Assembly: GCF_003711105.1 (NCBI RefSeq)
Contig: NZ_CP023865.1
Span: 4,799,001-4,863,000, forward strand
DNA: 64,000 nt
Source of the DNA: Actinoplanes teichomyceticus ATCC 31121
GTDB lineage: Bacteria > Actinomycetota > Actinomycetes > Mycobacteriales > Micromonosporaceae
Direction: 5' to 3'
A program made the position numbers and the translations under genes. The notes under the pieces were generated by a model, which worked only from the letters and a program-made list of their open reading frames with translations, ran no database searches and was not told the origin of the DNA. Shown here piece by piece: positions 1 to 64,000 of the stretch; within the stretch, counting starts at the first letter, position 1; the number at the start of each line of letters is the position of its first letter.

Positions 1-606
1 ATCGAGAGCGAGGCGGCGACCGCGCTGGCCATGCGACTGGCCGGGGCGGTCGACCGGGCGGTCCGCGGCGACCGCGCCGAACAGGCGTTCCGCCGGCTGG
101 CCATCCCGGTCGGCAAGTTCTGGGTGTGCAAGCGGCAGCCGGCTGTGGTCGGTGAGGCCCTGGAGTGCCTGGGCGGCAACGGCTACGTGGAGGACTCCGG
201 CCTGCCCCGGCTCTACCGCGACGCCCCGCTCAACTCGATCTGGGAGGGTTCCGGCAACGTCCAGGCCCTGGACGTGTTGCGCGCGCTGCGCCGGGAGCCG
301 GAGAGCCTGGAGGCCTTCCTGGCCGAGGCCGACGCCGCCGCCGGCGCCGACCGGCGCCTCGACGACGCGGCGCGACGGCTGCGCGACCAGCTCGCCGATC
401 CGGACCACCCGGAGTCGCGTGCTCGCCGGATCGTCGAGCAGATGGCCCTGGTCCTGCAGGGTTCCCTGCTGGTCCGGCACGCCCCGGCGGCGGTCGCCGA
501 CGCGTTCTGCGCCAGCCGGCTGGGCGGCGACTGGGGCCTCTCGTTCGGCACCCTGCCCGCCGGCACGGACACCGCGGCGATCGTCGAGCGGGCCGCTCCC
601 GCCTGA
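1..606 (+). CDS. Acyl-CoA dehydrogenase, AidB-like, C-terminal part (5' truncated by window)
   Basis: The reading frame is open from the first base of the window, so only the last 201 residues are present. They contain ECLGGNGYVEDSGLPRLYRD and the following PLNSIWEGSGNVQALDVLRA. This pair is the FAD-side signature of the acyl-CoA dehydrogenase superfamily in its AidB/isovaleryl-CoA-dehydrogenase-like branch. Members are cytosolic flavoenzymes that oxidise acyl-CoA thioesters, although AidB itself also binds DNA and is linked to alkylation response, so the substrate cannot be fixed from this fragment. The last codons and the TGA stop lie inside the first copy of a 23-bp tandem repeat. Confidence 0.88.
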   Translation: MESEAATALAMRLAGAVDRAVRGDRAEQAFRRLAIPVGKFWVCKRQPAVVGEALECLGGNGYVEDSGLPRLYRDAPLNSIWEGSGNVQALDVLRALRREPESLEAFLAEADAAAGADRRLDDAARRLRDQLADPDHPESRARRIVEQMALVLQGSLLVRHAPAAVADAFCASRLGGDWGLSFGTLPAGTDTAAIVERAAPA

Positions 607-733
607 CAACCCGGGCCACTCCCGCCTGACAACCCGGCCCACTCCCGCCTGTAGACCGGGGCCACTCCCGCCTGACAACCCGGCCCGCTCCCGCCTGTAG
701 ACCGGGGCCACTCCCGCCTGACAACCGGGGCGG
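596..733. repeat. Six-copy 23-bp tandem repeat overlapping a stop codon
   Basis: The core CTCCCGCCTG recurs at 596, 619, 642, 665, 688 and 711, an exact 23-base spacing. Copies alternate between a CTGACAACCCGG-type and a CTGTAGACCGGGG-type tail, so there is also a 46-base higher-order period. The first copy includes the end and stop codon of the acyl-CoA dehydrogenase gene. The last abuts the start of the next gene. Confidence 0.9.
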
Positions 734-742
734 TCCTCAACC

Positions 743-3007
743 GTGGGCCGGGCGGGCCGATCGGGGGACGTGCGCAACGGACGGGTCGGGCTGTGGGCGG
801 TGTGGCTGGTGGTGGCCGCCGTCGCCGCGCTGTGCTTGCCGCTGGCGCCCGGGAACACCCTGCCGACCAAGATCTACGGGAACGCGGTCGGGGTCTCGGC
901 GGTGCTGATGGCGTGCGCCGGTGTGCTGCGCAACCGGCCGGAGCACCGCGGGCCGTGGCTGATGCTCGTCGCCGGGATGGCGCTGCTGGTCGCCGGGGAC
1001 GTCACCTACGACGTGACCGAGCTGCGGCTGGGCGAGTACCCGTACCCGCACTGGGCGGACGCGCTGTACCTGTGCGCGTACCCGCTCCTGCTGATCCCCG
1101 GGATGGTCCGGCTCAGCCGCGGCAACGGCGACCGGGATCGCGGCGGCCTGATCGACGCCGCGGTCATCTCCACCGGGGTCGGGCTGATCTACTACGTCTT
1201 CGTGGTCGGACCGGCGCTGACCACCGCCGGCACCCCGCTGCCGGAGCGCTTCGTCACCATCGGCTACCCGCTGTGCGACGTGATGCTCACCGCCGCGGTC
1301 GCCCGGATGCTGACCCGGCCGGAGAACCGGACCCCGAGCCTGCGGCTGCTGGGCCTCGGCTCGATCATCATGCTGGCCGGTGACCTGGTCTACACGACGA
1401 TGTCGGCCACCGCCGAGTACTCCGGCGGCATCATCGACTCGGCGTTCCTGCTGGCCTACGTCTGCTGGGCGGCCGCCGCGCTGCACCCGAGCATGCGGCG
1501 GCGCCCGCGGACCGGGATCGACCCGCACCGGGTCGGCAGCCGCCGGCTCGCCGTACTGGCCGCGTGCTCGCTGCTGGCGCCGGGGCTGCTGGTGCTGCAG
1601 GGGGTCCAGGATCCGCGGAACATCGCGTGGGCCGGCATCGGCGCCGGGGCGGTGACGCTGTTCCTGCTGGTGATCGCCCGCAGCTGGGGTTTCGTGAAGC
1701 AGGTGCAGCGGCAGGCCGGCCGGCTCGAGGACCTGGCGATGCACGACGAGCTGACCGGGCTGTCCAACCGCCGCGGGTTCGAGCGGCGCCTCACCGGCGC
1801 GCTGGCCACCGGCTCGCCGTACGTGCTGCTGCTCGACCTGAACGGTTTCAAGTCGGTCAACGACCGGTTCGGCCACGCCGTCGGCGACGAGCTGCTCGTG
1901 GTGATCGCGCACCGGCTCGCCGCCGCGCTGCCGGCCGAGGCGGTGGTCTCCCGGATGGGCGGCGACGAGTTCGCCGTGCTGCTGCCGGCGCACGCCGCGG
2001 ACCGCCCGGGCGGCGCGCGGCGCTGCGAAGGGGTGGCCGAACGCCTCGACACCGCGACCCGGCTCCCGGTCCGTGCCGGGGGCCAGGACCTGCTCGTCGG
2101 CGCCAGCATCGGGATCGCCGACGGCGCCGGCCTCACCGATCCGGTCGAGGTGCTGCGCCGCGCCGACGTGGCGATGTACGCCGCCAAGGCAGGCGGCGGG
2201 CGGCACCACTGGTACACCGTCGAGCTGGACACCCGGGCCGGCGAGGAGGCCCGGCTCGGCGCCGACCTGCGCATCGCGCTGGACGCCGGCCAGTTCCACC
2301 TGGTCTATCAGCCGGTCGTGAACCTGCCGGACGGGACGGTACGGGCGGTGGAGAGCCTGGTGCGCTGGCAGCACCCGGAGCGCGGGGCGGTCAGCCCGGC
2401 CGAGTTCATCCCGGTCGCCGAGCGCACCGGCCTGATCACCGAGCTGGGCCGGTGGATCCTGCGCACCGCCTGCGAGCAGTACCGCGCGTGGCAGGACCGG
2501 GGTGTCGCGCCCCGACACATCGGCGTGAACGTGTCGGCGCGGCAGCTCGCCGAGCCGGGCTTCGCCGCCGCGGTGGCCGCCGTGCTCGCCGAGACCGGGA
2601 TGGACCCGCGCCGCCTGGTCGTCGAGATCACCGAGACCGCGGTGTTCGGCGGCGGGGTGGCCGCCCGGGCGGTGCACGACCTGCACGCGCTCGGCATCTC
2701 GATCGCGCTGGACGACTTCGGCACCGGGCACTCGTCACTGGGCGTCCTGCAGGCCCTGCCGGTCGACATCCTCAAGGTGGACAAGTCGTTCGTGGAGAAC
2801 GTGACCGTCTCGGACCGGCACGCGGTGATCGCCGCGTCGCTGATCCAGCTCACCGAGGGGCTCGGGCTGATCGCGGTCGCCGAGGGCGTGGAGACACCGG
2901 CGCAGGCGGCCGCCCTGCACCGGCTCGGCTACCGGCGGGCCCAGGGCTACCACTTCGGGCGGCCGGCCGCGGACCCGTTCGCGCCGGTGTCAGCCGCGGC
3001 CGCGTAG
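743..3007 (+). CDS. Membrane GGDEF-EAL protein (diguanylate cyclase/phosphodiesterase)
   Basis: The 754-residue product has an N-terminal hydrophobic region (about residues 15-320) of roughly eight to ten membrane segments. A GGDEF domain (about 330-490) and an EAL domain (about 505-745) follow. The cyclase motif is intact (RMGGDEFAVLL), but the RxxD product-inhibition site expected five residues upstream is absent. The EAL domain reads ESLVRW, and the other catalytic stretches are present (EITET, DDFGTG, KVDKSF, AEGVET). Both synthesis and hydrolysis of c-di-GMP are therefore possible. The sensor region is similar to that of the GGDEF protein at 30122. GTG at 743 is used as start; GTG at 770, close behind GGGGG, is an alternative. 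The 3' end overlaps the convergent AAA ATPase gene by 18 bases. Confidence 0.92.
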   Translation: MGRAGRSGDVRNGRVGLWAVWLVVAAVAALCLPLAPGNTLPTKIYGNAVGVSAVLMACAGVLRNRPEHRGPWLMLVAGMALLVAGDVTYDVTELRLGEYPYPHWADALYLCAYPLLLIPGMVRLSRGNGDRDRGGLIDAAVISTGVGLIYYVFVVGPALTTAGTPLPERFVTIGYPLCDVMLTAAVARMLTRPENRTPSLRLLGLGSIIMLAGDLVYTTMSATAEYSGGIIDSAFLLAYVCWAAAALHPSMRRRPRTGIDPHRVGSRRLAVLAACSLLAPGLLVLQGVQDPRNIAWAGIGAGAVTLFLLVIARSWGFVKQVQRQAGRLEDLAMHDELTGLSNRRGFERRLTGALATGSPYVLLLDLNGFKSVNDRFGHAVGDELLVVIAHRLAAALPAEAVVSRMGGDEFAVLLPAHAADRPGGARRCEGVAERLDTATRLPVRAGGQDLLVGASIGIADGAGLTDPVEVLRRADVAMYAAKAGGGRHHWYTVELDTRAGEEARLGADLRIALDAGQFHLVYQPVVNLPDGTVRAVESLVRWQHPERGAVSPAEFIPVAERTGLITELGRWILRTACEQYRAWQDRGVAPRHIGVNVSARQLAEPGFAAAVAAVLAETGMDPRRLVVEITETAVFGGGVAARAVHDLHALGISIALDDFGTGHSSLGVLQALPVDILKVDKSFVENVTVSDRHAVIAASLIQLTEGLGLIAVAEGVETPAQAAALHRLGYRRAQGYHFGRPAADPFAPVSAAAA

Positions 3008-4462
3008 CGCCCGGACCGCGGCCAGCAGCTCGGCCTGGGAGATCGGCTCGGCCCGGCCGCCGGTGCGGGCGTCCTGCATCGCCTTGGTCATCTGCACCCG
3101 GCGCAGCACCTCCCGGATGTCCGCGCCGGTCATGCCGGTGCTGGCGGCGCCGAGCGCGGCCAGGTCCAGATCGCCGGCGAACATCCGGAAGCCGTCGCGC
3201 TCGTGCGCCGCCACCAGCCCCTGGATCATCTTGCGGAAGATCTCCGCACGGCTCGCCTCGTCCGGCCTCGGCACGCTGATCTTGACGTCGAACCGCCCGG
3301 ACCGGATCAGCGACTCGTCGACCCGGTCCGGGAAGTTGGTGGTGGCCACCACGATCACGTTCGGGTTCGCCTCGATCAGGTCGTTCATCTCCTGCTTGAA
3401 GATCCCGGCGACGGCGTTGAGCGCCTGGCTGGCCGCGTCCCCGCCGGCCCCGGCGTAACTGACGATCGAGTCGAACTCGTCGAACAGGATCAGCGTCGGC
3501 ACCCGGTATCGGCGGGCGTCACGGAAGATCTGCTTGATGTTGCGTTCCGAGCCGCCGAGCCACTTGTCCAGGATCTCCGGGGTACGGATCTCCCGGAAGT
3601 CGGCGCCGATCTCGTTGGCCAGCGCCCGGGACAGCATGGTCTTGCCGGTGCCGGGCGGGCCGTACATCAGCAGGCCCTGCGGGCGGCGCGCGCCCCAGCG
3701 CGCCATCGCCTCCGGGTGCCGGAACGACACCGCGATCTGCCGCAGCTCGCCGACCACCTCGGCGAGGCCGCCGACCATGTCCAGGGTGACCTGCCGGGTG
3801 GTGACCGGCGCCGGCGGCGGGGCGGCCTCCCGGCTGAACAGGTAGCGCCGGCCGCGCAGCGCGTCCGCGCCGGCCAGCTCGGCCACCGCCTGCAGGGTCA
3901 GGGTGACGAAGGCGCGCAGGTGGTTCGGCGTCACCTCGTCGCGCGGCACCTGCGCGCGCAACCGCACCACGTCGCCGTCCGCCTCGTACCCGACCTCGGC
4001 CTGCAGGCCGACGCCGGCGTCGGCCAGGACCGCCGGTCCGCGGTGCGCCGCCGGGCCGCCCGCCCGGTCCAGGCCCAGTTTCCGGTACGCCGCGGCCGCC
4101 GCCGTGCCCACCCCGTCGACGATCCGGGTCGCGACCGGGTCGCCCTCGGCGATCCGTCTGGACAGCAGCAGGCCGATCGGGTCCCGGCCGAGCACGATCC
4201 GGCGCATCCGCTCGGTGGTCATCGGGGCCGCGCCGGCGTGCACCCGGGCCACGAACACGTGGGCCGGGCCGCCGGCCGCGTCGACGCTGGAGACCGTCAC
4301 CTCGACCCGCCGCACCGGTTCCGGCCAGTCGGCGCGGCGGACCAGATCCACCGGGTTCACCCGCGCCGCGGCCAGGATGGTGGACGCGTCGACCAGCTCG
4401 ACGGTGGCTCCGGCATACTCGAAGGTGTCGCCGCGCGGATGCGCGAAGTTCGCCTCGGACAT
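2990..4462 (-). CDS. AAA-family ATPase
   Basis: The 490-residue product has an uncharacterised N-terminal half (about 1-220). A single AAA module follows with Walker A GPPGTGKT near residue 270, Walker B LILFDEFDS near 325, a sensor-1-like VVATTN and an arginine-finger region (ESLIRSGRFD). A C-terminal helical lid (MTGADIREVLRRVQ) closes the protein. This is the classic AAA (Cdc48/FtsH-type) layout of ring ATPases that remodel or unfold proteins. No protease or membrane segment is visible, so it is probably a cytosolic remodelling ATPase or a partner of an unlinked protein. The ATG at 4462 is preceded by GGAGGAAACC. The gene is divergent from the M28 peptidase and overlaps the preceding gene tail to tail. 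Confidence 0.85.
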   Translation of the reverse strand: MSEANFAHPRGDTFEYAGATVELVDASTILAAARVNPVDLVRRADWPEPVRRVEVTVSSVDAAGGPAHVFVARVHAGAAPMTTERMRRIVLGRDPIGLLLSRRIAEGDPVATRIVDGVGTAAAAAYRKLGLDRAGGPAAHRGPAVLADAGVGLQAEVGYEADGDVVRLRAQVPRDEVTPNHLRAFVTLTLQAVAELAGADALRGRRYLFSREAAPPPAPVTTRQVTLDMVGGLAEVVGELRQIAVSFRHPEAMARWGARRPQGLLMYGPPGTGKTMLSRALANEIGADFREIRTPEILDKWLGGSERNIKQIFRDARRYRVPTLILFDEFDSIVSYAGAGGDAASQALNAVAGIFKQEMNDLIEANPNVIVVATTNFPDRVDESLIRSGRFDVKISVPRPDEASRAEIFRKMIQGLVAAHERDGFRMFAGDLDLAALGAASTGMTGADIREVLRRVQMTKAMQDARTGGRAEPISQAELLAAVRALRGRG

Positions 4463-4672
4463 GGTTTCCTCCGCTTTCCGACTTTCTCCAGAGTGACACG
4501 GCGGCGCTTCCGCGCCACATTCATCTCGGCTAATCTTCGGACGCTGATCACCCTCGATGCCGTGGGGCGCGGCCGGTGGCCCCGGCGGCGGCACACGGCC
4601 GTCGCTGTCGCCAGACCGGCGCCGTCGCGCTCACCGCAGCGCGCTCGCCGGGCTTATGGAGGAGGAAGTTCG

Positions 4673-6199
4673 TTGCGTCGACGCATACTCGCCGTTCCCC
4701 TCGCCGCCGCCCTGATCGTGACGCTGGCCCCGCAGCCGGCGTCCGCGGTGGACGAGGTCAACACCAAGAAGCTGCGGGACGCGGTCACGGTGGCCGGCAT
4801 CCTCGGGCACGAACGCGTGCTGCAGCGCATCGCCACCCGCAACGACGGCACCCGGGCCTCCGGCACCCCCGGGTTCGCGGCCAGCGCCGCATACGTCTCC
4901 GGGGTGCTGAAGAACGCCGGGTACCGGGTGACCGAACAGAAGTTCACCTTCGCGTTCTACCGCGAGCTGGCGCCGGCGCAGCTGACCCCGGTCGCCCCGG
5001 CCGGGCCCGCCTACGCGACCGCCACCTACGAGTACTCGGCCAGCGGCGACGTCACCGGCCGGGTGGTGCCCGCGCTGAACAACGTCCTGCCGCCCACGCC
5101 GGAACCCAGCTCCACGGCCGGCTGCGCGGCCGGCGACTTCGCCCCGGCCTCGGCGACCGCGCCGGAGATCGCGCTGATCCAGCGCGGCGGGTGCGACTTC
5201 GCGGTGAAGGCCGCCAACGCGGCCGCCGCCGGCTACGACGCGGCGATCATCTTCAACGAGGGTCAGCCGGGGCGTACCGAGCTGTTCCAGGGCACGCTCG
5301 GCGGGGCGATCGACATCCCGGTGGTCGGGTTGAGTTTCGCCGACGGCAGCGCGCTGGCCGCCGCCGCGGCGTCCGGGACCGTCACCCTGCGGGTGCGGAC
5401 CAGCACCGAGATCAACCCGAACGCCACCACCAGCAACATCATCGCGGACAGCCCCGCCGGTGACCCGGACCGTGTGCTGGTCGTCGGCGCGCACCTGGAC
5501 TCGGTCGTCGAGGGCGCGGGCATCAACGACAACGGGAGCGGCTCGGCCACCATCCTGGAGATCGCCGTCCAGATGGCCAAACTGAAGATCAAGCCCCGCC
5601 AGCAGGTGCGCTTCGCCTTCTGGGGCGCCGAGGAGGCCGGCCTGCTCGGCTCGGAACACTACGTCGCCGACCTGAGCGACACCGAGCTCACCCACATCTT
5701 CGCGAACCTGAACTTCGACATGGTCGGCTCCCCGAACTACGTCCGTTTCGTCTACGACGGCGACGGCTCGGCGACCGGCACGTCCGGCCCGGCCGGCTCG
5801 GAGCGGATCGAGTCGCTGTTCACCGACTACTTCGCCGGTCGGGGCCTGGCCAGCGACCCGAGCGAGTTCAACGGGCGCAGCGACTACGGCCCGTTCATCG
5901 AGGCCGGCATCCCGGCCGGTGGCCTGTTCAGCGGCGCCGAGGGCGTCAAGACCCCGGAGCAGGCCGCGGTCTACGGCGGGACCGCCGGCGCCCCGTACGA
6001 CGCGTGCTACCACCAGGCCTGCGACGACATCGACAACCTGAACACCACGGCGCTGGCCGAGCTCGGCGACGCCGCCGCCCACGCGGTGCTCACGCTGGCC
6101 CGTACCAAGACGGGCCTCTACCCGGACGGCAGCCTCCGGGCCCGGGCCCGCGCCGCCGCGCCGGACTTCCCGTACCGGGGCGGCCACCTGGTCCGCTGA
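4673..6199 (+). CDS. Secreted M28-family metallopeptidase with PA domain
   Basis: The 508-residue product begins with a clear Sec signal peptide (MRRRILAVPLAAALIVTLA, cleavage after PASA). A protease-associated domain lies at about 140-245 and a zinc aminopeptidase domain at about 260-480. The di-zinc ligands of the M28 fold are visible: the His of GAHLDS, the Asp of INDNGSGS, the Glu pair of WGAEEAG, the Asp of NFDMVGS and the His of CYHQACDD. The family removes N-terminal residues from extracellular peptides, as in Streptomyces aminopeptidase. The start is TTG, behind a strong GGAGGAGG ribosome-binding site. A strong hairpin follows the stop codon, so it is probably monocistronic. Confidence 0.92.
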   Translation: MRRRILAVPLAAALIVTLAPQPASAVDEVNTKKLRDAVTVAGILGHERVLQRIATRNDGTRASGTPGFAASAAYVSGVLKNAGYRVTEQKFTFAFYRELAPAQLTPVAPAGPAYATATYEYSASGDVTGRVVPALNNVLPPTPEPSSTAGCAAGDFAPASATAPEIALIQRGGCDFAVKAANAAAAGYDAAIIFNEGQPGRTELFQGTLGGAIDIPVVGLSFADGSALAAAAASGTVTLRVRTSTEINPNATTSNIIADSPAGDPDRVLVVGAHLDSVVEGAGINDNGSGSATILEIAVQMAKLKIKPRQQVRFAFWGAEEAGLLGSEHYVADLSDTELTHIFANLNFDMVGSPNYVRFVYDGDGSATGTSGPAGSERIESLFTDYFAGRGLASDPSEFNGRSDYGPFIEAGIPAGGLFSGAEGVKTPEQAAVYGGTAGAPYDACYHQACDDIDNLNTTALAELGDAAAHAVLTLARTKTGLYPDGSLRARARAAAPDFPYRGGHLVR

Positions 6200-6204
6200 T
6201 CACC

Positions 6205-6237
6205 GGTCCCGGTCCCGCGCGCGGCGGGACCGGGACC
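6205..6237 (+). terminator. Rho-independent-type hairpin after the M28 peptidase
   Basis: A perfect 14-bp inverted repeat (GGTCCCGGTCCCGC with its complement) with a 5-base loop begins six bases after the peptidase stop. There is no U-tract, which is common in actinobacterial terminators. Confidence 0.75.
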
Positions 6238-6589
6238 ACCCCGCCGCGCGTCTCCAGCGGCCACGGCCCCATCTCCAGCAGGACGTCGAGCCGGCGCCCG
6301 GTGCGGGTCACCCACCACCCGGGCGGCCGGCCCGCGTCCACTGCGGATCCCACCGGTCGTTCCTCTCGCGGGTACCGTGCCCGGCATCGCGGCTCCGGCC
6401 TCGGACCGGCGTGCCGTCCCGCCCACGGTGGGCCGGAGCGCCACCGGCGATGCCGTCTCCAGCGGCGAACCGGCCGCGCCGGCCCTCCCGGATCCGCGGT
6501 GCTCGAATCGCCGCCGGGCAATGCCGCTTCCGGCAGCCCGCGGCCGGCTGGCGCCCGCGGGAGTCCGGCGGAGATGGCATGATGCGACC
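6238..6589. other. Gene-free stretch
   Basis: About 350 GC-rich bases between a terminator and the next gene. Open frames here are present on both strands but show no recognisable protein, and no promoter or repeat stands out. Confidence 0.5.
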
Positions 6590-6994
6590 GTGGCCACCGA
6601 ATCCCGGCACCTGAGCGTGTCCATCGACCGCCCGGCCCGGGCCGTCTACGAGTACGCCCGCGACCCGGCCAACCTGGCGCACTGGGCGCCCGGCCTGGGC
6701 GGCAGCGTGCGGCGGGTGGACGGGCGGTGGCTCGTCGACGTGCCGGGCGGCGCCGCCGAGGTGGTCTTCGCCGAGCGCAACGAGCTGGGCGTGCTGGACC
6801 ACGACGTGCACCTGCCCGGCGGCGGGACCGTCCACGTCCCGTTCCGGGTGATCCCCGACGGGGCGGGCTCCGAGGTGGTGTTCACGGTGCGCCGCGCCGC
6901 GGGCATGACCGACGACGAGTTCGACCGGGATGCCGCCGCGGTCGCCGCCGACCTGGCCCGGCTCAAGCGGATCCTGGAGGGCCGGACCGGCTGA
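6590..6994 (+). CDS. SRPBCC (START-like) family protein
   Basis: This 134-residue protein begins ATESRHLSVSIDRPARAVYE, continuing YARDPANLAHWAPG. That is the typical opening of the polyketide-cyclase/START-like fold, in which an N-terminal strand is followed by two helices forming one wall of a hydrophobic cavity. The rest alternates short strands and ends in a long C-terminal helix, as the fold requires. Ligand and partner are unknown. GTG at 6590 is chosen because the family alignment starts there; the upstream in-frame extension is low-complexity. It runs tail to tail with the acetyltransferase, with only three bases between the stop codons. Confidence 0.75.
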   Translation: MATESRHLSVSIDRPARAVYEYARDPANLAHWAPGLGGSVRRVDGRWLVDVPGGAAEVVFAERNELGVLDHDVHLPGGGTVHVPFRVIPDGAGSEVVFTVRRAAGMTDDEFDRDAAAVAADLARLKRILEGRTG

Positions 6995-6997
6995 CGG

Positions 6998-7543
6998 TCA
7001 GCCGAGCTGCTGCTCGAGCACCTGACCGGGCCACGGGTCGCCGCCGGGCTGCGGCACGGTGAACTGCTGGGTCGCGGTGAAACCCTGGCTCTCGTAGTAC
7101 CGCACCAGGTCCCGGTCGGCCCCGGCGTAGCAGTCGACCCGCAGCAGCCCCGCGCCGGAGGCGACCGCGAGCCGCCGGGCGTAGGCCAGCAACCGGCGGC
7201 CGATGCCCTGGCCGGCGTGGTCGCGGTCGGTCACCAGCAGCACGATGTACAGCTCGGGCTCGGGGGCCGGGTGGACGTACGCCGGGGGCTGGCCGATGCC
7301 GAGCGCGCCGACCACCCGGTCGCCGCGCACCGCCAGGTGGAGGCCGCCGTCCGCGGCGATCCCGGCGATGAGCGCGGTCAGCCGGCGGCTCTCGGACAGC
7401 GGCTCGGCGCCCCACTGACCGGTCCGGCCGCGGGCGCTCAGCCAGCGCACCGCGCCGTCGAGCAGCGCCATCACGGCCGGGACGTCGTCGGGGTCGCCAC
7501 GCCGGATGTCCGTCCACTCTGTACCGTCACGCACCTTGACCAT
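6998..7543 (-). CDS. GNAT-family N-acetyltransferase
   Basis: The 181-residue protein carries the GNAT acetyl-CoA-binding core. A central strand LYIVLLVTDRDHAGQGIGRRL contains the R/Q-x-x-G-x-G/A signature of motif A, followed by RVDCYAGADRDLVRYYESQGF, the motif B region with its conserved Tyr and Gly-Phe. The acceptor (small molecule or protein) cannot be read from the sequence. ATG at 7543 is used rather than the longer open frame because homology to the fold begins with IRRGDPDDVPAVMALL. It is divergent from the hypothetical gene at 7773. Confidence 0.85.
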   Translation of the reverse strand: MVKVRDGTEWTDIRRGDPDDVPAVMALLDGAVRWLSARGRTGQWGAEPLSESRRLTALIAGIAADGGLHLAVRGDRVVGALGIGQPPAYVHPAPEPELYIVLLVTDRDHAGQGIGRRLLAYARRLAVASGAGLLRVDCYAGADRDLVRYYESQGFTATQQFTVPQPGGDPWPGQVLEQQLG

Positions 7544-7738
7544 TCTGCACCCTGTCGTGCCGAAATGGCCCGCGCCGCGAGGGCGATTCCCGCACGGGCG
7601 CTCGCCCACCCGGACGGCGGCGCTTCCACGGTGACCGTCGGTGATCAGTCAGCGGCGGCTCCCGGGGCGGCGTGCCGGTGCCGGAGCAGCGTGCCCCGCT
7701 CACCCCGGTTTCCGCCGGAGGGCGCATCGGCACAGGGC

Positions 7739-7773
7739 TTGACCCGGGCGTATACACGTCTACCGTTTGGTTA
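7739..7773 (+). promoter_or_regulatory. Candidate promoter giving a leaderless transcript
   Basis: TTGACC at 7739-7744 and TACCGT at 7761-7766 are spaced by 16 bases and match the -35 and TAnnnT -10 patterns of the principal actinobacterial sigma factor. The expected transcription start then coincides with the ATG at 7773, and no ribosome-binding site precedes that ATG. A leaderless message is inferred. Confidence 0.5.
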
Positions 7774-8219
7774 TGAGCGACGAGGAGTTCATCCACACGG
7801 CCCTCGTCGTGGCGTTCACGGCGGAGCCGGGCCACCCCCGCAGCCTCCAGCGCGCCATTGACGAGATCTACCGACTGTTGTCCGAGGCCCCCGCGGGCCA
7901 TCCCGATCTCGTCATCGGGTGGGGTGTCCTCGTCGATCTGCTCCACGAGCGGGCCGAGGACTCCGGGGACCCGGGCGACTGGGACGCGCTGGTGGACGCC
8001 GCCGGGTGCATGGTGCTCGTCGCCGACGCCGGCACCGAGCTGGCGGTGCGCGCCTGGCGCCGGCAGTGGCAGGCGCTGCTGCTGCGCCACCAGGCGACCC
8101 GCGACCCGGCCGACCTGCGCGACGCGAAGGTCGCCGCGGCGGCGCTGGCCGAGGCGGCCGCCGCCGTACCCCGTTCGCCGCATCAGCCACGGCCGCGGCG
8201 TCCGTGGCGATGTGATTGA
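7773..8219 (+). CDS. Hypothetical helical protein
   Basis: The 148-residue protein is not assigned to a family with certainty. It is acidic and helical, with segments such as SLQRAIDEIYRLLSEAPAGH and DPADLRDAKVAAAALAEAAA. These resemble the repeat helices of actinobacterial TPR proteins that accompany CHAT-type domains. It has no signal peptide, membrane span or catalytic motif. The ATG lies directly at a predicted transcription start and no Shine-Dalgarno sequence is seen. It is upstream of, but separately promoted from, the glycosidase gene. Confidence 0.6.
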   Translation: MSDEEFIHTALVVAFTAEPGHPRSLQRAIDEIYRLLSEAPAGHPDLVIGWGVLVDLLHERAEDSGDPGDWDALVDAAGCMVLVADAGTELAVRAWRRQWQALLLRHQATRDPADLRDAKVAAAALAEAAAAVPRSPHQPRPRRPWRCD

Positions 8220-8273
8220 TCCGGACCCCGTGTTTACACGTATCTAGGGGCACGTTACAGTCGTCACCCCAGC

Positions 8274-8287
8274 TGGGAGCGCTCCCA
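8274..8287. promoter_or_regulatory. CebR-type operator (perfect 14-bp palindrome)
   Basis: TGGGAGCGCTCCCA is a perfect palindrome and identical to the established operator of the cellobiose-responsive repressor CebR in Streptomyces. It lies 29 bases before the start of the GH5 gene, where a bound repressor would block transcription. Regulation by a CebR homologue located elsewhere in the genome is inferred. Confidence 0.88.
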
Positions 8288-8316
8288 CAATCCCCTCCCC
8301 CAAAGGTGACGCAGCG

Positions 8317-9798
8317 TTGAAGCGTAAACTGAAACTCGTTCTGGCGTCAGCAGTGGCCGTGGCCACTGTTTCGACGGTGGCGTTCTTCGCCCTGCCGGCC
8401 AGCGCGGAGGCCGCCTCGTTCGCGGTGACGAACTCCTGGAATGCGGGATACCAGGGCGAGGTCACGGTCAGCAACCCCTCCTCCTCCAAGATCGACACCT
8501 GGAAGGTCGAGATCACCCTCCCGGCCGGGTCGACGGTCAACCAGTCCTGGAACGCGACGCTCGCCGCCTCCGGACAGAACTTCACCTTCACCCCGGCCGG
8601 CTGGAACGCCACGATCGCCGGCGGCGCCTCCACCAGCTTCGGCTTCATCGTCAACGGCACCGGCCGCCCGACCTCCTGCAAGGTCAACGGGCAGGCGTGC
8701 ACCGGGCTGACCGGCGCCCCGACGAGCGCGCCGGCCACCACCGCCAGCTCGCGCCCGGCCGGCACCCCCTCCGCGGCGCCGACCACCTCCTCCGCGGCGC
8801 CGAAGCCGACCACCGCGTCGCCGAAGCCGAGCACCGCCACCCCCACGCCGACCAGGACCGCCGCGGCCGGCACCCCGCTCGCCGCCAACGGTCAGCTCAA
8901 GGTGTGCGGGACGAACCTGTGCAACCAGGCCGGCAAGAAGATCCAGCTGCGCGGCGTGAGCAGCCACGGCATCCACTGGTTCCCCAGCTGCTACCCGGGC
9001 GCGGCGCTGGACGCGCTGGCCACCGACTGGAACGCGGACCTGTTCCGGATCGCCATGTACGTCCAGGAGGGCGGCTACGAGTCCGACCCGAACGGCCTCA
9101 CCACCAAGGTGAACACCCTGGTCGACATGGCCGAGGCCCGGGGCATGTACGCCCTGATCGACTTCCACGTCCTCAACCCCGGTGACCCGAGCTTCAACCT
9201 CACCCGGGCCAAGGAGTTCTTCGCCAAGGTCGCCGCGCGCAACGCCGGCAAGAAGAACGTGATCTACGAGATCGCCAACGAGCCGAACGGCGTCAGCTGG
9301 GCCACCATCAAGAACTACGCCGAGCAGGTCATCCCGGTCATCCGGGCGAACGACCCGGACGGCATCGTGATCGTCGGCACCCGCGGCTGGTCCTCGCTCG
9401 GCGTCTCCGAGGGCTCCTCGTCCGCCGAGATCGTCAGCAACCCGGTGAACGCGAGCAACATCATGTACGCGTTCCACTTCTACGCCGCGTCGCACAAGGA
9501 CAACTACCGCGCCGAGGTGCAGAAGGCGGCCGCCTCGCTGCCGCTGTTCGTCACCGAGTTCGGCACGGTCAGCGCGAGTGGTGACGGCGCGGTCGACACG
9601 GCCAGCACCAACGCCTGGATCGACCTGATGGACAAGCTGAAGATCAGCTACGCCAACTGGAACTTCGGCGACAAGAGCGAGGGCAGCTCGATCCTCAAGC
9701 CGGGCGCCTGCTCCAGCGGGTCGTTCTCCGGCACGGGCGCGCTCACCGAGTCGGGCCAGCTGATCCGCTCGCGGATCCGCACCGCTGACGACTTCTGA
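8317..9798 (+). CDS. Secreted GH5 endoglucanase with CBM2 cellulose-binding module
   Basis: The 493-residue product has a signal peptide (about 1-32, ending SAEA). A family-2 carbohydrate-binding module (about 33-130) follows, with surface Trp residues (NSWNAGY, PAGWNAT) and a Cys pair (TSCKVNGQACTG). A Pro/Thr/Ser-rich linker (about 130-190) leads to a GH5 catalytic domain. The general acid/base is Glu322 in EIANEPNG and the nucleophile is about Glu414 in FVTEFGT. GH5/CBM2 enzymes cut beta-1,4-glucan chains outside the cell. The TTG start follows AAAGGTGA. The perfect CebR operator just upstream ties expression to cellulose breakdown products, and a strong terminator follows. Confidence 0.95.
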   Translation: MKRKLKLVLASAVAVATVSTVAFFALPASAEAASFAVTNSWNAGYQGEVTVSNPSSSKIDTWKVEITLPAGSTVNQSWNATLAASGQNFTFTPAGWNATIAGGASTSFGFIVNGTGRPTSCKVNGQACTGLTGAPTSAPATTASSRPAGTPSAAPTTSSAAPKPTTASPKPSTATPTPTRTAAAGTPLAANGQLKVCGTNLCNQAGKKIQLRGVSSHGIHWFPSCYPGAALDALATDWNADLFRIAMYVQEGGYESDPNGLTTKVNTLVDMAEARGMYALIDFHVLNPGDPSFNLTRAKEFFAKVAARNAGKKNVIYEIANEPNGVSWATIKNYAEQVIPVIRANDPDGIVIVGTRGWSSLGVSEGSSSAEIVSNPVNASNIMYAFHFYAASHKDNYRAEVQKAAASLPLFVTEFGTVSASGDGAVDTASTNAWIDLMDKLKISYANWNFGDKSEGSSILKPGACSSGSFSGTGALTESGQLIRSRIRTADDF

Positions 9799-9837
9799 TC
9801 CGACCGAGCCCGCCCTCCCCTGCGCGGGCCGGTGATC

Positions 9838-9869
9838 AAGCGGGCCGGGACCCTACTCCCGGCCCGCTT
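9838..9869 (+). terminator. Hairpin terminator after the GH5 gene
   Basis: A perfect 13-bp stem (AAGCGGGCCGGGA with its complement) encloses the loop CCCTAC. The right arm ends in CTT and runs into a pyrimidine-rich tail, 40 bases after the stop codon. Confidence 0.88.
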
Positions 9870-9887
9870 CTCTGTGCTCATCCCACA

Positions 9888-9897
9888 CTTATATAAG
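9888..9897. promoter_or_regulatory. Possible operator CTTATATAAG ahead of the ArsR-type gene
   Basis: A 10-bp perfect AT-rich palindrome sits in an otherwise GC-rich context, followed by a similar half-site (CTGATAAG, 9904-9911) before the GTG start at 9920. Position and composition suggest an autoregulatory site or promoter element. No experiment-based consensus is matched. Confidence 0.35.
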
Positions 9898-9919
9898 CCT
9901 TTTCTGATAAGGTGGCCCC

Positions 9920-10282
9920 GTGCACGCGTTCGATGTGCTCGGCGACCCGGTACGGCGCCGCATCCTGGAACTGCTCGCCGACGGCGAGCAGACCTCCGGC
10001 GCGGTCACCGCGGTCATCCGGGCGGAGTTCGGCATCTCCCAGCCGGCCGTGTCACAGCACCTGAAGGTGCTGCGCGACAACGGCTTCGCCACCGTCCGCC
10101 CGGACGGCGCGCGCCGGCTGTACGCGGTCGACGACACCGCGCTGCGCCAGGCCGACGAGTGGCTGAGCCGGTTCCGGCGGTTCTGGACGCCGCATCTCGC
10201 CGCGATGGCCACCGAGGTGGCCCGGGGTCGCAGAATGCGCCGTCTGGCCGCGAACGACGAGATCAGGAGCACCGATGATTGA
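9920..10282 (+). CDS. ArsR-family winged-helix regulator
   Basis: The 120-residue protein starts HAFDVLGDPVRRRILELLAD and contains the recognition segment ISQPAVSQHLKVLRDNGF, the core of the ArsR/SmtB winged helix. The metal-binding cysteines of classical arsenic or zinc sensors are absent, so it belongs to the metal-independent branch usually paired with AHSA1-domain proteins. It starts with GTG behind AAGGTGG. Its stop overlaps the start of the AHSA1 gene by eight bases, so the two are translationally coupled. Confidence 0.88.
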   Translation: MHAFDVLGDPVRRRILELLADGEQTSGAVTAVIRAEFGISQPAVSQHLKVLRDNGFATVRPDGARRLYAVDDTALRQADEWLSRFRRFWTPHLAAMATEVARGRRMRRLAANDEIRSTDD

Positions 10283-10907
10283 CGTGACCGAGCAGATCAA
10301 CAGCGTCCGCCGCACCCTCGGCGACCGGGTCCTCGAGGCCGGTACGGCCCGGGTGCTCACCATCAGCCAGAGCTACGACACCGACCTCGACGACCTGTGG
10401 GACGTGGTGACCGTCCCCGAACGCATCGAGCGCTGGTTCCTGCCGGTCTCCGGCGAGCTGCGCGAGGGCGGGAAGTACCAGTTCGAGGGCAACGCCGGGG
10501 GCACCGTCACCCGCTGCGACCGGCCCCGGTCGTTCGCCGCCACCTGGGAGTTCGGCGGGCAGGTCAGCTGGATCGAGGTCCGGCTCACCCCGGAGGCCGG
10601 CGGGCGTACCCGGTTCGTGCTGGAGCACACCGCCCACGTCGACGACCACTGGGACACCTACGGCCCCGGCGCGGTCGGCGTCGGCTGGGACTCGGGGCTG
10701 CTCGGCCTGGCCATGCACCTGGGCGCGCCGGACACGCCGCGCGACACGGACGCCATCATGGCGTGGATGGGGTCGGCGGACGGCAAGCGGTTCATGTGGC
10801 TCAGCAGCCAGGCGTGGGCCGAGGCGAGCGTCGCGGCCGGCGTCGACCCGGCGACGGCCGAGAAGCAGGCGGCGGCGACGTACGCGGCGTACACCGGCGG
10901 CGAGTGA
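10275..10907 (+). CDS. AHSA1/SRPBCC-domain protein, partner of the ArsR regulator
   Basis: The 210-residue protein shows the AHSA1 signature: SQSYDTDLDDLWDVVTVPER, then RWFLPVSGELREGGKYQFEGN and ATWEFGGQVSWIEVRL. The fold is a cavity-forming helix-grip that binds hydrophobic ligands or client proteins. The carboxyl half (about 150-210) extends beyond the usual 150-residue domain. Pairing with an ArsR-type gene, here with an eight-base overlap, is a recurring actinobacterial arrangement. A second such pair lies at 31791-32614 in the opposite gene order. Confidence 0.85.
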   Translation: MIDVTEQINSVRRTLGDRVLEAGTARVLTISQSYDTDLDDLWDVVTVPERIERWFLPVSGELREGGKYQFEGNAGGTVTRCDRPRSFAATWEFGGQVSWIEVRLTPEAGGRTRFVLEHTAHVDDHWDTYGPGAVGVGWDSGLLGLAMHLGAPDTPRDTDAIMAWMGSADGKRFMWLSSQAWAEASVAAGVDPATAEKQAAATYAAYTGGE

Positions 10908-10983
10908 CCCACCGGCGGCACGCGGGGCCGGCGGCAGCACCACGAGCCGGTCCACCGGTGCCCGCCGGTCCCGAGCAGCCCCC

Positions 10984-11492
10984 TCAGCCGTCGGCGCGCA
11001 GCCGCTGCACGACATGGCGGAACCGCACCGCGTCCGCCGCGACGTCGCCGTGGAACCAGACCGGATCGCCGGTCCACGGCGCGGCCAGGGCCTTGTCCCA
11101 GATGGCCAGCAGTGCGTCGCCGTCGGGCAGCGCGGCGGCGGCGTCGCACATCATGCCGTCGTAGGTCAGCAGCGGACCGCCGCGATACCAGCTGTGCCGA
11201 CCCGGCGGCGGTCCGCCGGCCGGGTCCACCGCCCGCAGCGCCAGCAGGAGGTCGGCGAGCGCGACCGCGAGCGCGTCCAGGTCGCCGATCGCCGCGGTGG
11301 CGGCCGGCTCGCCGTCGAGCCAGCGGTAGACCGGCCACGGGTGCGGGAAGCCCTCAGATCAGCGACAGCACGATGTAGGCGATGCCGGAGACCGGCCACG
11401 GGTGCGGGAAGCCCTCCCCCGGCGCGCCGTGGGCCAGCGGACCGGGATCGGCACCGGGAGCCGCCCGGCGAGCACCGGCAGCCGTCCGGCGG
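10984..11492 (-). pseudogene. Decayed aminoglycoside-phosphotransferase-like gene
   Basis: Read from 11492 downwards, the pieces spell a phosphotransferase but in several frames. One frame gives GRLPVLAGRLPVPIPV, a second gives LAHGAPGEGFPHPWPV, and after a stop the third gives PWPVYRWLDGEPATAAIGDL followed later by GDPVWFHGDV. The catalytic HGD is present, but the Asn that normally follows within the HGDxxxxN loop and the whole C-terminal lobe are missing. A 28-base direct repeat (copies at about 11328 and 11389) brackets 33 foreign bases and disrupts the frame. With frameshifts, an internal duplication and truncation at both ends, no functional product is expected. Confidence 0.75.
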
Positions 11493-12503
11493 TCACGAGC
11501 CGTGCGGCGCCCGCTGCGCGCCGGTGAGGCGGGCGGGCAGCTCCGGGCTCCGGCGGTGGGCGCGGACGGCGGCCCAGCCGTCCGCGGCAGCGGCCCGGGC
11601 CGGCCCCAGGTGGTGCCGCACGGCGAGGCGGGCCCGGGCGGCATGGTCGCGCGGCGTACGGCGCGGGGCCGCGCTCAGCTGGTACCCGAACCGGGGCAGC
11701 CGGTCGCCGAAGACCGCCTCGCACCGGCGCAGCTCGGTCGCGCCGAGCCGGGTGTGCCAGCTGCGCACCCGAGCGGTGGTGACCTGCGAGCGGGTCAGCT
11801 CGTGCCAGGTCTTGTAGTCCGGGACGGCCACCCGGGCCTGCTCGGACGGCCGGGTCATGGCCGGGTCGTAGTCCTCGCCGAGGAACCGGCAGATCACCCG
11901 CAGGTGCCGCTCCGGCTCGGCCACCAGGTCCTCGTAGCGGACCTGGTGGTAGACGTCGGCCGGGTACCGGCGCGCGGCATGCGTGGCGAGGTCGGCCGAG
12001 CGCGCCCAGTAATCGATCATCGTGGCCAGGTCGTACGGCGGCCACGGGGTCTCCTTCAGCGAGGCCACGCAGTCCCGGCCGTCGCGCATGATGGTGATGA
12101 TCTGCGCGTCCGGGAACAGGCGCCGGATCACCGGCAGGTGCCGCAGGTAGGCGGGACGCTTGTCACCCCAGCGCGGTTTGCCGAAGCGGTGGGCGTACCG
12201 CTGGAAGACCGTCCCCAGCGCCGAGCCGAGGGTGGGCGGCGCGGCGGTGATCGCCGCGATCGTCTCCTGCGGGTCGAGACCGAGGTCGCCGAACTGCGGG
12301 GAGGCGACGATCCAGCGCGCCAGGGCCGCGCGCCGCGCCGGGTCGCGCAGGTCCCCGAACCGGTGCCGGCGCCGGTAGGCGGTCAGCAGGAAGCGACTCT
12401 CCGGCGGCAGCGCGATGCGCGGGTGCGCATGCAGCATGAGCTGCAACATCGTGGTTCCGGAGCGGGGGCATCCTACGACGAAGATCGGACGGTCGCTGCT
12501 CAT
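11493..12503 (-). CDS. Sulfotransferase family protein
   Basis: The 336-residue protein opens with RPIFVVGCPRSGTTMLQLML, the 5'-phosphosulfate loop of PAPS-dependent sulfotransferases. It later shows IITIMRDGRDCVASL, which contains the 3'-phosphate-binding Arg/Ser region. Such enzymes transfer sulfate from PAPS to carbohydrates, lipids or small metabolites; the acceptor is unknown. ATG at 12503 is chosen because the P-loop begins a few residues later, as is usual. Upstream in-frame sequence is unrelated. The gene is divergent from the methyltransferase at 12751, with a relatively AT-rich gap that should hold both promoters. Confidence 0.88.
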   Translation of the reverse strand: MSSDRPIFVVGCPRSGTTMLQLMLHAHPRIALPPESRFLLTAYRRRHRFGDLRDPARRAALARWIVASPQFGDLGLDPQETIAAITAAPPTLGSALGTVFQRYAHRFGKPRWGDKRPAYLRHLPVIRRLFPDAQIITIMRDGRDCVASLKETPWPPYDLATMIDYWARSADLATHAARRYPADVYHQVRYEDLVAEPERHLRVICRFLGEDYDPAMTRPSEQARVAVPDYKTWHELTRSQVTTARVRSWHTRLGATELRRCEAVFGDRLPRFGYQLSAAPRRTPRDHAARARLAVRHHLGPARAAAADGWAAVRAHRRSPELPARLTGAQRAPHGS

Positions 12504-12750
12504 GCCGCCCACCGTAGAGTATTTGTTGTCCCTTTTGCGAAGATTGTAGGCTCTTGTGCGGCTGAGGCCACGGTGTCGAAGGTTGCGCCCGCCACCGCGA
12601 TGCCGTATGCCGGGCACATGGATGCTGATGAGCTCCGACGTCCCCGGCGCCCGCACGGCGTCATCCCGGACGCCGTCGACGTCCCCCACCGGGCGGTCGT
12701 CGCCTCCCTGCCGCGCAGGGACCGCCCCCAGCCGCCCGGCGGGGACGGCG

Positions 12751-13566
12751 ATGCCTGACGGGTGGCGGTGGGACGACACGCTGTTCCGCGGCAGCGCGGC
12801 CCACTACGAGCGCGGCCGGCTGCCGTACGCGCCCGGCTACGCCGAGACGCTGGCCGCGCACCTCGGCCTGGACGGGCGGGGGCGGCTGCTCGACGTGGGC
12901 TGCGGGCCGGGCACCGTGACCCGGCGGCTCGCGCCGTTCTTCCGGGAGGCGGTCGGGCTGGACCCGGATACGGACATGCTGGCCGAGGCCGAGCGCCGCG
13001 GAGCCGCCGGCACCCGGTGGGTCGCCGGGCGCGCCGAGGACCTGCCGGCCGGGCTGGGCCGGTTCCGGACGGTCGTGTTCGCGCAGTCGTTCCACTGGAC
13101 GGACCGGGAGCGGGTGGCCGCGACCGTGCGGCGGATGCTGGAGCCGGGCGGGGCGGTGGTACACATCGCCGATCTGCCCGACCCGCCACCCGCGACCGCG
13201 CCGCTGCCCCGGCCGGCGCCGCCCTACGACCGGATCGCCGCCCTGGTCCGGCGCCATCTCGGGCCGCTGCGGCGGGCCGGCCGGGGAGTGCTGGTCAACG
13301 GCACGCCCGACGGCGAGGACCGGGTGATGTCGGGGGCCGGGCTCGTCGGCTCGCGCCGGCTCGTCGTACCGGCCGGGCAGGTGGTGACCCGCACCGCCGA
13401 CGACCTGGTGGCGTGGACGTTCTCCCGCTCGGACTCGGCGCCGCATCTGTTCGGTGACCGGCTGGCCGCCTTCGAGACCGAACTGCGCGCGCTGCTGAGC
13501 GGCGGACCCTACGCCGAGCACCTCCGACCGACCGAGATCATGATCTGGCAGGCACCGGACCCGTGA
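12751..13566 (+). CDS. Class I SAM-dependent methyltransferase
   Basis: The 271-residue protein contains motif I LLDVGCGPGTVTRRLA near residue 45, an acidic loop GLDPDTDML and the post-motif region RFRTVVFAQSFHWTDRE. This makes it a Rossmann-fold methyltransferase of the type-11 group. The N-terminal FRGSAAHYERGRLPYAPGYAE is typical of this subfamily. The methyl acceptor is unknown. ATG at 12751 follows a GGGGACGG stretch. It ends 80 bases before the oppositely oriented siderophore-binding gene, with a shared terminator between. Confidence 0.87.
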   Translation: MPDGWRWDDTLFRGSAAHYERGRLPYAPGYAETLAAHLGLDGRGRLLDVGCGPGTVTRRLAPFFREAVGLDPDTDMLAEAERRGAAGTRWVAGRAEDLPAGLGRFRTVVFAQSFHWTDRERVAATVRRMLEPGGAVVHIADLPDPPPATAPLPRPAPPYDRIAALVRRHLGPLRRAGRGVLVNGTPDGEDRVMSGAGLVGSRRLVVPAGQVVTRTADDLVAWTFSRSDSAPHLFGDRLAAFETELRALLSGGPYAEHLRPTEIMIWQAPDP

Positions 13567-13604
13567 CGGCTCGCGCCCGCCCGGCCGGACGGGCCGCCCC
13601 GGCC

Positions 13605-13638
13605 GGGCCCGCCGCTCGATCGCACGAGCGGCGGGCCC
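13605..13638. terminator. Bidirectional hairpin terminator
   Basis: A perfect 14-bp stem (GGGCCCGCCGCTCG with its complement) and a 6-base loop lie between the convergent methyltransferase and siderophore-binding-protein genes. It can serve both. Confidence 0.85.
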
Positions 13639-13646
13639 GCACCACG

Positions 13647-14678
13647 TCAGGCGACCTTCTTGGACTTCTTGATCGCCGCGGTGAGGGCCTCCAGCAGCGG
13701 AGCGGCGCCGTTCCAGGAGTAGATCGGCACGGCCTGCCACGGGAAGACCTGGTTGGCCTTGACCGCGGGCAGCGCGTTCCAGGTCGGCTTGGCGGTCAGG
13801 TCCTTGGGCTGCAGGGTGCCGGTCCGGGCGTCCAGGAAGATGATGTCCGCCTTGTACTTGTCGGCGTTCTCCCAGCTCAGCGACTCATAGTAGTCGGCGC
13901 CCTTGACCTCGGGCATGATCAGCTCGACGCCGAGCTCCTTGAAGTACATCAGGTCGGAGCTGACCGCCGCGCTGGAGACGTAGAAGACGTCCGCGCTGCC
14001 CGAGCCGAACAGCACCCGGATGCCACCGGAGGCCTTGGCGGCGGCGGTCAGGTCGGCGGCGGCCTTCTCGAAGCGCGCCTTGGCCTCGGTGACCTTGGGG
14101 GCGTTCAGGTCGGCGCCCAGCGACTTGGCCAGCTCGGCGTAGCGCTCGATCGGCTTGGTCAGCGGGACCCGGCCGACGGAGATGGCGGCCGCCGGGGCGA
14201 CGCCGAGGATCTTGTCCTTGGACTCGTCCGGGACGTACCAGTACGCGCCCGGGTCGAACATGTGCGTGACGAGCAGGTCGGGGCTGAGCGCCGCGTACTT
14301 CTCGACGGAGAACTCGCCCCACGCGTTGCCGATGATCTGCACCTTGTTGACGTCCAGCGCGCCGGCCTGCGCCTCGGCGGTGCCGTCGGCCTTCTTGGTC
14401 TCGCCGAAGACACCGACGATCTTGTCCTGGAGGCCCAGGTCGACCAGGGCGGCGGCGGTGCCGGTGAAGGTGACGATCTTCGACGGGGTCTTGTCGGCCG
14501 TCAGCTGCTTCGGCACGTCGTCGGTGAAGGTCCACGGGCCGGCGGCGGCGGCCGAGGTGGCCGGCGAGGACGTGTCGTCCTCCTTACCGCCACACGCGCT
14601 CAGCAGGGCGCCGAGGGCCGTGGCGCCGCCCGCGGCGAGCAGGCCACGACGGGACAGGGGAAGGGAGGAAAAAGACAT
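13647..14678 (-). CDS. Siderophore-iron ABC transporter substrate-binding lipoprotein
   Basis: The 343-residue protein starts with a twin-arginine-like stretch (SRRGLLAAGG) and a lipobox (LLSACGG). It should therefore be exported and lipid-anchored. The mature part has the FepB/FecB-type binding-protein layout, with two lobes joined by a long helix, recognisable in TPSKIVTFTGTAAALVDLGL and YESLSWENADKYKADIIFLD. It delivers a ferric siderophore to the permeases encoded divergently at 14858-16842. ATG at 14678 is used; an in-frame GTG lies six bases upstream. An iron box in the shared intergenic region predicts iron repression. Confidence 0.92.
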   Translation of the reverse strand: MSFSSLPLSRRGLLAAGGATALGALLSACGGKEDDTSSPATSAAAAGPWTFTDDVPKQLTADKTPSKIVTFTGTAAALVDLGLQDKIVGVFGETKKADGTAEAQAGALDVNKVQIIGNAWGEFSVEKYAALSPDLLVTHMFDPGAYWYVPDESKDKILGVAPAAAISVGRVPLTKPIERYAELAKSLGADLNAPKVTEAKARFEKAAADLTAAAKASGGIRVLFGSGSADVFYVSSAAVSSDLMYFKELGVELIMPEVKGADYYESLSWENADKYKADIIFLDARTGTLQPKDLTAKPTWNALPAVKANQVFPWQAVPIYSWNGAAPLLEALTAAIKKSKKVA

Positions 14679-14723
14679 GTTCACATCTTTCGCAGGGCTA
14701 CAGACCGGTCGCTCGACCGTGTG

Positions 14724-14742
14724 GATGGTTAGGCTAACCTAA
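14724..14742. promoter_or_regulatory. Iron box (IdeR/DmdR-type operator)
   Basis: The stretch ending GGTTAGGCTAACCTAA matches the 19-bp actinobacterial iron box (TTAGGTTAGGCTAACCTAA) at all but two or three positions, and its centre TTAGGCTAACCTAA is exact. It lies between the divergent binding-protein and permease genes. It is expected to repress both when iron is sufficient. Confidence 0.9.
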
Positions 14743-14857
14743 CGAGCCGAACGCGCGTCAACAGGATCCGCCGGAAGCTGACGGGAGCCCGCCACTGTCC
14801 ACCATCGACACCCTCTCCGACCGGCGGGCGCACACCGAGCCGCCGGCAGCGCGGCGT

Positions 14858-15829
14858 GTGTCCGTCCGCCTGGCAGGGCTCCTGATCGCGCTCGCGGTGC
14901 TGGCCGCCGTGCTGGTGCTCGGCATCGGCTTCGGCGCCCGCTTCCTCTCCCCCGGCCAGGTCTGGGCCGGGCTGGTCGACTCCGGCTCGCCGTACTACCG
15001 GATCGTGCACGAGATGCGCCTGCCCCGTACGCTGCTGGGCCTGATCGTCGGCCTGGCCCTCGGCCTGGCCGGCGCGATCATGCAGGCGCTGACCCGCAAC
15101 CCGCTCGCCGACCCGGGCCTGCTCGGCATCAACGCCGGCGCCTCGGCGGCGGTGGCCACCGCGGCGGCCTTCCTCGGCATCGGCACCTTCGGCAGCTACG
15201 TCTGGTTCGCGCTGCTGGGCGCCGCGATCGTCACCGCGCTGGTCTACGCGGTCGGCGGTGGCCGCGCGGCCACCCCGGCCCGGCTGGCGCTGGCCGGCGC
15301 CGCGCTCAACGCCACGCTGTACTCCTATGTCAGCGCCGCGCTGCTGGCCAACACCGAGTCGATCGAGCGGATGCGCTTCTGGACCGTCGGCTCGCTGGCC
15401 AGCGCGGACTTCGGCACGGTCCGCCGGGTGCTGCCGTTCATCGCGGCCGGCGTGCTGATCGCGCTCGCCTCGGCCCGCGCCCTCAACGCGCTGTCGCTCG
15501 GCGACGACGCGGCCCGCGCGATCGGGGCCCGGCCCGGCCTGATCCGGGTCCTGGTGATCGTGGCGGTCACCCTGCTGTGCGGCGCGGCCACCGCGGCGTG
15601 CGGCCCGATCGTCTTCGTCGGGCTGCTGATCCCGCACCTGGTGCGCCCGTTCACCGGTCCGGACCTGCGCTGGATGCTGCCCTACACCGCGGTGCTGTCC
15701 CCGGTGCTGCTGGTCGGCGCGGACGTGCTCGGCCGGGTGCTGGGCAGCCCCGGCGAGCTGCAGGTCGGTGTGGTCACCGCGGTGCTCGGCGGCCCCCTCT
15801 TCCTCTACCTCGTGCGAGTCGCCAAATGA
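14858..15829 (+). CDS. Siderophore ABC transporter permease (FecCD family), first subunit
   Basis: The 323-residue product is almost entirely membrane-spanning, with eight to ten segments. It contains the FecCD landmarks EMRLPRTLLGLIVGLALGLA, GAIMQALTRNPLADPGLLGI and, near the end, GPIVFVGLLIPHLVRP, the loop that contacts the ATPase. It forms a heterodimeric channel with the next gene. GTG at 14858 is used. In frame 63 bases upstream, a CTG at 14795 sits eight bases after GGGAG and would add STIDTLSDRRAHTEPP; that could be the true start. The stop overlaps the next start (ATGA). Confidence 0.92.
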   Translation: MSVRLAGLLIALAVLAAVLVLGIGFGARFLSPGQVWAGLVDSGSPYYRIVHEMRLPRTLLGLIVGLALGLAGAIMQALTRNPLADPGLLGINAGASAAVATAAAFLGIGTFGSYVWFALLGAAIVTALVYAVGGGRAATPARLALAGAALNATLYSYVSAALLANTESIERMRFWTVGSLASADFGTVRRVLPFIAAGVLIALASARALNALSLGDDAARAIGARPGLIRVLVIVAVTLLCGAATAACGPIVFVGLLIPHLVRPFTGPDLRWMLPYTAVLSPVLLVGADVLGRVLGSPGELQVGVVTAVLGGPLFLYLVRVAK

Positions 15830-16842
15830 TCACCACCACCGTCGGCGGCCGGATCGGCGTCCGTCCACGCGCCGTGCTCGTCGGCGCCGTCGCCCTGCTC
15901 GGCATGGCCGCGCTGGCCGTGCTCACCCTGGGCACCGGCGAGTTCCCGATCGCTCCCGGCGACGTGCTGCGCACCCTGGTGGGGCAGGGCACCGCCGCGC
16001 AGGCATTCATCGTCAACGAGCTGCGCCTGCCCCGGGTGGTCACCGCGATCCTGGTCGGCATGGCGCTGGCGGCCGGTGGCGCGGTCTTCCAGTCGCTGAC
16101 CCGCAACCCGCTGGGCAGCCCGGACGTGCTGGGCATCGCCAACGGCGCGAGCACCGCGGCGCTGGCCGTGGTGATCGCCGGCGGCAGCAGCGCCCAGCTC
16201 TCCCTGGCCGCGGTGGCCGGCGGGGTCGCGGCGGCCCTGCTGATCCAGCTGATCGGCGGCCGGCGGGGCCTGCACGGATACCGCTTCATCCTGATCGGCA
16301 TCGGCATGGCCGCGGTCCTCCAAGGGATCAGCGGCTGGCTGCTGACCAAGGGCGTGCAGATGGAGAACGCCCGCGCCATGCTCTGGCTCACCGGCAGCTT
16401 CGACGGCCGCGGCTGGGAGGACGCGCTGCCGCTGCTGGGCGTGCTGGCCGTCGCCGTCCCGCTGCTGACCCTGGGGTGCGGACCGGGCCTGCGGATGCTG
16501 GAGATGGGCGACGACATCGCGACCGGTCTGGGCATCCCGGTCCGGCGGGTGCGCGGCACCGCCCTGCTGACCGGTGCGCTGGTCGTCGCCTGCGCGGCGG
16601 CCGCGGCCGGCCCGGTGAACTTCGTCGCGCTGATCGCCCCGAACGTCACCCGGCGGCTGACCCGGGCCCCGGGCCCCAACCTGCTGCCGTCGATGGCGAT
16701 CGGCGCGCTGCTCACCGTCGGCGCGGACTGGCTGGCCATGCACTCGGGGTACCCGCTGCCGGTGGGCGTGGTGACCGGCGCGCTGGGCGGCGTCTACCTC
16801 GTCTGGCTGCTCACCACCGAACGCAGGGCCGGCCGGATCTGA
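15826..16842 (+). CDS. Siderophore ABC transporter permease (FecCD family), second subunit
   Basis: The 338-residue membrane protein is a paralogue of the preceding permease, with the same landmarks: ELRLPRVVTAILVGMALAAG, GAVFQSLTRNPLGSPDVLGI and GPVNFVALIAPNVTRRLTRA. The pair forms the transmembrane pathway for the iron-siderophore complex. The ATG shares four bases (ATGA) with the stop of the first permease, indicating translational coupling and equal stoichiometry. It is expected to be transcribed from the iron-box promoter. Confidence 0.93.
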   Translation: MITTTVGGRIGVRPRAVLVGAVALLGMAALAVLTLGTGEFPIAPGDVLRTLVGQGTAAQAFIVNELRLPRVVTAILVGMALAAGGAVFQSLTRNPLGSPDVLGIANGASTAALAVVIAGGSSAQLSLAAVAGGVAAALLIQLIGGRRGLHGYRFILIGIGMAAVLQGISGWLLTKGVQMENARAMLWLTGSFDGRGWEDALPLLGVLAVAVPLLTLGCGPGLRMLEMGDDIATGLGIPVRRVRGTALLTGALVVACAAAAAGPVNFVALIAPNVTRRLTRAPGPNLLPSMAIGALLTVGADWLAMHSGYPLPVGVVTGALGGVYLVWLLTTERRAGRI

Positions 16843-16885
16843 TGGCGAGGCCGTCCACGACCACGAGGAACACAGGAGCACACCC

Positions 16886-17719
16886 ATGAGCCGACTGAGC
16901 GGCACCGGCCTGACCCTGGCGTACGACAAGCGGGTCATCGCCGAAGAGCTGAGCGTGGAGATCCCGGACGGCTCGTTCACGGTGATCATCGGCCCGAACG
17001 CGTGCGGCAAGTCCACCCTGCTGCGGGCGCTGTCCCGGCTGCTGAAGCCGACCGCCGGGACGGTCCTGCTGGACGGCAGCGACGTGCACTCGCTGCCCAC
17101 CCGGGCGGTCGCCCGGACGCTGGGCCTGCTGCCGCAGTCGTCCATCGCGCCGGACGGGATCACCGTGGCCGAGCTGGTGGCCCGCGGCCGCTACCCGCAC
17201 CAGAGCCTGCTGCGCCGCTGGTCGGCCGAGGACGAGCGGGTGGTGGTCGAGTCGATGGCCGCGACCGGGGTCGGGGACCTGGCCGACCGCAACGTCGACG
17301 AGCTCTCCGGCGGCCAGCGCCAGCGGGTGTGGATCGCGATGGCCCTGGCCCAGCAGACCCCGCTGCTGCTGCTCGACGAGCCGACCACCTATCTCGACAT
17401 CGCGCACCAGATCGAGGTGCTCGACCTCTGCGCCGAGCTGCACGAGCGGCAGGGCCGCACGCTGGTCGCGGTGCTGCACGACCTCAACCACGCGGCCCGG
17501 TACGCCACCCACCTGATCGCCATGCGCGGTGGCCGGGTGGCCCGCTGCGGCTCGCCGGGCGAGGTGCTCACCGCGGAGCTGGTGGAGGACGTCTTCGGGC
17601 TGCCCTGCCGGGTGATCGACGATCCGGAGACCGGTACGCCGCTGGTGGTGCCGGCGGCTCGCCGGCGTGCCGCGGACGCGCCGGCCGTACCGGGGCCGGA
17701 GGCCTCAGTAAAGGTCTGA
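16886..17719 (+). CDS. Siderophore ABC transporter ATP-binding protein (FecE/FepC family)
   Basis: The 277-residue ATPase has Walker A GPNACGKST, Q-loop LLPQSS, signature LSGGQRQR, Walker B LLLLDEPTTYLD and the switch His in VLHDLN. The Ala-Cys in the P-loop is characteristic of the iron-siderophore branch of ABC importers. It energises the two FecCD permeases encoded just upstream. ATG at 16886 is preceded by a weak CAGGAG element. It completes the import system with the lipoprotein at 13647 and ends before a hairpin. Confidence 0.94.
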   Translation: MSRLSGTGLTLAYDKRVIAEELSVEIPDGSFTVIIGPNACGKSTLLRALSRLLKPTAGTVLLDGSDVHSLPTRAVARTLGLLPQSSIAPDGITVAELVARGRYPHQSLLRRWSAEDERVVVESMAATGVGDLADRNVDELSGGQRQRVWIAMALAQQTPLLLLDEPTTYLDIAHQIEVLDLCAELHERQGRTLVAVLHDLNHAARYATHLIAMRGGRVARCGSPGEVLTAELVEDVFGLPCRVIDDPETGTPLVVPAARRRAADAPAVPGPEASVKV

Positions 17720-17724
17720 ATTAA

Positions 17725-17760
17725 CCGATCAGGAGGGCCTGACCAAGTCCCCCTGATCGG
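17725..17760 (+). terminator. Hairpin at the end of the siderophore transport operon
   Basis: CCGATCAGG and CCTGATCGG pair over nine bases, with further partial pairing inside (GGG with CCC). The stem starts six bases after the ATPase stop and ends 12 bases before the chemoreceptor start. It could therefore also limit read-through into, or ribosome access to, the next gene. Confidence 0.65.
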
Positions 17761-17772
17761 TTCGGAGTCACG

Positions 17773-19380
17773 ATGTCCTCACCCGCCGCGCCGGCCGGCG
17801 CCAGCGGCAACGTCCTGGCCCGGTGGTTCACCGACCTCCGGGTCCGGACCAAGATCCTCACAACGGTCCTGACGGTCGCGGCCGTCGTCACCGCCGCCTG
17901 CGTGCTCGCCGTGACCCGCATGGGCGACATGGACGAGCGGATGCGCACGCTGCAGGCCACCAACATGCAGAACCTGATCCTGCTCGGACGGATCCGCGGC
18001 ACCCAGTCCGCGATCAACCACTTCTCCACGGCCCTGGTCACCGCCGACACGCCCGCCGCCGCGCGGGCCGAGGCGGGCCGGGGCCAGGCCGCGGCGATGA
18101 AGCAGCTGGACGCCACGCTCACCGCCTACACCGCGCAGCCGAAGGCGGCGGCGACCGTCGAGACGCTGCGGGAGTTCACCAGGAACTGGGAGCAGTTCAA
18201 GGCCGCCATCGCGGCCGCCTCCCAGGGCCGCGACCCCGGCGTCGACTTCGACAGCGTGATCAGCGGCATGGACCGCTCGATCACCGACCTGGTCGACGAG
18301 GAGGACGCGACCGCGCAGGCCGCCGCGCGCCAGGCCCACGAGAGCTACCTCGCCGCCCGCCGCGACGTGCTGATCGCGCTCGCCGTGGCGCTGCTGGCCG
18401 GCACCGGCCTGGCGCTGACCGTCGCCCGGTCGCTGACCCGCCGGCTGGCGCCGGTCGCGGCGGCGATGGACGCGATGGCCGACGGGGATCTGAACCGCAG
18501 CGTCCCGGCCGGAGGCCGGGACGAGATCGGCGCGATGGCGCGCTCGGTCAACAGGGCCACCCAATCGGTACGCGAGACCGTCACCGCCCTGGCCGAGACC
18601 GCCGAACTGCTGGCGCACAACTCGACGGAGCTGGCCCGGGTGCACGACCAGACGGTGACCGGCTCACGGGCGGTCACCGGGCAGGCCGAGGCGGCCAACA
18701 GCTCGGCCGCCGAGGTGTCGGCCAGCCTGCGCACCGTGGCCACCGGCGCGGACGAGATGGCGATGGCGATCGAGGAGATCGCCCAGAGCGCCACGGCCAG
18801 CGCGGGCGTCACCATGGAGGCGGTCTCGGTCGTGGCCGAGACCACCGAGACGGTGAGCAAGCTGGGCGTCAGCTCGCAGGAGATCGGCGCCGTGGTCAAG
18901 GTGATCACGTCGATCGCCGAGCAGACCAACCTGCTCGCGCTCAACGCCACCATCGAGGCGGCCCGGGCCGGCGAGTCCGGCAAGGGCTTCGCGGTGGTCG
19001 CCGGCGAGGTCAAGGAGCTGGCCCAGGAGACCGCGAAGGCCACCGAGGACATCTCCCGGCGGGTGCAGGCGATCCAGGGCGACACCGAGAGCGCGGTCGC
19101 CGCGATCACCCGGATCGGCGAGGTGATCGAGAAGATCAACCACTTCCAGACCACGATCGCCTCGGCGGTCGAGGAGCAGACCGCGACCACCGCGGAGATG
19201 AACCGCAACGTCACCGCGGCGGCGGCCGGCGCGTCCGAGATCGCCCGCAACATCAACGAGGTGTCCGGCGCGGCCGAGCAGAGCACCCACGGCATCGCGG
19301 CCGGTCAGCAGGCCGCGACCGAGCTGGCCACCCTGGCCGAGGACCTGAACCGCCTGGTCCGCCGGTTCAGCTACCGCTGA
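17773..19380 (+). CDS. Methyl-accepting chemotaxis protein
   Basis: The 535-residue receptor has a cytoplasmic start, a first membrane span (about 28-50), and an extracellular four-helix-bundle sensor (about 50-195). A second span (about 198-218) is followed by a HAMP linker ([20 protein letters not shown]) and a long coiled-coil signalling domain. The hairpin tip is well conserved: [20 protein letters not shown], then [16 protein letters not shown]. It would control a CheA kinase through CheW. No che or flagellar gene is in this window, so those partners must be elsewhere. The ligand-binding domain gives no clue to its stimulus. GGAG precedes the ATG. Confidence 0.94.
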
Positions 19381-19387
19381 GCGCGCC

Positions 19388-19420
19388 GGGGCCGGACGCC
19401 ACGCCACGGCGTCCGGCCCC
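19388..19420. terminator. Bidirectional hairpin terminator
   Basis: A perfect 13-bp stem (GGGGCCGGACGCC with its complement) and a 7-base loop sit between the convergent chemoreceptor and L-2-hydroxyglutarate oxidase genes. Confidence 0.85.
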
Positions 19421-19436
19421 GAGCGGTCGGCGAGGC

Positions 19437-20630
19437 TCAGTCGAAGATCGCCGACACGACGTGCGCGGCGATCGCGAGCGACGACGTCGCCGCCGGCGAG
19501 GGCGCGTTTCGTACGGCGGTGACCGGGCCCAGCCGGTGGATCCGGAAGTCGTCGACGAGGCTGCCGTCGCGGTCCAGCGCCTGCGCGCGCACCCCCGCGC
19601 CGGAGCGGTACACGTCGGCCACGCCGATCTCCGGGACGTACCGCGTCGCCTCGGCCATGTAGCGGCGCCGGGAGAGCGAGCCGCGGACCTCCCGCACCCC
19701 GGTCCGCCAGTGCTGCCGCGCCATCCGCCAGGCGCCCGGCCAGGCGGCGAGCGCGGCCAGGTCGGGCACCGAGACGTCGGAGCGCCGGTAGCCCTCGCGG
19801 GCGGTCGCCAGCACCGCGTTCGGGCCGACCTCGACCACCCCGGACACCCGGCGGGTGAAGTGCACGCCGAGGAACGGGTAGCGCGGGTCCGGAACCGGGT
19901 AGATCATGCCGCGGACCAGGTCCGCCTTCTCCGGCTTGACCCGCATGTACTCGCCGCGGAACGGGATGATGACCGGCTCGGCCCGGTCCCCGGCCAGCCG
20001 GGCCACCCGGTCGCTCTGGATGCCGGCGCAGATGATCACCCGGTCGGCGACGAGCCGGCGCTGTCTTGAGCCGACCTCGGTCCGGCCGCCCGACCCGGCG
20101 ATCCGGTCGACCGGCCAGCCCAGCCGGATCTCGCCCCCGGCCGCGACGATGTCGTCGGCGAAGGCCCGCGCGACGGCCGGGAAGTCGGTGATCGCCGTGT
20201 GCGGCGAATGCAGCGCGGCGAGGCCGGCGGCGTGCGGCTCGATCTCGCGGATCCCGGCCGGATCGACCCGGCACAGCCCGGGTACGTCGTTCTCCCGCGC
20301 CCGCCGCTCCAGATCGTCGAGCCGCCCCATCTCGTCGACCCGCACCGCGACCACCAGCTTGCCGCACTCGTCGTACCGGATCCGCCGCTCCTGGCAGTAC
20401 TCCCGCAGCAGCGACCGCCCGAGGGCGCACAGCCGCGCCTTGAGGCTGCCCGGCGCGTAGTAGATGCCGGCGTGCACCACGCCGGAGTTGTGCCCGGTCT
20501 GGTGCCGCGCGACGTCGTTCTCCTTCTCCAGCACCACGACCCGGGTGCCCGGCCGCCGGAGGGTGATCTCCCGGCCGATCGCCAGGCCGACGATGCCGGC
20601 TCCCACGATCCCGATGGTCTCGTCAGCCAT
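19437..20630 (-). CDS. lhgO: L-2-hydroxyglutarate oxidase
   Basis: The 397-residue flavoprotein has an N-terminal FAD-binding motif (GIVGAGIVGLAIG). The strongly conserved block ARHQTGHNSGVVHAGIYYAP follows, diagnostic for the LhgO branch of the DAO/glycine-oxidase-like family. Further family stretches are IIPFRGEYMRVKP and PFLGVHFTRRV. The enzyme oxidises L-2-hydroxyglutarate, a side product of 2-oxoglutarate reduction, back to 2-oxoglutarate and passes electrons on at the membrane. ATG at 20630 is used. It stands alone between a terminator and a divergent membrane gene. Confidence 0.92.
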   Translation of the reverse strand: MADETIGIVGAGIVGLAIGREITLRRPGTRVVVLEKENDVARHQTGHNSGVVHAGIYYAPGSLKARLCALGRSLLREYCQERRIRYDECGKLVVAVRVDEMGRLDDLERRARENDVPGLCRVDPAGIREIEPHAAGLAALHSPHTAITDFPAVARAFADDIVAAGGEIRLGWPVDRIAGSGGRTEVGSRQRRLVADRVIICAGIQSDRVARLAGDRAEPVIIPFRGEYMRVKPEKADLVRGMIYPVPDPRYPFLGVHFTRRVSGVVEVGPNAVLATAREGYRRSDVSVPDLAALAAWPGAWRMARQHWRTGVREVRGSLSRRRYMAEATRYVPEIGVADVYRSGAGVRAQALDRDGSLVDDFRIHRLGPVTAVRNAPSPAATSSLAIAAHVVSAIFD

Positions 20631-20782
20631 CTCCCGCCCGCCTTTCGCGTAGGCTTCGCGTCGCGCCGAAGTGGACGGCGAACGTCTCGACCCTGGTATA
20701 GAACCGCATCGCCGCGGCAGTCGGCCCCGCCCCTGCCGGACGCGGCCCGGCGCGATGATCGCTCGGGGGTAGGTTGCCCGGC

Positions 20783-21121
20783 ATGACCATCGCTCGCTCG
20801 CTGCTGCTGTTCGCCCTCGCCGCGCTCGCGGAGATCGGCGGGGCCTGGCTGATCTGGCAGGGCTGGCGGGAGGACCGTGGCCCGTGGTGGATCGCCGCCG
20901 GCGTCGTCGCCCTGGGCGCCTACGGCTTCGTCGCGACCCTGCAGCCGGACGCGAACTTCGGCCGGATCCTGGCCGCCTACGGCGGGATCTTCGTCGCCGG
21001 CTCGCTGGCCTGGGGCGTGGTGGCCGACGGGTTCCGCCCCGACCGGTGGGACATCATCGGCGCCGCGATCTGCCTCGTGGGCGTTGCCGTGATCATGTAC
21101 GCGCCGCGCGCCGCTTCCTGA
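20783..21121 (+). CDS. YnfA/UPF0060-family small membrane protein
   Basis: The 112-residue protein has four predicted membrane helices and the family hallmarks [33 protein letters not shown] and [12 protein letters not shown]. YnfA proteins resemble SMR-type small exporters and have been linked to drug or metal efflux in some enterobacteria. Function in actinomycetes is not established. The ATG at 20783 follows a GGGGGTAGG element; an in-frame TTG nine bases earlier is less likely. Confidence 0.9.
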
Positions 21122-21350
21122 CCGGGACGACCGGCGCGGCACGCCTGCCCCGGGATTCCGCCACGGAAGCGTGATGATTGTCGACACCAGTGTGAACCCG
21201 GGCGGGCTTGCGGGCATCCGTCCCGTGGCTGCGCGAGGCCGCCATGCGCGACCACGTCGCGAGCGTGATCGAGGCCCTGCGCGGCATGGGGCAACTGGGC
21301 GCCGCCGGGGCGGTCGCGGCCGGGAGCGAGTCACCGGCCGCCGGGCACGG
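21122..21350. other. Intergenic stretch with a possible small coding remnant
   Basis: About 230 bases between YnfA and the histidine kinase gene. On the plus strand, 21208-21300 reads SVPWLREAAMRDHVASVIEA and onward with normal high-GC codon use, but it runs into Gly/Ala-rich sequence without a recognisable family. It may be a gene remnant; nothing else was seen. Confidence 0.35.
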
Positions 21351-22799
21351 TCAGGCCGGCAGGCGGATGGTGACCACGGTGCCGCCGTCCTCGCCGGCCG
21401 CGACCGCCGCCGTGCCCCCGTGCTGGCCGGCGGTCTGCGCCACGATCGCCAGCCCCAGTCCGGAGCCCGGCATCGAGCGGGCGGCGGGCGCGCGGTAGAA
21501 CCGGTCGAAGACGTACGGCAGGTCCTCGGCCGCGATCCCCGGCCCGCTGTCGGTCACGGTCAGCACCGTCCACCCCGGCTCGTCCGAGCTGAGCCGGACC
21601 TGGACGGCGGCCCCCGGCGGACTCCACTTGGCCGCGTTGTCCAGCACGTTCACCACCATCCGCTCCAGCTCACCGGGCCGCCCGAGCACGCTCGCCGGCG
21701 CCAGTGAGGTGTCGAAGACCAGCCCGGGCGCGCGGATCCGCACCCGGGCGACCGCCGCCGACACCACGTCGGCGAGGTCGACCGGCTCGATCGTCTCCCG
21801 GGTGGCCTCCTCCCGGGCCAGCTCGACCAGCTCGGTGGTGAGCGTGGCCAGCTCCCGCACCTGCGCGTCCAGGTCGGCGAGCAGCTTGGCGCGTTCCTCC
21901 GGGGGCAGCCGGTGCGCCAGCTCGGGGCGGCGCTCCAGTTCCAGCAGCAGCTCCACGTTGGTGCGGATGCTGGTCAGCGGCGTACGCAACTCGTGCCCGG
22001 CGTCCTCGACCAGGGTGCGCTGCGCGCGGCGGGACGCGTCGATCGCGGCCAGCATGGCGTTGACCGAGCGGCCCAGCCGGGCGATCTCGTCGTCGCCGCG
22101 CACGTCGATCGGATGGTCCAGGTCCTGGGTGACCGCGACGTCCTCGACCGCCGCGGTGAGACGTTCCACCGGGGCCAGTCCGGCGCGGGCCACCGTGCGG
22201 CCGAGGAACGCCGCGCCGGCGATCCCGGCCGCGCAGCCGGCGGCGAGCAGCATCGCGAAGGCGGCCAGCACCCGGTCGCCGGGGTCCTCGTCCATGCCGA
22301 CCTGGACCGCTCCCCCACCGGTGAGCGGCACGGTGAGCATCAGGTAGTCGTCCGCGCCGAGAGTGACCTTCTCCTGCACGGGCCGGCCGGCGGCGCCGGT
22401 GGCGACGTCCCGGGCGGTGTCGGAGACCGGCAGGGTGGTCCGGCTGCCACCGGCCGCGGCCCCGGTGGCGTCCAGGATCTGCCAGCACGGGCCGATCTCG
22501 CGCCCACGGTGGCCGCCACGTTCGTAGCCGGGGCGCCCGCCCGGGTCGCGGGTGCGCGACGACTCGGTGGCCAGCCACTGGGCCGGGTTCGCCGCGATCG
22601 ACGCGGCGTCGTTGCGCAGCTCCAGATCGACCTGGTGCCGCTGGATCTGCCGGACGGCGATCCAGGCGCCGGCTGCCACGAGCAGCACGGCGGCCCCGAC
22701 CGCGACGGTGACCAGCAGCGACAGCCGGGCGTGCAGGGTGCGTGCGCGCCACCAGCGGGCCGGGCTGACCGGTACGGCGACCCGGCGGAACGGTGTCAC
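21351..22799 (-). CDS. Sensor histidine kinase (HisKA/HATPase_c, HAMP)
   Basis: The 482-residue kinase has two membrane spans (about 24-46 and 165-188) flanking an extracytoplasmic sensor, then HAMP, a dimerisation domain with the phospho-acceptor in [20 protein letters not shown] and an ATPase domain. The ATPase domain shows an N box ([13 protein letters not shown]), a G1 box ([11 protein letters not shown]) and a G2 box ([18 protein letters not shown]). The layout and the SIRTN context resemble MprB-type kinases. Its GTG start shares four bases (GTGA) with the stop of the response-regulator gene, so the two are coupled. The stimulus is unknown. Confidence 0.93.
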
Positions 22800-23494
22800 A
22801 GCGGCTCCTCCCGCAGCACGAAGCCGACGCCGCGCACGGTGTGCAGCAGCCGCGGCTCGCCGTCGGCCTCCAGTTTGCGGCGCAGGTAGCCGAGGTAGAC
22901 GTGCAGGCTGTTCGAGCCCTCGCCGAAGTCGTACCCCCAGACCTGCTCGAACAGGGCGGCCCGGGTCAGCACCTGGCGCGGGTGGCGCAGGAACGCCTCG
23001 AGGATGTCGAACTCCGTACGGGTCAGTCGCAGCGTCCGCGCCCCGCGCCGCACCTCGCGGGTGCCGGGGTCGAGGCGTACGTCGGCGAAGGCCAGCCACT
23101 CGCCCGCCGTCTCCTCCGGCGGCGTGCCGGCCAGCGCCGACCGGCGCAGCAGCGCCCGGATCCGGGCCAGCAGCTCCTGCAGGGCGAACGGCTTGACCAG
23201 GTAGTCGTCGGCGCCGGCGTCCAGGCCGGCCACCCGGTCGCCGACGCTGTCGCGGGCGGTGAGCATCAGCACCGGCAGCAGCACGCCGTCCGCGCGCAGC
23301 CGCCGGCACGCCTCCAGCCCGTCCATCCGGGGCATGCTGACGTCGAGGATCAGCGCGTCCGGCGCGCCGGCGCGGACCGCGTCGAGCGCCTGCGACCCGT
23401 CCTCGGCGGTCTCCACCTGATATCCCTCGAAACGCAGGGTGCGCGCGAGCGAGTCACGCACCGCCGCGTCGTCCTCCACGACCAGGATCCGCAT
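22796..23494 (-). CDS. OmpR/PhoB-family response regulator
   Basis: The 232-residue protein has a receiver domain (about 1-118) with acidic pocket EDD, phospho-acceptor Asp in LILDVSMP, conserved Thr in MLTARD and Lys in YLVKPF. A winged-helix DNA-binding domain (about 130-230) ends in [20 protein letters not shown]. It is most like MprA-type regulators. It lies upstream of, and overlaps by four bases, its cognate kinase gene. ATG at 23494 is used; an in-frame GTG nine bases upstream is possible. Confidence 0.93.
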
Positions 23495-23519
23495 GCCCTC
23501 CACCCTGCCAGGCGCCCGT

Positions 23520-23866
23520 TCAGGACAGGTCGGCGGTCAGCCACGACGGCCGGTCGGCGCGGTCCGAGCAGGGTGACCACCCGCACCCCGCGGTGCCGGG
23601 CGAACCACTCCCGCCCGGCGCGGACGACCAGCTCGGCCTCGCTGCGCGCGGTAGATCAGGGTGGCCTCGCCGGGCCGGTAGGGCAGTTCGCCGAGCAGCG
23701 ACAGCAGCGGGGTGACGCCGATGCCGCGGGCGAGCCGCACGACCGGGCCGCCGGTGCAGGTCTCGCCGGTCAGCTCGCCGTACGGGCCCTCGACCACAAC
23801 CCGGGTCCCGGGCCGCAGACCGGCGCCCCGGGACCACCCCGGTACGGCATAAATCGCCTGTTCTGC
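23520..23866 (-). pseudogene. Remnant of a ferric/ferredoxin-reductase-like gene (NAD-binding part)
   Basis: Read from 23866 downwards the segment gives GLRPGTRVVVEGPYGELTGE, then LARGIGVTPLLSLLGELPYR and EATLIYRA. These are the FAD/NAD-binding signatures of the ferredoxin-reductase-like superfamily, including a G-I-G-V-T-P motif. After IYRA the frame changes to reach SEAELVVRAGREWFARHRGV and VVTLLGPR. It must change again to reach [12 protein letters not shown] before a stop. The N-terminal membrane/FAD region is missing, cut where the LCP gene promoter begins. Two frameshifts and the truncation make this a dead remnant. Confidence 0.72.
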
Positions 23867-23937
23867 ATCTATCGGTCACCGCGCGTGCGATTATCCGCTG
23901 GTCGGCGACAACCGGACGGGTGACGAGGGGGACCGGG

Positions 23938-25011
23938 GTGAACGGGTTCGGACACGGGCGGGGGCCACGGTGGGCGCGGCTGCGGGTGGTTCTCGGCAGC
24001 CTCCTCATGATCCCGGCCCTGGCCGCCGGGCCGGCGGTGGTCCCGTCCGTCCGCGCGGCCGCTGCCGCGCCGATCAGCGGAGCGCTGAACATCCTGCTCG
24101 TCGGGATCGATCCACGCAACGCGCACACCGCGCCGCTGGCCGACTCGATCATCGTGGCGCACGTCCCGGCCGACCGCAGCGGCGCGTTCCTGTTCTCCAT
24201 CCCCCGCGACCTGGTGGTGCCGATCCCGGCGTTCGCGGAGTCCGGCAGCACCGCGCAACGCACCAAGATCAACGCGGCGATGGCGCTGGGCAGCCGGGTC
24301 GGCGACCGCGAGTACCGCCCGGCACAGGGCTACCAGCTGCTCGCCCGCACGGTCGCCGAGCTCACCGGGATCCCCCGGTTCGACGCCGGCGCGATCCTCG
24401 ACTTCGGCGGCTTCACCCGGCTCGTCGACGAGCTGGGCGGCCTGAGCGTGGTCGTCGACCAGACCGTCGTGTCCGAGCATCGCAAGCCGGACGGCACCCC
24501 GCGCGACCGGCTGAGCGAGTGCCCCGGGCACGACGACTGCCACCGCCCGTACACCGGACCGCAGAAGGTCTACCCGACCAGCGACCGGCCGGTGCCCTTC
24601 ACCGGCTGGGAGGCGCTGGACTACGTGCGCCAGCGCTACGGGTTGCCGCACTCCGACTACGACCGGCAGCGCCACCAGCGGCAGTTCGTCAAGGCGCTGG
24701 CGAAGAAGCTGAAGCGCACCGTGCTCACCAGCCCCGGCCGGTTGCCGCGGCTCACCGGCGCGCTCGGCGACTCGCTGACCTTCGTCGGCGGCGGGCACGG
24801 CCTCGCCGGCTGGGCCGCTCACCTCGACGCGCTGCACCTGTCGCGCATGACCACGATCGGCCTGCCCGGCTCGGCGCTCTTCGAGGACGGGGTGTACCGC
24901 GGCGAGCAGTTCCCGGCCGCGGTCCACGACTTCTTCGCCGCGGTCGCCGCCGACCGGGTGGCCGAGTTCCTGCTCAGCCACCCGGCGGCGGTCAGCATCG
25001 ACGCCGGATAG
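23938..25011 (+). CDS. LytR-CpsA-Psr (LCP) family protein
   Basis: The 357-residue protein has an N-terminal signal or anchor (about 10-40), then the LCP domain: NILLVGIDPRN, the conserved Asp/Ser of LADSIIVAHV, the Arg-Asp of FLFSIPRDLVVPIP, TKINAAMALG, and LVDELGGLSVVVDQTV. Near the end LDYVRQRYGLPHSDYDRQRH includes the conserved pyrophosphate-binding arginines. LCP enzymes attach wall polymers (arabinogalactan, teichoic or teichuronic acids) to peptidoglycan from undecaprenyl-pyrophosphate donors outside the membrane. GTG at 23938 is chosen because GAGGGGG lies seven bases before it. The gene converges on the RCC1-like gene with a 12-base gap. Confidence 0.9.
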   Translation: MNGFGHGRGPRWARLRVVLGSLLMIPALAAGPAVVPSVRAAAAAPISGALNILLVGIDPRNAHTAPLADSIIVAHVPADRSGAFLFSIPRDLVVPIPAFAESGSTAQRTKINAAMALGSRVGDREYRPAQGYQLLARTVAELTGIPRFDAGAILDFGGFTRLVDELGGLSVVVDQTVVSEHRKPDGTPRDRLSECPGHDDCHRPYTGPQKVYPTSDRPVPFTGWEALDYVRQRYGLPHSDYDRQRHQRQFVKALAKKLKRTVLTSPGRLPRLTGALGDSLTFVGGGHGLAGWAAHLDALHLSRMTTIGLPGSALFEDGVYRGEQFPAAVHDFFAAVAADRVAEFLLSHPAAVSIDAG

Positions 25012-25023
25012 GCCGGCCGGCGG

Positions 25024-26238
25024 TCACCGCCCGGTGGCCGGGATTCCCGCGGCGCGGCGGAACACCACCTCCACCGGCCTGGTCCGGTCCGTGGTGCCAC
25101 CGTCGCCCAGCTGCCCGTTGACGTTCCACCCCCAGCAGAACGTCCGGGCGCCGCTGATCCCGCAGGTGTGCTCCCAACCGGCCGCGAGCCGGGTGAAAGC
25201 CACCCCGGGCGGGGCCTGCACCAGCCCGGGCGTCGCCCGGCCCGCGGTGCCGCCGTCACCCAGCTGCCCGTGGCTGTTGTCGCCCCAGCAGAACGTCCGG
25301 GCGCCGCTGATCCCGCAGACGTAGGAGGCGCCGGCGGTGATCCGGGTGAAGGCCACCCCGCGCGGGACCCGGACCCGCACCGGAGTCCGCCGGTCCGCAG
25401 TGCCACCGATGCCCAGCTGACCGAGGTGGTTGGCGCCCCAGCAGTAGGTCGCGGCGCCACTGATCCCGCAGGTGACCAGAATGCCCGCGGTCAGCTGGGT
25501 GAAGGCCACCCCCCGCGGGGCGCGGACCCGCACCGGAGTCCGCCGGTCCGCGGTGCCGCCGTCACCCAGCTGACCGTCGGTGCCGGAGCCCCAGCAGTAG
25601 GTCCCGGCGTCACTGATCCCGCACGTGTGCGAACCGCCCGCGGCGAGCCGGGTGAAGACCACCCCGGGCGGGGTGCGCACCCGCACCGGGGTGGTCCGGT
25701 CCGCGACCCCGCCGTCGCCCAGCGCGGCGTAGGTGTTCTGGCCCCAGCAGTACGTGCCGGCGGCGCTGATCCCGCAGGTGTGGAAATCCCCGGCGGCGAG
25801 CTGGGTGAAGACCACCCCGGGCGGCGCCTGCACCCGCGCGGGGGTGGCCTGGTCGGTGGTGCCGCCCTCGCCCAGCTCGCCGTAGGTGTTCAGGCCCCAG
25901 CAGAAGGCCGCGGCGGCGCTGATCCCGCAGGTGTGGAAGGAACCGGCGACGAGCTCGGTGAAGACCACCCCGCGCGGGCTGCGCACCCGCACCGGCGTCG
26001 ACGTCTTCTGCTCCTCGCTGCCGCCGGTCCCCAGCTGGCCGTGGAACTTGGCGCCCCAGCAGTACGTCTCGGTGCCGCTGAGCCCGCAGGTGAACGTGTC
26101 CCCGGCGACCACCTGCCGCATCGGTTCGCCGTGCCGCTGCGCCGCGGCCGCCTCGGTGGTCACCGCGGCGGGCGACACCGCGGCCAGGATGACCAGTGTC
26201 GTGATCTCGGAGATGGTCCGTCTCAGCACACCCTGCAC
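25024..26238 (-). CDS. Secreted RCC1-like seven-repeat beta-propeller protein
   Basis: The 404-residue product has a signal peptide (about 1-35, [20 protein letters not shown]) followed by seven repeats of about 50 residues. Each fits the pattern LxAGxxHTCGISxxxTYCWG, then NxxGQLGDGGxxDRxTPVxV. This is the RCC1/regulator-of-chromosome-condensation blade motif, and seven blades make a closed propeller. Each blade has two Cys in conserved positions, which for an exported protein suggests one disulfide per blade. RCC1-like bacterial proteins have no single function; binding to a surface or protein partner is plausible. GTG at 26238 is used; a second GTG nine bases downstream is possible. An 18-bp repeat array lies about 115 bases upstream. 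Confidence 0.82.
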
Positions 26239-26352
26239 GGGATCACGGCGGCGCGGGCCCCGAACGCCGATCCCCCGGGATTCCCCCGTCCGGGCGGTTC
26301 CGGCGACGACGGATCCGCGGGTGGGCGATGCCGTGGTAGGCCCCGGCACGGG

Positions 26353-26556
26353 ACGGGGCCCGGCCCGCGGACGGAGCCCGGCCCGCGGACGGAGCCCGGC
26401 CCGCGGACGGAGCCCGGCCCGCGGACGGAGCCCGGCCCGCGGACGGAGCCCGGCCCGCGGACGGAGCCCGGCCCGCGGACGGAGCCCGGCCCGCGGACGG
26501 AGCCCGGCCCGCGGACGGAGCCCGGCCCGCGGACGGAGCCCGGCCCGCGGACGGGG
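26353..26556. repeat. 18-bp tandem repeat, about eleven copies
   Basis: ACGGAG followed by CCCGGCCCGCGG recurs with exact 18-base spacing at 26371, 26389 and onward to 26533 (ten copies). Flanking ACGGGG variants at 26353 and 26551 extend the array. Copies are essentially identical, so the array is young. Because 18 is a multiple of three, all six frames stay open (for example GPRTEP repeated on the plus strand), but no start, ribosome site or flanking domain supports translation. It fills the gap between the RCC1-like gene start and the MBL-fold gene end. Confidence 0.93.
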
Positions 26557-26611
26557 CCACCGGCGCGTACCGGGAAGAGTCCCGGGCCACCGGCGGCGCC
26601 GCGCCGCCGGG

Positions 26612-27232
26612 TCAGCGGTCCAGCAGGCGGCGCTCGGCGTCGATGGTGGTGTCGTCGCCGTGTCCGGTGTGCACGACCGTCTCGCCGGGCAGGGTGAACA
26701 GCTTCGCCCGGATCGAGGCGACGATCACGTCGGCGTCGGAGTACGAGCGGCCGGTCGCGCCCGGGCCGCCCTGGAAAAGGGTGTCGCCGGTGAAGACGCA
26801 CCCCAGGTCGGGGGCGTGCAGGCAGATCGCGCCGGGGGCGTGTCCCGGGGTGTGCAGGACCGTCAGGGTGGTGCCGGCCACCTCGATCCGGTCGCCGTCG
26901 GCCAGGTCCCGGTCCCAGGTGGCGGCCGGGTGCGTGAGCTCCCACAGCGGCCGGTCGGCCGGGTGCAGCAGGATCGGCGCCCCGGTCCGCTCCCGCAGCG
27001 CCGGCGCGACCCGGACGTGGTCGTCGTGCGCGTGCGTGCAGACGATCGCCCGGATCCGCCGCTGCCCGGCGACGGCCAGGATCGCGTCCACGTCGTGCGG
27101 CGCGTCGATCACCACGCACTCGGTGTCGTCGCCCACCACCCAGATGTTGTTGTCGACGTCGAAGGTCTGCCCGTCGAGGCTGAACGTGCCACCGACCACG
27201 CCGTGCTCCACCCGGGCCCGCGCCTGCTGCAT
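26612..27232 (-). CDS. MBL-fold metallo-hydrolase (glyoxalase II-like)
   Basis: The 206-residue protein has the zinc-site motif CTHAHDDHV (H-x-H-x-D-H), a second ligand His in [14 protein letters not shown], a bridging Asp in VFTGDTLF and a final His in [12 protein letters not shown]. It matches the actinobacterial group [20 protein letters not shown], often annotated as hydroxyacyl-thiol hydrolase. Hydrolysis of a mycothiol thioester is a plausible but unproven role. ATG at 27232 is used with GGAGG further upstream. Residue Val10 or nearby is an alternative start. Confidence 0.88.
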
Positions 27233-27371
27233 GTGTCCCCACTTCCTCCCGCCCGGCTCGGTGCCGGGCGATGGAATTCTCCCCCACCGGGCCGCGCCGG
27301 ACCGCCGACCGCGCGGAACCGCCCGGACGCGGGCTCGTCCGGTCGGCTCGACGGTGCGCGTTCGGATCCGC

Positions 27372-27740
27372 TCAACGGCGGGCCGGCAGTGAGAAGGCGT
27401 TCGGCAGGCGCCCGGCCCAGGCCGCGGCGGACAGCCCCGCCCAGCGTCAGAACGGCTCCGGGTACTCGGCCAGGTGCCGCAGCGTGAACCCGGCGCCGAT
27501 CAGCGTGGTGACGATCTCGCCGAGGGTCCACTGCGACTCGACGGCGCCGTCGGCCGGGAACGTGTCGTTGACGAAGGACCGCGCGAAGTAGCTGCGGTCG
27601 GCGCGGATCCGCGGCTCGTCCTCGTCCAGGACCACAGCGGGACGGCCGGGTGCCCCTCGTGGACGAACAGGTGGCCGCCCGGCCGCAGCACCCGGAACAG
27701 GTCATCCGCCCAGGCGGGTCCCCGAGCGGCACTCGGCCGG
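27372..27740 (-). pseudogene. Decayed class I methyltransferase gene
   Basis: Read from 27740 downwards, WADDLFRVLRPGGHLFVHEG is a methyltransferase motif III region. A frame change near 27640 is needed to continue with LDEDEPRIRADRSYFARSFV and ESQWTLGEIVTTLIGAGFTL. The second frame then stops at a TGA (27447-27449) directly after AEYPEPF, where homologous proteins have Trp. Past this stop the same frame continues as RWAGLSAAAWAGRLPNAFSL to a natural stop at 27372. The SAM-binding N-terminus is missing. Three independent lesions show a pseudogene. Confidence 0.75.
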
Positions 27741-27926
27741 TCATCGCCCCGCCCGAGGACAGTGGTCGGCCGTAGCAGGGCGCGCGAACAGCCGGTGCCA
27801 GCATCCTCGGGCGCGTCGCCTGTGAGCGGCCCGAAGCCCACTCAGCGGCCTGTCAGGTGAGGGGACGCGACCCGAGACCCGCCTTGGACCGGGGTCGCGG
27901 CATCCGGCCGCATCCTCCGGGCGCCG

Positions 27927-29375
27927 CTACCCGGGGATCGCGGCGTCGGCGGTCGCCGAGTGCTTCGGGATGAGCAGCGCGAGCAGGGCGGCCAGGACCG
28001 CGGCGCCCGCGCAGAGGGCGAACAGCAGCTGGTAGGCGCCCAGGGTCGGGAGTTCGTGGCCGCCCAGGTTCATCGTCTTCGCGGCGAGGACCGCGCCGCC
28101 GATGGCGCTTGCCAGGGAGCTGCCGACGCTGCGGAACAGGGCGTTGAGGCCGTTGGCGGCGGCCAGCTCGGACAGCGGGGTGGCGTGCGAGATCAGGCCG
28201 GGCATGGCGGCGTAGGCGATGCCGGTGCCGGCGCCCGCGACGGTCGCGCCGATGACCACCTCGAAGAGACTGCCGGTGAGGAGGATCCGCGAGCCGAAGC
28301 CGAGCGCGATGATAAGTGAGCCGATGATCAGCCCGGTGCGCGGGGCGAGCCGGGCCGACAGCGGCGAGAGAAGCAGCATGATGATGCCGCCGGGCAGCAT
28401 GCACAGGCCGCCGACCAGGATCGACGTGCCGAAGCCGTAGCCGGTGACGGCGGGCATCTGGACATAGGTGGCGGTGCCGATCAGGGTGGCGAACAGGGCG
28501 AAGCCGACGAACAGCGAGGCGATGTTGGTGAGCAGCAGCGCCGGCCGGGCCGTGGTGCGCACGTCGACCAGCGGCGACGCGAGCCGCAGCTCGACCACGA
28601 CGAAGACGATCAGCAGCACGGCGGCCGCGACCAGCAGGCCGATCGTCAGCGGGTCGGTCCAGCCCCACTTCGCGCCTTGGGCGAGCGGGAGCAGCAGGGC
28701 CAGCATGGCGGCGCCGAGCAGAACGGTGCCGACGATGTCCATCCGGCCCTTGGCCGCGCGGGGCGGGTTCGGCACCAGCGCGACGATGCCGGGAACGGCG
28801 AGGAGGCCGCCGGCCACGCAGATCCAGAACAGCACGTGGTAGTCGGTGTATTCGGCGATCAGGCCGGACAGCGGGAGGCCGAGCGCGCCACCGACCCCGA
28901 GCATGGCGCTGATCAGGGCGATCCCGGCGCCGGAGTGCTCGCGGGGCAGGGTGACGCCGACCAGGCTGATGCTCAGCGGGACGGTGGCGACGGAGAGGCC
29001 GACGACGGCCCGGCCGACGATCATCGGCGCCAGGGAGTCGGACAGCGCACAGACCAGCGAGCCGACGATCAGCGCGCCGAGACAGACGAGCACCATCAGT
29101 TTGGTGCCGTAGAGGTCGCCGAGGCGGCCGAAGGCGGGCACCGCGACCGCGCCGACCAGCAGGGTGGAGGTGAGCAGCCAGGCGATGCCGTCGCTGCTGG
29201 CGTTGAGGTCGACGCCGAGTTCGGACATGACCGGGACCAGCAGGGACTGGGTCAGCGAGACCATCAGCGCGGCGGTGCCGATCACCAGCAGGACGATCAG
29301 CTGCTTACCGGTCCAGGGCGACTTCGGCACGGCGCCGGCCTCCTCGGACGCGGCCACAGCGGCGGCTTGGGACAT
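27927..29375 (-). CDS. MFS efflux transporter, DHA2-like (EmrB/QacA type)
   Basis: The 482-residue protein has about fourteen hydrophobic segments. The conserved loop motif A (FGRLGDLYGTKLMVLVCLGA) lies after the second helix and a motif C-like stretch (GVGGALGLPLSGLIAEY) in the fifth. This is the drug:proton antiporter DHA2 family, which exports hydrophobic or cationic compounds at the expense of the proton gradient. The substrate is unknown. It is divergent from the TetR regulator at 29491, with two overlapping palindromic operators between them, so substrate-induced expression is expected. Confidence 0.92.
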   Translation of the reverse strand: MSQAAAVAASEEAGAVPKSPWTGKQLIVLLVIGTAALMVSLTQSLLVPVMSELGVDLNASSDGIAWLLTSTLLVGAVAVPAFGRLGDLYGTKLMVLVCLGALIVGSLVCALSDSLAPMIVGRAVVGLSVATVPLSISLVGVTLPREHSGAGIALISAMLGVGGALGLPLSGLIAEYTDYHVLFWICVAGGLLAVPGIVALVPNPPRAAKGRMDIVGTVLLGAAMLALLLPLAQGAKWGWTDPLTIGLLVAAAVLLIVFVVVELRLASPLVDVRTTARPALLLTNIASLFVGFALFATLIGTATYVQMPAVTGYGFGTSILVGGLCMLPGGIIMLLLSPLSARLAPRTGLIIGSLIIALGFGSRILLTGSLFEVVIGATVAGAGTGIAYAAMPGLISHATPLSELAAANGLNALFRSVGSSLASAIGGAVLAAKTMNLGGHELPTLGAYQLLFALCAGAAVLAALLALLIPKHSATADAAIPG

Positions 29376-29392
29376 GAGGCTCCTTCACAAGT

Positions 29393-29430
29393 TCGTGGCA
29401 GAATGTGCCACGAGGCAGAGCGTGCCACGA
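29393..29430. promoter_or_regulatory. Double operator for the TetR regulator
   Basis: TCGTGGCA-GAATG-TGCCACGA (29393-29413) is a perfect 8-bp inverted repeat with a 5-base spacer. A second copy, ACGAGGCA-GAGCG-TGCCACGA (29410-29430), with six of eight left-arm matches, starts 17 bases later and shares four bases with the first. It lies between the divergent MFS and TetR genes. Two dimers on overlapping sites is a known TetR-family mode. Confidence 0.82.
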
Positions 29431-29490
29431 GATTGTTGCCGGCGGGCGTCACGGACGATGCTTGAGAGCGGCGTCACAGAAAGCGGAGGA

Positions 29491-30069
29491 ATGGCGATCA
29501 CGAACCTGAGGGACCGCAAACGCGAGCAGAACCGGGTCGCCACCGTGCGCGCGGCCTGGACGCTGTTCATCGAGCGCGGCTACGACCACGTCACGGTCCA
29601 CGACATCTGCGCGGCGGCGGACATCGCGCCACGAACCTTCCATCGGTACTTCACCGGCAAGGAGGACGTGGTCACCGAGCCGGTGCGGGAGATGACCGCG
29701 ATCGTGACCGAGTACGTCACCGGAGCCCCGCCCGAGGCGGACGACCGCGAGGTGATGCGCGGCGCGATGCTCCGGCTGGCCCGGTACGTGGTGGAGCGCC
29801 GCGAACTGCTGCGCGCCCTGCGCACCGTGGCCCAGCAGTCCACCCACCTGACCGCCACCCAGGTCGTGGTCCGCACCGACACCGACCCGGACATCGCCGG
29901 CCGGCTCGCCGCACGCCACCCGGACGCCGACCCGGCCGACTGGCGACGCCGCCTGCTGGTCGGGTGCGCCACCGCCGCGTTCCGGGTGTGGTACGAGGAC
30001 TGCCTGGGCGGCGAGCTGCCCGACCCGATCGGCCACCTCGCGTCGATCCTGGACGCCGCCGGCACCTGA
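29491..30069 (+). CDS. TetR-family transcriptional regulator
   Basis: The 192-residue protein has the TetR helix-turn-helix at about 15-60 (AAWTLFIERGYDHVTVHDIC, then AADIAPRTFHRYFTGKEDVV) and a helical C-terminal ligand/dimer domain. It is divergent from the MFS exporter and almost certainly represses it and itself through the double operator between them. GGAGGA lies only two bases before the ATG at 29491. An in-frame ATG at 29458, which would add eleven residues, is an alternative start. Confidence 0.9.
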   Translation: MAITNLRDRKREQNRVATVRAAWTLFIERGYDHVTVHDICAAADIAPRTFHRYFTGKEDVVTEPVREMTAIVTEYVTGAPPEADDREVMRGAMLRLARYVVERRELLRALRTVAQQSTHLTATQVVVRTDTDPDIAGRLAARHPDADPADWRRRLLVGCATAAFRVWYEDCLGGELPDPIGHLASILDAAGT

Positions 30070-30121
30070 ACCGCAACCCGCCGGCACCGGCGTCGCACCC
30101 GGACCCGGCGAGCCTTACGGC

Positions 30122-31627
30122 ATGAGTGAAGCCGTCGGCGCGGTGGTGACGAAACGGGTAGCGGCCTGGCAGGTGTGCCTGGGCGCGGCGCCGGTCGTCA
30201 TCGGGGTGTACTACCTGCTCGTCCACCTCGGGATGTGGCCCGGCACCCAGGTCGCCCTCTACGTCAGCGCGAACGCGACCTTCGCCGGGTGCTGCCTGCT
30301 GACCGCGCACCGCCAGCCGGCACTGCGGGCGATCATGCTGCTGCTCGCCGCGTCCGCGCTGACCAGCGTCGCGGCCGACATCCTCTTCTACTTCCTCGCG
30401 CTGGTGCAGGGCGAGGTCGCGTACCCGAGCGTCTCGGACCTCGGCTACCTGGCCTGCTACCCGCTGACCGCGGCCGCGTTGCTGCTGATCGTGCGGCGGC
30501 GCACGCCGGGCTGGGACGGCGCCAGCGCCATCGACGCGGCGATCGTCGCGGTCGGCGCCGGGTACCTGGTGTTCGAGCACATCATCGCGCCGACCATCGA
30601 CGTCACGCTGGGCACCTTCACCAACCTGGTCTCGGTGGCGTACCCGGTCGGCGATCTGATGCTGATCATGGTGGGCGCCCGGCTGCTGCTCGGCGCCGGT
30701 CCGCGCAGCTTCTCGCTGCGCCTGGTCGGCGCCTACCTCGTCCTGGTGCTCTACGCCGACACCATGTACAGCATCCAGTCGCTGAACGGCACGTACCAGG
30801 CCGCGAACTATCTCGACGCGATCTGGATGGCCTCCAGCTTCCTGTTCGGCGCCGCCGTACTGCACCCGTCCGCGGACAAACTCGTCGCGAAGTCGAACAC
30901 CGACACCCCGGACGCCACCACCGGCCGGCTCGTCGTGCTCGCCGTGGCCGCGGTGACGGCGCCCGCCTCGCTGCTGATCCAGTACGTCAGCGGCCGGGAG
31001 CCGCACGTGCTCTCCGCCGCCTCGGTGTGCATCGTGCTGTTCCTGCTCGTGCTGGCCAGGATGGCGGGGCTGGTCCGGGCGCAGCGCCAGGCCGCGATCA
31101 CCGACGGCCTGACCGGCCTGCGCAGCCGCCGGTACCTGGAGGAGGCGCTGGTCAACGAGGCCGCCCGGGCCACCCGGTCCGGCCAGCCGCTGAGCATGCT
31201 GCTGCTGGACATCGACCACTTCAAGCGGGTGAACGACACGTACGGGCACGGCGGCGGCGACCGGGTGCTGGTCGAGGTCACCCACCGCCTGCAGGAGCTG
31301 GTGCGCCCCGGCGACATGGTGGCCCGCTACGGCGGCGAGGAGTTCGCCGTACTGCTGCCGGCCACCGACCCGGACGCGGCCCTGGTCGTCGCGGAACGGG
31401 TACGGCGCGGCGTGGCGGTGGCGCCGATCGCGGTCTCCGACGGCCAGCTGATCCGGGTCACCGTCTCGGTCGGAATGGCCGGGATGCCGGCCGCGCCGAC
31501 CGTGGACGAGCTGGTGCTCGCCGCCGACCGGGCGTTGTACGCAGCCAAGAACGCCGGCCGTAACCGGGTCGCCTCGGCGGGCCCGCTCGCCGACGAGTTG
31601 GTCGCGGCCGAGCCGGCCGCCGCCTGA
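30122..31627 (+). CDS. Membrane diguanylate cyclase (GGDEF)
   Basis: The 501-residue protein has an N-terminal membrane region of about ten helices (about 15-310) and a GGDEF domain (about 325-490). The active loop is ARYGGEEFAVLLP. The residues RPGD lie five positions upstream, matching the RxxD inhibitory site, so product feedback should operate. The membrane part resembles that of the GGDEF-EAL protein at 743: compare VSVAYPVGDLMLIMVGARLL here with VTIGYPLCDVMLTAAVARML there. It makes c-di-GMP, which in actinomycetes controls development. ATG at 30122 is used, 52 bases after the TetR gene. Confidence 0.92.
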   Translation: MSEAVGAVVTKRVAAWQVCLGAAPVVIGVYYLLVHLGMWPGTQVALYVSANATFAGCCLLTAHRQPALRAIMLLLAASALTSVAADILFYFLALVQGEVAYPSVSDLGYLACYPLTAAALLLIVRRRTPGWDGASAIDAAIVAVGAGYLVFEHIIAPTIDVTLGTFTNLVSVAYPVGDLMLIMVGARLLLGAGPRSFSLRLVGAYLVLVLYADTMYSIQSLNGTYQAANYLDAIWMASSFLFGAAVLHPSADKLVAKSNTDTPDATTGRLVVLAVAAVTAPASLLIQYVSGREPHVLSAASVCIVLFLLVLARMAGLVRAQRQAAITDGLTGLRSRRYLEEALVNEAARATRSGQPLSMLLLDIDHFKRVNDTYGHGGGDRVLVEVTHRLQELVRPGDMVARYGGEEFAVLLPATDPDAALVVAERVRRGVAVAPIAVSDGQLIRVTVSVGMAGMPAAPTVDELVLAADRALYAAKNAGRNRVASAGPLADELVAAEPAAA

Positions 31628-31639
31628 CCGGCCGACCGT

Positions 31640-31770
31640 CGGCGGCCGGCGAGCGGCCGGCGGGCGGGCGGCCGGCGGGCGGCCGGCGGGCGGCCGGCGG
31701 GCGGCCGGCGAGCGGGCGGCCGGCGAGCGGGCGGCCGGCCGGCGGCGAGCGGCGAGCGGCCGGCGAGCGG
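31640..31770. repeat. GC-only degenerate repeat based on GGCCGGCGGGC
   Basis: About 130 bases made almost entirely of G and C repeat GGCCGGCGGGC (11 bases) and GGCCGGCGAGC variants. It lies between two convergent genes. It could form stable secondary structure and act as a transcription end, but no single clean hairpin dominates. Confidence 0.75.
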
Positions 31771-31790
31771 TCCGCCGGGTTCTCTCCGGG

Positions 31791-32279
31791 TCAGCGTCCG
31801 GAGAGGATCCCGTCGATCTGGCCGATCGCCAGGCGCATGCCCTCCTCCATGCCCATCTTCGACAGCCGTTCCAGCGTGTCGGCGTCCGGGAAGTGCGACA
31901 CCACGGTCATCCGGGTGCCCTCGCCCCGCTCCTGCAGCGTCACCACCGCGTGCACCGGCCGATCGCCTTCGATCGGCTCGCCGCCCTCATCGGCGAAGCC
32001 GTCGTCGAACTCCAGCCGGCCGGGCGCCTCGATGGCGGTGATCGTCCACCAGCCGTGCGCCTTCGTGCCGTCCGGGCCGGTCATGTAGTACCGCACGGCG
32101 CCACCGGCCACGAAGTCGTGGCGCACGAACGTGGCCGGCCAGGTCGGCGGGCCCCACCAGCGCTCCAGCTTGCGCGGGTCGGCCCAGACCCGCCAGACCT
32201 GCTCGACCGGGGCGTCGAACTCGGCGACGAAGGTCAGGGTCAAGGCGTCGGTGTCCTTGACGGTGTCGGTGACCGTCAC
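31791..32279 (-). CDS. AHSA1/SRPBCC-domain protein, partner of the second ArsR regulator
   Basis: The 162-residue protein carries the AHSA1 pattern TFVAEFDAPVEQVWRVWADP, RKLERWWGPPTWPATF and VRYYMTGPDGTKAHGWWTIT. It has the helix-grip fold that binds a hydrophobic ligand or client. It is encoded directly after the ArsR-type gene with a four-base overlap (GTGA), so the two are coupled. The GTG start lies behind GAGGAGGAAAC. The pair parallels the one at 9920-10907, although sequence identity is low. Confidence 0.9.
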   Translation of the reverse strand: MTVTDTVKDTDALTLTFVAEFDAPVEQVWRVWADPRKLERWWGPPTWPATFVRHDFVAGGAVRYYMTGPDGTKAHGWWTITAIEAPGRLEFDDGFADEGGEPIEGDRPVHAVVTLQERGEGTRMTVVSHFPDADTLERLSKMGMEEGMRLAIGQIDGILSGR

Positions 32280-32614
32280 GTTTCCTCCTCAAGGATCTCG
32301 GCGATCCGGTCGGCCCGCTGCCGCCAGATCCGTTCGTACGTCTCCAGCAGCCCACCGACCACGCTGCGCAGCGCGGCCGGGTTGCCGTGGACGATCTGCT
32401 CCCGCCCGCGCCGCTCCTTGGTCACCAGCTCGGCCCGCTCCAGGACCGCGACGTGCTTCTGCACGGCCGCGAAGCTCATCGGGTAGAGCTTGGCCAGCGC
32501 GGAGACGGAGTGCCCCGCCCGGGTCACCCGGGCCAGGATGTCGCGCCGGGTCGCGTCGGAGAGCGCATGCAGGACGCGGTCCGTGCCGTCCTCGCCACCC
32601 TCACCTACAACCAT
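32276..32614 (-). CDS. ArsR-family winged-helix regulator
   Basis: The 112-residue protein shows DRVLHALSDATRRDILARVT and AKLYPMSFAAVQKHVAVLER, the winged-helix core of ArsR-type repressors. It lacks the metal-binding Cys clusters. It is the first gene of a two-gene operon with the AHSA1 protein. The ATG at 32614 lies inside a perfect 16-bp palindrome, so the regulator probably represses its own operon by covering the promoter and start region. Very little leader is possible, and a leaderless transcript is likely. Confidence 0.9.
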   Translation of the reverse strand: MVVGEGGEDGTDRVLHALSDATRRDILARVTRAGHSVSALAKLYPMSFAAVQKHVAVLERAELVTKERRGREQIVHGNPAALRSVVGGLLETYERIWRQRADRIAEILEEET

Positions 32615-32622
32615 ATGGTTGT
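32607..32622. promoter_or_regulatory. Perfect 16-bp palindrome ACAACCATATGGTTGT over the ArsR start codon
   Basis: Every base of the 16 pairs symmetrically and the central ATG is the start codon on the minus strand. Palindromes of the CAACC-N-GGTTG kind are typical ArsR/SdpR-type operators. Autoregulation is inferred from its position. Confidence 0.85.
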
Positions 32623-32683
32623 ACGTTAGTCGACCGACGCGCCTCCCGCAACCACCGGTCGAGCCGCAGGAGACAGCCCCTCA

Positions 32684-33787
32684 CTGGACGTTTTAATAAC
32701 GTTGGTGAGTTATCGGAGGGTTGAGAACCCGCGATCATGGCTACGGCTGGCCGATACGCCCGAATCAACCCTTTCGAGATGACTCTGATATGAGGAGATC
32801 TGCGGCCTTTGATCCCTCGATCGTGTTTGATTAGTTTTCCGCCCGGAATCGACGGACCTGGTGTCCCCCTCGCCCGCCGATGCCACCGTATCCCCAGGTC
32901 ATGACCGAACGACGCGCATACCCATCCGACTTGTCCGACGCTCGCTGGGCCCTGATCGAGCCGCGCCTGAGCGCCTGGCGCCAGGCCCGCACCGACGCCC
33001 GAACCCAGCTCGGCATCAAGGGCCGCGTCCCCACCCACGACCTGCGCGAGATCTTCAATGCGATCCTCTACGTCAACCGCACCGGCATCGCCTGGCGCTA
33101 CCTGCCCCACGACTTTCCTCCACATGCGACGGTCTACGGCTACTTCGCCTTATGGAGCAAGGAAGGGATCTTCACCGAACTCAACTACAACCTCACCGGA
33201 CTCGTCCGCGACCACCACGGCCGCACCGTCGAGCCCACCGCAGCGATCATGGACACCCAAAGCATCAAGACATCCACGAACGTGCCGCTCGAAACCCAGG
33301 GCATCGACGCCGGCAAGAAGATCGCCGGCCGCAAACGCGGCATCATCACCGACACCCTCGGCTTACTGCTCGCTGTGCTCGTCACCGCCGCCAACGTCAG
33401 CGACAACGTGATCGGCAACGACCTGCTCGACCAGGCCACCGCCACCTACCCCACTCTGGCCAAGACCTGGGTCGATGCCGGTTTCAAGGTCAAAACCGTC
33501 GAACACGGCGCCACACTCGGCGTCGACGTCGAGATCGTCACCAAAGACCCACAGGTCAAAGGCTTCAGCGTCACCAAACGGCGCTGGGTCGTCGAGCGCA
33601 CCCTCGGCTGGCTCATGCACCACCGCCGACTCGCCCGCGACTACGAAACCCTGCCCGGCAACTCCGAATCCATGATCACCCTCGCCATGATCGACAATCT
33701 CGCCCGCCGGCTCACGGACGAAAACACCCCAACCTGGCGAGACCCCCAAATCACATAGCACCACAAAATACGTTAATCAGACGTCCT
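32684..33787 (+). mobile_element. IS5-family insertion sequence, apparently complete
   Basis: The ends carry imperfect inverted repeats: GGACGTTTTAATAACGT on the left (32686) and, read inward from the right end (33786), GGACGTCTGATTAACGT, with three mismatches in seventeen. The flanks share CTCA (32680-32683 and 33788-33791), of which TCA fits the TNA target of some IS5 subgroups. One transposase gene lies within. Length is about 1.1 kb. Its base composition is noticeably less GC-rich than neighbouring genes, consistent with recent arrival. Confidence 0.85.
32901..33758 (+). CDS. IS5-family transposase (DDE type)
   Basis: The 285-residue protein begins MTERRAYPSDLSDARWALIE, the usual opening of this group. 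It has an N-terminal DUF4096-like region with GIAWRYLPHDFPPHATVYGY and the catalytic triad in sequence: Asp of AAIMDTQSIKTS, Asp of WVDAGFKVKT and Glu of RRWVVERTLGWL. No frameshift or stop interrupts it, so it may still be active. ATG at 32901 is chosen on homology; an in-frame ATG at 32880 would add seven residues. Confidence 0.93.
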   Translation: MTERRAYPSDLSDARWALIEPRLSAWRQARTDARTQLGIKGRVPTHDLREIFNAILYVNRTGIAWRYLPHDFPPHATVYGYFALWSKEGIFTELNYNLTGLVRDHHGRTVEPTAAIMDTQSIKTSTNVPLETQGIDAGKKIAGRKRGIITDTLGLLLAVLVTAANVSDNVIGNDLLDQATATYPTLAKTWVDAGFKVKTVEHGATLGVDVEIVTKDPQVKGFSVTKRRWVVERTLGWLMHHRRLARDYETLPGNSESMITLAMIDNLARRLTDENTPTWRDPQIT

Positions 33788-34128
33788 CTCAGGCCACGCC
33801 TCCCGCAAGCCCCGGTCGAGCCGCAGGTCACAGCCACTCAGGCCACGCCTGCCGCAAGCACCGACCGAGCCGCAGGAGACAGCCACTCAGGCCACGCCTC
33901 CCGCAAGCCCCGGTCGAGCCGCAAGACCCGCTACCCGGCCACGCCTCCCGCAAGCGCCGATCGAGCCGCAAGACATAAGTTGAAGCCCCGGCGGTGGCGC
34001 GAGGAACGGCAGCGGTCGCTGCGCCGGAGCCGCCACCGGCGCGATCGGCGACGGGCCCGCGCCGCTCCCGGGCGACCGGCACCCCCGTCCCCGCGATGGC
34101 GCCGGACGGCTTCGGCTACCGTGCGGCC

Positions 34129-35028
34129 ATGACGTTCTCGATCGTGGGCCGGTCCGCCGACGGCAAGATCCTCGGCGTGGCGGTCGCCAGCAAGTTCCTC
34201 GGAGTCGGCGCGGCGGTGCCGGCCGCGCTGGCCGACGTCGGCGCGGTGGCCACCCAGTCGTACGCGAACCTCGCCTACCGCCCGCAGGGGCTGACGCTGC
34301 TGGGCACCGGGGTGGCGGCGCCGGAGGTGGTCAAGGCGCTGATCGCCGGGGACGCCGGGCCGGTCGGGCACCGGCAGGTCGGGGTGGTCGGCGTGTCCGG
34401 GCCGGGCGCGACGTTCACCGGCGACGACTGCCACCCGTGGGCGGGCGGGACGGCCGGGAACGGCTACGCCATCCAGGGCAACATGCTCGCCGGACCGGCC
34501 GTGGTCGCCGATATGCAGAGCACCTGGCTCAGCGGCGTGACGTGGCCCCCGCCGGCGCCGCTGACGTCCACCTCCACGACCGCACGTCCGGCCGACCCGC
34601 CTCCCGCCTCGGACTCGGTGCTGGCATACCGGCTGCTGGCGGCGCTGCGCGCCGGAGACCAGGCGGGCGGCGACCGGCGCGGGCGGCAGAGCGCGGCGTT
34701 GCTGGTGGTCGCCAAAGGCCTGGGGTACGGCGGAACCAGTGACGTCCTCGTCGACCTCCGCGTCGACGACCACCCGGACCCGGTAGCCGAGCTGGGACGG
34801 CTGCTCCAGATGCACACGCTGTACTTCGAACGCCCGGATCCGGCCACGCTGCTCCCGCTGACCGGCACGCTCGCGACCGAGGTGCGGCAGCGGCTCGCCG
34901 ATCTGGGTCAGCACGACGAGGACCTGGACGAGGCGCTGGCATCCTGGGCCGGCATCGAGAACCTGGAGATGCGCATCGTCCCCGGGGCGATCGATCCCCT
35001 GGTGCTGGCCCAGTTGCGGGCGGCATAG
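34129..35028 (+). CDS. DUF1028-family protein (putative Ntn-hydrolase-like)
   Basis: The 299-residue protein has the DUF1028 signature: TFSIVGRSADGKILGVAVAS, KFLGVGAAVPAALADVGAVA, TQSYANLAYRPQGLTLL and, later, GNGYAIQGNML. The family adopts a proteasome/Ntn-hydrolase-like fold, and most members have no demonstrated activity. The C-terminal third carries acidic helices (DEDLDEALASWAGIENLEMR), a common extension. It has no signal peptide. ATG at 34129 opens the family alignment; the open frame before it is repeat sequence. Confidence 0.88.
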   Translation: MTFSIVGRSADGKILGVAVASKFLGVGAAVPAALADVGAVATQSYANLAYRPQGLTLLGTGVAAPEVVKALIAGDAGPVGHRQVGVVGVSGPGATFTGDDCHPWAGGTAGNGYAIQGNMLAGPAVVADMQSTWLSGVTWPPPAPLTSTSTTARPADPPPASDSVLAYRLLAALRAGDQAGGDRRGRQSAALLVVAKGLGYGGTSDVLVDLRVDDHPDPVAELGRLLQMHTLYFERPDPATLLPLTGTLATEVRQRLADLGQHDEDLDEALASWAGIENLEMRIVPGAIDPLVLAQLRAA

Positions 35029-35116
35029 CCACCACCCGGCCGGTAGGTCCCGACGGTCCGGGGGCAGCGATCCGGCGCTCGCGCCCCGCCGCCCTCGCCA
35101 CCGGCTGCTCAGCGCC

Positions 35117-35290
35117 CCACCGTTGCCGGCAGCCCACCACCCACCGCCGCGTTCCAGCACCCCGCCGCCGGCAGCCCACCACCCACCGCCGCGTTCCGGC
35201 ACCCCGCCGCCGGCAGCCCACCACGCACCGCCGCGTTCCAGCACCCCGCCGCCGGCAGCCCACCACGCACCGCCGCGTTCCAGCACACTG
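35117..35290. repeat. 42-bp tandem repeat, four copies
   Basis: ACCGCCGCGTTCCAGCACC, then CCGCCGCCGGCAGCCCACCAC, recurs with exact 42-base spacing at 35143, 35185, 35227 and 35269. Copies differ at only one or two bases. The unit is a multiple of three, so all frames remain open (plus strand PPRSSTPPPAAHH repeated). The flanks to about 35560 are Pro/Ser/Arg-rich low-complexity sequence with no supported gene; an open frame 35123-35641 is judged spurious. Confidence 0.88.
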
Positions 35291-35625
35291 CCACGCTTCC
35301 CGCACACCGCCGCCGGCGCCTCACCACCCGCTGCCGATTCTCGACGGCGGTCGCAGTCTCGGCCGCCGTCGCCGTCGCCGTCGCCGATCGCCGACCACCA
35401 CCGCCCTTTCCCGGCGCCGTCGCGGTCAGCTCACCGCCCACCGCCCCGTGTTCGTCTGTCCCGCGCGCCAGCACCGGCCGCACACTCCGCCGCCGCTCCT
35501 CCCCACCACTTCCGCTCCCCGCATCACGCGCTCCACGCGCACCTCCCCGCGGAGACAATGAGAATATTTCCGGCAAAAGTCACATCTAAGTCTTTCCACC
35601 CTGCAATGATCATTTCGGGGACGTT

Positions 35626-36228
35626 ATGGTCAGGAACGTAGGGACGCAAATGGGACACGAGGAGCGCACCACCGCGCCGGTGATAAGCCGCCGCAGCATC
35701 ATCACGCTGGACTTTCCGGGGTCGGAGCCGGCCATCTGCCGGCTCCGCCCGGAGTCCTCCGCCGGCGGGGACCGGTTCGTCGTACAACGGGAACTGTCCC
35801 CGGCCGACGCCGGAGTCCCGATGATGCTGCGGGTGCGGGTGCTCGACACGGTCGACCGGCCGCTGCCCGGCGCGGTCCTGGAGGTCACGCACCGCTCCCC
35901 CGCCCCCTCCACCCCACCGCTGCGCGGCGCACAGGTCACCGACCCGCACGGGTACGCCGAGTTCAAGACGGTCTTCCCGGGCTGGGACGCCGAGCACCCG
36001 CCGGGCATCGACGTCTGCCTGCACCTGGGCGGCTCCCGCGCCGGTGGCCGCTTCCACTTCCCGGCTCAGGTCACCGCCCATGTCGCGCGGCTCTCGTCGT
36101 ACCGCGAGAACCCCGTACCGACGCCACCACCGAACCCACCTGCCGGGATCCTGCACATCGTGCCGCGCGACCGCTACGACCTGGCCGCCGGCCTGCTGGC
36201 CTCGATCACCGCCATCACCGACCGTTAG
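35626..36228 (+). CDS. Intradiol-dioxygenase-like protein lacking the metal ligands
   Basis: The 200-residue protein keeps the beta-sandwich pattern of the intradiol ring-cleavage dioxygenase C-terminal fold: LRVRVLDTVDRPLPGAVLEV, LRGAQVTDPHGYAEFKTVFP, GWDAEHPPGIDVCLHLGG and FHFPAQVTAHVARLSSYREN. In active enzymes the stretch after FPGW contains a ligand Tyr and an H-x-H pair. Here those positions read D and GID, and no substitute Tyr/His set is seen. It is therefore probably a non-catalytic binding protein. No signal peptide is visible. ATG at 35626 follows GGGGA; ATG at 35650 is possible. Confidence 0.65.
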   Translation: MVRNVGTQMGHEERTTAPVISRRSIITLDFPGSEPAICRLRPESSAGGDRFVVQRELSPADAGVPMMLRVRVLDTVDRPLPGAVLEVTHRSPAPSTPPLRGAQVTDPHGYAEFKTVFPGWDAEHPPGIDVCLHLGGSRAGGRFHFPAQVTAHVARLSSYRENPVPTPPPNPPAGILHIVPRDRYDLAAGLLASITAITDR

Positions 36229-37065
36229 GCGAGCCAGACAAGCAACCCAAACAGAGCTTATTGCGTACGGCACCACGTACTGCCTGGGGCGATGCAGGCC
36301 GGAACCGCGCAGCCCGCATCGCCTCAGTGACCCGCCAGCCGCCGCCAGCCCTCCCGCTACTCGGCGACCTCTCAGTTCAGCTACTCGACGACCCCTCAGT
36401 CGCGCGGCGGCCCCGCAGGCACCGACCCGACCATCAACTCACCCCAGTGGCCCCGAGCCACCCGACGCCCCACCACCCGACGGCCCACCACCACCCGACG
36501 GCCCACCACCACCCGACGGCCCACGACCATCCCGCGACCCTCCAGCCCCGGCACCCCGCAAACCCTCGATCAGGCAGCGCACCCCACGGCCCCTTGAACG
36601 CCTTTCGATCACCAGCGACCTCGGCAGCCCTCCGAACGCCGCTCAATCAACCGGGGCGCGGCAGCGGCAGACCGCCAGCCTCTCGATCGAACACAGCCCC
36701 TCTCGAACGCAACCCCTCTCGAAGCGAGCCCTTCGAACCAAGCCCTTCGAACCCAGCCCCTCCAACCCAGCCCCTCCAACCCAGCCCCTCAACAACCGGC
36801 AAGCCGGCCAGCCCTCGAACGCCGTTCAACCAGCCGGCAGGCCGGCAGCCTTACGGACAACCGGCGGCTCCGGCAACCGGCCAACGGCTCCTCGAGCGGA
36901 TTCCACAGTCATCTGGCCTTTTCGGCGGCGCGCGAGAAGTTCCGCAGGCACCCGGTCACCTTTGAGGGACACGGCCAACCATTTCTCCAATCCTGTTCTA
37001 CTCGGCCACCCCCGCAGGCCCCTCGACAACCGTCTCGAGCATTCGGAAACATTTCCTCCGACTGC
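36229..37065. other. Low-complexity gap with short repeats, no supported gene
   Basis: About 840 bases. It includes an 18-base repeat (CACCACCCGACGGCC, about four copies, 36470-36530) and a 14-base repeat (CAGCCCCTCCAACC, 36745-36800). Scattered copies of CTCGAACGC and CGGCAAGCCGGC hairpin-like stretches also occur. Open frames (for example 36261-36965) are Pro/Ser/Thr/Arg-rich without domain features. No promoter is evident except a slightly AT-richer end near 37000. Confidence 0.5.
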
Positions 37066-37881
37066 TCAGGCGGATGGATTGAACGAGATTCCGGCAGGCA
37101 TCGCCTCGGTGAGAAGGTTGACGAAATTGGCATCCTTGAGACCGAAATTCGCACTGCCGAAGTCATAGTTGCTCAGCGTGGTGCGGATGCCGGTGGACGG
37201 GAAGCCGTTCCATCCCACCAGCGACGGGTACTGCCAGGTGCGGTAGGCGTTCTCCGGCGGGTCGTCGCTGCCATTGGCGAGACGGAAGCAGTGTGTGCTG
37301 ACGCCATCCTTGTGGTAGACGATCTTCGGGTGGTTGCCGGTCCACAGCACACTGCCCGCGGCATGGACGTCGAAGTCGCCGTGCGCCGAGGTGGCAACAT
37401 ATCTGGCGACGTCGTTCTGCACCCAGACGACGACGTGTTCCCAATCGTGCCGGTGGCCGCCGATGGAACTGTTCGCCAGCGCCTGGTCCTTTTCGAAATA
37501 AAGCCCGTAAGCAATCGCACACCACCCGTTGTTGCATTTGTAGCGCGAATATCCGTTGGTGTTGTCCAGGTCAGCCGCGTCGTGACAGTCGCCGCTGAGC
37601 GAGCCGGTCGGTTTCAGGCCGCCGTTGACCGCGCCGGTAGGTCCGATCGCCGGGGTCGGATAGCAGCCGTCGGTGTCGTAGTCGTACGCCGGCTGCCATT
37701 TCGCCTCGATCGCATCGGCCCTGCCGGGCAGTTCGGTCGGCGGCGCGGCCAGCGCCGGCGCCGCGGCGGCGACAACCATCGCCAGGGCGCCACCGGCGAC
37801 GATCATCGAGCGGCGGGCAGTCCGGCCGCGAGCCTTCTTTCCGGTACGGGTGGGCTCGGGGGAAGTGGCTGGGGAAACCAT
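37066..37881 (-). CDS. Secreted NPP1/NLP-type (necrosis-inducing-like) protein
   Basis: The 271-residue product has a basic N-region and a long signal peptide (about 25-50, SMIVAGGALAMVVAAAAPAL, cleavage after ALA; twin-arginine-like RR). An NPP1 domain follows with the heptapeptide GHRHDWE intact inside GGHRHDWEHVVVWV, and the conserved Cys pair in KCNNGWCAIAYGLYFEKDQ. NLPs of oomycetes, fungi and some bacteria bind plant sphingolipids and permeabilise membranes through the residues around this motif. Whether this actinobacterial member is cytolytic is unknown. ATG at 37881 follows AAGGAG by eight bases. Confidence 0.92.
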   Translation of the reverse strand: MVSPATSPEPTRTGKKARGRTARRSMIVAGGALAMVVAAAAPALAAPPTELPGRADAIEAKWQPAYDYDTDGCYPTPAIGPTGAVNGGLKPTGSLSGDCHDAADLDNTNGYSRYKCNNGWCAIAYGLYFEKDQALANSSIGGHRHDWEHVVVWVQNDVARYVATSAHGDFDVHAAGSVLWTGNHPKIVYHKDGVSTHCFRLANGSDDPPENAYRTWQYPSLVGWNGFPSTGIRTTLSNYDFGSANFGLKDANFVNLLTEAMPAGISFNPSA

Positions 37882-38624
37882 GAGCCGTGCTCCTTCGCAC
37901 ATCGATCGGACTGATCGTTCCGAGGGATTTCCGCACGGCCAGCCGGGCCCCACGGGTCCATCAGGCAGCGTCCGGATCAACGCTGCACGAACAAATCACC
38001 CGCACGCCCTACGACGGCTCCCACCGGCAACAACCGGCGCCAGCCTCTCTCACCCCCTCACCGGAATCAATAGCCAAGCATCGATGCATTGCTGCCTTGT
38101 CCGGCTGTCGTGACCCTGATCGCCTCCCGAGATATCGGACGGCGCGAACCGCCCGACATGCCCCTGGCAGCAGGACCTGCCTACGTCGCCTGAGCCGCCC
38201 CTCGCCCCGAAACAGTGACCTTGATGCCCGCCGCGCTGACTCACCCCGGTAGCGGTTGACGGACCGCCCACCGCCGCTGCTTGCCATCCCTGATGGCGTC
38301 GCTGCTGACCGCGCCCGCCGAATCACGACCGCGCCAGACACCGGCCACTACCCGTCGCCATCGGTCGCGTCGCCCGGGTTTGCCGGCTCCAGTCACACAC
38401 CGCTCCATCGCCCGCCACTCCGCCTACCCCGTCGCCGAACGCCTCCTGATCGGCGCGGGCTCGTCCCAACCGCTCGACCGGTCCTGACCCACGCATGGCA
38501 TGTCGTCCGATTTCGTCACCCGTCCCCTCGCCCCGTCGGAACAGCCCGTCTCCTCCCCGCCACGCAGTGTTCTGCCGCCGGACGCCGGACGCCGCCTTGC
38601 CGAGCCACGGAGGAACATGTCTGC
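37882..38624. other. Gene-free stretch
   Basis: About 740 bases upstream of the NLP gene and downstream of the NarL-type regulator. Codon-position composition is weak in all frames and no family is recognised. The part next to the NLP gene (37882-38100) should contain its promoter. No repeat array or hairpin stands out. Confidence 0.45.
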
Positions 38625-39278
38625 TCACCCCCGCAGGTAAGCCAGGACCGCGCGAACGCGGCGGTGGTCGTCGGCGTCGGGCGGCAAGTCCAGCTTGGTC
38701 AGCAAACTGTTGATGTGCTTCGCCACCGCCGCCTCGGAGACGACGAGCTCACGCGCGATCGCCGCGTTCGACCGGCCTTGCGCCATCAGGGCAAGCACCT
38801 CGTGCTCCCGGGCGGTCAGCCGGTACAGCGGGGCCCGGCGGCGCGACAGCAGCTGGCGGACCACCTCGGGGTCCACGACCGTGCGCCCGGCAGCCACCGC
38901 GGCGAGCGCGTCGACGAACTCGGTCACCTCGCCGATACGGTCCTTGAGCAGATAGCCGACGCCGGCCGCCCGGCCCGAGTCGAGCAGCTCGGCCGCGTAG
39001 GTCTGCTCGACGTACTGACTCAACACCAGGACCGGCAGCTCCGGGTCGGAGGCCCGCATCGCGATCGCCGCCTGCAATCCCTCATCGCTGAACTTCGGCG
39101 GCATCCGTACGTCGGTGACCACCACGTCCGGCTTGTGCTTCGCCACCGCCGCGAGCAGCTCGGTGGCGTCCCCGACAGCGGCGACGACCTCGTGCCCGAA
39201 GCGCCGCAGCATCCCGGCGACACCCTCACGGACGATCACGCCGTCTTCCGCGATCACAACCCGCAGCCCTTCACTCAC
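38625..39278 (-). CDS. NarL/FixJ-family response regulator
   Basis: The 217-residue protein has a receiver domain with acidic residues IAEDG, phospho-Asp in VVVTDVRMPP and Lys in YLLKDRIGEV. A LuxR-type helix-turn-helix reads YRLTAREHEVLALMAQGRSN, then AIARELVVSEAAVAKHI. Its GTG start shares four bases (GTGA) with the stop of the kinase gene directly upstream, so the two are coupled. Given the divergent ABC exporter genes, it likely controls their expression. Confidence 0.93.
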   Translation of the reverse strand: MSEGLRVVIAEDGVIVREGVAGMLRRFGHEVVAAVGDATELLAAVAKHKPDVVVTDVRMPPKFSDEGLQAAIAMRASDPELPVLVLSQYVEQTYAAELLDSGRAAGVGYLLKDRIGEVTEFVDALAAVAAGRTVVDPEVVRQLLSRRRAPLYRLTAREHEVLALMAQGRSNAAIARELVVSEAAVAKHINSLLTKLDLPPDADDHRRVRAVLAYLRG

Positions 39279-40612
39279 GTCGACACCCCCGCATCGTCGC
39301 TGTCTCGCGGTGACGGCCGGGCGGAGTGCCTCGGGGCCGACACCTTCTCCCCTGCGTACGAGGTCTCGCCCTCCTCCGGAGGCAGCGGGATCTCGGCGCG
39401 CAGGACGGTCGGACCACCGGGCGGGCTGGCGAGTGCCACCGTGCCGTCGACGACGGCGACACGGTCGGCGAGACCGACCAGACCGGTGCCGGCGGACGGG
39501 TCGGCACCGCCGCACCCGTCATCGCGGATCTCCACGATCAGGCGGCCCTGATCCAGCCGCCCGGAAACCCAGGCGCGGCTGGCGCCGCTGTGCTTCGTCA
39601 CGTTGGTCAGCGCCTCCGCGATCACGAAATATGCGGTCGCCTCCAGTGCGACGGGCAGCCGCGCGGACAGCGCGAAATCGAGCTCCACCGGCAACGGTGC
39701 GGACGAGGCCGCGTCCCCGGCCGCCGCCGCCAGACCGCGGTCGGTCAGCACCTTCGGATGCACGCCGCGAATCAGTTGACGCAGCTCGGTCAATGCCTGC
39801 TTTGCGAGGTCATGGGCGGCGGCCACGGGTCCCGTCGCGGGACTGTCCGGAGGCAACTCGAGACGGGCCATGCCGAGCTGGATGCTCAAGGCCACCAGCC
39901 GTTGCTGCGCTCCGTCGTGCAGGTCCCGCTCGATCCGCCGGCGCTCGACCTCGAAGGCGTCGACCAGCCGCGCCCGTGACCGGGTCACCTCGATCAGCTT
40001 CTCGTCGGCGTCGTGTGCCCGCGGCGCCAGGATGGCTCGCGCCATCGCGGCCCGGGCTCCGGCCCAGGCGGTCACCGGCCAGGCCAACACCACGGTGAGC
40101 GGAATCCCGGCCAGACCCAACAGCAGGCGGGCGCCGAGCGGCTCGTAGACCATGTAGAACGGTGCGCCGAGGGTGGCCGCCGGTATCCAGACCACACCCG
40201 CGACGACCAGTGAATCCATCCAGCACAGCAGCCCCGCGGACATCATCGCGTAGCCCAGCTCGCGCCAGGTGGCCTGTTCCCGCAACCGCAGCCGGAGCCA
40301 CGCCCGCAGTCCGGCCCGGGGTGCCGGTCGATGCGGATCGGGGAGCTCGTCGAAGTCGACCAGGCGCATGCGGCGCCGCTCCATCCGGGCCACGGCGACG
40401 CCGCAGAGCACCGTCGCGACGTACGCCGCCAGGCCGATCACCACGATGGACAGCACCGCGCCGACCAGGACCAGCGCGATCACCACGAGGATGGTGCCGA
40501 AGCCCAGCAAGGCGCCACCACTCAGATAGAGCAGCGAGCGCCACGGCCAGGCCGACCGCAGGAACACGGTCGGCCGGAGGGTGAGCGCGTCGAGCGCGGT
40601 GCGGACCGGCAT
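39275..40612 (-). CDS. NarL-type sensor histidine kinase (HisKA_3)
   Basis: The 445-residue kinase begins with a putative sensor region containing two hairpins of membrane helices (about 25-75 and 115-185). A dimerisation/phospho-acceptor domain follows with VERRRIERDLHDGAQQRLVA (His of DLHDG) and then a compact ATPase domain (AEALTNVTKHSGASRAWV, IRDDGCGGAD, GTGLVGLADRV). This is the DesK/NarX type with a short extracellular part. Such 'intramembrane-sensing' kinases are often encoded next to ABC exporters and respond to envelope stress or antimicrobial compounds. It is divergent from the exporter genes. Confidence 0.92.
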   Translation of the reverse strand: MPVRTALDALTLRPTVFLRSAWPWRSLLYLSGGALLGFGTILVVIALVLVGAVLSIVVIGLAAYVATVLCGVAVARMERRRMRLVDFDELPDPHRPAPRAGLRAWLRLRLREQATWRELGYAMMSAGLLCWMDSLVVAGVVWIPAATLGAPFYMVYEPLGARLLLGLAGIPLTVVLAWPVTAWAGARAAMARAILAPRAHDADEKLIEVTRSRARLVDAFEVERRRIERDLHDGAQQRLVALSIQLGMARLELPPDSPATGPVAAAHDLAKQALTELRQLIRGVHPKVLTDRGLAAAAGDAASSAPLPVELDFALSARLPVALEATAYFVIAEALTNVTKHSGASRAWVSGRLDQGRLIVEIRDDGCGGADPSAGTGLVGLADRVAVVDGTVALASPPGGPTVLRAEIPLPPEEGETSYAGEKVSAPRHSARPSPRDSDDAGVST

Positions 40613-40721
40613 GGGGGCACGGTACCGCCGCGACCCGGCAGCGTCGGTAGTGCTGGCGTTACCCCGGAAAGTCAATCCCGCGTGACTGTGCCGTGCCGTG
40701 CGAGCCGGTTGCCTTGTGGGC

Positions 40722-41474
40722 ATGACGACGCCAGCACAGACAGCCGCCGTGGAGATCCGAGGGGTCACCAAACGGTATGGCCACGCAGAGCACGCTGTCA
40801 CCGCGCTCGATGCGGTGGACGCGCGCTTCGCCCCCGGCACGTTCACCGCGGTGATGGGCCCGTCCGGCTCCGGCAAGTCCACGCTGCTGCACTGTGCCGC
40901 GGGGCTCGACCGGGTGACGAGCGGCGAGGTCCTGATCGACGGCGTGCCGGTGGGTGGCCTGAGTGAGCGAGCCCTGACCCGGCTGCGACGTGACCGGGTC
41001 GGGTTCGTGTTCCAGTCGTTCAATCTGGTGCCGGCGCTGACCGCGGAGCAGAACGTGATGCTGCCACTGCGTCTGGCCGGTCGCCGGCCACAGCCGGGTG
41101 AGGTGGCCGCGATGCTGGCCGAGGTCGGCCTCGCCGAGCGCGCCGCGCATCGACCGGCCGAGCTGTCCGGCGGACAGCAGCAGCGCGTCGCGATCGCGCG
41201 GGCGCTGGTCACCCGGCCGGCGGTGATCTTCGCCGACGAGCCGACCGGTGCGCTGGACGCCCGCTCCGGGGCGGAGGTGCTGCGGTTGCTGCGCTTCGCG
41301 GTTGACCGGCACAGGCAGACGATCGTGATGGTCACCCATGATCCGGTTGCGGCCTCGCACGCGGATCGGGTGCTGTTCCTGGCCGATGGCCGGGTGGTCG
41401 ACGACCTGGCCGGGCCGGTCGGCGCCGAGAAGATCGCGGTGCACACCGCACGGCTTGAGGAGTCGGTCCGATGA
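40722..41474 (+). CDS. ABC exporter ATP-binding protein (MacB/LolD type)
   Basis: The 250-residue ATPase has Walker A GPSGSGKST, Q-loop FVFQSFNLVPALTAEQNV, signature LSGGQQQRVAIARALVTRPA, Walker B VIFADEPTGALD and switch His in VMVTHDPVA. The NLVPALTAxEN stretch marks the MacB/LolD/FtsE group that works with FtsX-type permeases, moving peptides, lipoproteins or drugs without classical transport through the membrane. ATG at 40722 has no clear ribosome-binding site. Its stop overlaps the permease start (ATGA). Confidence 0.93.
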   Translation: MTTPAQTAAVEIRGVTKRYGHAEHAVTALDAVDARFAPGTFTAVMGPSGSGKSTLLHCAAGLDRVTSGEVLIDGVPVGGLSERALTRLRRDRVGFVFQSFNLVPALTAEQNVMLPLRLAGRRPQPGEVAAMLAEVGLAERAAHRPAELSGGQQQRVAIARALVTRPAVIFADEPTGALDARSGAEVLRLLRFAVDRHRQTIVMVTHDPVAASHADRVLFLADGRVVDDLAGPVGAEKIAVHTARLEESVR

Positions 41475-43783
41475 TGGCGTGGGCGATGGTCCGGCATCGG
41501 TTCGCGAGCTTCGCCGGCACGTTCGTGGCGATCATGCTGGGTGTCGCCGTGGTGGCCGGCACCACGACGCTCTATCTTTCCTCGCGGCCGCAGCCGCCCG
41601 AGCGGTACCGCGCCTCACCGGTGATGGTGCAGGCCCCGTCGGTGGGCACCAACGATTTCGGCGAGCCGGAGATCCGTTCGTGGACGGCGACCGAGCTGAC
41701 CGAGATCTCCGCCAGGCTCCGGCAGGACCCGCGCATCACGGGGGTGATCCCCGACCCGTTCTTCTACGTGCAGCGGCAGGGCGCTGACGACGACGGGACA
41801 GCCACACTGGCCGGACACGGCTGGTCGTCGGCGGCGCTCGGTGGCTACCACCTGACCGGCGGGCGCCCGCCGCAGAGGCCCGGCGAAGTGGTCACCGGCA
41901 CGGGCGGGCCACCGGGCAGCACGGTCGCGGTGCTCACCGCGGCCGGGCCGGAGAGCTGGACGATCACCGGGACGACCGACGGGCCGGGCTACTACGTGAC
42001 GGACACCGACGCCCTCGGGCGCGCTTCCGGCGTACGGGTGATCGGCCTGACCGTGGACGGTGACCACCGAAGCGTGACGGACGCCGCGCAGTCCCTGATC
42101 GGCGCGTTCGGAACGGTCCGCGCCGGGCCGGACCGAGCCGCCCTGGAGCCGGTGAGCGTCACCCGCATCCGCTGGATCGGGGCGCAGCTGCTGATCGCGA
42201 TGGTGACTCTCGGCGCATTCGCGACGGTGTTCGTGGTGGCCTCGACGTGTGCGTTGACCGCCGGTCAGCGGCAGCGCGAGCTGGGATTGTTGCGGGCTGC
42301 CGGAGCGACACCCGGTCAGGTGCGCCGGTTGATGTATGCGGAGACCGCCCCGATTGCCGTCCTGGCCGGCCTGCTCGGCGCCCCGCTGGGCGCGGGGGTG
42401 GCCCCGCTGCTGGCCGGCCCCATGGTGGATCTCGGCCTGGAACCACCCGGATTCGCGGCGACCTGGCAGCCCGCCGCGGTCGGCGGGGCGGTCCTGGTCG
42501 GACTGGTGGTCGCCCTCGCCGGAGCGGGGGTGGCGGCACGCCGGGCCAGCCGGGTTGCGCCGCTCGCCGCGCTGCGGGACGCGGCCGCCGAGATCCGGCC
42601 GATGACCCGGACACGCTGGGCATTAGGCCTGCTCAGCGCGGCCGCCGGTGCCGCGTTGCTGGCCGCGATGCCGACGATGGCGACGCAGAGCAAGACGACT
42701 GCGGGCATGGGCGCGGCGATGCTGTTGTTGACCGCGGCCGCATTGCTCGCACCGGTGGCGATCGGTCCGCTGGTGCGGTTCGCGACCGGCCCGTGGCGTG
42801 GGTCAGCAACCGCGATGGTGGTACGCGAGGGCACCCTGACCGGCGTTCGCCGGGTCGCGTCGACGGCCGCCCCGGTCCTGCTGACTGTGGGAATGACGGT
42901 CCTGCTCACCGGGATGGTCGCGACGATCGAGCAAGCGTCCGGGATCGATGCGACCGCGGACATTCCAGCGGCCACCGTGCTGGCGCCGGACGGCACGCCG
43001 GGGCTCGGCGATGCTGCGGTCCGCACCCAGCCCGGTACCGCACGGCTCGACACCCGGGTGTTGATACAGCGGGGCTCCACCGGCACCGGGGAGTATGCCG
43101 CGGGGGTGGCCGGCGCGCCCGTCACCCTCACTCCGGAGGCAGCCGAGCGACTCGGCGCTTCCACCGGCGAGGCGATCACCTTGCGGTGGGCGGATGGTGA
43201 GGTCAGCACCGTTGCGGTACGGAAAATCGACGCCGATGCCGACGCGCCCGTGGTGCTGCCCCGCGAGTTGGTACGCCGGCACGATCCCGATGCGCTGACC
43301 CGCATGGTGATGCTGAGCGGTGACCCGCAGCCGGCTGCTGGCGCCCGCGCACTGTCGGCCCGGGACTACGTCCAGGAACAGATCGACGAGGAGGGACAGC
43401 TCGTCGATCTGTTCCTGTGGGTACTGATCGCGCTGACCGCCGGGTACACCGCGATCGCGGTGTCGAACACGTTGCTGATGGCCACGGCCGCCCGGCGGCC
43501 CGAGTTCCGCGCGCTGCGCCTGGCCGGGGCCGGGATCGGTCAGGTACTGCGGGTCACGACGAGCGAAGCGCTTCTCTCGGCGGGCGTCGGCGCGCTGCTG
43601 GGCGGGGCGGTGGGCGCGCTGTCGCTGACCGGGGTGCGCGCCGCCGTCGAGGACGAGCTGGGACAGGACGTCGCGCTGGTCATCCCGTGGGGTGCGGCGC
43701 TCGGCGTGACCGCCCTGTGCGCGGTGCTCGCGGTCACCGCCACCGCGCTGCCGGTACTGCGCCGTCCCGCACTCGCCCGATGA
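41471..43783 (+). CDS. FtsX-family ABC exporter permease
   Basis: The 770-residue protein has an N-terminal span (about 15-37), a large external region, and a first FtsX domain (about 235-375). Two to four central helices (about 385-470) and a second external part lead to a C-terminal FtsX domain (about 650-765). RELGLLRAAGATPGQVRRLM and RPEFRALRLAGAGIGQVLRV are the two coupling-helix regions. It partners the ATPase just upstream (four-base overlap). Substrate is probably an antimicrobial peptide or lipid-like molecule, inferred from the divergent NarL-type system. Confidence 0.92.
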   Translation: MMAWAMVRHRFASFAGTFVAIMLGVAVVAGTTTLYLSSRPQPPERYRASPVMVQAPSVGTNDFGEPEIRSWTATELTEISARLRQDPRITGVIPDPFFYVQRQGADDDGTATLAGHGWSSAALGGYHLTGGRPPQRPGEVVTGTGGPPGSTVAVLTAAGPESWTITGTTDGPGYYVTDTDALGRASGVRVIGLTVDGDHRSVTDAAQSLIGAFGTVRAGPDRAALEPVSVTRIRWIGAQLLIAMVTLGAFATVFVVASTCALTAGQRQRELGLLRAAGATPGQVRRLMYAETAPIAVLAGLLGAPLGAGVAPLLAGPMVDLGLEPPGFAATWQPAAVGGAVLVGLVVALAGAGVAARRASRVAPLAALRDAAAEIRPMTRTRWALGLLSAAAGAALLAAMPTMATQSKTTAGMGAAMLLLTAAALLAPVAIGPLVRFATGPWRGSATAMVVREGTLTGVRRVASTAAPVLLTVGMTVLLTGMVATIEQASGIDATADIPAATVLAPDGTPGLGDAAVRTQPGTARLDTRVLIQRGSTGTGEYAAGVAGAPVTLTPEAAERLGASTGEAITLRWADGEVSTVAVRKIDADADAPVVLPRELVRRHDPDALTRMVMLSGDPQPAAGARALSARDYVQEQIDEEGQLVDLFLWVLIALTAGYTAIAVSNTLLMATAARRPEFRALRLAGAGIGQVLRVTTSEALLSAGVGALLGGAVGALSLTGVRAAVEDELGQDVALVIPWGAALGVTALCAVLAVTATALPVLRRPALAR

Positions 43784-43932
43784 AGCCGGAGACCGGCCGC
43801 TCACTGCGCGGTAAGGGCGAGAGCGGATCACCACCCGGCGACCGGGCCGCGGCGGCGGACCTTTGTCCGGTTACTCGGCAGGCCCCGCGGCGAACGCCGC
43901 CCGGCCGGGTTGCCACACCTATAAGCAGCGCC

Positions 43933-45135
43933 TCAGCGACGGCGCTTCGGGTTGAAGCGGTGTGCCGCGGTCAGGGTGCGCGTGGACCAGCGCATCGCGT
44001 CCAGCGCCGGGACGGCCAGGTCCTCGGAACCGACCTCGCCGGCCTCGTAGGCGCGCACCGCGTTCAACACTTGGCCGAGGCGACCGGTTCCGTGGTTGAG
44101 CGCGTCCGAGACGTCAGCGGTGAGCGGCAGTTGCTCGGCCATCGCCGCCGGGGTGCTGCCCATCAATCGGGCCATCCCGGTGACCAGGCCGGACACGAAC
44201 GCCGCGCCGGGGTCGGCACCGAAGCGCGGGGCCAGGTTCTCGCACAGCCGGGCCTGGGTCAGCGCGGTGAGCAGCTGCTCCTCCGGCGCCTCGGCGACGT
44301 CGTCGACCACCATCAGGGTGGCCCAGCGGCGGATCCGGGTCAGGCCGACCAGCATGACCGCCTGGCGTACCGACGAGATCCGGCTGACCACGCCGGCCGC
44401 GACCGAGTTGCTGACCCGCAGGACGCGCAGGGCCAGGGCCGGGTCGCTCACGATGATGGAGGTGATCTTGTCGAGCGGGACGTCCGGGGTCATCAGGGCA
44501 GCCACCAGTTCCAGGCGGCGCAGCCGGGACGGGGAGAGGCTGGGCGTGCTGAGGACCTGGGGGCGGCTCAGGGCGTACCCCTGCCGCAGCTCCATGCCGT
44601 ACCGGTCGGCGATGGCGACCTGCTCGTCGGTCTCCAGGCGCTCCGCCACGATCTCGATGCCCGGGTACTGCCGGCAGGCGGCGACGATCTCGTCGAGCCG
44701 GCTCAGGTCGCCGTCGAGAAGGTCGAGTTTGACGTAGGAGGCGAGTCCGAGCAGTTGCTCGTGGCCGGAGCCCCAGACGAAGTCGTCCAGGGCGATCTTG
44801 TACCCGGCGCCGGCGAGCGCGGTGATCCCCTCGATCACCTCGTCGTCGACCGCGACCGTCTCCAGCACCTCCAGGACGACCTGCTCCGGCCCGAACGGCA
44901 GCGGCAGGCGACCGGTCACGAACTCCCGGGTGAGGTTGATGAAGCACGGCCGGTCACCGGCGACCTCGGCGATGCCGAACTCGGTGAACGCATTGATCAT
45001 CACGGTGCTGGTGGCATAGGTGTCCTGCCGGCCGGACGCCACGGCGTCCATGCGGCCGCGGAACAGCAGTTCAAACGCGACCACGGTGCCCTGGGCGTCG
45101 AAGATCGGCTGACGACCGACGTGCACCGCATCCAT
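43933..45135 (-). CDS. EAL-HDOD domain signalling protein
   Basis: The 400-residue protein opens VHVGRQPIFDAQGTVVAFEL, a degenerate EAL domain with ELL in place of EAL and DDFVWG instead of DDFGTG. A HDOD domain follows from about residue 195 (LVAALMTPDVPLDKITSIIV, LRVSNSVAAGVVSRISSVRQ). This is the YuxH/CdgJ architecture, in which the EAL part usually does not cut c-di-GMP and the protein acts through interactions, for example in motility control. ATG at 45135 is used; GTG immediately upstream is possible. It is divergent from the acyl-CoA synthetase. Confidence 0.9.
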   Translation of the reverse strand: MDAVHVGRQPIFDAQGTVVAFELLFRGRMDAVASGRQDTYATSTVMINAFTEFGIAEVAGDRPCFINLTREFVTGRLPLPFGPEQVVLEVLETVAVDDEVIEGITALAGAGYKIALDDFVWGSGHEQLLGLASYVKLDLLDGDLSRLDEIVAACRQYPGIEIVAERLETDEQVAIADRYGMELRQGYALSRPQVLSTPSLSPSRLRRLELVAALMTPDVPLDKITSIIVSDPALALRVLRVSNSVAAGVVSRISSVRQAVMLVGLTRIRRWATLMVVDDVAEAPEEQLLTALTQARLCENLAPRFGADPGAAFVSGLVTGMARLMGSTPAAMAEQLPLTADVSDALNHGTGRLGQVLNAVRAYEAGEVGSEDLAVPALDAMRWSTRTLTAAHRFNPKRRR

Positions 45136-45293
45136 CACCGGAATTCCCACGCCGACGCCATCGGCACAAAAACGGGCGACCTGACGAAATCCGCCCCGGA
45201 AACAAAGCCGAAACGGTGGGTTCCCAGGAAACCGCCCCCATGTTGGGATGAGACCGCCGTCACAGCACACCGTTTTGTAAGGGGAACCCCCGG

Positions 45294-46847
45294 ATGCTCA
45301 ACCTTTCCGTCCTGCTGGAGGACAGCGCCCGCCGCTACCCGGACCGCGCCGCCGTGGTGCTAGGCCCGCAGCGCCTGACCTACGCCCAGGTGGACGCGGC
45401 GGCGAACCAGGTGGCGAACATGCTGGTGGCACGAGGCATCCAGCCCGGCGACAAGGTCGCGCTCTCCTGCCCCAATCTGCCCTACTTCCCGATCGTCTAC
45501 TACGGGATCCTCAAGGCCGGCGCGGTCGTGGTGCCGCTGAACGTCCTGCTCAAGGGCCGGGAGATCACATACCACCTGAACGACTCGGAGGCGAAGGCGT
45601 ACTTCTGCTTCCAGGGCACCCCGGAGCTGCCGATGGGCGCCGAGGGGCACGCCGGGTTCGGCGACGCCGACGGCTGCGAGCACTTCTTCCTGATCACCGC
45701 GGACCCGGCGGCCGCCTCACCGATCGAGGGCGCCGAGACGCTCGGGCAGGCGCTGGCCGGGCACGCGCCGGCCTTCGAGACGGTGCTGCGCGCCGAGACC
45801 GACGCAGCGGTGATCCTTTACACCAGCGGCACCACCGGCCAGGCCAAGGGCGCCGAGCTGTCCCACTCCAACCTGGTGCTGAACGCGCTCACCTGCAACC
45901 GGTTGTTCGCCTCGCAGCCGGCCACCGACACCCACCTGTTGGTGCTGCCGCTGTTCCACTCGTTCGGCTCGACGGTCAACATGAACGCCGGGTTCTCGAT
46001 GGCGGCCACACTCGTGCTGCTGCCGCGGTTCGATGCGAACGCCGCGGTGCAGCTGCTGCAGAGCGAGAACGTGACATTCTTCGCCGGCGTCCCGACCATG
46101 TACTGGGGCCTGCTGAACGCCCTCACCGAGAATGAGGACATCGACGTGGAACGGATCGCCCGCAACATGCGGGTCGCCGTCTCCGGCGGCTCCAGCCTGC
46201 CGGTCGAGATCATCAAGGCGGTCCGGGAACGTTTCGGGGTGACCATCCTGGAGGGATACGGCCTGTCCGAGACCTCCCCGGTCGCCACGTTCAGCGACCC
46301 GGACAGCGAGCCCCGGCCCGGCTCGATCGGCATCCCGATCTGGGGCGTCGAGGTGAAGCTGATCGATCCCGAGTGGAACACCGTCAGTGGCGTCGACGAG
46401 ATCGGCGAGATCGCCATCCGCGGCCACAACATCATGCGCGGCTACTACAACCGGCCCGAGGCGACCGCCGAGGTGATGCGCGACGGATGGTTCCGCACCG
46501 GGGACCTGGCCCGCCGCGACAAGGACGGCTATTACTACATCGTCGACCGGGCCAAGGACATGATCATCCGGGGTGGCTTCAACGTCTACCCACGGGAGGT
46601 CGAGGAGGTGCTGCTGACCCATGAGGCGGTTTCCCTGGCCGCGGTGATCGGCGTGCCGCACCCGAGCCACGGCGAGGAGGTCAAGGCGTTCGTGATCCTC
46701 AAGCCGGGCGCCACGGTCACCGAGGACGATCTGGTGGCCTGGGGCAAGGAGCAGATGGCCTCGTACAAGTACCCGCGGATGGTGAGCATCGTGGAGTCGC
46801 TGCCGATGACCGCCACCGGCAAGCTGCTCAAGCGCGAGCTGAGCTGA
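45294..46847 (+). CDS. Acyl-CoA synthetase (AMP-dependent, FadD-like)
   Basis: The 517-residue enzyme has the AMP-binding P-loop YTSGTTGQAKGAELSHSNL, the A5 region LEGYGLSETSPVATF, the A7/A8 motifs WFRTGDLARRDKDGYYYIVD and RAKDMIIRGGFNVYPREVEE, and the catalytic Lys in ATGKLLKREL near the C-terminus. This places it among long- or medium-chain fatty acid:CoA ligases that activate carboxylic acids through an acyl-adenylate. Exact chain length is not readable. ATG at 45294 follows AAGGGGAA. A hairpin terminator follows. Confidence 0.93.
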   Translation: MLNLSVLLEDSARRYPDRAAVVLGPQRLTYAQVDAAANQVANMLVARGIQPGDKVALSCPNLPYFPIVYYGILKAGAVVVPLNVLLKGREITYHLNDSEAKAYFCFQGTPELPMGAEGHAGFGDADGCEHFFLITADPAAASPIEGAETLGQALAGHAPAFETVLRAETDAAVILYTSGTTGQAKGAELSHSNLVLNALTCNRLFASQPATDTHLLVLPLFHSFGSTVNMNAGFSMAATLVLLPRFDANAAVQLLQSENVTFFAGVPTMYWGLLNALTENEDIDVERIARNMRVAVSGGSSLPVEIIKAVRERFGVTILEGYGLSETSPVATFSDPDSEPRPGSIGIPIWGVEVKLIDPEWNTVSGVDEIGEIAIRGHNIMRGYYNRPEATAEVMRDGWFRTGDLARRDKDGYYYIVDRAKDMIIRGGFNVYPREVEEVLLTHEAVSLAAVIGVPHPSHGEEVKAFVILKPGATVTEDDLVAWGKEQMASYKYPRMVSIVESLPMTATGKLLKRELS

Positions 46848-46863
46848 CCGGCGCGCGAACCCG

Positions 46864-46891
46864 CGCCCGGCGGGACACACCCCGCCGGGCG
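46864..46891 (+). terminator. Hairpin terminator after the acyl-CoA synthetase gene
   Basis: An 11-bp perfect stem (CGCCCGGCGGG with its complement) with loop ACACAC begins 17 bases after the stop codon. Confidence 0.85.
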
Positions 46892-46912
46892 CCCCGGCGC
46901 CTGCAGCGCGCC

Positions 46913-47190
46913 CTGAAGACAGCGCTTCGAAGACCGTGCGCCTTGAAGACGGCGCCTTGAGGACCGCGCCTTGAAGACGGCGCCTCGAGGACCGCGCCTT
47001 GAGCGAGCGCGCCTTGAAGACCGCGCCTTGAACACCGCTCGCCCTGCGGACCGCAGCACACGCTGAAGACCGCAGCGCTGAAGACCACAACGCACGCTGG
47101 AGGCCACAGCACACGCTGGAGACGGAGCACACGCTGAAGACGGAGCACACGCTGGAGACCACAGCACACGCTGAAGAACCAAGGTAGGGA
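46913..47190. repeat. Degenerate short repeats based on GAAGAC
   Basis: Units such as CTTGAAGACCGCGC (14-17 bases, 46913-47035) pass into CACACGCTGAAGACGGAG (17-18 bases, 47055-47175). Spacing is irregular and copies vary. Long minus-strand open frames cross this region (for example to 47669) but encode only Ser/Arg/Ala repeats and are not regarded as genes. The rest of the gap to 47390 holds no other recognisable feature. Confidence 0.7.
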
Positions 47191-47391
47191 GGAAAGGACC
47201 GCGGCACGCGGCGAAGACCGCGCCGCCTGAGGAAGCACCACGGCAACCGGAACGGACGGCGGCACAGCGCAGGACCTCGCCACCCAGGGGTAGCGCGGCC
47301 CGGGCTCACAACAACGGGCCGCAGCACGCCGGAAAAACCGCACCACACCGAAAAGACCAGAGCACGGAAAGAGCAGGTAAGAAGCCGTCCA

Positions 47392-48012
47392 ATGATCGTT
47401 TGCACCGGTGCCGCACAGTGGACGGGCAGGGACCCCTGGCGTACGGAGGCAAGCGTGATCCCAGCCCTCGCGCAACGGACCTCGGTGCTCAGCACCGGCG
47501 GGGACGGCGCGGGCGTGGCCGCCACCACGACGTCCGCGACCCGAGCCAGCCGGCAGGTCGGCTCCCCGGAGGTCCGGCGCGCGGCCGTGCAGCGCGTCAG
47601 CAAGCCCGCGGACGCCCTGGTCATCACGGAGCGGCGCGTCCCGGAGGTGCGCGCGGCGGCTGGCTCCACGGCCTACGACCACAACGGCGAGGTGAGGTCC
47701 ACACCAGCTTCCGGCAACCGTCCGATCATCTCCCCGGCGGCCGGTCCCGGCACCGGCGGCGCTACGTGCGCCGGGACGACCGGCCAGAGGCCGTACCGGA
47801 AGGTGGTCGGCCCGCAGCGCCCCGGGAAGGCCGACCGGAGGGAGATGGGCTCGGAGCGCACCGGCCGCAGCGGCGCAGCACCGGCAAGAACCCGGAGCGA
47901 CGGCACCACGCCGGACAGGACCCGGAACACCGCTGCCGGGAAGCGGGCGTACCGAACGTGGCCGACCCGGACCGCCCCGGCTCCCCGCTCACCGGCGGCG
48001 CGGCGCCGATGA
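47392..48012 (+). CDS. Uncertain hypothetical ORF ahead of the kinase operon
   Basis: This 206-codon frame starts ATG-ATC-GTT and has mainly G/C third positions in its first half. Its TGA overlaps the next start as ATGA, the same coupling used elsewhere in this operon. Against it, the product is Arg/Thr/Ala-rich, the second half looks like low-complexity sequence, no domain is recognised, and no ribosome-binding site is clear. In related PknG-type loci a glutamate-binding lipoprotein gene is common near here, and this is not one. It could be a leader region or a fast-evolving gene. Confidence 0.3.
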   Translation: MIVCTGAAQWTGRDPWRTEASVIPALAQRTSVLSTGGDGAGVAATTTSATRASRQVGSPEVRRAAVQRVSKPADALVITERRVPEVRAAAGSTAYDHNGEVRSTPASGNRPIISPAAGPGTGGATCAGTTGQRPYRKVVGPQRPGKADRREMGSERTGRSGAAPARTRSDGTTPDRTRNTAAGKRAYRTWPTRTAPAPRSPAARRR

Positions 48013-49190
48013 CCTCGCCTCCGGTCGCCTCCGCCGACGCGGAACTGGCGCGTCTCGAAACCGCCGTGCAGGCGATCACCCGCAACCTCGTCGAGCTGGA
48101 CGAGCACCCCACCCGCAAGGATCTCGACAGCAGAAGCCTGACCGGCCGGACGGCCAGCGAGTGGGCCGACGCGAGCGCCGCGCTCGGCACGCTGTGGGAC
48201 GGGTACCGGATGCTCACCGAGTCGATCACCCGCGCCCGGTTGCTGCGCGGGCAACGCCGGCTCGGCGACGCCGACCGGGCACGCTACGTACACGAGGTGC
48301 TCGGTCCGTCGATCGTGCTCTCCACCAGCAGCGTGCCGCTCGCGCAGCGCGGCCTGCTCGGCGCCGGGCAGGTGACCGCGACCTGCTCCCCCGCCGAGCT
48401 GCTGGCCGCGATGGAGCGGGCGTTCGCCACCGCGGTCGACGTGGTGACCCGGGCGGGTGAGGCGTGGCGGATGCTCCTGCCGGCCGCCGCGGAAGCTGCC
48501 GCCGGGCTGCGCGAGCTGCGCACGAGCGGCGCCCCTGGCCCCCTGGGCGACCAGGCGGACCGGTTGCTCGGCGAGCTCACCGCAGCGCTCGCCACCGATC
48601 CGCTGGGCGCCGAGCCGGCGGTTCTGGACCGGGTGGGTGACCTGATCCGCCGGGCGCAGGCGGAACGCGACTCGGCCGCCGAGTTGCGGGCGTCACTGAC
48701 CCGCCGGCTGGCCCAGGCCAGGGAGCGGGCGGACGAACTGGACCGGGCCGGCCGGGCCGCCGCGGAGGCGCACGCTCGGGTCAGCGGCCGCTTCCCGGAG
48801 GCCCGGATCGCCACGGTACGCCGGTTGAATCTGCGCCCCGACCTGGCCGCTATCGAGGCTCTCGCCACCGCCGGGCAGTGGGCGCTGATCAGTCCGCGGC
48901 TGGCCCGGTGGAGCCGGGAGGCGGCGGAACGGCTGGCCGCCCTGCAGGCCGTGACCGTCCACAACGACCGGCTGCTCGCCGAGCGCAACGAGCTGCGCGG
49001 CCGGCTCGACGCCTACCAGGCGAAGGCACTGCGGCACGGGCTGGGCGAGCACCCCGCCCTGATCCCGCTCGCCGAGCGGGCCCGCGCCGGTCTGTACACC
49101 GCGCCGTGCGAGCTGGAACAGGCTCGGGCGGCCGTCAACGCGTACCAGGAAGCGCTCACCGCCACGATCACGAGGGATGCCCGGCCATGA
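48009..49190 (+). CDS. Coiled-coil protein, first secure gene of the kinase/phosphatase operon
   Basis: The 393-residue protein is almost all alpha-helical, rich in Ala, Leu, Arg and Glu. Long coiled-coil segments include about 215-290 (SLTRRLAQARERADELDRAG) and 320-350. It opens LARLETAVQAITRNLVELDE and HPTRKDLDSRSLTGRTASEW, a pattern I associate with helical proteins encoded next to PknG-like kinases in actinomycetes. No signal peptide or membrane span is present, so it is probably a cytosolic scaffold. ATG at 48009 is used; GTG at 47958 is in frame. Its stop overlaps the kinase start (ATGA). Confidence 0.8.
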   Translation: MTSPPVASADAELARLETAVQAITRNLVELDEHPTRKDLDSRSLTGRTASEWADASAALGTLWDGYRMLTESITRARLLRGQRRLGDADRARYVHEVLGPSIVLSTSSVPLAQRGLLGAGQVTATCSPAELLAAMERAFATAVDVVTRAGEAWRMLLPAAAEAAAGLRELRTSGAPGPLGDQADRLLGELTAALATDPLGAEPAVLDRVGDLIRRAQAERDSAAELRASLTRRLAQARERADELDRAGRAAAEAHARVSGRFPEARIATVRRLNLRPDLAAIEALATAGQWALISPRLARWSREAAERLAALQAVTVHNDRLLAERNELRGRLDAYQAKALRHGLGEHPALIPLAERARAGLYTAPCELEQARAAVNAYQEALTATITRDARP

Positions 49191-51820
49191 GATGCCAGCG
49201 GAACTGCCCCGGGACCATCGAGGACGGCTACTGCGACACGTGCGGCCTGGCCCCGGCCAGAGGCACGCCGGCCGGGCCCGCCGCCACGACGCCGACCGCG
49301 GGCGCGGCAGCAGCGAACGCCACAACGCCGGGCGCGACAACAGCAAACGCCGCGACACCAGGCGCGACAACAGCAAACGCCGCGACACCAGGCGCGACAA
49401 CAGCGAACGCCGCGACACCAGGCGCGACAACAGCGAACACGGCGAAGGCGACCGCCACAGCGCCGGACGGCACAACGCCGGGCGCGCCGAGGCTGGCCGC
49501 GGCGACGACCGGCCCGGCGGGATGCCGGCGTGCCGGCTGCGGCGGCACCATCGAGGACGGCTACTGCGACACGTGCGGCCTGGCGCCGGCCGCCGACACA
49601 CCGGCGCCCCAGCCGGTCAGCGGAGCAACCGGCGGCGGAACACCGGCCGGTGCGGCGTCCGGCGGAACACCGGCCGGCGGGACATCGGGCAGTGGTACAC
49701 CCGTGCCGCAGCCGCGCAGCGCGACCGGTCCGTCGGCCCGCGCGGACACCCGCGGCTCGTCGCGCAGCGGCGCGCTGTCCACCCGTACCGGTGGCAGCCG
49801 GCGTGGCAGCGGCCGCAGCGGGTCCAGCCGCCGGTTCGGCAGCGGCCTGGTGGAGATCGCCCCGATCGCCCAGGTGGACCCGGCCGGCACACTGATGGCC
49901 GACCCGCAGGTGCCGGAGTCGAAACGGTACTGCGCCAAGTGCAACAATCCGGTCGGCCGGTCCCGCGGCGACCGGCCGGGCCGTGCCTCCGGGTTCTGCC
50001 CGCACTGCGGCGAACCCTTCAACTTCACCCCGAAACTGGCCCCGGGTGACCTGGTCGGCGGGCAGTACGAGGTGGCCGGCGCACTCGCCCACGGCGGCCT
50101 GGGCTGGATCTACCTGGCCACCGACCGCAAGGTGTCGAACCGCTGGGTGGTCCTCAAGGGCCTGCTCAACTCGGGTGACGCGGACGCCCTGGCCGCCGCT
50201 CTGGCCGAACAGCGGTTCCTGGCCGAGGTCGAGCACCCGAACATCGTCAAGATCTACAACTTCGCCGAGCACGACGGCGCCGGTTACATCGTGATGGAGT
50301 ACGTCGGCGGCAAGTCCCTGAAGGACCTGCTCAAGGAGCGCCGGGAGGCGAACGGCGGGGTCACCGACCCGCTGCCGCCGGAGCAGGCCCTGGAATACCT
50401 CATCGAGATCATGCCCGCGTTCGGCTACCTGCACGAGCGCGGGCTGATCTTCTGCGACTTCAAGCCGGACAACGTGATCCAGTCCGGCGACCAGATGAAG
50501 CTGATCGATCTGGGCGGCGTGGTGCACGTCGACGACCAGGACGCGGCGATCTACGGCACGACCGGTTACCAGGCGCCGGAGATGGCCACCGACGGGCCGT
50601 CGATCGCCTCCGACCTCTACACCATCGGCCGCACCCTGGCCGTGCTGACCACCGACTTCCGCGGCTACCAGAGCACGTTCAAGGAGAGCCTGCCGGACCG
50701 CGACTCGTTCGAGGTCTACCGGCGGCACGAGTCGTTCTACCGGCTGCTGGAGCGGGCCACCCGGCCCGACCCGGCGCAGCGTTTCGTCGACGCCGCCGAG
50801 ATGCAGGAGCAGATGCTCGGGGTGCTGCGCCAGGTGATCGCGGCGCAGGGCACGCCGAAACCGGCGCCGTCCAAGGTGTTCACCGGTGAGCTGCGGGCCG
50901 ACCTGCGCGCGGACGCGCCGCGCTGGCCGGACCTGCCCACCCCGCTGATCGACCTGACCGACCCGGCGGCCGGCTTCCTCGCCTCGATCACGGTGACCGA
51001 CCCGGCCGAGGTGCTGGCGCTGCTGCGGCACGCCCCGCAGGAGAGCACCGAGGTGCGGCTGCGGGCGCTGCGGGCCCGGATCGACCTGGGCGCGCGCAAC
51101 GGCTCCTACGACGACGCGGTCCAGGCGCGCGACCGGCTCGCCGCCGCCGAGGGCGACGATTGGCGGCTGGCCTGGTACGACGGGTTGATCGCGCTGGCCA
51201 CCGAGGACTGGGCGGCGGCCCGGGCCCGATTCGACGCGGTCTGGTCGGCGTTGCCCGGCGAGCTCGCGCCCCGGCTCGCCCTGGGCTTCACCGAGGAGCT
51301 GGCCGGGCGGCACCCGGTGGCGGCCGGGCACTACGACGTGGTCAGCCGCACCGACCCGGCGTACACCACGGCCGCGGCCGGGCTGGCCCGTTGCCGGCTC
51401 GCCGGCGGGGACCGCGCCGGGGCGGTGGAGGCGTACCAGCGGGTGCCCGGGACCTCCTCGGCGTACGCGGTCTCCCAGGTGGGGGCCGTGCGGGCGCTGG
51501 TCCGCGCGCACCCGGCCGCCCAGGTGGACGTTCAATCGCTGGCCGACGCGGCGGCGCTGCTGGAACGCCTCGAGGTGGAGCGTGCGCAGCTCGCCGAACT
51601 GCGCGCCGAGCTGCTCGAACAGGCGCTGGCCTCGCTGCGGGGCGGGGCCCGGGTACCGGCCGCGGTGCTGGGCGGGGCCCGCACCGGCGACACCGGCGAA
51701 CGGGACGTGCGGTTCGCGCTGGAGGATGCGTACCGGGAGATGGCCCGTGCCGCGCACGGACCGGAGAAGATCCGCCTGGTCGATCTGGCGAACGCGGCAC
51801 GGCCGCGGACGCGTACCTGA
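49187..51820 (+). CDS. PknG-like Ser/Thr protein kinase with zinc ribbons and TPR region
   Basis: The 877-residue protein starts with two near-identical zinc-ribbon-like elements (TIEDGYCDTCGLAPA at about 9-23 and again near 120) separated by a Thr/Ala linker of 10-residue repeats. A second Gly/Thr/Ser linker leads to a rubredoxin-like pair (YCAKCNNP and FCPHCGEPF, about 245-280) and a kinase domain (about 288-548). The kinase has a Gly-loop ALAHGGLGWIYLA, Lys in WVVLKG, catalytic loop FCDFKPDN, and DLGG in place of DFG. A TPR-type C-terminus (about 605-870) follows. Rubredoxin-kinase-TPR is the architecture of mycobacterial PknG, which senses amino-acid status and phosphorylates an FHA protein (GarA). 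Confidence 0.92.
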   Translation: MRCQRNCPGTIEDGYCDTCGLAPARGTPAGPAATTPTAGAAAANATTPGATTANAATPGATTANAATPGATTANAATPGATTANTAKATATAPDGTTPGAPRLAAATTGPAGCRRAGCGGTIEDGYCDTCGLAPAADTPAPQPVSGATGGGTPAGAASGGTPAGGTSGSGTPVPQPRSATGPSARADTRGSSRSGALSTRTGGSRRGSGRSGSSRRFGSGLVEIAPIAQVDPAGTLMADPQVPESKRYCAKCNNPVGRSRGDRPGRASGFCPHCGEPFNFTPKLAPGDLVGGQYEVAGALAHGGLGWIYLATDRKVSNRWVVLKGLLNSGDADALAAALAEQRFLAEVEHPNIVKIYNFAEHDGAGYIVMEYVGGKSLKDLLKERREANGGVTDPLPPEQALEYLIEIMPAFGYLHERGLIFCDFKPDNVIQSGDQMKLIDLGGVVHVDDQDAAIYGTTGYQAPEMATDGPSIASDLYTIGRTLAVLTTDFRGYQSTFKESLPDRDSFEVYRRHESFYRLLERATRPDPAQRFVDAAEMQEQMLGVLRQVIAAQGTPKPAPSKVFTGELRADLRADAPRWPDLPTPLIDLTDPAAGFLASITVTDPAEVLALLRHAPQESTEVRLRALRARIDLGARNGSYDDAVQARDRLAAAEGDDWRLAWYDGLIALATEDWAAARARFDAVWSALPGELAPRLALGFTEELAGRHPVAAGHYDVVSRTDPAYTTAAAGLARCRLAGGDRAGAVEAYQRVPGTSSAYAVSQVGAVRALVRAHPAAQVDVQSLADAAALLERLEVERAQLAELRAELLEQALASLRGGARVPAAVLGGARTGDTGERDVRFALEDAYREMARAAHGPEKIRLVDLANAARPRTRT
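49330..49450 (+). repeat. In-frame 30-bp repeat encoding GATTANAATP
   Basis: GGCGCGACAACAGCAAACG plus CCGCGACACCA, 30 bases, repeats four times within the kinase gene with single-base differences. It encodes a Thr-rich flexible linker between the two N-terminal zinc-ribbon elements. Confidence 0.85.
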
Positions 51821-51831
51821 GAGAAGGCAAG

Positions 51832-53589
51832 TTGATTCTGACCGACTGCGACTCCTGCGCCGAGGGGCGTGCCACCGGCGCCTCGTTCTGTGAGGCGTGC
51901 GGGCGCCCGCTGACCGAGCCGGCCGCCCGTGCCGCGGCCTCCGCCGCCGCGGATCCGGCTCCGGGCGGCGGTTGCGGCACGCCCGGCAGCATTCCGGGCG
52001 CAGGTCAGGATGGTTCCGGCAGGCCCGCCCCGGACCGAGACGTCTCCAGTACGCCCGAGACCGCCTCCGGCGATCCAGCCCCCTCCGGTACGCCCGAAAC
52101 GGCCCCGCGCGATCCGACGTCCTCCGCTGGGCCCCGAGCCGCCCCCGGCGATCCAGCGTCCTCCGCTGGACCCGGAAGCGTCCCGGGCCCGGACGAGACC
52201 GCGCCGGGTGCGAGCGGCGGCACGCCGGGTGCGGGCGGCGGCACGCCCGGCCCGGGCGGCGGCACGCCCGGCGTGGGCGGCACGCCCGGCCCGGGCGGCG
52301 ACGCGCCGGGGCGGGGCGGCCGTGACTGCCCGCACTGCGGGGCGTCCACGGCGCTGGACCCGGACGGGTACTGCCAGGAGTGCGGGATGCTGGCCGGCCG
52401 CCCACGTGACCACACCGAGGCGGACGGCGAGCCGGTGGCGGCCGCGGTCAGCGACCGGGGTCGCCGGCACCACCGCAACGAGGACGCCATGTGGCTGGCG
52501 GTCGGGGCGGACGCGGCGGACGTGGTGGTCTGTGACGGCGTGTCGTCGTCGTTCGACCCGGACGTGGCCTCCGAGGTGGCCGCGAGGACGGCCGGCGAGC
52601 TGCTGGCCCGCGCCCAGCATCCGGTCCGGCCCGCGCGCCCGGCGGCGGACGAGCCGACCGGCGAGCTGGCGAGGCCCCAACCGGCGCAGGCAGGCCCGCA
52701 ACAGGCCGGCCCGCGGCCCGGGACAGCCAGCCCGCAGCAAGCCCGACCGCAGCCCGCGCAGGCCGGTCCACAGCCGACCGGCCCGCAGCCCGCGCAAGCG
52801 GAACCGGAACCCTCGCCAACCCCGCCGGAGCCGGTCGGACCGGGGACGCAGCGAGCGGAAGCCGGCCCGCACCCGGCCGAGGAGGGTACCGAGGCCATCG
52901 CCGACCCGGACGCGCCGACCGAGCCGCTGGAGCCGGCCCGGTCCGAACCGGCGGAGCCGGCGCTGCCGGTCGCCGAGGTGGTCGCGATGGCGATCCAGGG
53001 CGCCGGCGCGGCGGTCGCCGCCCTGGCCGGCACCGGCGATCCGCGCCGGGCGGTGTCCAACCCGGCCTGCACCATCGTGGCGGCCGCGGTGCGCGGCCCG
53101 CACGTCGGCTTCGGCTGGGTGGGCGACAGCCGCGCCTACTGGGTGGCCGGCTCCGGCCCGGCCGAGCAGCTCACCGAGGACGACTCGTGGGCCCGGCACG
53201 TGATCGCGCTCGGTGTCGACCCGCGGGTGGCGATGAACGACCCGAAGGCGCACGCGATCACGGCCTGGCTCGGCGCGGACGCCGGCCGGATCACCCCGCG
53301 GATCGGGGCATTCACCGCGCGGGTGCCCGGCCACCTGGTGCTCTGCAGCGACGGGCTGTGGAACTACCTGACCGACCCGGCGGACTTCGGCGACGCGGTC
53401 CGTTCCGCGCTGCGGATCGCCACCGGCCCACGGCCGCTGCTCGAGGCGGCGCGCGCGCTGGTGGCGTACGCGAACTCCGCCGGAGGCGCCGACAACATCA
53501 CCGTGGCCATCCTCCCGGTGCCCCCGCCATCGCCGGCGGAAGCCGGAGGCGACGCCGAGCCCAGCGACAACGAACCGAGCGAAGCATAA
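51832..53589 (+). CDS. PP2C-type protein phosphatase with zinc ribbons and a large internal insert
   Basis: The 585-residue protein has a zinc-ribbon pair at the start (CDSCAEG with FCEACGRPL), a Gly/Pro/Thr-rich linker and another ribbon near 165-185 (CPHCGAS with YCQECGM). The phosphatase domain begins VSDRGRRHHRNEDAMWLAVG and VVCDGVSSSFD (metal-binding Asp), and ends GFGWVGDSRAYW, LCSDGLWNYLTDPADF and GADNITVAIL. About 110 residues rich in Pro, Ala and Gln (about 263-378) interrupt the domain. It should remove phosphates placed by the adjacent kinase. TTG at 51832 is the start, five bases after GAGAAGG, 11 bases after the kinase stop. Confidence 0.9.
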   Translation: MILTDCDSCAEGRATGASFCEACGRPLTEPAARAAASAAADPAPGGGCGTPGSIPGAGQDGSGRPAPDRDVSSTPETASGDPAPSGTPETAPRDPTSSAGPRAAPGDPASSAGPGSVPGPDETAPGASGGTPGAGGGTPGPGGGTPGVGGTPGPGGDAPGRGGRDCPHCGASTALDPDGYCQECGMLAGRPRDHTEADGEPVAAAVSDRGRRHHRNEDAMWLAVGADAADVVVCDGVSSSFDPDVASEVAARTAGELLARAQHPVRPARPAADEPTGELARPQPAQAGPQQAGPRPGTASPQQARPQPAQAGPQPTGPQPAQAEPEPSPTPPEPVGPGTQRAEAGPHPAEEGTEAIADPDAPTEPLEPARSEPAEPALPVAEVVAMAIQGAGAAVAALAGTGDPRRAVSNPACTIVAAAVRGPHVGFGWVGDSRAYWVAGSGPAEQLTEDDSWARHVIALGVDPRVAMNDPKAHAITAWLGADAGRITPRIGAFTARVPGHLVLCSDGLWNYLTDPADFGDAVRSALRIATGPRPLLEAARALVAYANSAGGADNITVAILPVPPPSPAEAGGDAEPSDNEPSEA

Positions 53590-53599
53590 GGAGTGCCGA

Positions 53600-54865
53600 G
53601 TGTCCTACCACGCCGAGGCTTTCCAGAACGAGTATCTCGCGATGGGTGCGAGCGAGGTGAACGCGATCGTCACCGTGTCGTCCTCGGGTGGCGACGGCGG
53701 CGGTCGCACGGCCGGCGCCACCGAGATCATCATCGTTGACGCGTCCGGGTCGATGCAGGCCGAGGGCCGGATGGCGGCTGCCCGGCAGGCCGCCAGGGCG
53801 GCGGTGGAGTGCATCGACGACGGTGTGCGGTTCGCCATCGTGGCCGGGGTCAGCACCGCGCAGCAGCTGTTCCCGGACCCGGGGCAGCTGGCCGTCGCGT
53901 CGCCGCAGTCGCGGGCCGACGCGGTCCGCGCGATCGACCGGCTGCAGGCCAGCGGCGGCACCGCGATGGGCGCCTGGCTGTTGCTCGCCGCGCGGCTGTT
54001 CGAGCAGCGGCCGGGCGACATCAAGCACGCCATCCTGCTCACCGACGGCGACAACGGCGAACGGCACGGGTACCTGGAGGGCGTGCTGGAGCAGGTCGCC
54101 GGCCGCTTCGTCTGCGACTGCCGGGGCGTCGGCACGAACTGGAAGGTCTCCGAGCTTCGCAAGATCGCCACGGCGATGCTGGGCACCGTGGACATCGTGG
54201 CGCGCCCGGAGGACCTGACCGCCGCCTTCCAGCAGATGATCACCGCGGCGATGGGCAAGACCGCCGCGGACGTGCACCTGAAGGTGTGGACGCCGGTCAA
54301 CGCCACGGTGCGCTTCGTCAAGCAGGTCGAGCCGCAGGTGATGGACCTGACCGGCAAACGGGCCGAGGACGGGCCACGGGCCGGACGCTACCCGCTCGGC
54401 TCCTGGGGCCGGGAGAGCCGTGACTACCACATCTGCGTCGATGTTCCGCCGGGCGGCGCCGGTGACGAGATGCTGGCCGCCCGGGTCTCGGTGGTCGAGG
54501 GCGACACCGTGCACGCGCAGTGCCTGGTCCGGGCGGTGTGGACCGAGGACACCGCGCTGTCCACCCGGATCAACCGGCAGGTCGCGCACTACACCGGGCA
54601 GGCCGAGCTGGCCGAGGCGATCCAGGAGGGCATCGCCGCCCGGGAGGCCGGCGACGACCGGACCGCGACGCTGAAGTTCGGCCGGGCCGCGCAACTGGCC
54701 CACCAGAGCGGCAACCGGGCCACCGAGGAGCTGCTGGCCAAGGTGGTGGAGATCGAGGACGCGGCGACCGGCACGGTCCGGATGCGGCGCCGGGTGAACG
54801 CCGCGGACGAGATGGCGCTGGACACGCAGAGCACCAAGACCGTCCGTGTCGGACGGTCCCAGTGA
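53600..54865 (+). CDS. VWA-domain protein
   Basis: The 421-residue protein carries a von Willebrand A domain (about 40-215) with the metal-ion-dependent adhesion site DASGS and further site residues in SGGTAMGAWLL and LTDGDNGE. A beta-rich middle (about 220-330) and a helical C-terminus (about 335-420, KFGRAAQLAHQSGNRATEEL) follow. Unlike its neighbours it has no zinc ribbon, and no signal peptide. In-cell VWA proteins bind partners through a metal-bridged contact. Linkage to kinase, phosphatase and FHA genes suggests it is a phospho-regulated binding component. GTG follows AAGGAG; the gap to the phosphatase gene is ten bases. Its stop overlaps the FHA start. Confidence 0.9.
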   Translation: MSYHAEAFQNEYLAMGASEVNAIVTVSSSGGDGGGRTAGATEIIIVDASGSMQAEGRMAAARQAARAAVECIDDGVRFAIVAGVSTAQQLFPDPGQLAVASPQSRADAVRAIDRLQASGGTAMGAWLLLAARLFEQRPGDIKHAILLTDGDNGERHGYLEGVLEQVAGRFVCDCRGVGTNWKVSELRKIATAMLGTVDIVARPEDLTAAFQQMITAAMGKTAADVHLKVWTPVNATVRFVKQVEPQVMDLTGKRAEDGPRAGRYPLGSWGRESRDYHICVDVPPGGAGDEMLAARVSVVEGDTVHAQCLVRAVWTEDTALSTRINRQVAHYTGQAELAEAIQEGIAAREAGDDRTATLKFGRAAQLAHQSGNRATEELLAKVVEIEDAATGTVRMRRRVNAADEMALDTQSTKTVRVGRSQ

Positions 54866-55491
54866 CCACACACGCCTGCCCGAACGGGCACGCCTCCACC
54901 GAGGCGGACTACTGCGACACGTGCGGGGCGCGGATCGGGGGCGCGGCGGCCCTGGCCGCCGAAGCCGCGGACCCCGGCGGGCCGTGCCCGAACTGCGGCA
55001 CCCCGCGCGCCGGCACGGCCCGTTTCTGCGAGGACTGCGGCTACGACCACACCACCGGCCAGGTGCCGCGGCTGACCGAGGCGCGGCCGGAACCGGTGAC
55101 GGCCGGGCGGTGGACGGTGACCGTCGCGGCCGACCCGGGATATTTCGCGATGAACGCCATCGAGGGCGTCTCGTTCCCGGCTGACGCCAAGGAGCGCACC
55201 GTGCCGCTGCCCGCGCCGCAGGTGCGGATCGGCCGCCGCAGCTCGTCGAAGGGCACCGCCCCGGAGATCGACCTGGCGCAGGAGCCGGCCGACCCGGGCG
55301 TCTCGCACGACCATGCCCTGCTCACCATCGACGTGGACGGCGTGTGGCTGGTGACCGACCTCGGCTCGACCAACGGGACGTACCTCAACGACGAGGAGCA
55401 GCCGTTGCCCGCCGGGCAGTCGCGGGCGCTGCGGGACGGCGATCGGGTGCACGTGGGCGCGTGGACCACCCTGACCCTGCACGCGCCCTGA
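54862..55491 (+). CDS. Zinc-ribbon/FHA-domain protein
   Basis: The 209-residue protein has two zinc-ribbon elements (CPNGHASTEADYCDTCGARI and CPNCGTPRAGTARFCEDCGY, about 6-68). A C-terminal FHA domain (about 108-205) follows, with the phosphothreonine-binding residues visible: Arg in VRIGRRSSSK, Ser-His in GVSHDHALL and Asn in DLGSTNGTYLN. The first ribbon shares YCDTCG with the kinase ribbons. FHA domains bind phosphothreonine, so this is the probable reader of the kinase, as GarA is for mycobacterial PknG. GTG at 54862 shares GTGA with the preceding stop. Last gene of the operon. Confidence 0.92.
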   Translation: MTTHACPNGHASTEADYCDTCGARIGGAAALAAEAADPGGPCPNCGTPRAGTARFCEDCGYDHTTGQVPRLTEARPEPVTAGRWTVTVAADPGYFAMNAIEGVSFPADAKERTVPLPAPQVRIGRRSSSKGTAPEIDLAQEPADPGVSHDHALLTIDVDGVWLVTDLGSTNGTYLNDEEQPLPAGQSRALRDGDRVHVGAWTTLTLHAP

Positions 55492-55498
55492 ATGCGCG

Positions 55499-55532
55499 GG
55501 CGCCGGGCCCGCCCCGTGGCCGGCCCGGCGCC
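55499..55532. terminator. Bidirectional hairpin terminator after the FHA gene
   Basis: An 11-bp perfect stem (GGCGCCGGGCC with its complement) with a 12-base loop begins eight bases after the FHA stop. It ends six bases before the stop of the convergent protease gene. Confidence 0.8.
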
Positions 55533-55537
55533 GCGGG

Positions 55538-56068
55538 TCAGCCGGCCCAGGCGTACGCGGCCGGGGCGACCGTGGCCGAGGTGGCGAAGCTGCGGTTGAC
55601 GGTGGCCGCCTCGGTGGCGTTCGGGTACGCGTTGGTGCAACTGACCGGCGCGCTGCTGCCGGACATCAGGTCGGCGCAGAGCCCGGTGCGGCGGTCCGGC
55701 AGCCCGAGGATGTGCCCGAACTCGTGCGCGGCGATCCGCGGCGGGTGGTACCCGTCGTTCACCGCCTCCCGGCCCATGTACCAGCGGCCGTTGCCCAGCG
55801 ACGTGGTGTACGTCCGGGGCCAGCCGTTGTCGGCGTACACCCGGATGTTCGGGGTCCGCCCGGCCGGTACCGGCTCCAGCCGCACGTTGGTGACCCGGCT
55901 GTTCCAGATCTGCGCGCCCTGGTTGACGACCGCGACGAACTCCTGCGCCTGGCTCGCGTCGTAGTACAGCACCCGGGCCGCGGCGTGCGCGGGGGTGGCG
56001 CCCGCCAGTTGGACGCCGGCGAGGGTCAGCGCGGTCACGATCGCGGCCGCCACTTTTCGCATCAGCAT
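55538..56068 (-). CDS. Snapalysin-like (M7) secreted metalloprotease
   Basis: The 176-residue product has a signal peptide (MLMRKVAAAIVTALTLAGVQ, cleavage after AHA) and the zinc motif HEFGHILGLPD, the extended HExxHxxGxxD form of family M7. YYDASQAQEF and ADLMSGSSAP are further landmarks, the latter being the Met-turn region. M7 proteases are the small neutral milk-clotting proteases of streptomycetes. Cys residues in GLCADLM and VSCTNAY probably pair. The ATG at 56068 is chosen because GAGGAGG lies six bases before it. It is divergent from the XRE-NB-ARC regulator, with a moderately AT-rich shared promoter region. Confidence 0.92.
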   Translation of the reverse strand: MLMRKVAAAIVTALTLAGVQLAGATPAHAAARVLYYDASQAQEFVAVVNQGAQIWNSRVTNVRLEPVPAGRTPNIRVYADNGWPRTYTTSLGNGRWYMGREAVNDGYHPPRIAAHEFGHILGLPDRRTGLCADLMSGSSAPVSCTNAYPNATEAATVNRSFATSATVAPAAYAWAG

Positions 56069-56216
56069 CGATGTCCTCCTCGGGGGATTCGGGGATGGCC
56101 CGACCCTACGAGAGAAAGCGACGTATATCGATGCGCTTCCCCATACCACTTGCCGCCTCCGACCCACGTGATGTCCGCCGCTGCGCGCTCGCGCGCCGAT
56201 GTGCTTTCTTCGTGCC

Positions 56217-58457
56217 GTGCCGGAATTCGGAAGCAGGCTGCGCGAGTTGCGACGGGCCGCGGGGCTCACCATGGAACAGCTCGCCGAGGCGTCCGGGGTG
56301 AGCGCCCGGGCGATCAGCGACATGGAGCGCGGGCACAGCCGGGCGCCGCAGGCACGTACCCTCGCCGCCCTGGCCACCGGCCTCGGGCTGGACCCGGGGC
56401 AGCTCGGCGACCTGGAGGACGTCGCCCGCCGGCGACGCGCCCACAGCGCCGGCCGGCCCCGGCTGTGCGAGCCGCCCCGCGCGATCAGCGACTTCGTCGG
56501 GCGCGCCGACGAGCTGGACCGGATGCGCCGGCACGCCCTCGCCGGTCTCGGTCCGGCCCCGGTCGCGGTGGTGCACGGGCAGCCGGGGCTGGGCAAGACG
56601 GCCCTGGCCGTACGCCTGGCCGACCAGCTGCGCGACCGCTATCCGGACGGTCGCTTCTACCTCGACCTGCGCGGCACCGACGCGGAACCGATGTCGGCCG
56701 GCGACGCCCTGGTCCGGCTGCTGCGCGCCCTGGAGGTCGGTCCGCGCCGCATCGCCGAGACCGACGACGAGCGCTCCAGCCAGCTGCGGGCCGTGCTGCG
56801 CGAGCGGCGCTGCCTGCTGGTGCTGGACAACGCCGGCAGCGAGGCCCAGGTCCGCCCGCTGCTGCCCAGCGAGGGCGAGAGCCTCGCCGTGGTGACCAGC
56901 CGGCGGGTGCTCGGCGGCCTGGCCGGCGTGGAACGGATCGCGCTGGCCCCGCTCGCCCCGCACGAGTCGGCCGCGCTGCTGCGGGCCATCGCGGTGCAGG
57001 CCGCCGACCCGCGGGCGGCCGCCGGAGTGGAGGCGGTCGCCCGGTTGTGCGGGCACCTGCCGCTGGCGCTGCGCATCGCCGGCACCCGGCTGGCCACCCG
57101 TCCGGCGTGGACGGTGGAGCACCTGGTGGCCCGGCTCGCCGACGCGGACCGACGGCTGGCCACCCTGACCACCGGCGACATCGGGGTGGCCACCGCGTTC
57201 GCGCTGTCCCACGCGCAGCTGAGCAAACCGGCCCGGGAGCTGTTCCGGCGGCTCGCGCACGTGCCCGGGGTGGACTTCGCGGCCACCCTCGCGGCGGTGC
57301 TCACCGGCGGTCACCCGGACGACACCGCGGACGGGCTGGACGAGCTGGTCGACCTGGGCCTGCTGCAACAGTCCGGACCGGACCGCTACCGTTTCCACGA
57401 CCTGATCCGGCTGTTCGCCGAGGAACGGTTGCGGATCGAGGAGCCGGCCGGGACCCGCGCGGCGACCGCCAAGAAGATGTCCGACTGGCTGCTGGAGACG
57501 GCGATCGTGGCCGGCCGCTGGTTCGAGCCCGGGTACGGCCGCCTGCCCGACGGCTGGGGCGGGCCGGTCGCGCTGGGCACCGCCGAGGAGGCGGACACCT
57601 GGCTGCAGGCGGAGCGGGCGAACTGGCTCGGCGCGATGCGCTCGGCGGCCCGCGGCGGGCAGTACCAGCTGGTCGTCGACGTGGCCGAGGCGATGCACTG
57701 GTACTCCGACAAGTACGTGCGCGCCGACTACTGGTACGAGGTGTACGGCATGTCCCGGGCCGCCGCGGCCCGACTGCCGGACCGGCGGCAGGAGGCGACG
57801 CACCTCAACTACTTCTCCTGGGCGGCGACGCACTGCGCCCGGCGTCCGGGCGAGGGCGCCGAGATCGCGATGGACGCCTACCGGATCGCGGCCGGGCTCG
57901 GCGACCTCAAGGAGCAGTCCTGGGCGCTGCGCTACGCCGGCGACGCCTGGCGGCACGGCGGGATGCCGGAACGGGCGCTCGACGCCTACCGGCGGGCCAC
58001 CGAGCTGGCCGACCGGGCCGGCGACCACGACGGCTACATCCAGCTGCGGCCCGGCATCGCCCGGGCGCTCATCGCGCTGGGCCGGCACGAGGAGGCGATC
58101 GAGGAGTGCGCCGCGACGCTGCGCGACATCGAGACCCGTCCGGTGGCGGCCCGACCGGAGCTGAGCGCGCGGGTCAGCGCGCACGGCATCGCGGCCGAGT
58201 CACTCGCCGAGAGCGGCCGGTGGGCGGAGGCGCTGCGCGAGGCGGAGCGGGCGATGCCGTACGCGGTCGAGTTCGGCTACCCCGGCTACCTCGGCGAGCT
58301 GCACCTGACGATCGGCCGGGCCCGGATGGCGCTCGGCCTGCGTGACGCGGCCCGGCCGGCGCTGCGCAAGGCCGTCGAGCTGCTCGACGATCTGCCGCAC
58401 CAGCGCTGGCGGCAACTGGCCCGGCAGGGGCTGGCCGCGCTCGGCGAGACCGCATGA
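56217..58457 (+). CDS. XRE-NB-ARC-TPR transcriptional regulator (AfsR-like)
   Basis: The 746-residue protein starts with a XRE helix-turn-helix (RLRELRRAAGLTMEQLAEAS, then GVSARAISDMERGHS). An NB-ARC-type ATPase follows with P-loop HGQPGLGKTAL and Walker B LLVLDNAGS near residue 205, then a winged region (PARELFRRLAHVPGVDFAAT). TPR-like helices run from about 460 to the end (PERALDAYRRATELADRAGD). Such STAND-class regulators are switched by nucleotide exchange upon ligand binding to the repeats. GTG at 56217 (PEFGSRLREL) is preferred; ATG at 56199 would add six residues. It is divergent from the snapalysin-like gene. Confidence 0.9.
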   Translation: MPEFGSRLRELRRAAGLTMEQLAEASGVSARAISDMERGHSRAPQARTLAALATGLGLDPGQLGDLEDVARRRRAHSAGRPRLCEPPRAISDFVGRADELDRMRRHALAGLGPAPVAVVHGQPGLGKTALAVRLADQLRDRYPDGRFYLDLRGTDAEPMSAGDALVRLLRALEVGPRRIAETDDERSSQLRAVLRERRCLLVLDNAGSEAQVRPLLPSEGESLAVVTSRRVLGGLAGVERIALAPLAPHESAALLRAIAVQAADPRAAAGVEAVARLCGHLPLALRIAGTRLATRPAWTVEHLVARLADADRRLATLTTGDIGVATAFALSHAQLSKPARELFRRLAHVPGVDFAATLAAVLTGGHPDDTADGLDELVDLGLLQQSGPDRYRFHDLIRLFAEERLRIEEPAGTRAATAKKMSDWLLETAIVAGRWFEPGYGRLPDGWGGPVALGTAEEADTWLQAERANWLGAMRSAARGGQYQLVVDVAEAMHWYSDKYVRADYWYEVYGMSRAAAARLPDRRQEATHLNYFSWAATHCARRPGEGAEIAMDAYRIAAGLGDLKEQSWALRYAGDAWRHGGMPERALDAYRRATELADRAGDHDGYIQLRPGIARALIALGRHEEAIEECAATLRDIETRPVAARPELSARVSAHGIAAESLAESGRWAEALREAERAMPYAVEFGYPGYLGELHLTIGRARMALGLRDAARPALRKAVELLDDLPHQRWRQLARQGLAALGETA

Positions 58458-58553
58458 GGTTCTGCGTATCGTTCTGCGTGGTCGCCCACCCGCCGCGGTG
58501 ATTGCATGGGGGTACGGCCGCGCCACCGGAGCGCGCCGCGGGAAGGGACCTCC

Positions 58554-59387
58554 ATGGGCTACGTGACCACCTCCGACGGCACGAACATCTACGTCAAGGA
58601 CTGGGGTGCCGGCCGCCCGGTCGTGCTCAGCCACGGCTGGCCGCTGAACTCCGACAGCTGGGAGGCGCAGCAGCTGTTCCTGGCCCAGAACGGCTATCGG
58701 GTGATCGCGCACGACCGTCGCGGCCACGGCCGCTCGGACCAGACCTGGCACGGCAACGAGATGGACACCTACGCCGCCGACCTGGCCGCCGTCATCGAGA
58801 CCCTCGACCTGCGCGACGTCACCCTGGTCGGCTTCTCCACCGGAGGCGGCGAGATCGCCCGCTACATCGGCAACCACGGCACCGCCCGGGTCGCGCAGGC
58901 CGTGCTGGTCTCCGCGGTGCCGCCGCTGATGCTGCAGACCGACGACAACCCGGGCGGCCTGCCGATCTCGGTGTTCGACGGCATCCGCGCCGGCTCGCTC
59001 GCCGACCGCTCGCAGCTGTACAAGGACTTCGCGGCGGGCCCGTTCTTCGGCGCGAACCGGCCGGGCGCGAAGGTCTCGCAGGGCATGCAGGACTCGTTCT
59101 GGCTGCAGGGCATGACCGCCGGGCACCACAACACCTACGAGTGCATCGCCGCCTTCTCGGCCACCGACTTCCGCGGCGATCTGGCCAAGTTCGACATCCC
59201 GACGCTGGTGATCCACGGTGACGACGACCAGGTCGTGCCGTTCGAGGTGGGCGGCAAGGCCTCGGCCGCGCTCATCAAGGGCGCCGAGCTCAAGGTGTAC
59301 GCCGGTGGCCCGCACGGCATCACCGACACTCACAAGGAGCAGCTGAGCGAGGACCTGCTCACGTTCCTCAACAGCTACGCCGCCTGA
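58554..59387 (+). CDS. Alpha/beta hydrolase (non-haem chloroperoxidase-like)
   Basis: The 277-residue protein has the non-haem haloperoxidase/esterase pattern: oxyanion region [24 protein letters not shown], nucleophile elbow GFSTGGGE (Ser of G-x-S-x-G), acid Asp in [10 protein letters not shown] and His in [11 protein letters not shown]. The triad is complete. Enzymes of this group are serine hydrolases that can also form peracids in vitro; the natural substrate is unknown. ATG follows GGAAGGG. It lies about 96 bases after the STAND regulator and could share its transcript. Confidence 0.93.
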
Positions 59388-60520
59388 CGCCGGCCGGTGC
59401 GGGGAGGCGATGGGCTTCCCCGCACGCCGGCCACGCGAGGAGGCGAGCACAGGTAACACCATGGACACGGACACAGGCTCGCCGCGCGAGCGCGCCGTCC
59501 ACTGAAGCGCCTCGGCGCCGGCTCCTCGCCGCGAGCGGTCCCCGCGACCGTCCGTCCCGGCGCGAGGAGCTCTTTCGCATGTCCAAACCGCGCCCCGGGC
59601 GCGGAGTTGGCACGTCTCCGGAGCGCCACGGCGGTCTCCAGGGCGGCCGGAGCGCCGCTGAACGGCGACCCGGCGCCGCGCCCGGAGCGTCGCGGAAGCC
59701 GCGTGTGCCCGGTCCGGCCGGCACGCGCCGCTTCGTCCAGCAGCCGGACCCGTGCCGTCGCGCCCGCCAGCCGAACCTGCGCCGTCCGCCCAGCAGCCAG
59801 CCCCGCGCCGTCGCGCCCGCCAGCCGGACCCGCGCCGTCCCGCCCAGCAGCCGGACCCGCGCCGTCCCGCCCGCCAGCCGACCCGCGCCGTCCCGCCCAG
59901 CAGCCAGCCCCGCGCCGTCGCGCCCGCCAGCCGACCCGCGCCGTGAGGCCCCGCGGCAGACAGCCCACCGGCCGGGCACGCGCCGAGCACCCGGCCCCCT
60001 GCCGCCCTGCCGCACCCGGCCTCTTGCCGCCCAGCTCAGCGCCCGGCCCCCTGCCGCCCAGCTCAGCACCCGGCCTCTGCCGCCCTGCCGCCCTGCCGCC
60101 GGACCATGCCGCCCCGCCCGGCACCCGGGCGCGGCCGCCTCGCCGAGCGGCCAGCCGCCCGCACCGCACCGCCCACCGGCCGGGCACGCGCGCCCTGAGG
60201 CCCGGCGCCTCGACGGCCGCCCGGCGCGCCGGAATACCCGGCATATCCCCGCCAACGCGCGATACCGGAGACCGGGTGACAATTGCTGCTGATTATCACT
60301 GCAAGCGATTGCCTATGTTTTTCCGCCATCCAACCCGGAAGCCTCGACTTAACAATCGTTAATTGCGTACGAATAGTTATCCCTTCCACTGTGACCTCAT
60401 CCACATCGTCCAGTATGGAATGGTGATATGGTTCCGTCGCGCCGGTAGGGAGAACCCTTCACCGGTCCATCTGCAATGCCACGGGAAGATCCCCGGGGCC
60501 AAGGGCAAAGGAAGTTAAAA
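59388..60520. other. Long gap with repeats, no supported gene
   Basis: About 1.1 kb. The first 350 bases and the part around 60000-60230 are GC-rich with Arg/Pro/Ala-coding frames on both strands but no domain. From 60280 to 60480 the DNA turns clearly AT-richer (for example TTAACAATCGTTAATTGCG), which should be the promoter region of the small secreted protein at 60521. The repeat array 59745-59946 is listed separately. Confidence 0.5.
59745..59946. repeat. Imperfect 24-27-bp tandem repeat, about eight copies
   Basis: The unit CCGCGCCGTCCCGCCCAGCA followed by GCCGGAC varies between CCCAGCAGCC and CCCGCCAGCC, and between CCGTCCC and CCGTCGC. Spacing alternates around 24-27 bases. It opens several frames but shows no gene-like features. 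Confidence 0.75.
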
Positions 60521-60916
60521 ATGCGCAGAACCCATTACGCCGCCGTCCTGGCTGGCGTGGCCGCCGCGCTCGCCCCGTCCGCCGTTCAGGCAGCACCGGC
60601 CACCACAACCGGCCTGCTCGGCACGTACGATTTCGGCCGCGCCGAAGTGATCGGCCAGGCCGGGACGGAGGCCGGAGTGTGGCGGTCGTTCACCGTGCGC
60701 CACGGCTTCGCCGGTGACGACCTGACCGTCACGTACACGCCTCGCACCGAGCCGTACCGCACGGAGCGACTGGTGTACACGGCCGCCTTCGACGCGGTCG
60801 CCGATCCGCAGGCCGAGTGCCGTGAGGTCGGCGCGGACGGCGTGGCCCGCCAGGTGTGGGTGTCGTTCCGCTGCCAAACCGGCTTCGTGCCGAGCTACAC
60901 GCTCTACGTGCGCTGA
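60521..60916 (+). CDS. Small secreted protein of unknown function
   Basis: The 131-residue product has a clear signal peptide (RRTHYAAVLAGVAAALAPSA, cleavage after VQA). The mature part is of about 105 residues with beta-strand character (TYDFGRAEVIGQAGTEAGVW, DDLTVTYTPRTEPYRTERLV) and two Cys likely to pair. No family is recognised. ATG follows AAAGGAAG by six bases, and the upstream DNA is AT-rich, consistent with its own promoter. It may belong with the similarly small secreted protein at 61159. Confidence 0.8.
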   Translation: MRRTHYAAVLAGVAAALAPSAVQAAPATTTGLLGTYDFGRAEVIGQAGTEAGVWRSFTVRHGFAGDDLTVTYTPRTEPYRTERLVYTAAFDAVADPQAECREVGADGVARQVWVSFRCQTGFVPSYTLYVR

Positions 60917-61158
60917 CACTTCCGGCCATTCGGCCGAGGTTTCTTTTACCGGGCGGGAAGCCCGTTCCGCGATTCCGCCGTGCGGTCGCGCGTCGATCCA
61001 CCGGATCACGCGTCGAGAGGCCCATCGCCACGGCGTCGTCACGCCGTAACCGAATCACGGGCCCGCCCGTCACGCGACCACCTTTTCCGGCCCCGCCACC
61101 GGTGGCCGGCTGCCGCATGTCATTTTCCACCGGCAGAATAACAATTCTGGAGTTTACG

Positions 61159-61593
61159 ATGAAGAAATCGACTATCAGCGCTCTCGGCGTCCTGGCGGGC
61201 GTCGGTGCCGTCCTCGCGATGGGCGCACCCGCCGCCGCCGCGGACCACACCTTCGACCTGGCCACGGGCGGCGCCGCCGCGTACGGCACCTACGACCGGA
61301 TGATGAGCATCCCGGAGCGGCCCGTCCCGCCGATCCGGGTGCAGGGGACGCTGGCGCTGAACGGCCGTAACCGGTGCGCCGTCGTCCAGATCGCCGCCAA
61401 CGGCCCGGCCGACGGCATCGAGTGGCGCACCCTCAACAGCCTGTGCCAGCCCGGCAAGACCAACTTCTCGGCCGCCTCCGACTACCTCTGGGGCGGCTTC
61501 GAGCCCGGCCTGCGGCTGTGTGTCGGCGCCACCGTGCAGCGCGCCGAGCAGGGCCGCGACTGCGACGTCCACACCCCCGCGGCGACCAGCTGA
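61159..61593 (+). CDS. Small secreted protein of unknown function
   Basis: The 144-residue product starts KKSTISALGVLAGVGAVLAM and has a signal peptide cleaved after AAA. The mature part contains four Cys (NRCAVVQI, SLCQPGK, RLCVGAT, RDCDVHT) that could form two disulfides, and mixed strands. I do not recognise a family. ATG at 61159 follows CTGGAG. The gap from the previous secreted protein (about 240 bases) has no clear terminator, so co-transcription is possible. Confidence 0.8.
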   Translation: MKKSTISALGVLAGVGAVLAMGAPAAAADHTFDLATGGAAAYGTYDRMMSIPERPVPPIRVQGTLALNGRNRCAVVQIAANGPADGIEWRTLNSLCQPGKTNFSAASDYLWGGFEPGLRLCVGATVQRAEQGRDCDVHTPAATS

Positions 61594-61753
61594 TCGCGCT
61601 GCGGCGGCACCGAAGGCACCGCTGAAGGCACCGGTCACAGGCCGGCACGACCCGTCCCGATCACCCGTCCACTGATCCGGCCGGGTCGTGCCGCCTCGCC
61701 GGCCGTCACCGGAGCGGCCAGCCCCGCGGGCCTGTCGCCACCGGAACCGGCCA

Positions 61754-61965
61754 TCACCGGAAGCACCCACCAGCGGAGCCCAGCCACCACCGGAAGCACC
61801 CACCAGCGAAGCCCAGCCACCACCGGAAGCACCCACCAGCGGAGCCCAGCCACCACCGGAAGCACCCACCAGCGGAGCCCAGCCACCACCGGAAGCACCC
61901 ACCACCGGAAGCACCCACCAGCGGAGCCCAGCCACCACCGGAAGCACCCACCAGCGGAGCCCAGT
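61754..61965. repeat. 33-bp tandem repeat, seven copies with one short unit
   Basis: GGAAGCACCCACC begins copies at 61759, 61792, 61825, 61858, 61891, 61907 and 61940, giving spacing of 33 bases except one of 16. The complete unit continues AGCGGAGCCCAGCCACCACC. Copies are nearly identical. Because 33 is a multiple of three, frames such as PTSGAQPPPEA (plus) and GGWAPLVGASG (minus) stay open. No start or neighbouring domain supports a gene, and the surrounding 61594-62205 holds nothing else recognisable. Confidence 0.92.
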
Positions 61966-62205
61966 CGCCATCGGGTCCGGCTCCACCGGAACCACCCACC
62001 CCGGAGCCGGGCACCACCGGAACCGGCCGCTCCACTACCGACGAACCGGCCGCTCCACTCGGGCGATCCGGCCGCTCCACTACCCGGCGAACCGGCCGCT
62101 CCCCTGCCGGCTCGTCCGGTGTCCCGCACGGGTGTCGCGGGACACCGGTTCATCCCGCCGCCGCGCGTTCCGCGGCGGCGGCCACCCACCGGAAGAGGCA
62201 CATAC

Positions 62206-62652
62206 ATGTCCCACCTGAGTCGTCGAGCCGTCCTCCGCTACGCGGCCGCCGCCACCGCGGTCACCGGCGGTGTCGTCGGCGCGCAGGCCCTCTCCGCCGC
62301 CGGCAGTCCGCCGGCCGCCGCGGCCAGCACGGATCCGCGCGACTTCGAACTCGACTACCGCGGCAAGAAGATCAAGGGAGTGCACGGCATCGGTACGGGG
62401 CGCAGCCGCCAGCCGCACCAGGTGTACATCAACGGGCGGAAGCTGGCCGTCATGGCGATCGAGCTGCCCGCCACCGACGGCACGGGCGTCTCGGTCGGCT
62501 TCATCAGCGCCCTCAACCACTACCAGCCGGTCCTGATCGACGAGGGCGAGAACCGTGACGGGCTGCTGGTGCTCGCCCGGCGGGCGGTCGACGCGCTCGG
62601 CGACGGCGAGCTCACCGATCTGGCCGGCGCGGACCACGACCACGGGCGCTGA
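62206..62652 (+). CDS. melC1: Tyrosinase co-factor protein MelC1
   Basis: The 148-residue product has a twin-arginine signal (SRRAVLRYAAAATAVTGG). The MelC1 domain follows, with YRGKKIKGVHGIG, HQVYINGRKLAVM and LNHYQPVLIDEGENRDGLL. MelC1 proteins bind apo-tyrosinase, deliver copper and carry it out through the Tat system. In the structural homologue (caddie protein), a Tyr next to the active site is present in the same stretch as NHYQP here. The gene lies directly upstream of melC2. ATG follows GGAAGAGG. Confidence 0.94.
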   Translation: MSHLSRRAVLRYAAAATAVTGGVVGAQALSAAGSPPAAAASTDPRDFELDYRGKKIKGVHGIGTGRSRQPHQVYINGRKLAVMAIELPATDGTGVSVGFISALNHYQPVLIDEGENRDGLLVLARRAVDALGDGELTDLAGADHDHGR

Positions 62653-62699
62653 CCCGGCCACCGACCCCCTCTCGACCGATCGACCAGAAGGGCACCCCG

Positions 62700-63521
62700 A
62701 TGGGCCTCCGCAAGAGCGCGCGCGACCTGACCAGCGCGGAGAGGGCGGCGTTCGTCTCCGCCGTCAAACGCCTCAAGGCGCAGACCACCGGTCGTAACTA
62801 CGACTGGTTCGTCACCACCCACCTGAACTATTTCGCCGCCGTCAACGGCATCCGCTACGCCCACCAGTCCCCCTCGTTCCTGCCGTGGCACCGGCAGTAC
62901 CTCATCGAGTTCGAGCGGGCGCTGCAGGTCTACGACCCCACGGTCACCGTTCCCTACTGGGACTGGACGGCGGACCGCTCGACGACCGGCACGCCGTTCA
63001 CGTCCGATTTCATGGGCGGCAACGGTTCCGGCGGCAACGGCCCGGTCACCACCGGACCGTTCGCCGGCGCCACCAACTGGCGGATCACCGTCAGCAGCAC
63101 CACCTCCACGTCGCTACGGCGCGCCATGGGCGGCACCACCCTCCCGAGCGCCACGCAGGTGAGCTCGGTGCTCGGCATCCCGGCGTACGACGCGGCCCCG
63201 TGGAACAGCTCGGCGACCGGCGGCATGCGCAACCGGATGGAGGGCTGGACGACGCCGAACCTGCACAACACGGTGCACGTCTGGGTCGGCGGCCACATGG
63301 GTCAGCAGGACTCGCCGAACGACCCCGTCTTCTGGCTGCATCACTGCAACGTCGACCGGCTGTGGTCGCAGTGGCAGGTGCGGTGGGGGTTCGATGCCGC
63401 GCACTACCTGCCGGCCGCCGGCACCAGTGGTGTGGTGGACCTCGACGAGGCCCTGCAGCCGTGGCCGGACGTGACCCCGGCATCGGTGCTCGACCATCGA
63501 AGCGTCTACACGTACGCCTGA
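62700..63521 (+). CDS. melC2: Tyrosinase MelC2
   Basis: The 273-residue enzyme has the six type-3 copper ligands: His41 (TTHLNYF), His55 (YAHQSP) and His64 (PWHRQY) for CuA, and His189 (NLHNT), His193 (TVHVWV) and His215 (WLHHCNVDR) for CuB. It oxidises phenols to ortho-quinones, producing melanin. It has no signal peptide of its own, as expected for an enzyme exported in complex with MelC1. ATG at 62700 lies 47 bases after melC1. A hairpin terminator follows the stop. Confidence 0.96.
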   Translation: MGLRKSARDLTSAERAAFVSAVKRLKAQTTGRNYDWFVTTHLNYFAAVNGIRYAHQSPSFLPWHRQYLIEFERALQVYDPTVTVPYWDWTADRSTTGTPFTSDFMGGNGSGGNGPVTTGPFAGATNWRITVSSTTSTSLRRAMGGTTLPSATQVSSVLGIPAYDAAPWNSSATGGMRNRMEGWTTPNLHNTVHVWVGGHMGQQDSPNDPVFWLHHCNVDRLWSQWQVRWGFDAAHYLPAAGTSGVVDLDEALQPWPDVTPASVLDHRSVYTYA

Positions 63522-63527
63522 TCCGCC

Positions 63528-63570
63528 GGCCGGTCGCGGCCGCCGCCTGATCCGGCGCCCGCGACCGGCC
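63528..63570 (+). terminator. Hairpin terminator after melC2
   Basis: A perfect 12-bp stem (GGCCGGTCGCGG with its complement) with a 19-base loop starts seven bases after the stop codon. Confidence 0.75.
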
Positions 63571-63579
63571 CCCGCTACG

Positions 63580-63840
63580 CCCGCGACCCACCGCGCACCC
63601 AACACCCGCGCTACGCCCCCGACCCACCGCGCACCCAACACCCGCGCTACAACCGCGGCCCACCGCGCACCCAACACCCGCGGTACAACCGCGACCCACC
63701 GCGCACCCGACCAACCGCGACCGACCGCCCACCCAACAACCGCGACCCACCGCGCAGCCCACCCAACCGCGACCCACCACCCACTCAACACCCGTGGTAC
63801 GACCGCGACCCACCGCCCAGCCAACAACCGCGGCCGACCG
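63580..63840. repeat. 35-36-bp tandem repeat, four clear copies then degenerate
   Basis: CCCACCGCGCACCCAACACC starts near 63587, 63623, 63659 and 63694 (35-36 base spacing). Copies become irregular up to about 63840. The array lies between the melC2 terminator and the end of the next gene on the other strand. Confidence 0.8.
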
Positions 63841-63845
63841 CCCAC

Positions 63846-64000
63846 TCACCGCCGGCAGTACGCCGGCGGCTCGGTCGGCTGCAACCCGGCGCCGGCCAGG
63901 CTGCGCACCGCGGCCCGGGTCGTCGCGCGGACGCCGGTGGTGATCTCGTAGGCGTTGACCACGCTGCTGTAGCGGTTTCCGCCGTGGTCGACGAGCCCCA
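63846..64000 (-). CDS. Unidentified gene, C-terminal 51 codons (truncated by window end)
   Basis: On the minus strand an open frame enters from the window edge and stops at 63846. The visible end reads GLVDHGGNRYSSVVNAYEIT, then TGVRATTRAAVRSLAGAGLQ and PTEPPAYCRR. High-GC codon use and well-mixed composition support a real gene. The family is not recognisable from this fragment. It faces melC2 tail to tail across the repeat array. Confidence 0.55.
   Translation of the reverse strand, partial: GLVDHGGNRYSSVVNAYEITTGVRATTRAAVRSLAGAGLQPTEPPAYCRR

Follow-up and report, generated by a model that had tools for sequence, protein, structure and literature searches.

The closest described relative of the locus is the glnX-glnH-pknG operon of mycobacteria and corynebacteria, an amino-acid-sensing operon whose products act in a GlnX/GlnH/PknG/OdhI chain (accessible portions of PMC9769921, PMC6069109 and PMC8546545). 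In the accessible portions of the open-licence literature, PknG signalling has been studied as this three-gene form. A second point of reference is the Sulfolobus ArnA-ArnB pair, in which the zinc ribbon of ArnA holds ArnB and the ArnA FHA domain binds phosphothreonine (pThr) in the C-terminus of ArnB (accessible portions of PMC12852372, PMC6509490 and PMC7472852). The structural relatives of ArnB are described as lying mostly outside such multi-phosphorylation processes (PMC12852372, in the part available). One protein with a published ArnB-like fold is the Catenulispora acidiphila VWA protein caci_2163 (PDB 4FX5), which was solved on its own; the available parts of the two papers that treat it make no mention of a PknG operon (PMC6509490, PMC12852372).

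The window analyzed here is a stretch of 64,000 nucleotides from Actinoplanes teichomyceticus ATCC 31121 (contig NZ_CP023865.1, 4,799,001-4,863,000), and all coordinates are positions in this window. It harbors five densely spaced genes encoding a helical protein (CC), a PknG kinase, a PP2C phosphatase, a VWA protein and a zinc-ribbon FHA protein, whose reading frames are all open (Table 1). The successive junctions are an ATGA overlap, gaps of 11 and then 10 bases, and a GTGA overlap; upon re-reading they were the same as in the first-pass annotation, which had joined the five genes by such overlaps and short gaps. That annotation also placed a terminator at the end of the operon. A G+C-rich hairpin is indeed present, and 1 of 200 shuffled sequences was equally stable, but it has no T-run and adjoins a convergent gene; its role as a terminator is plausible.

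Table 1. Features of the locus, with positions in the 64,000-nucleotide window.
Feature	Position	Strand	Basis
AMP-binding ligase, flanking, outside the system (synteny anchor)	45294..46847	+	Pfam AMP-binding
Low-complexity stretch between ligase and retained promoter block, unaligned to congeners	46902..47380	.	sequence
Retained promoter region of the operon with RBS and first glnX codons (GTG at 47455)	47381..47496	+	similarity to congeners
Decayed 3' end of glnH	47596..48008	+	collinear blastn pieces
CC, mostly helical protein, 393 aa	48009..49190	+	ORF
PknG-family Ser/Thr kinase, 877 aa: two N-terminal ribbons, rubredoxin, kinase, PknG TPR	49187..51820	+	Pfam PF16919, PF00069, PF16918 over cut-off; conserved residues
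Kinase zinc ribbon 1 (C3-C19)	49193..49243	+	sequence
Kinase zinc ribbon 2 (C113-C130), close copy of ribbon 1	49523..49576	+	sequence
PP2C phosphatase, 585 aa, TTG start, two N-terminal ribbons	51832..53589	+	Pfam PP2C_2; conserved residues
PP2C zinc ribbon 1	51847..51900	+	sequence
PP2C zinc ribbon 2	52327..52383	+	sequence
ArnB-like VWA protein, 421 aa: VWA domain within a beta-sandwich, then a C-terminal helix bundle and a tail	53600..54865	+	Pfam VWA_3 + VWA_3_C
VWA tail S411-T412-K413-T414, candidate phosphosite	54830..54841	+	conservation
ArnA-like zinc-ribbon FHA protein, 209 aa	54862..55491	+	Pfam FHA + Zn_Ribbon_1; profile match to ArnA 8e-11
FHA protein ribbon 1 (C6, H10, C18, C21)	54877..54924	+	invariant in 19 aligned
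FHA protein ribbon 2 (C42-C59)	54985..55038	+	C42 and C56 invariant, C45 nearly, in 19 aligned
G+C-rich hairpin 3' of final stop	55488..55545	+	folding, -43.3 kcal/mol, z -2.69

These five genes belong to a larger actinomycete signalling operon of seven genes, of which they are the inner part, and in which an amino-acid sensor drives the kinase. The order glnX-glnH-CC-pknG-PP2C-VWA-FHA was observed in 44/44 congeneric loci examined and in 13 of the 14 loci from other Micromonosporaceae. A class-wide draw of 80 loci was made by the PknG rubredoxin domain, so that corynebacterial-type PknG without rubredoxin is uncounted, and excludes 20 further stretches, mostly from a Mycobacteriaceae-like family. 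It comprises 37 seven-gene loci, 9 with glnX(-glnH) downstream, 13 with PknG alone or with only glnX/glnH, 18 partial loci (contig ends truncate several of them), 1 five-gene locus at a contig start and 2 loci without PknG. A VWA scan left 80 named loci, and every one of them adjoins operon genes as far as its contig extends. Because the same gene order recurs in many families, the arrangement is not due to chance, and the conserved unit proposed at first pass holds, its homologues being linked rather than scattered. Among the matches listed in the open-licence literature, in the portions available and with most subscription papers, preprints and supplements outside its scope, the seven-gene operon is undescribed.

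In the window strain, the sensor pair glnX-glnH has been deleted at the locus, leaving a scar at 47381-48008. The upstream ligase lies just before glnX in 10/10 congeneric loci tested (of 44), with 84.5-93.2% identity. The low-complexity stretch that follows it (TGAAGAC occurs seven times within 46848-47381) has no match in the plasmid collection and matches only itself in the genome. The retained promoter block is 84-89% identical over 94-109 bases to the sequence that precedes and opens glnX in six congeners, and 69-93% identical in shorter or weaker pieces in the others (nhmmer 4.4e-13). The glnH remnant was delineated by blastn matches of 47596-47705, 47769-47847 and 47936-48060 to congener positions about 2230-2730, and approximately 1.8 kb is gone before it, corresponding to most of glnX and the 5' part of glnH. 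Its protein signal is at chance level by tblastn (E 3.3) and not significant by profile score. With glnX-glnH reduced to a scar here and linked to pknG in all 44 congeneric loci, the window locus is a derivative of the glnX-glnH-pknG operon and not a standard member; the set that had been called self-contained accounts for five of the seven genes of a sensor-driven operon. Both the scar and the ArnA/ArnB parallel described below had been overlooked at first pass.

As in the three-gene operon, the kinase unites rubredoxin, Ser/Thr kinase and PknG TPR domains in one protein, and congeners have glnX-glnH upstream in the same direction; in contrast, the extended form adds CC, PP2C, VWA and FHA, and its kinase has extra ribbons. 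Residues K324, D424, N429 and D441 of the kinase, and D218, D235-G236, D432, D507-G508 and D554-N555 of PP2C, are identical in 104/104 relatives. The CC protein is predicted to be almost all-helical (mean pLDDT 94.8) and comparison with Pfam, NCBIfam and PADLOC gave nothing for it up to E 0.1. Zinc-ribbon motifs are found at the N-termini of the kinase, PP2C and FHA proteins, as first annotated, and the YCDTCG motif reported for kinase and FHA occurs twice in the former and also in the latter. In the loci counted, no CxxC occurs at the CC and VWA N-termini, and every one has at least two at those of PP2C and FHA. A ribbon precedes the rubredoxin in 104 of the 109 kinases whose locus has PP2C and FHA, versus 1 of 13 PknG kinases in loci without CC, PP2C, VWA and FHA; partial loci are intermediate (8/13). 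The kinase ribbon thus tracks the added genes, which upholds the earlier proposal that ribbons link the kinase, PP2C and FHA proteins; one physical complex, as proposed at first pass, is a putative further step.

The VWA protein has the predicted fold of ArnB, with the VWA domain inserted in a beta-sandwich followed by a C-terminal helix bundle, and as in Sulfolobus it is accompanied by a protein with an N-terminal zinc ribbon and an FHA domain, and by both a kinase (ArnC in Sulfolobus) and a phosphatase. The FHA-protein profile matches ArnA (8s05_C) over the stretch with ribbon 2 and the FHA domain; the same profile matches GarA slightly less strongly (1e-9), and the FHA domain 1uht stands above both. 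The pThr pocket (R125, S148, N171) is identical in 104/104 relatives. In the VWA tail, S411 and T414 are invariant (n=30 aligned), and SxxT is present in 103/104 tails versus 227/2100 control 45-mers taken from VWA bodies, and in 80/80 named VWA loci; the extreme end of the tail was modelled with low confidence. The actinomycete set differs from the Arn module in being bacterial, in forming one operon with a PknG kinase, and in carrying ribbons on the kinase and phosphatase too. The phosphosites of ArnB are in a helix pair of the bundle, whereas SxxT lies in a separate tail after it. The phosphatase is a PP2C instead of PP2A; thus, the operon is not itself an Arn module but may work like one. 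Nutrient control has been shown for Sulfolobus Arn and may apply to the actinomycete operon.

A GarA/OdhI orthologue is encoded elsewhere in the genome, over the curated cut-off, and PknG may therefore act on it alone. Under plain PknG/GarA control, CC, PP2C, VWA and FHA would only localise or restrain the kinase; this is unlikely but has appreciable weight, since it fits the PknG domain set and the published chain cited above, yet it leaves unexplained a co-operonic FHA protein with an intact pThr pocket, a near-invariant VWA tail and a kinase ribbon that follows the added genes. That same ribbon distribution speaks against a slightly less probable view, in which the ribbons sense redox state or metal, a role put forward for the PknG rubredoxin, and do not serve for docking: PknG activity shifts when the rubredoxin metal site or redox state is perturbed (PMC8546545, PMC6069109, in the portions available), but in a solved complex it is by docking that the ArnA ribbon acts (PMC12852372, likewise).

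The scar, with its glnH remnant lacking significant protein-level signal, could also mean that the five genes are a relic on the way out, deprived of signal input. Of 60 genomes of the genus, 4 lack both PknG and GlnX, and these 4 are also without VWA_3_C, so the system can be lost; the joint absence equally favors the view of one extended operon set out below. We nevertheless regard decay as improbable here: the five frames are open, the named catalytic and binding residues are those of all 104 relatives, the nearest relatives of the VWA protein share 90-92% identity with it, and GlnX2 and GlnX3 remain in the genome with the GlnX C-terminal motif. Far less credible still is a role in conflict or secretion, on the model of the TerY-P triad or of the threonine phosphorylation pathway of T6SS. 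TerY is a VWA protein, and we know of no ribbons or amino-acid sensor in the T6SS pathway. The parts are similar: the TerY-P triad combines TerY with a kinase and a PP2C (PMC4978471, accessible portion), to which the actinomycete operon adds an FHA reader, and there are kinase, PP2C, FHA and VWA domain in PpkA-PppA-Fha1; however, VWA is part of the T6SS kinase (PMC3224232, accessible portion), whereas kinase and VWA are separate genes in the window. Up to E 0.1, PADLOC matched none of VWA, FHA and CC; PP2C matches were weak (E 0.002), and kinase matches lay over the kinase domain, mostly to PD-T4-6 kinases. No DNA-processing gene was seen among the five neighbours scanned, and congeners carry an amino-acid sensor instead.

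The reading we favor, as somewhat probable, is an extended-form actinomycete PknG operon that has lost its sensor pair and places ArnC/ArnA/ArnB/PP2A logic on an amino-acid sensor. In the intact form, GlnH, an Asp/Glu-binding lipoprotein, and GlnX, a membrane transmitter, would activate PknG, as published for the short form. PknG would then phosphorylate the C-terminal bundle or tail of the VWA protein, with Thr414 as the candidate site; the FHA protein would dock on the VWA protein via its ribbon and clamp the phosphothreonine, and PP2C would reverse the phosphorylation. The ribbons of kinase, phosphatase and FHA protein would be plugs into one VWA hub. Three loci of one family (f15: L165, L166, L168) speak against an indispensable hub: they have kinase, PP2C and FHA, but no VWA was found in L166 or L168 and L165 yielded just a 29-bit fragment, although the kinases of L165 and L168 also lack the ribbon. 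The differing position of the ArnB phosphosites, the low model confidence at the end of the tail, the nearly equal GarA match and the published remark on structural relatives of ArnB likewise weigh against this reading. In the window strain, the input would have to arrive through GlnX2-GlnH2 or GlnX3, paralogues that are unlinked to the operon, unless activity is sensor-independent.

More tentatively, the operon could be a bacterial ArnA/ArnB switch within the PknG amino-acid pathway, in which PknG writes on the tail of a VWA hub, PP2C erases the mark and the ribbon-FHA protein reads it, all three sharing a ribbon plug. The mycobacterial three-gene operon would then be a reduced form, and the window strain a natural sensor-deletion mutant. 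If many other actinomycetes, Streptomyces included, use the extended form, the PknG pathway has a missing output branch. The window strain, devoid of the linked sensor, provides a natural experiment in any case. If the switch is real, the archaeal Arn work supplies ready mechanistic tests, and a nutrient switch of such design spans two domains of life.

The five genes lie where the first-pass annotation had placed them, and all its junctions were confirmed: genes one and two overlap by ATGA, genes four and five by GTGA, and the two junctions in between are gaps of 11 and 10 bases. A strong hairpin follows 3' of the fifth gene. The window lies within a single 8.29-Mb contig, and the PknG rubredoxin family has one match in this genome. 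As judged from alignments, the catalytic and binding residues of the kinase (K324, D424, N429, D441), the PP2C phosphatase (D218, D235, D432, D507, D554) and the FHA protein (R125, S148, N171) are intact, each being unchanged in 104/104 aligned relatives. The metal site of the VWA protein (DxSxS, T121, TDG) shows no variation across 30 aligned sequences, and this protein is 90-91% identical to proteins under the names Actinoplanes octamycinicus, A. oblitus, A. ianthinogenes and A. siamensis.

Features of the five-gene locus and its surroundings (positions within the window)
Feature	Position	Strand	Description
Upstream neighbor	43933-45270		HDOD/EAL protein gene
Low-complexity stretch	46902-47380		Separates the ligase from the promoter block; contains TGAAGAC and GCACACGCTG repeats (counts taken over 46848-47381); plasmids and the rest of the genome gave no match
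glnX-start block	47381-47496		Matches the glnX start and the block preceding it in congeners; in six of 44, identity is 84-89% across 94-109 bases
glnH-end pieces	47596-47705, 47769-47847, 47936-48060		Collinear matches to glnH end and CC start (against 44 congeners)
CC	48009-49190	+	Mostly helical; no domain match
pknG	49187-51820	+	Rubredoxin, kinase and PknG TPR domains
Thr-rich repeats	49300-49500		Between two near-identical kinase ribbons; rich in Thr-Pro and Thr-Thr (NAATPGATTA)
PP2C	51832-53589	+	PP2C domain
VWA	53600-54865	+	VWA_3 and VWA_3_C
FHA	54862-55491	+	Zinc ribbon and FHA
Downstream neighbors	55538-58457		Convergent M7 metalloprotease gene; regulator with HTH, NB-ARC and TPR, presumably AfsR-like

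The operon had been described as self-contained. The loci of relatives correct this: the five genes are five sevenths of a larger operon, glnX-glnH-CC-pknG-PP2C-VWA-FHA, which also encodes the Asp/Glu-binding lipoprotein GlnH and the membrane transmitter GlnX. The expected co-occurrence of the five genes was borne out, as their order recurs in the genus, other Micromonosporaceae, the class and named VWA loci. All 44 congeneric loci fetched (from 42 of the genus's 55 other genomes with PknG, plus G273 and G362) have the seven-gene order, as do 13 of 14 loci from other Micromonosporaceae, which were picked among 46 non-congeneric genomes with a CC match (121 searched); the exception, L087, is a 6.5-kb contig. 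Across the class, the PknG rubredoxin domain occurs in 95/246 genomes, from which 80 stretches were fetched, a further 20 lying outside this sample. Seven genes in this order were found in 37, and nine, all from family f15, have glnX(-glnH) downstream of the five genes, including one (L165) with a VWA fragment only. Thirteen hold PknG alone or with glnX/glnH only, 18 are partial, one has the five genes at a contig start, and two, both from matches below the family cut-off, lack PknG. In the Mycobacteriaceae-like family f2, 8/9 stretches have PknG alone or with glnX/glnH only.

Linkage was also examined from the VWA side. A VWA-alignment scan of named genomes confirmed at least 568 relatives; in the best 80, every VWA gene adjoins operon genes as far as contigs extend, and 59 loci have all seven genes in order. 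In the remainder, a contig end truncates the locus or glnX lies downstream, or, in L291, on the opposite strand. These 80 loci include members of Actinoplanes, Streptomyces, Kitasatospora, Kutzneria, Saccharothrix, Nocardia, Actinomadura, Acidimicrobiia and one Solirubrobacteraceae bin. Within the genus, PknG and GlnX are absent from the same 4/60 genomes, and VWA_3_C is absent from those four as well. VWA_3_C was found in 1/24 genomes without a PknG rubredoxin match (the draft G014) and in 4/4 with one, a second copy in G031 lying away from the PknG matches.

By sequence comparison, the sensor pair glnX-glnH is lost at this locus in this strain. In 10 congeners compared, glnX begins shortly after an AMP-binding ligase that is 84.5-93.2% identical to the window's; here the roughly 1.16 kb after the ligase holds neither glnX nor glnH. 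About 1.8 kb is absent between the glnX-start block and the glnH-end pieces. At the protein level, no significant profile score was obtained in this gap, and the tblastn match to GlnH (E 3.3) is at chance level, though in the right place. Two unlinked paralogues are retained. One is glnX2-glnH2, a pair located at 3.05 Mb (GlnX at 39% identity), and GlnX2 has orthologues in 18/59 further genomes of the genus; the other, GlnX3, stands alone at 5.12 Mb. Upstream of the pair (L103:7196-11735) lies a gene encoding a SpoIIE phosphatase that carries an ANTAR domain, and downstream one encoding an RDD membrane protein; given these neighbors, GlnX sensors perhaps also drive other outputs.

In a midpoint-rooted kinase tree, the three-gene (glnX-glnH-pknG) kinases of the Mycobacteriaceae-like family lie beside one seven-gene kinase from the same family, a placement that suggests that the three-gene form may be a reduction of the seven-gene operon. 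The Mycobacteriaceae-like genome G244 has three PknG matches, one locus being a full seven-gene operon (L067) and another the three-gene form (L068). Other variants are CC-PknG-VWA without PP2C and FHA (L049), whose VWA tail has a zinc-ribbon motif in place of SxxT; a reduced PknG-VWA-GlnX copy (L063); and glnX-glnH-CC-PknG-VWA-FHA without PP2C (L073). Three f15 loci (L165, L166, L168) have CC, PknG, PP2C, FHA and downstream glnX; the VWA search gave nothing in L166 and L168, and a 29-bit fragment in L165. They keep FHA without an intact VWA, which argues against VWA being indispensable. Yet in two of these three, L165 and L168, the kinase ribbon is gone too.

The N-terminal ribbons previously noticed on kinase, phosphatase and FHA protein recur across loci. 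At least two CxxC motifs are present in the N-termini of PP2C and FHA at every locus counted (for FHA, loci with a VWA match), and none in the VWA and CC N-termini of the loci counted. Among 111 loci with PP2C and FHA, two of them without a readable kinase N-terminus, 104/109 kinases carry a ribbon before the rubredoxin. The five misses comprise a masked (L141) and a cut (L182) sequence, a ribbon overlooked by the pattern (L166), and L165 and L168, with no ribbon in the N-terminal stretch examined. The ribbon occurs in 8/13 kinases of partial loci and in 1/13 (L057) from loci without CC, PP2C, VWA and FHA. With the ribbon of ArnA, from the Sulfolobus ArnA/ArnB module, as precedent, the simplest reading would be that the ribbons dock kinase, phosphatase and reader on one VWA hub. 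The Thr-rich repeats of the kinase are a possible autophosphorylation region recruiting FHA. The VWA tail carries S411 and T414 within its last 11 residues, invariant in 30 aligned sequences. At loci holding all five genes, 103/104 VWA proteins have SxxT within their last 45 residues, versus 227/2100 random 45-mers taken from their bodies, and in 80/80 named loci it lies within the last 40 (the best 80 of at least 568 relatives). In the predicted structure the last residues have low model confidence, as expected of a flexible end. Taken together, the anatomy, conservation, loss scar and ArnA/ArnB likeness are well supported.

Published work on the short form describes binding of Asp/Glu by GlnH, a signal thought to be relayed by GlnX, and phosphorylation of GarA/OdhI by PknG, in which the kinase's TPR domain and N-terminus take part (PMC6069109, PMC9769921, PMC8546545); how GlnX and PknG make contact is termed elusive in PMC9769921. 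The motif R-x-x-[EDN]-[YF]-x stands at the very C-terminus of 130/130 GlnX proteins (the best per locus scoring at least 150, L039-L182, including L103 and L104 from this genome), 118 of which end in Arg, and is a candidate ligand for the PknG TPR domain. A GarA/OdhI orthologue was found in this genome, so this output may persist. As a second output, PknG would write on the VWA C-terminus, the FHA protein would read the phosphorylated C-terminus, and PP2C would erase it; we lean slightly towards this mechanism as a whole. In this strain, PknG would then take its input from GlnX2 or GlnX3, or would have lost it.
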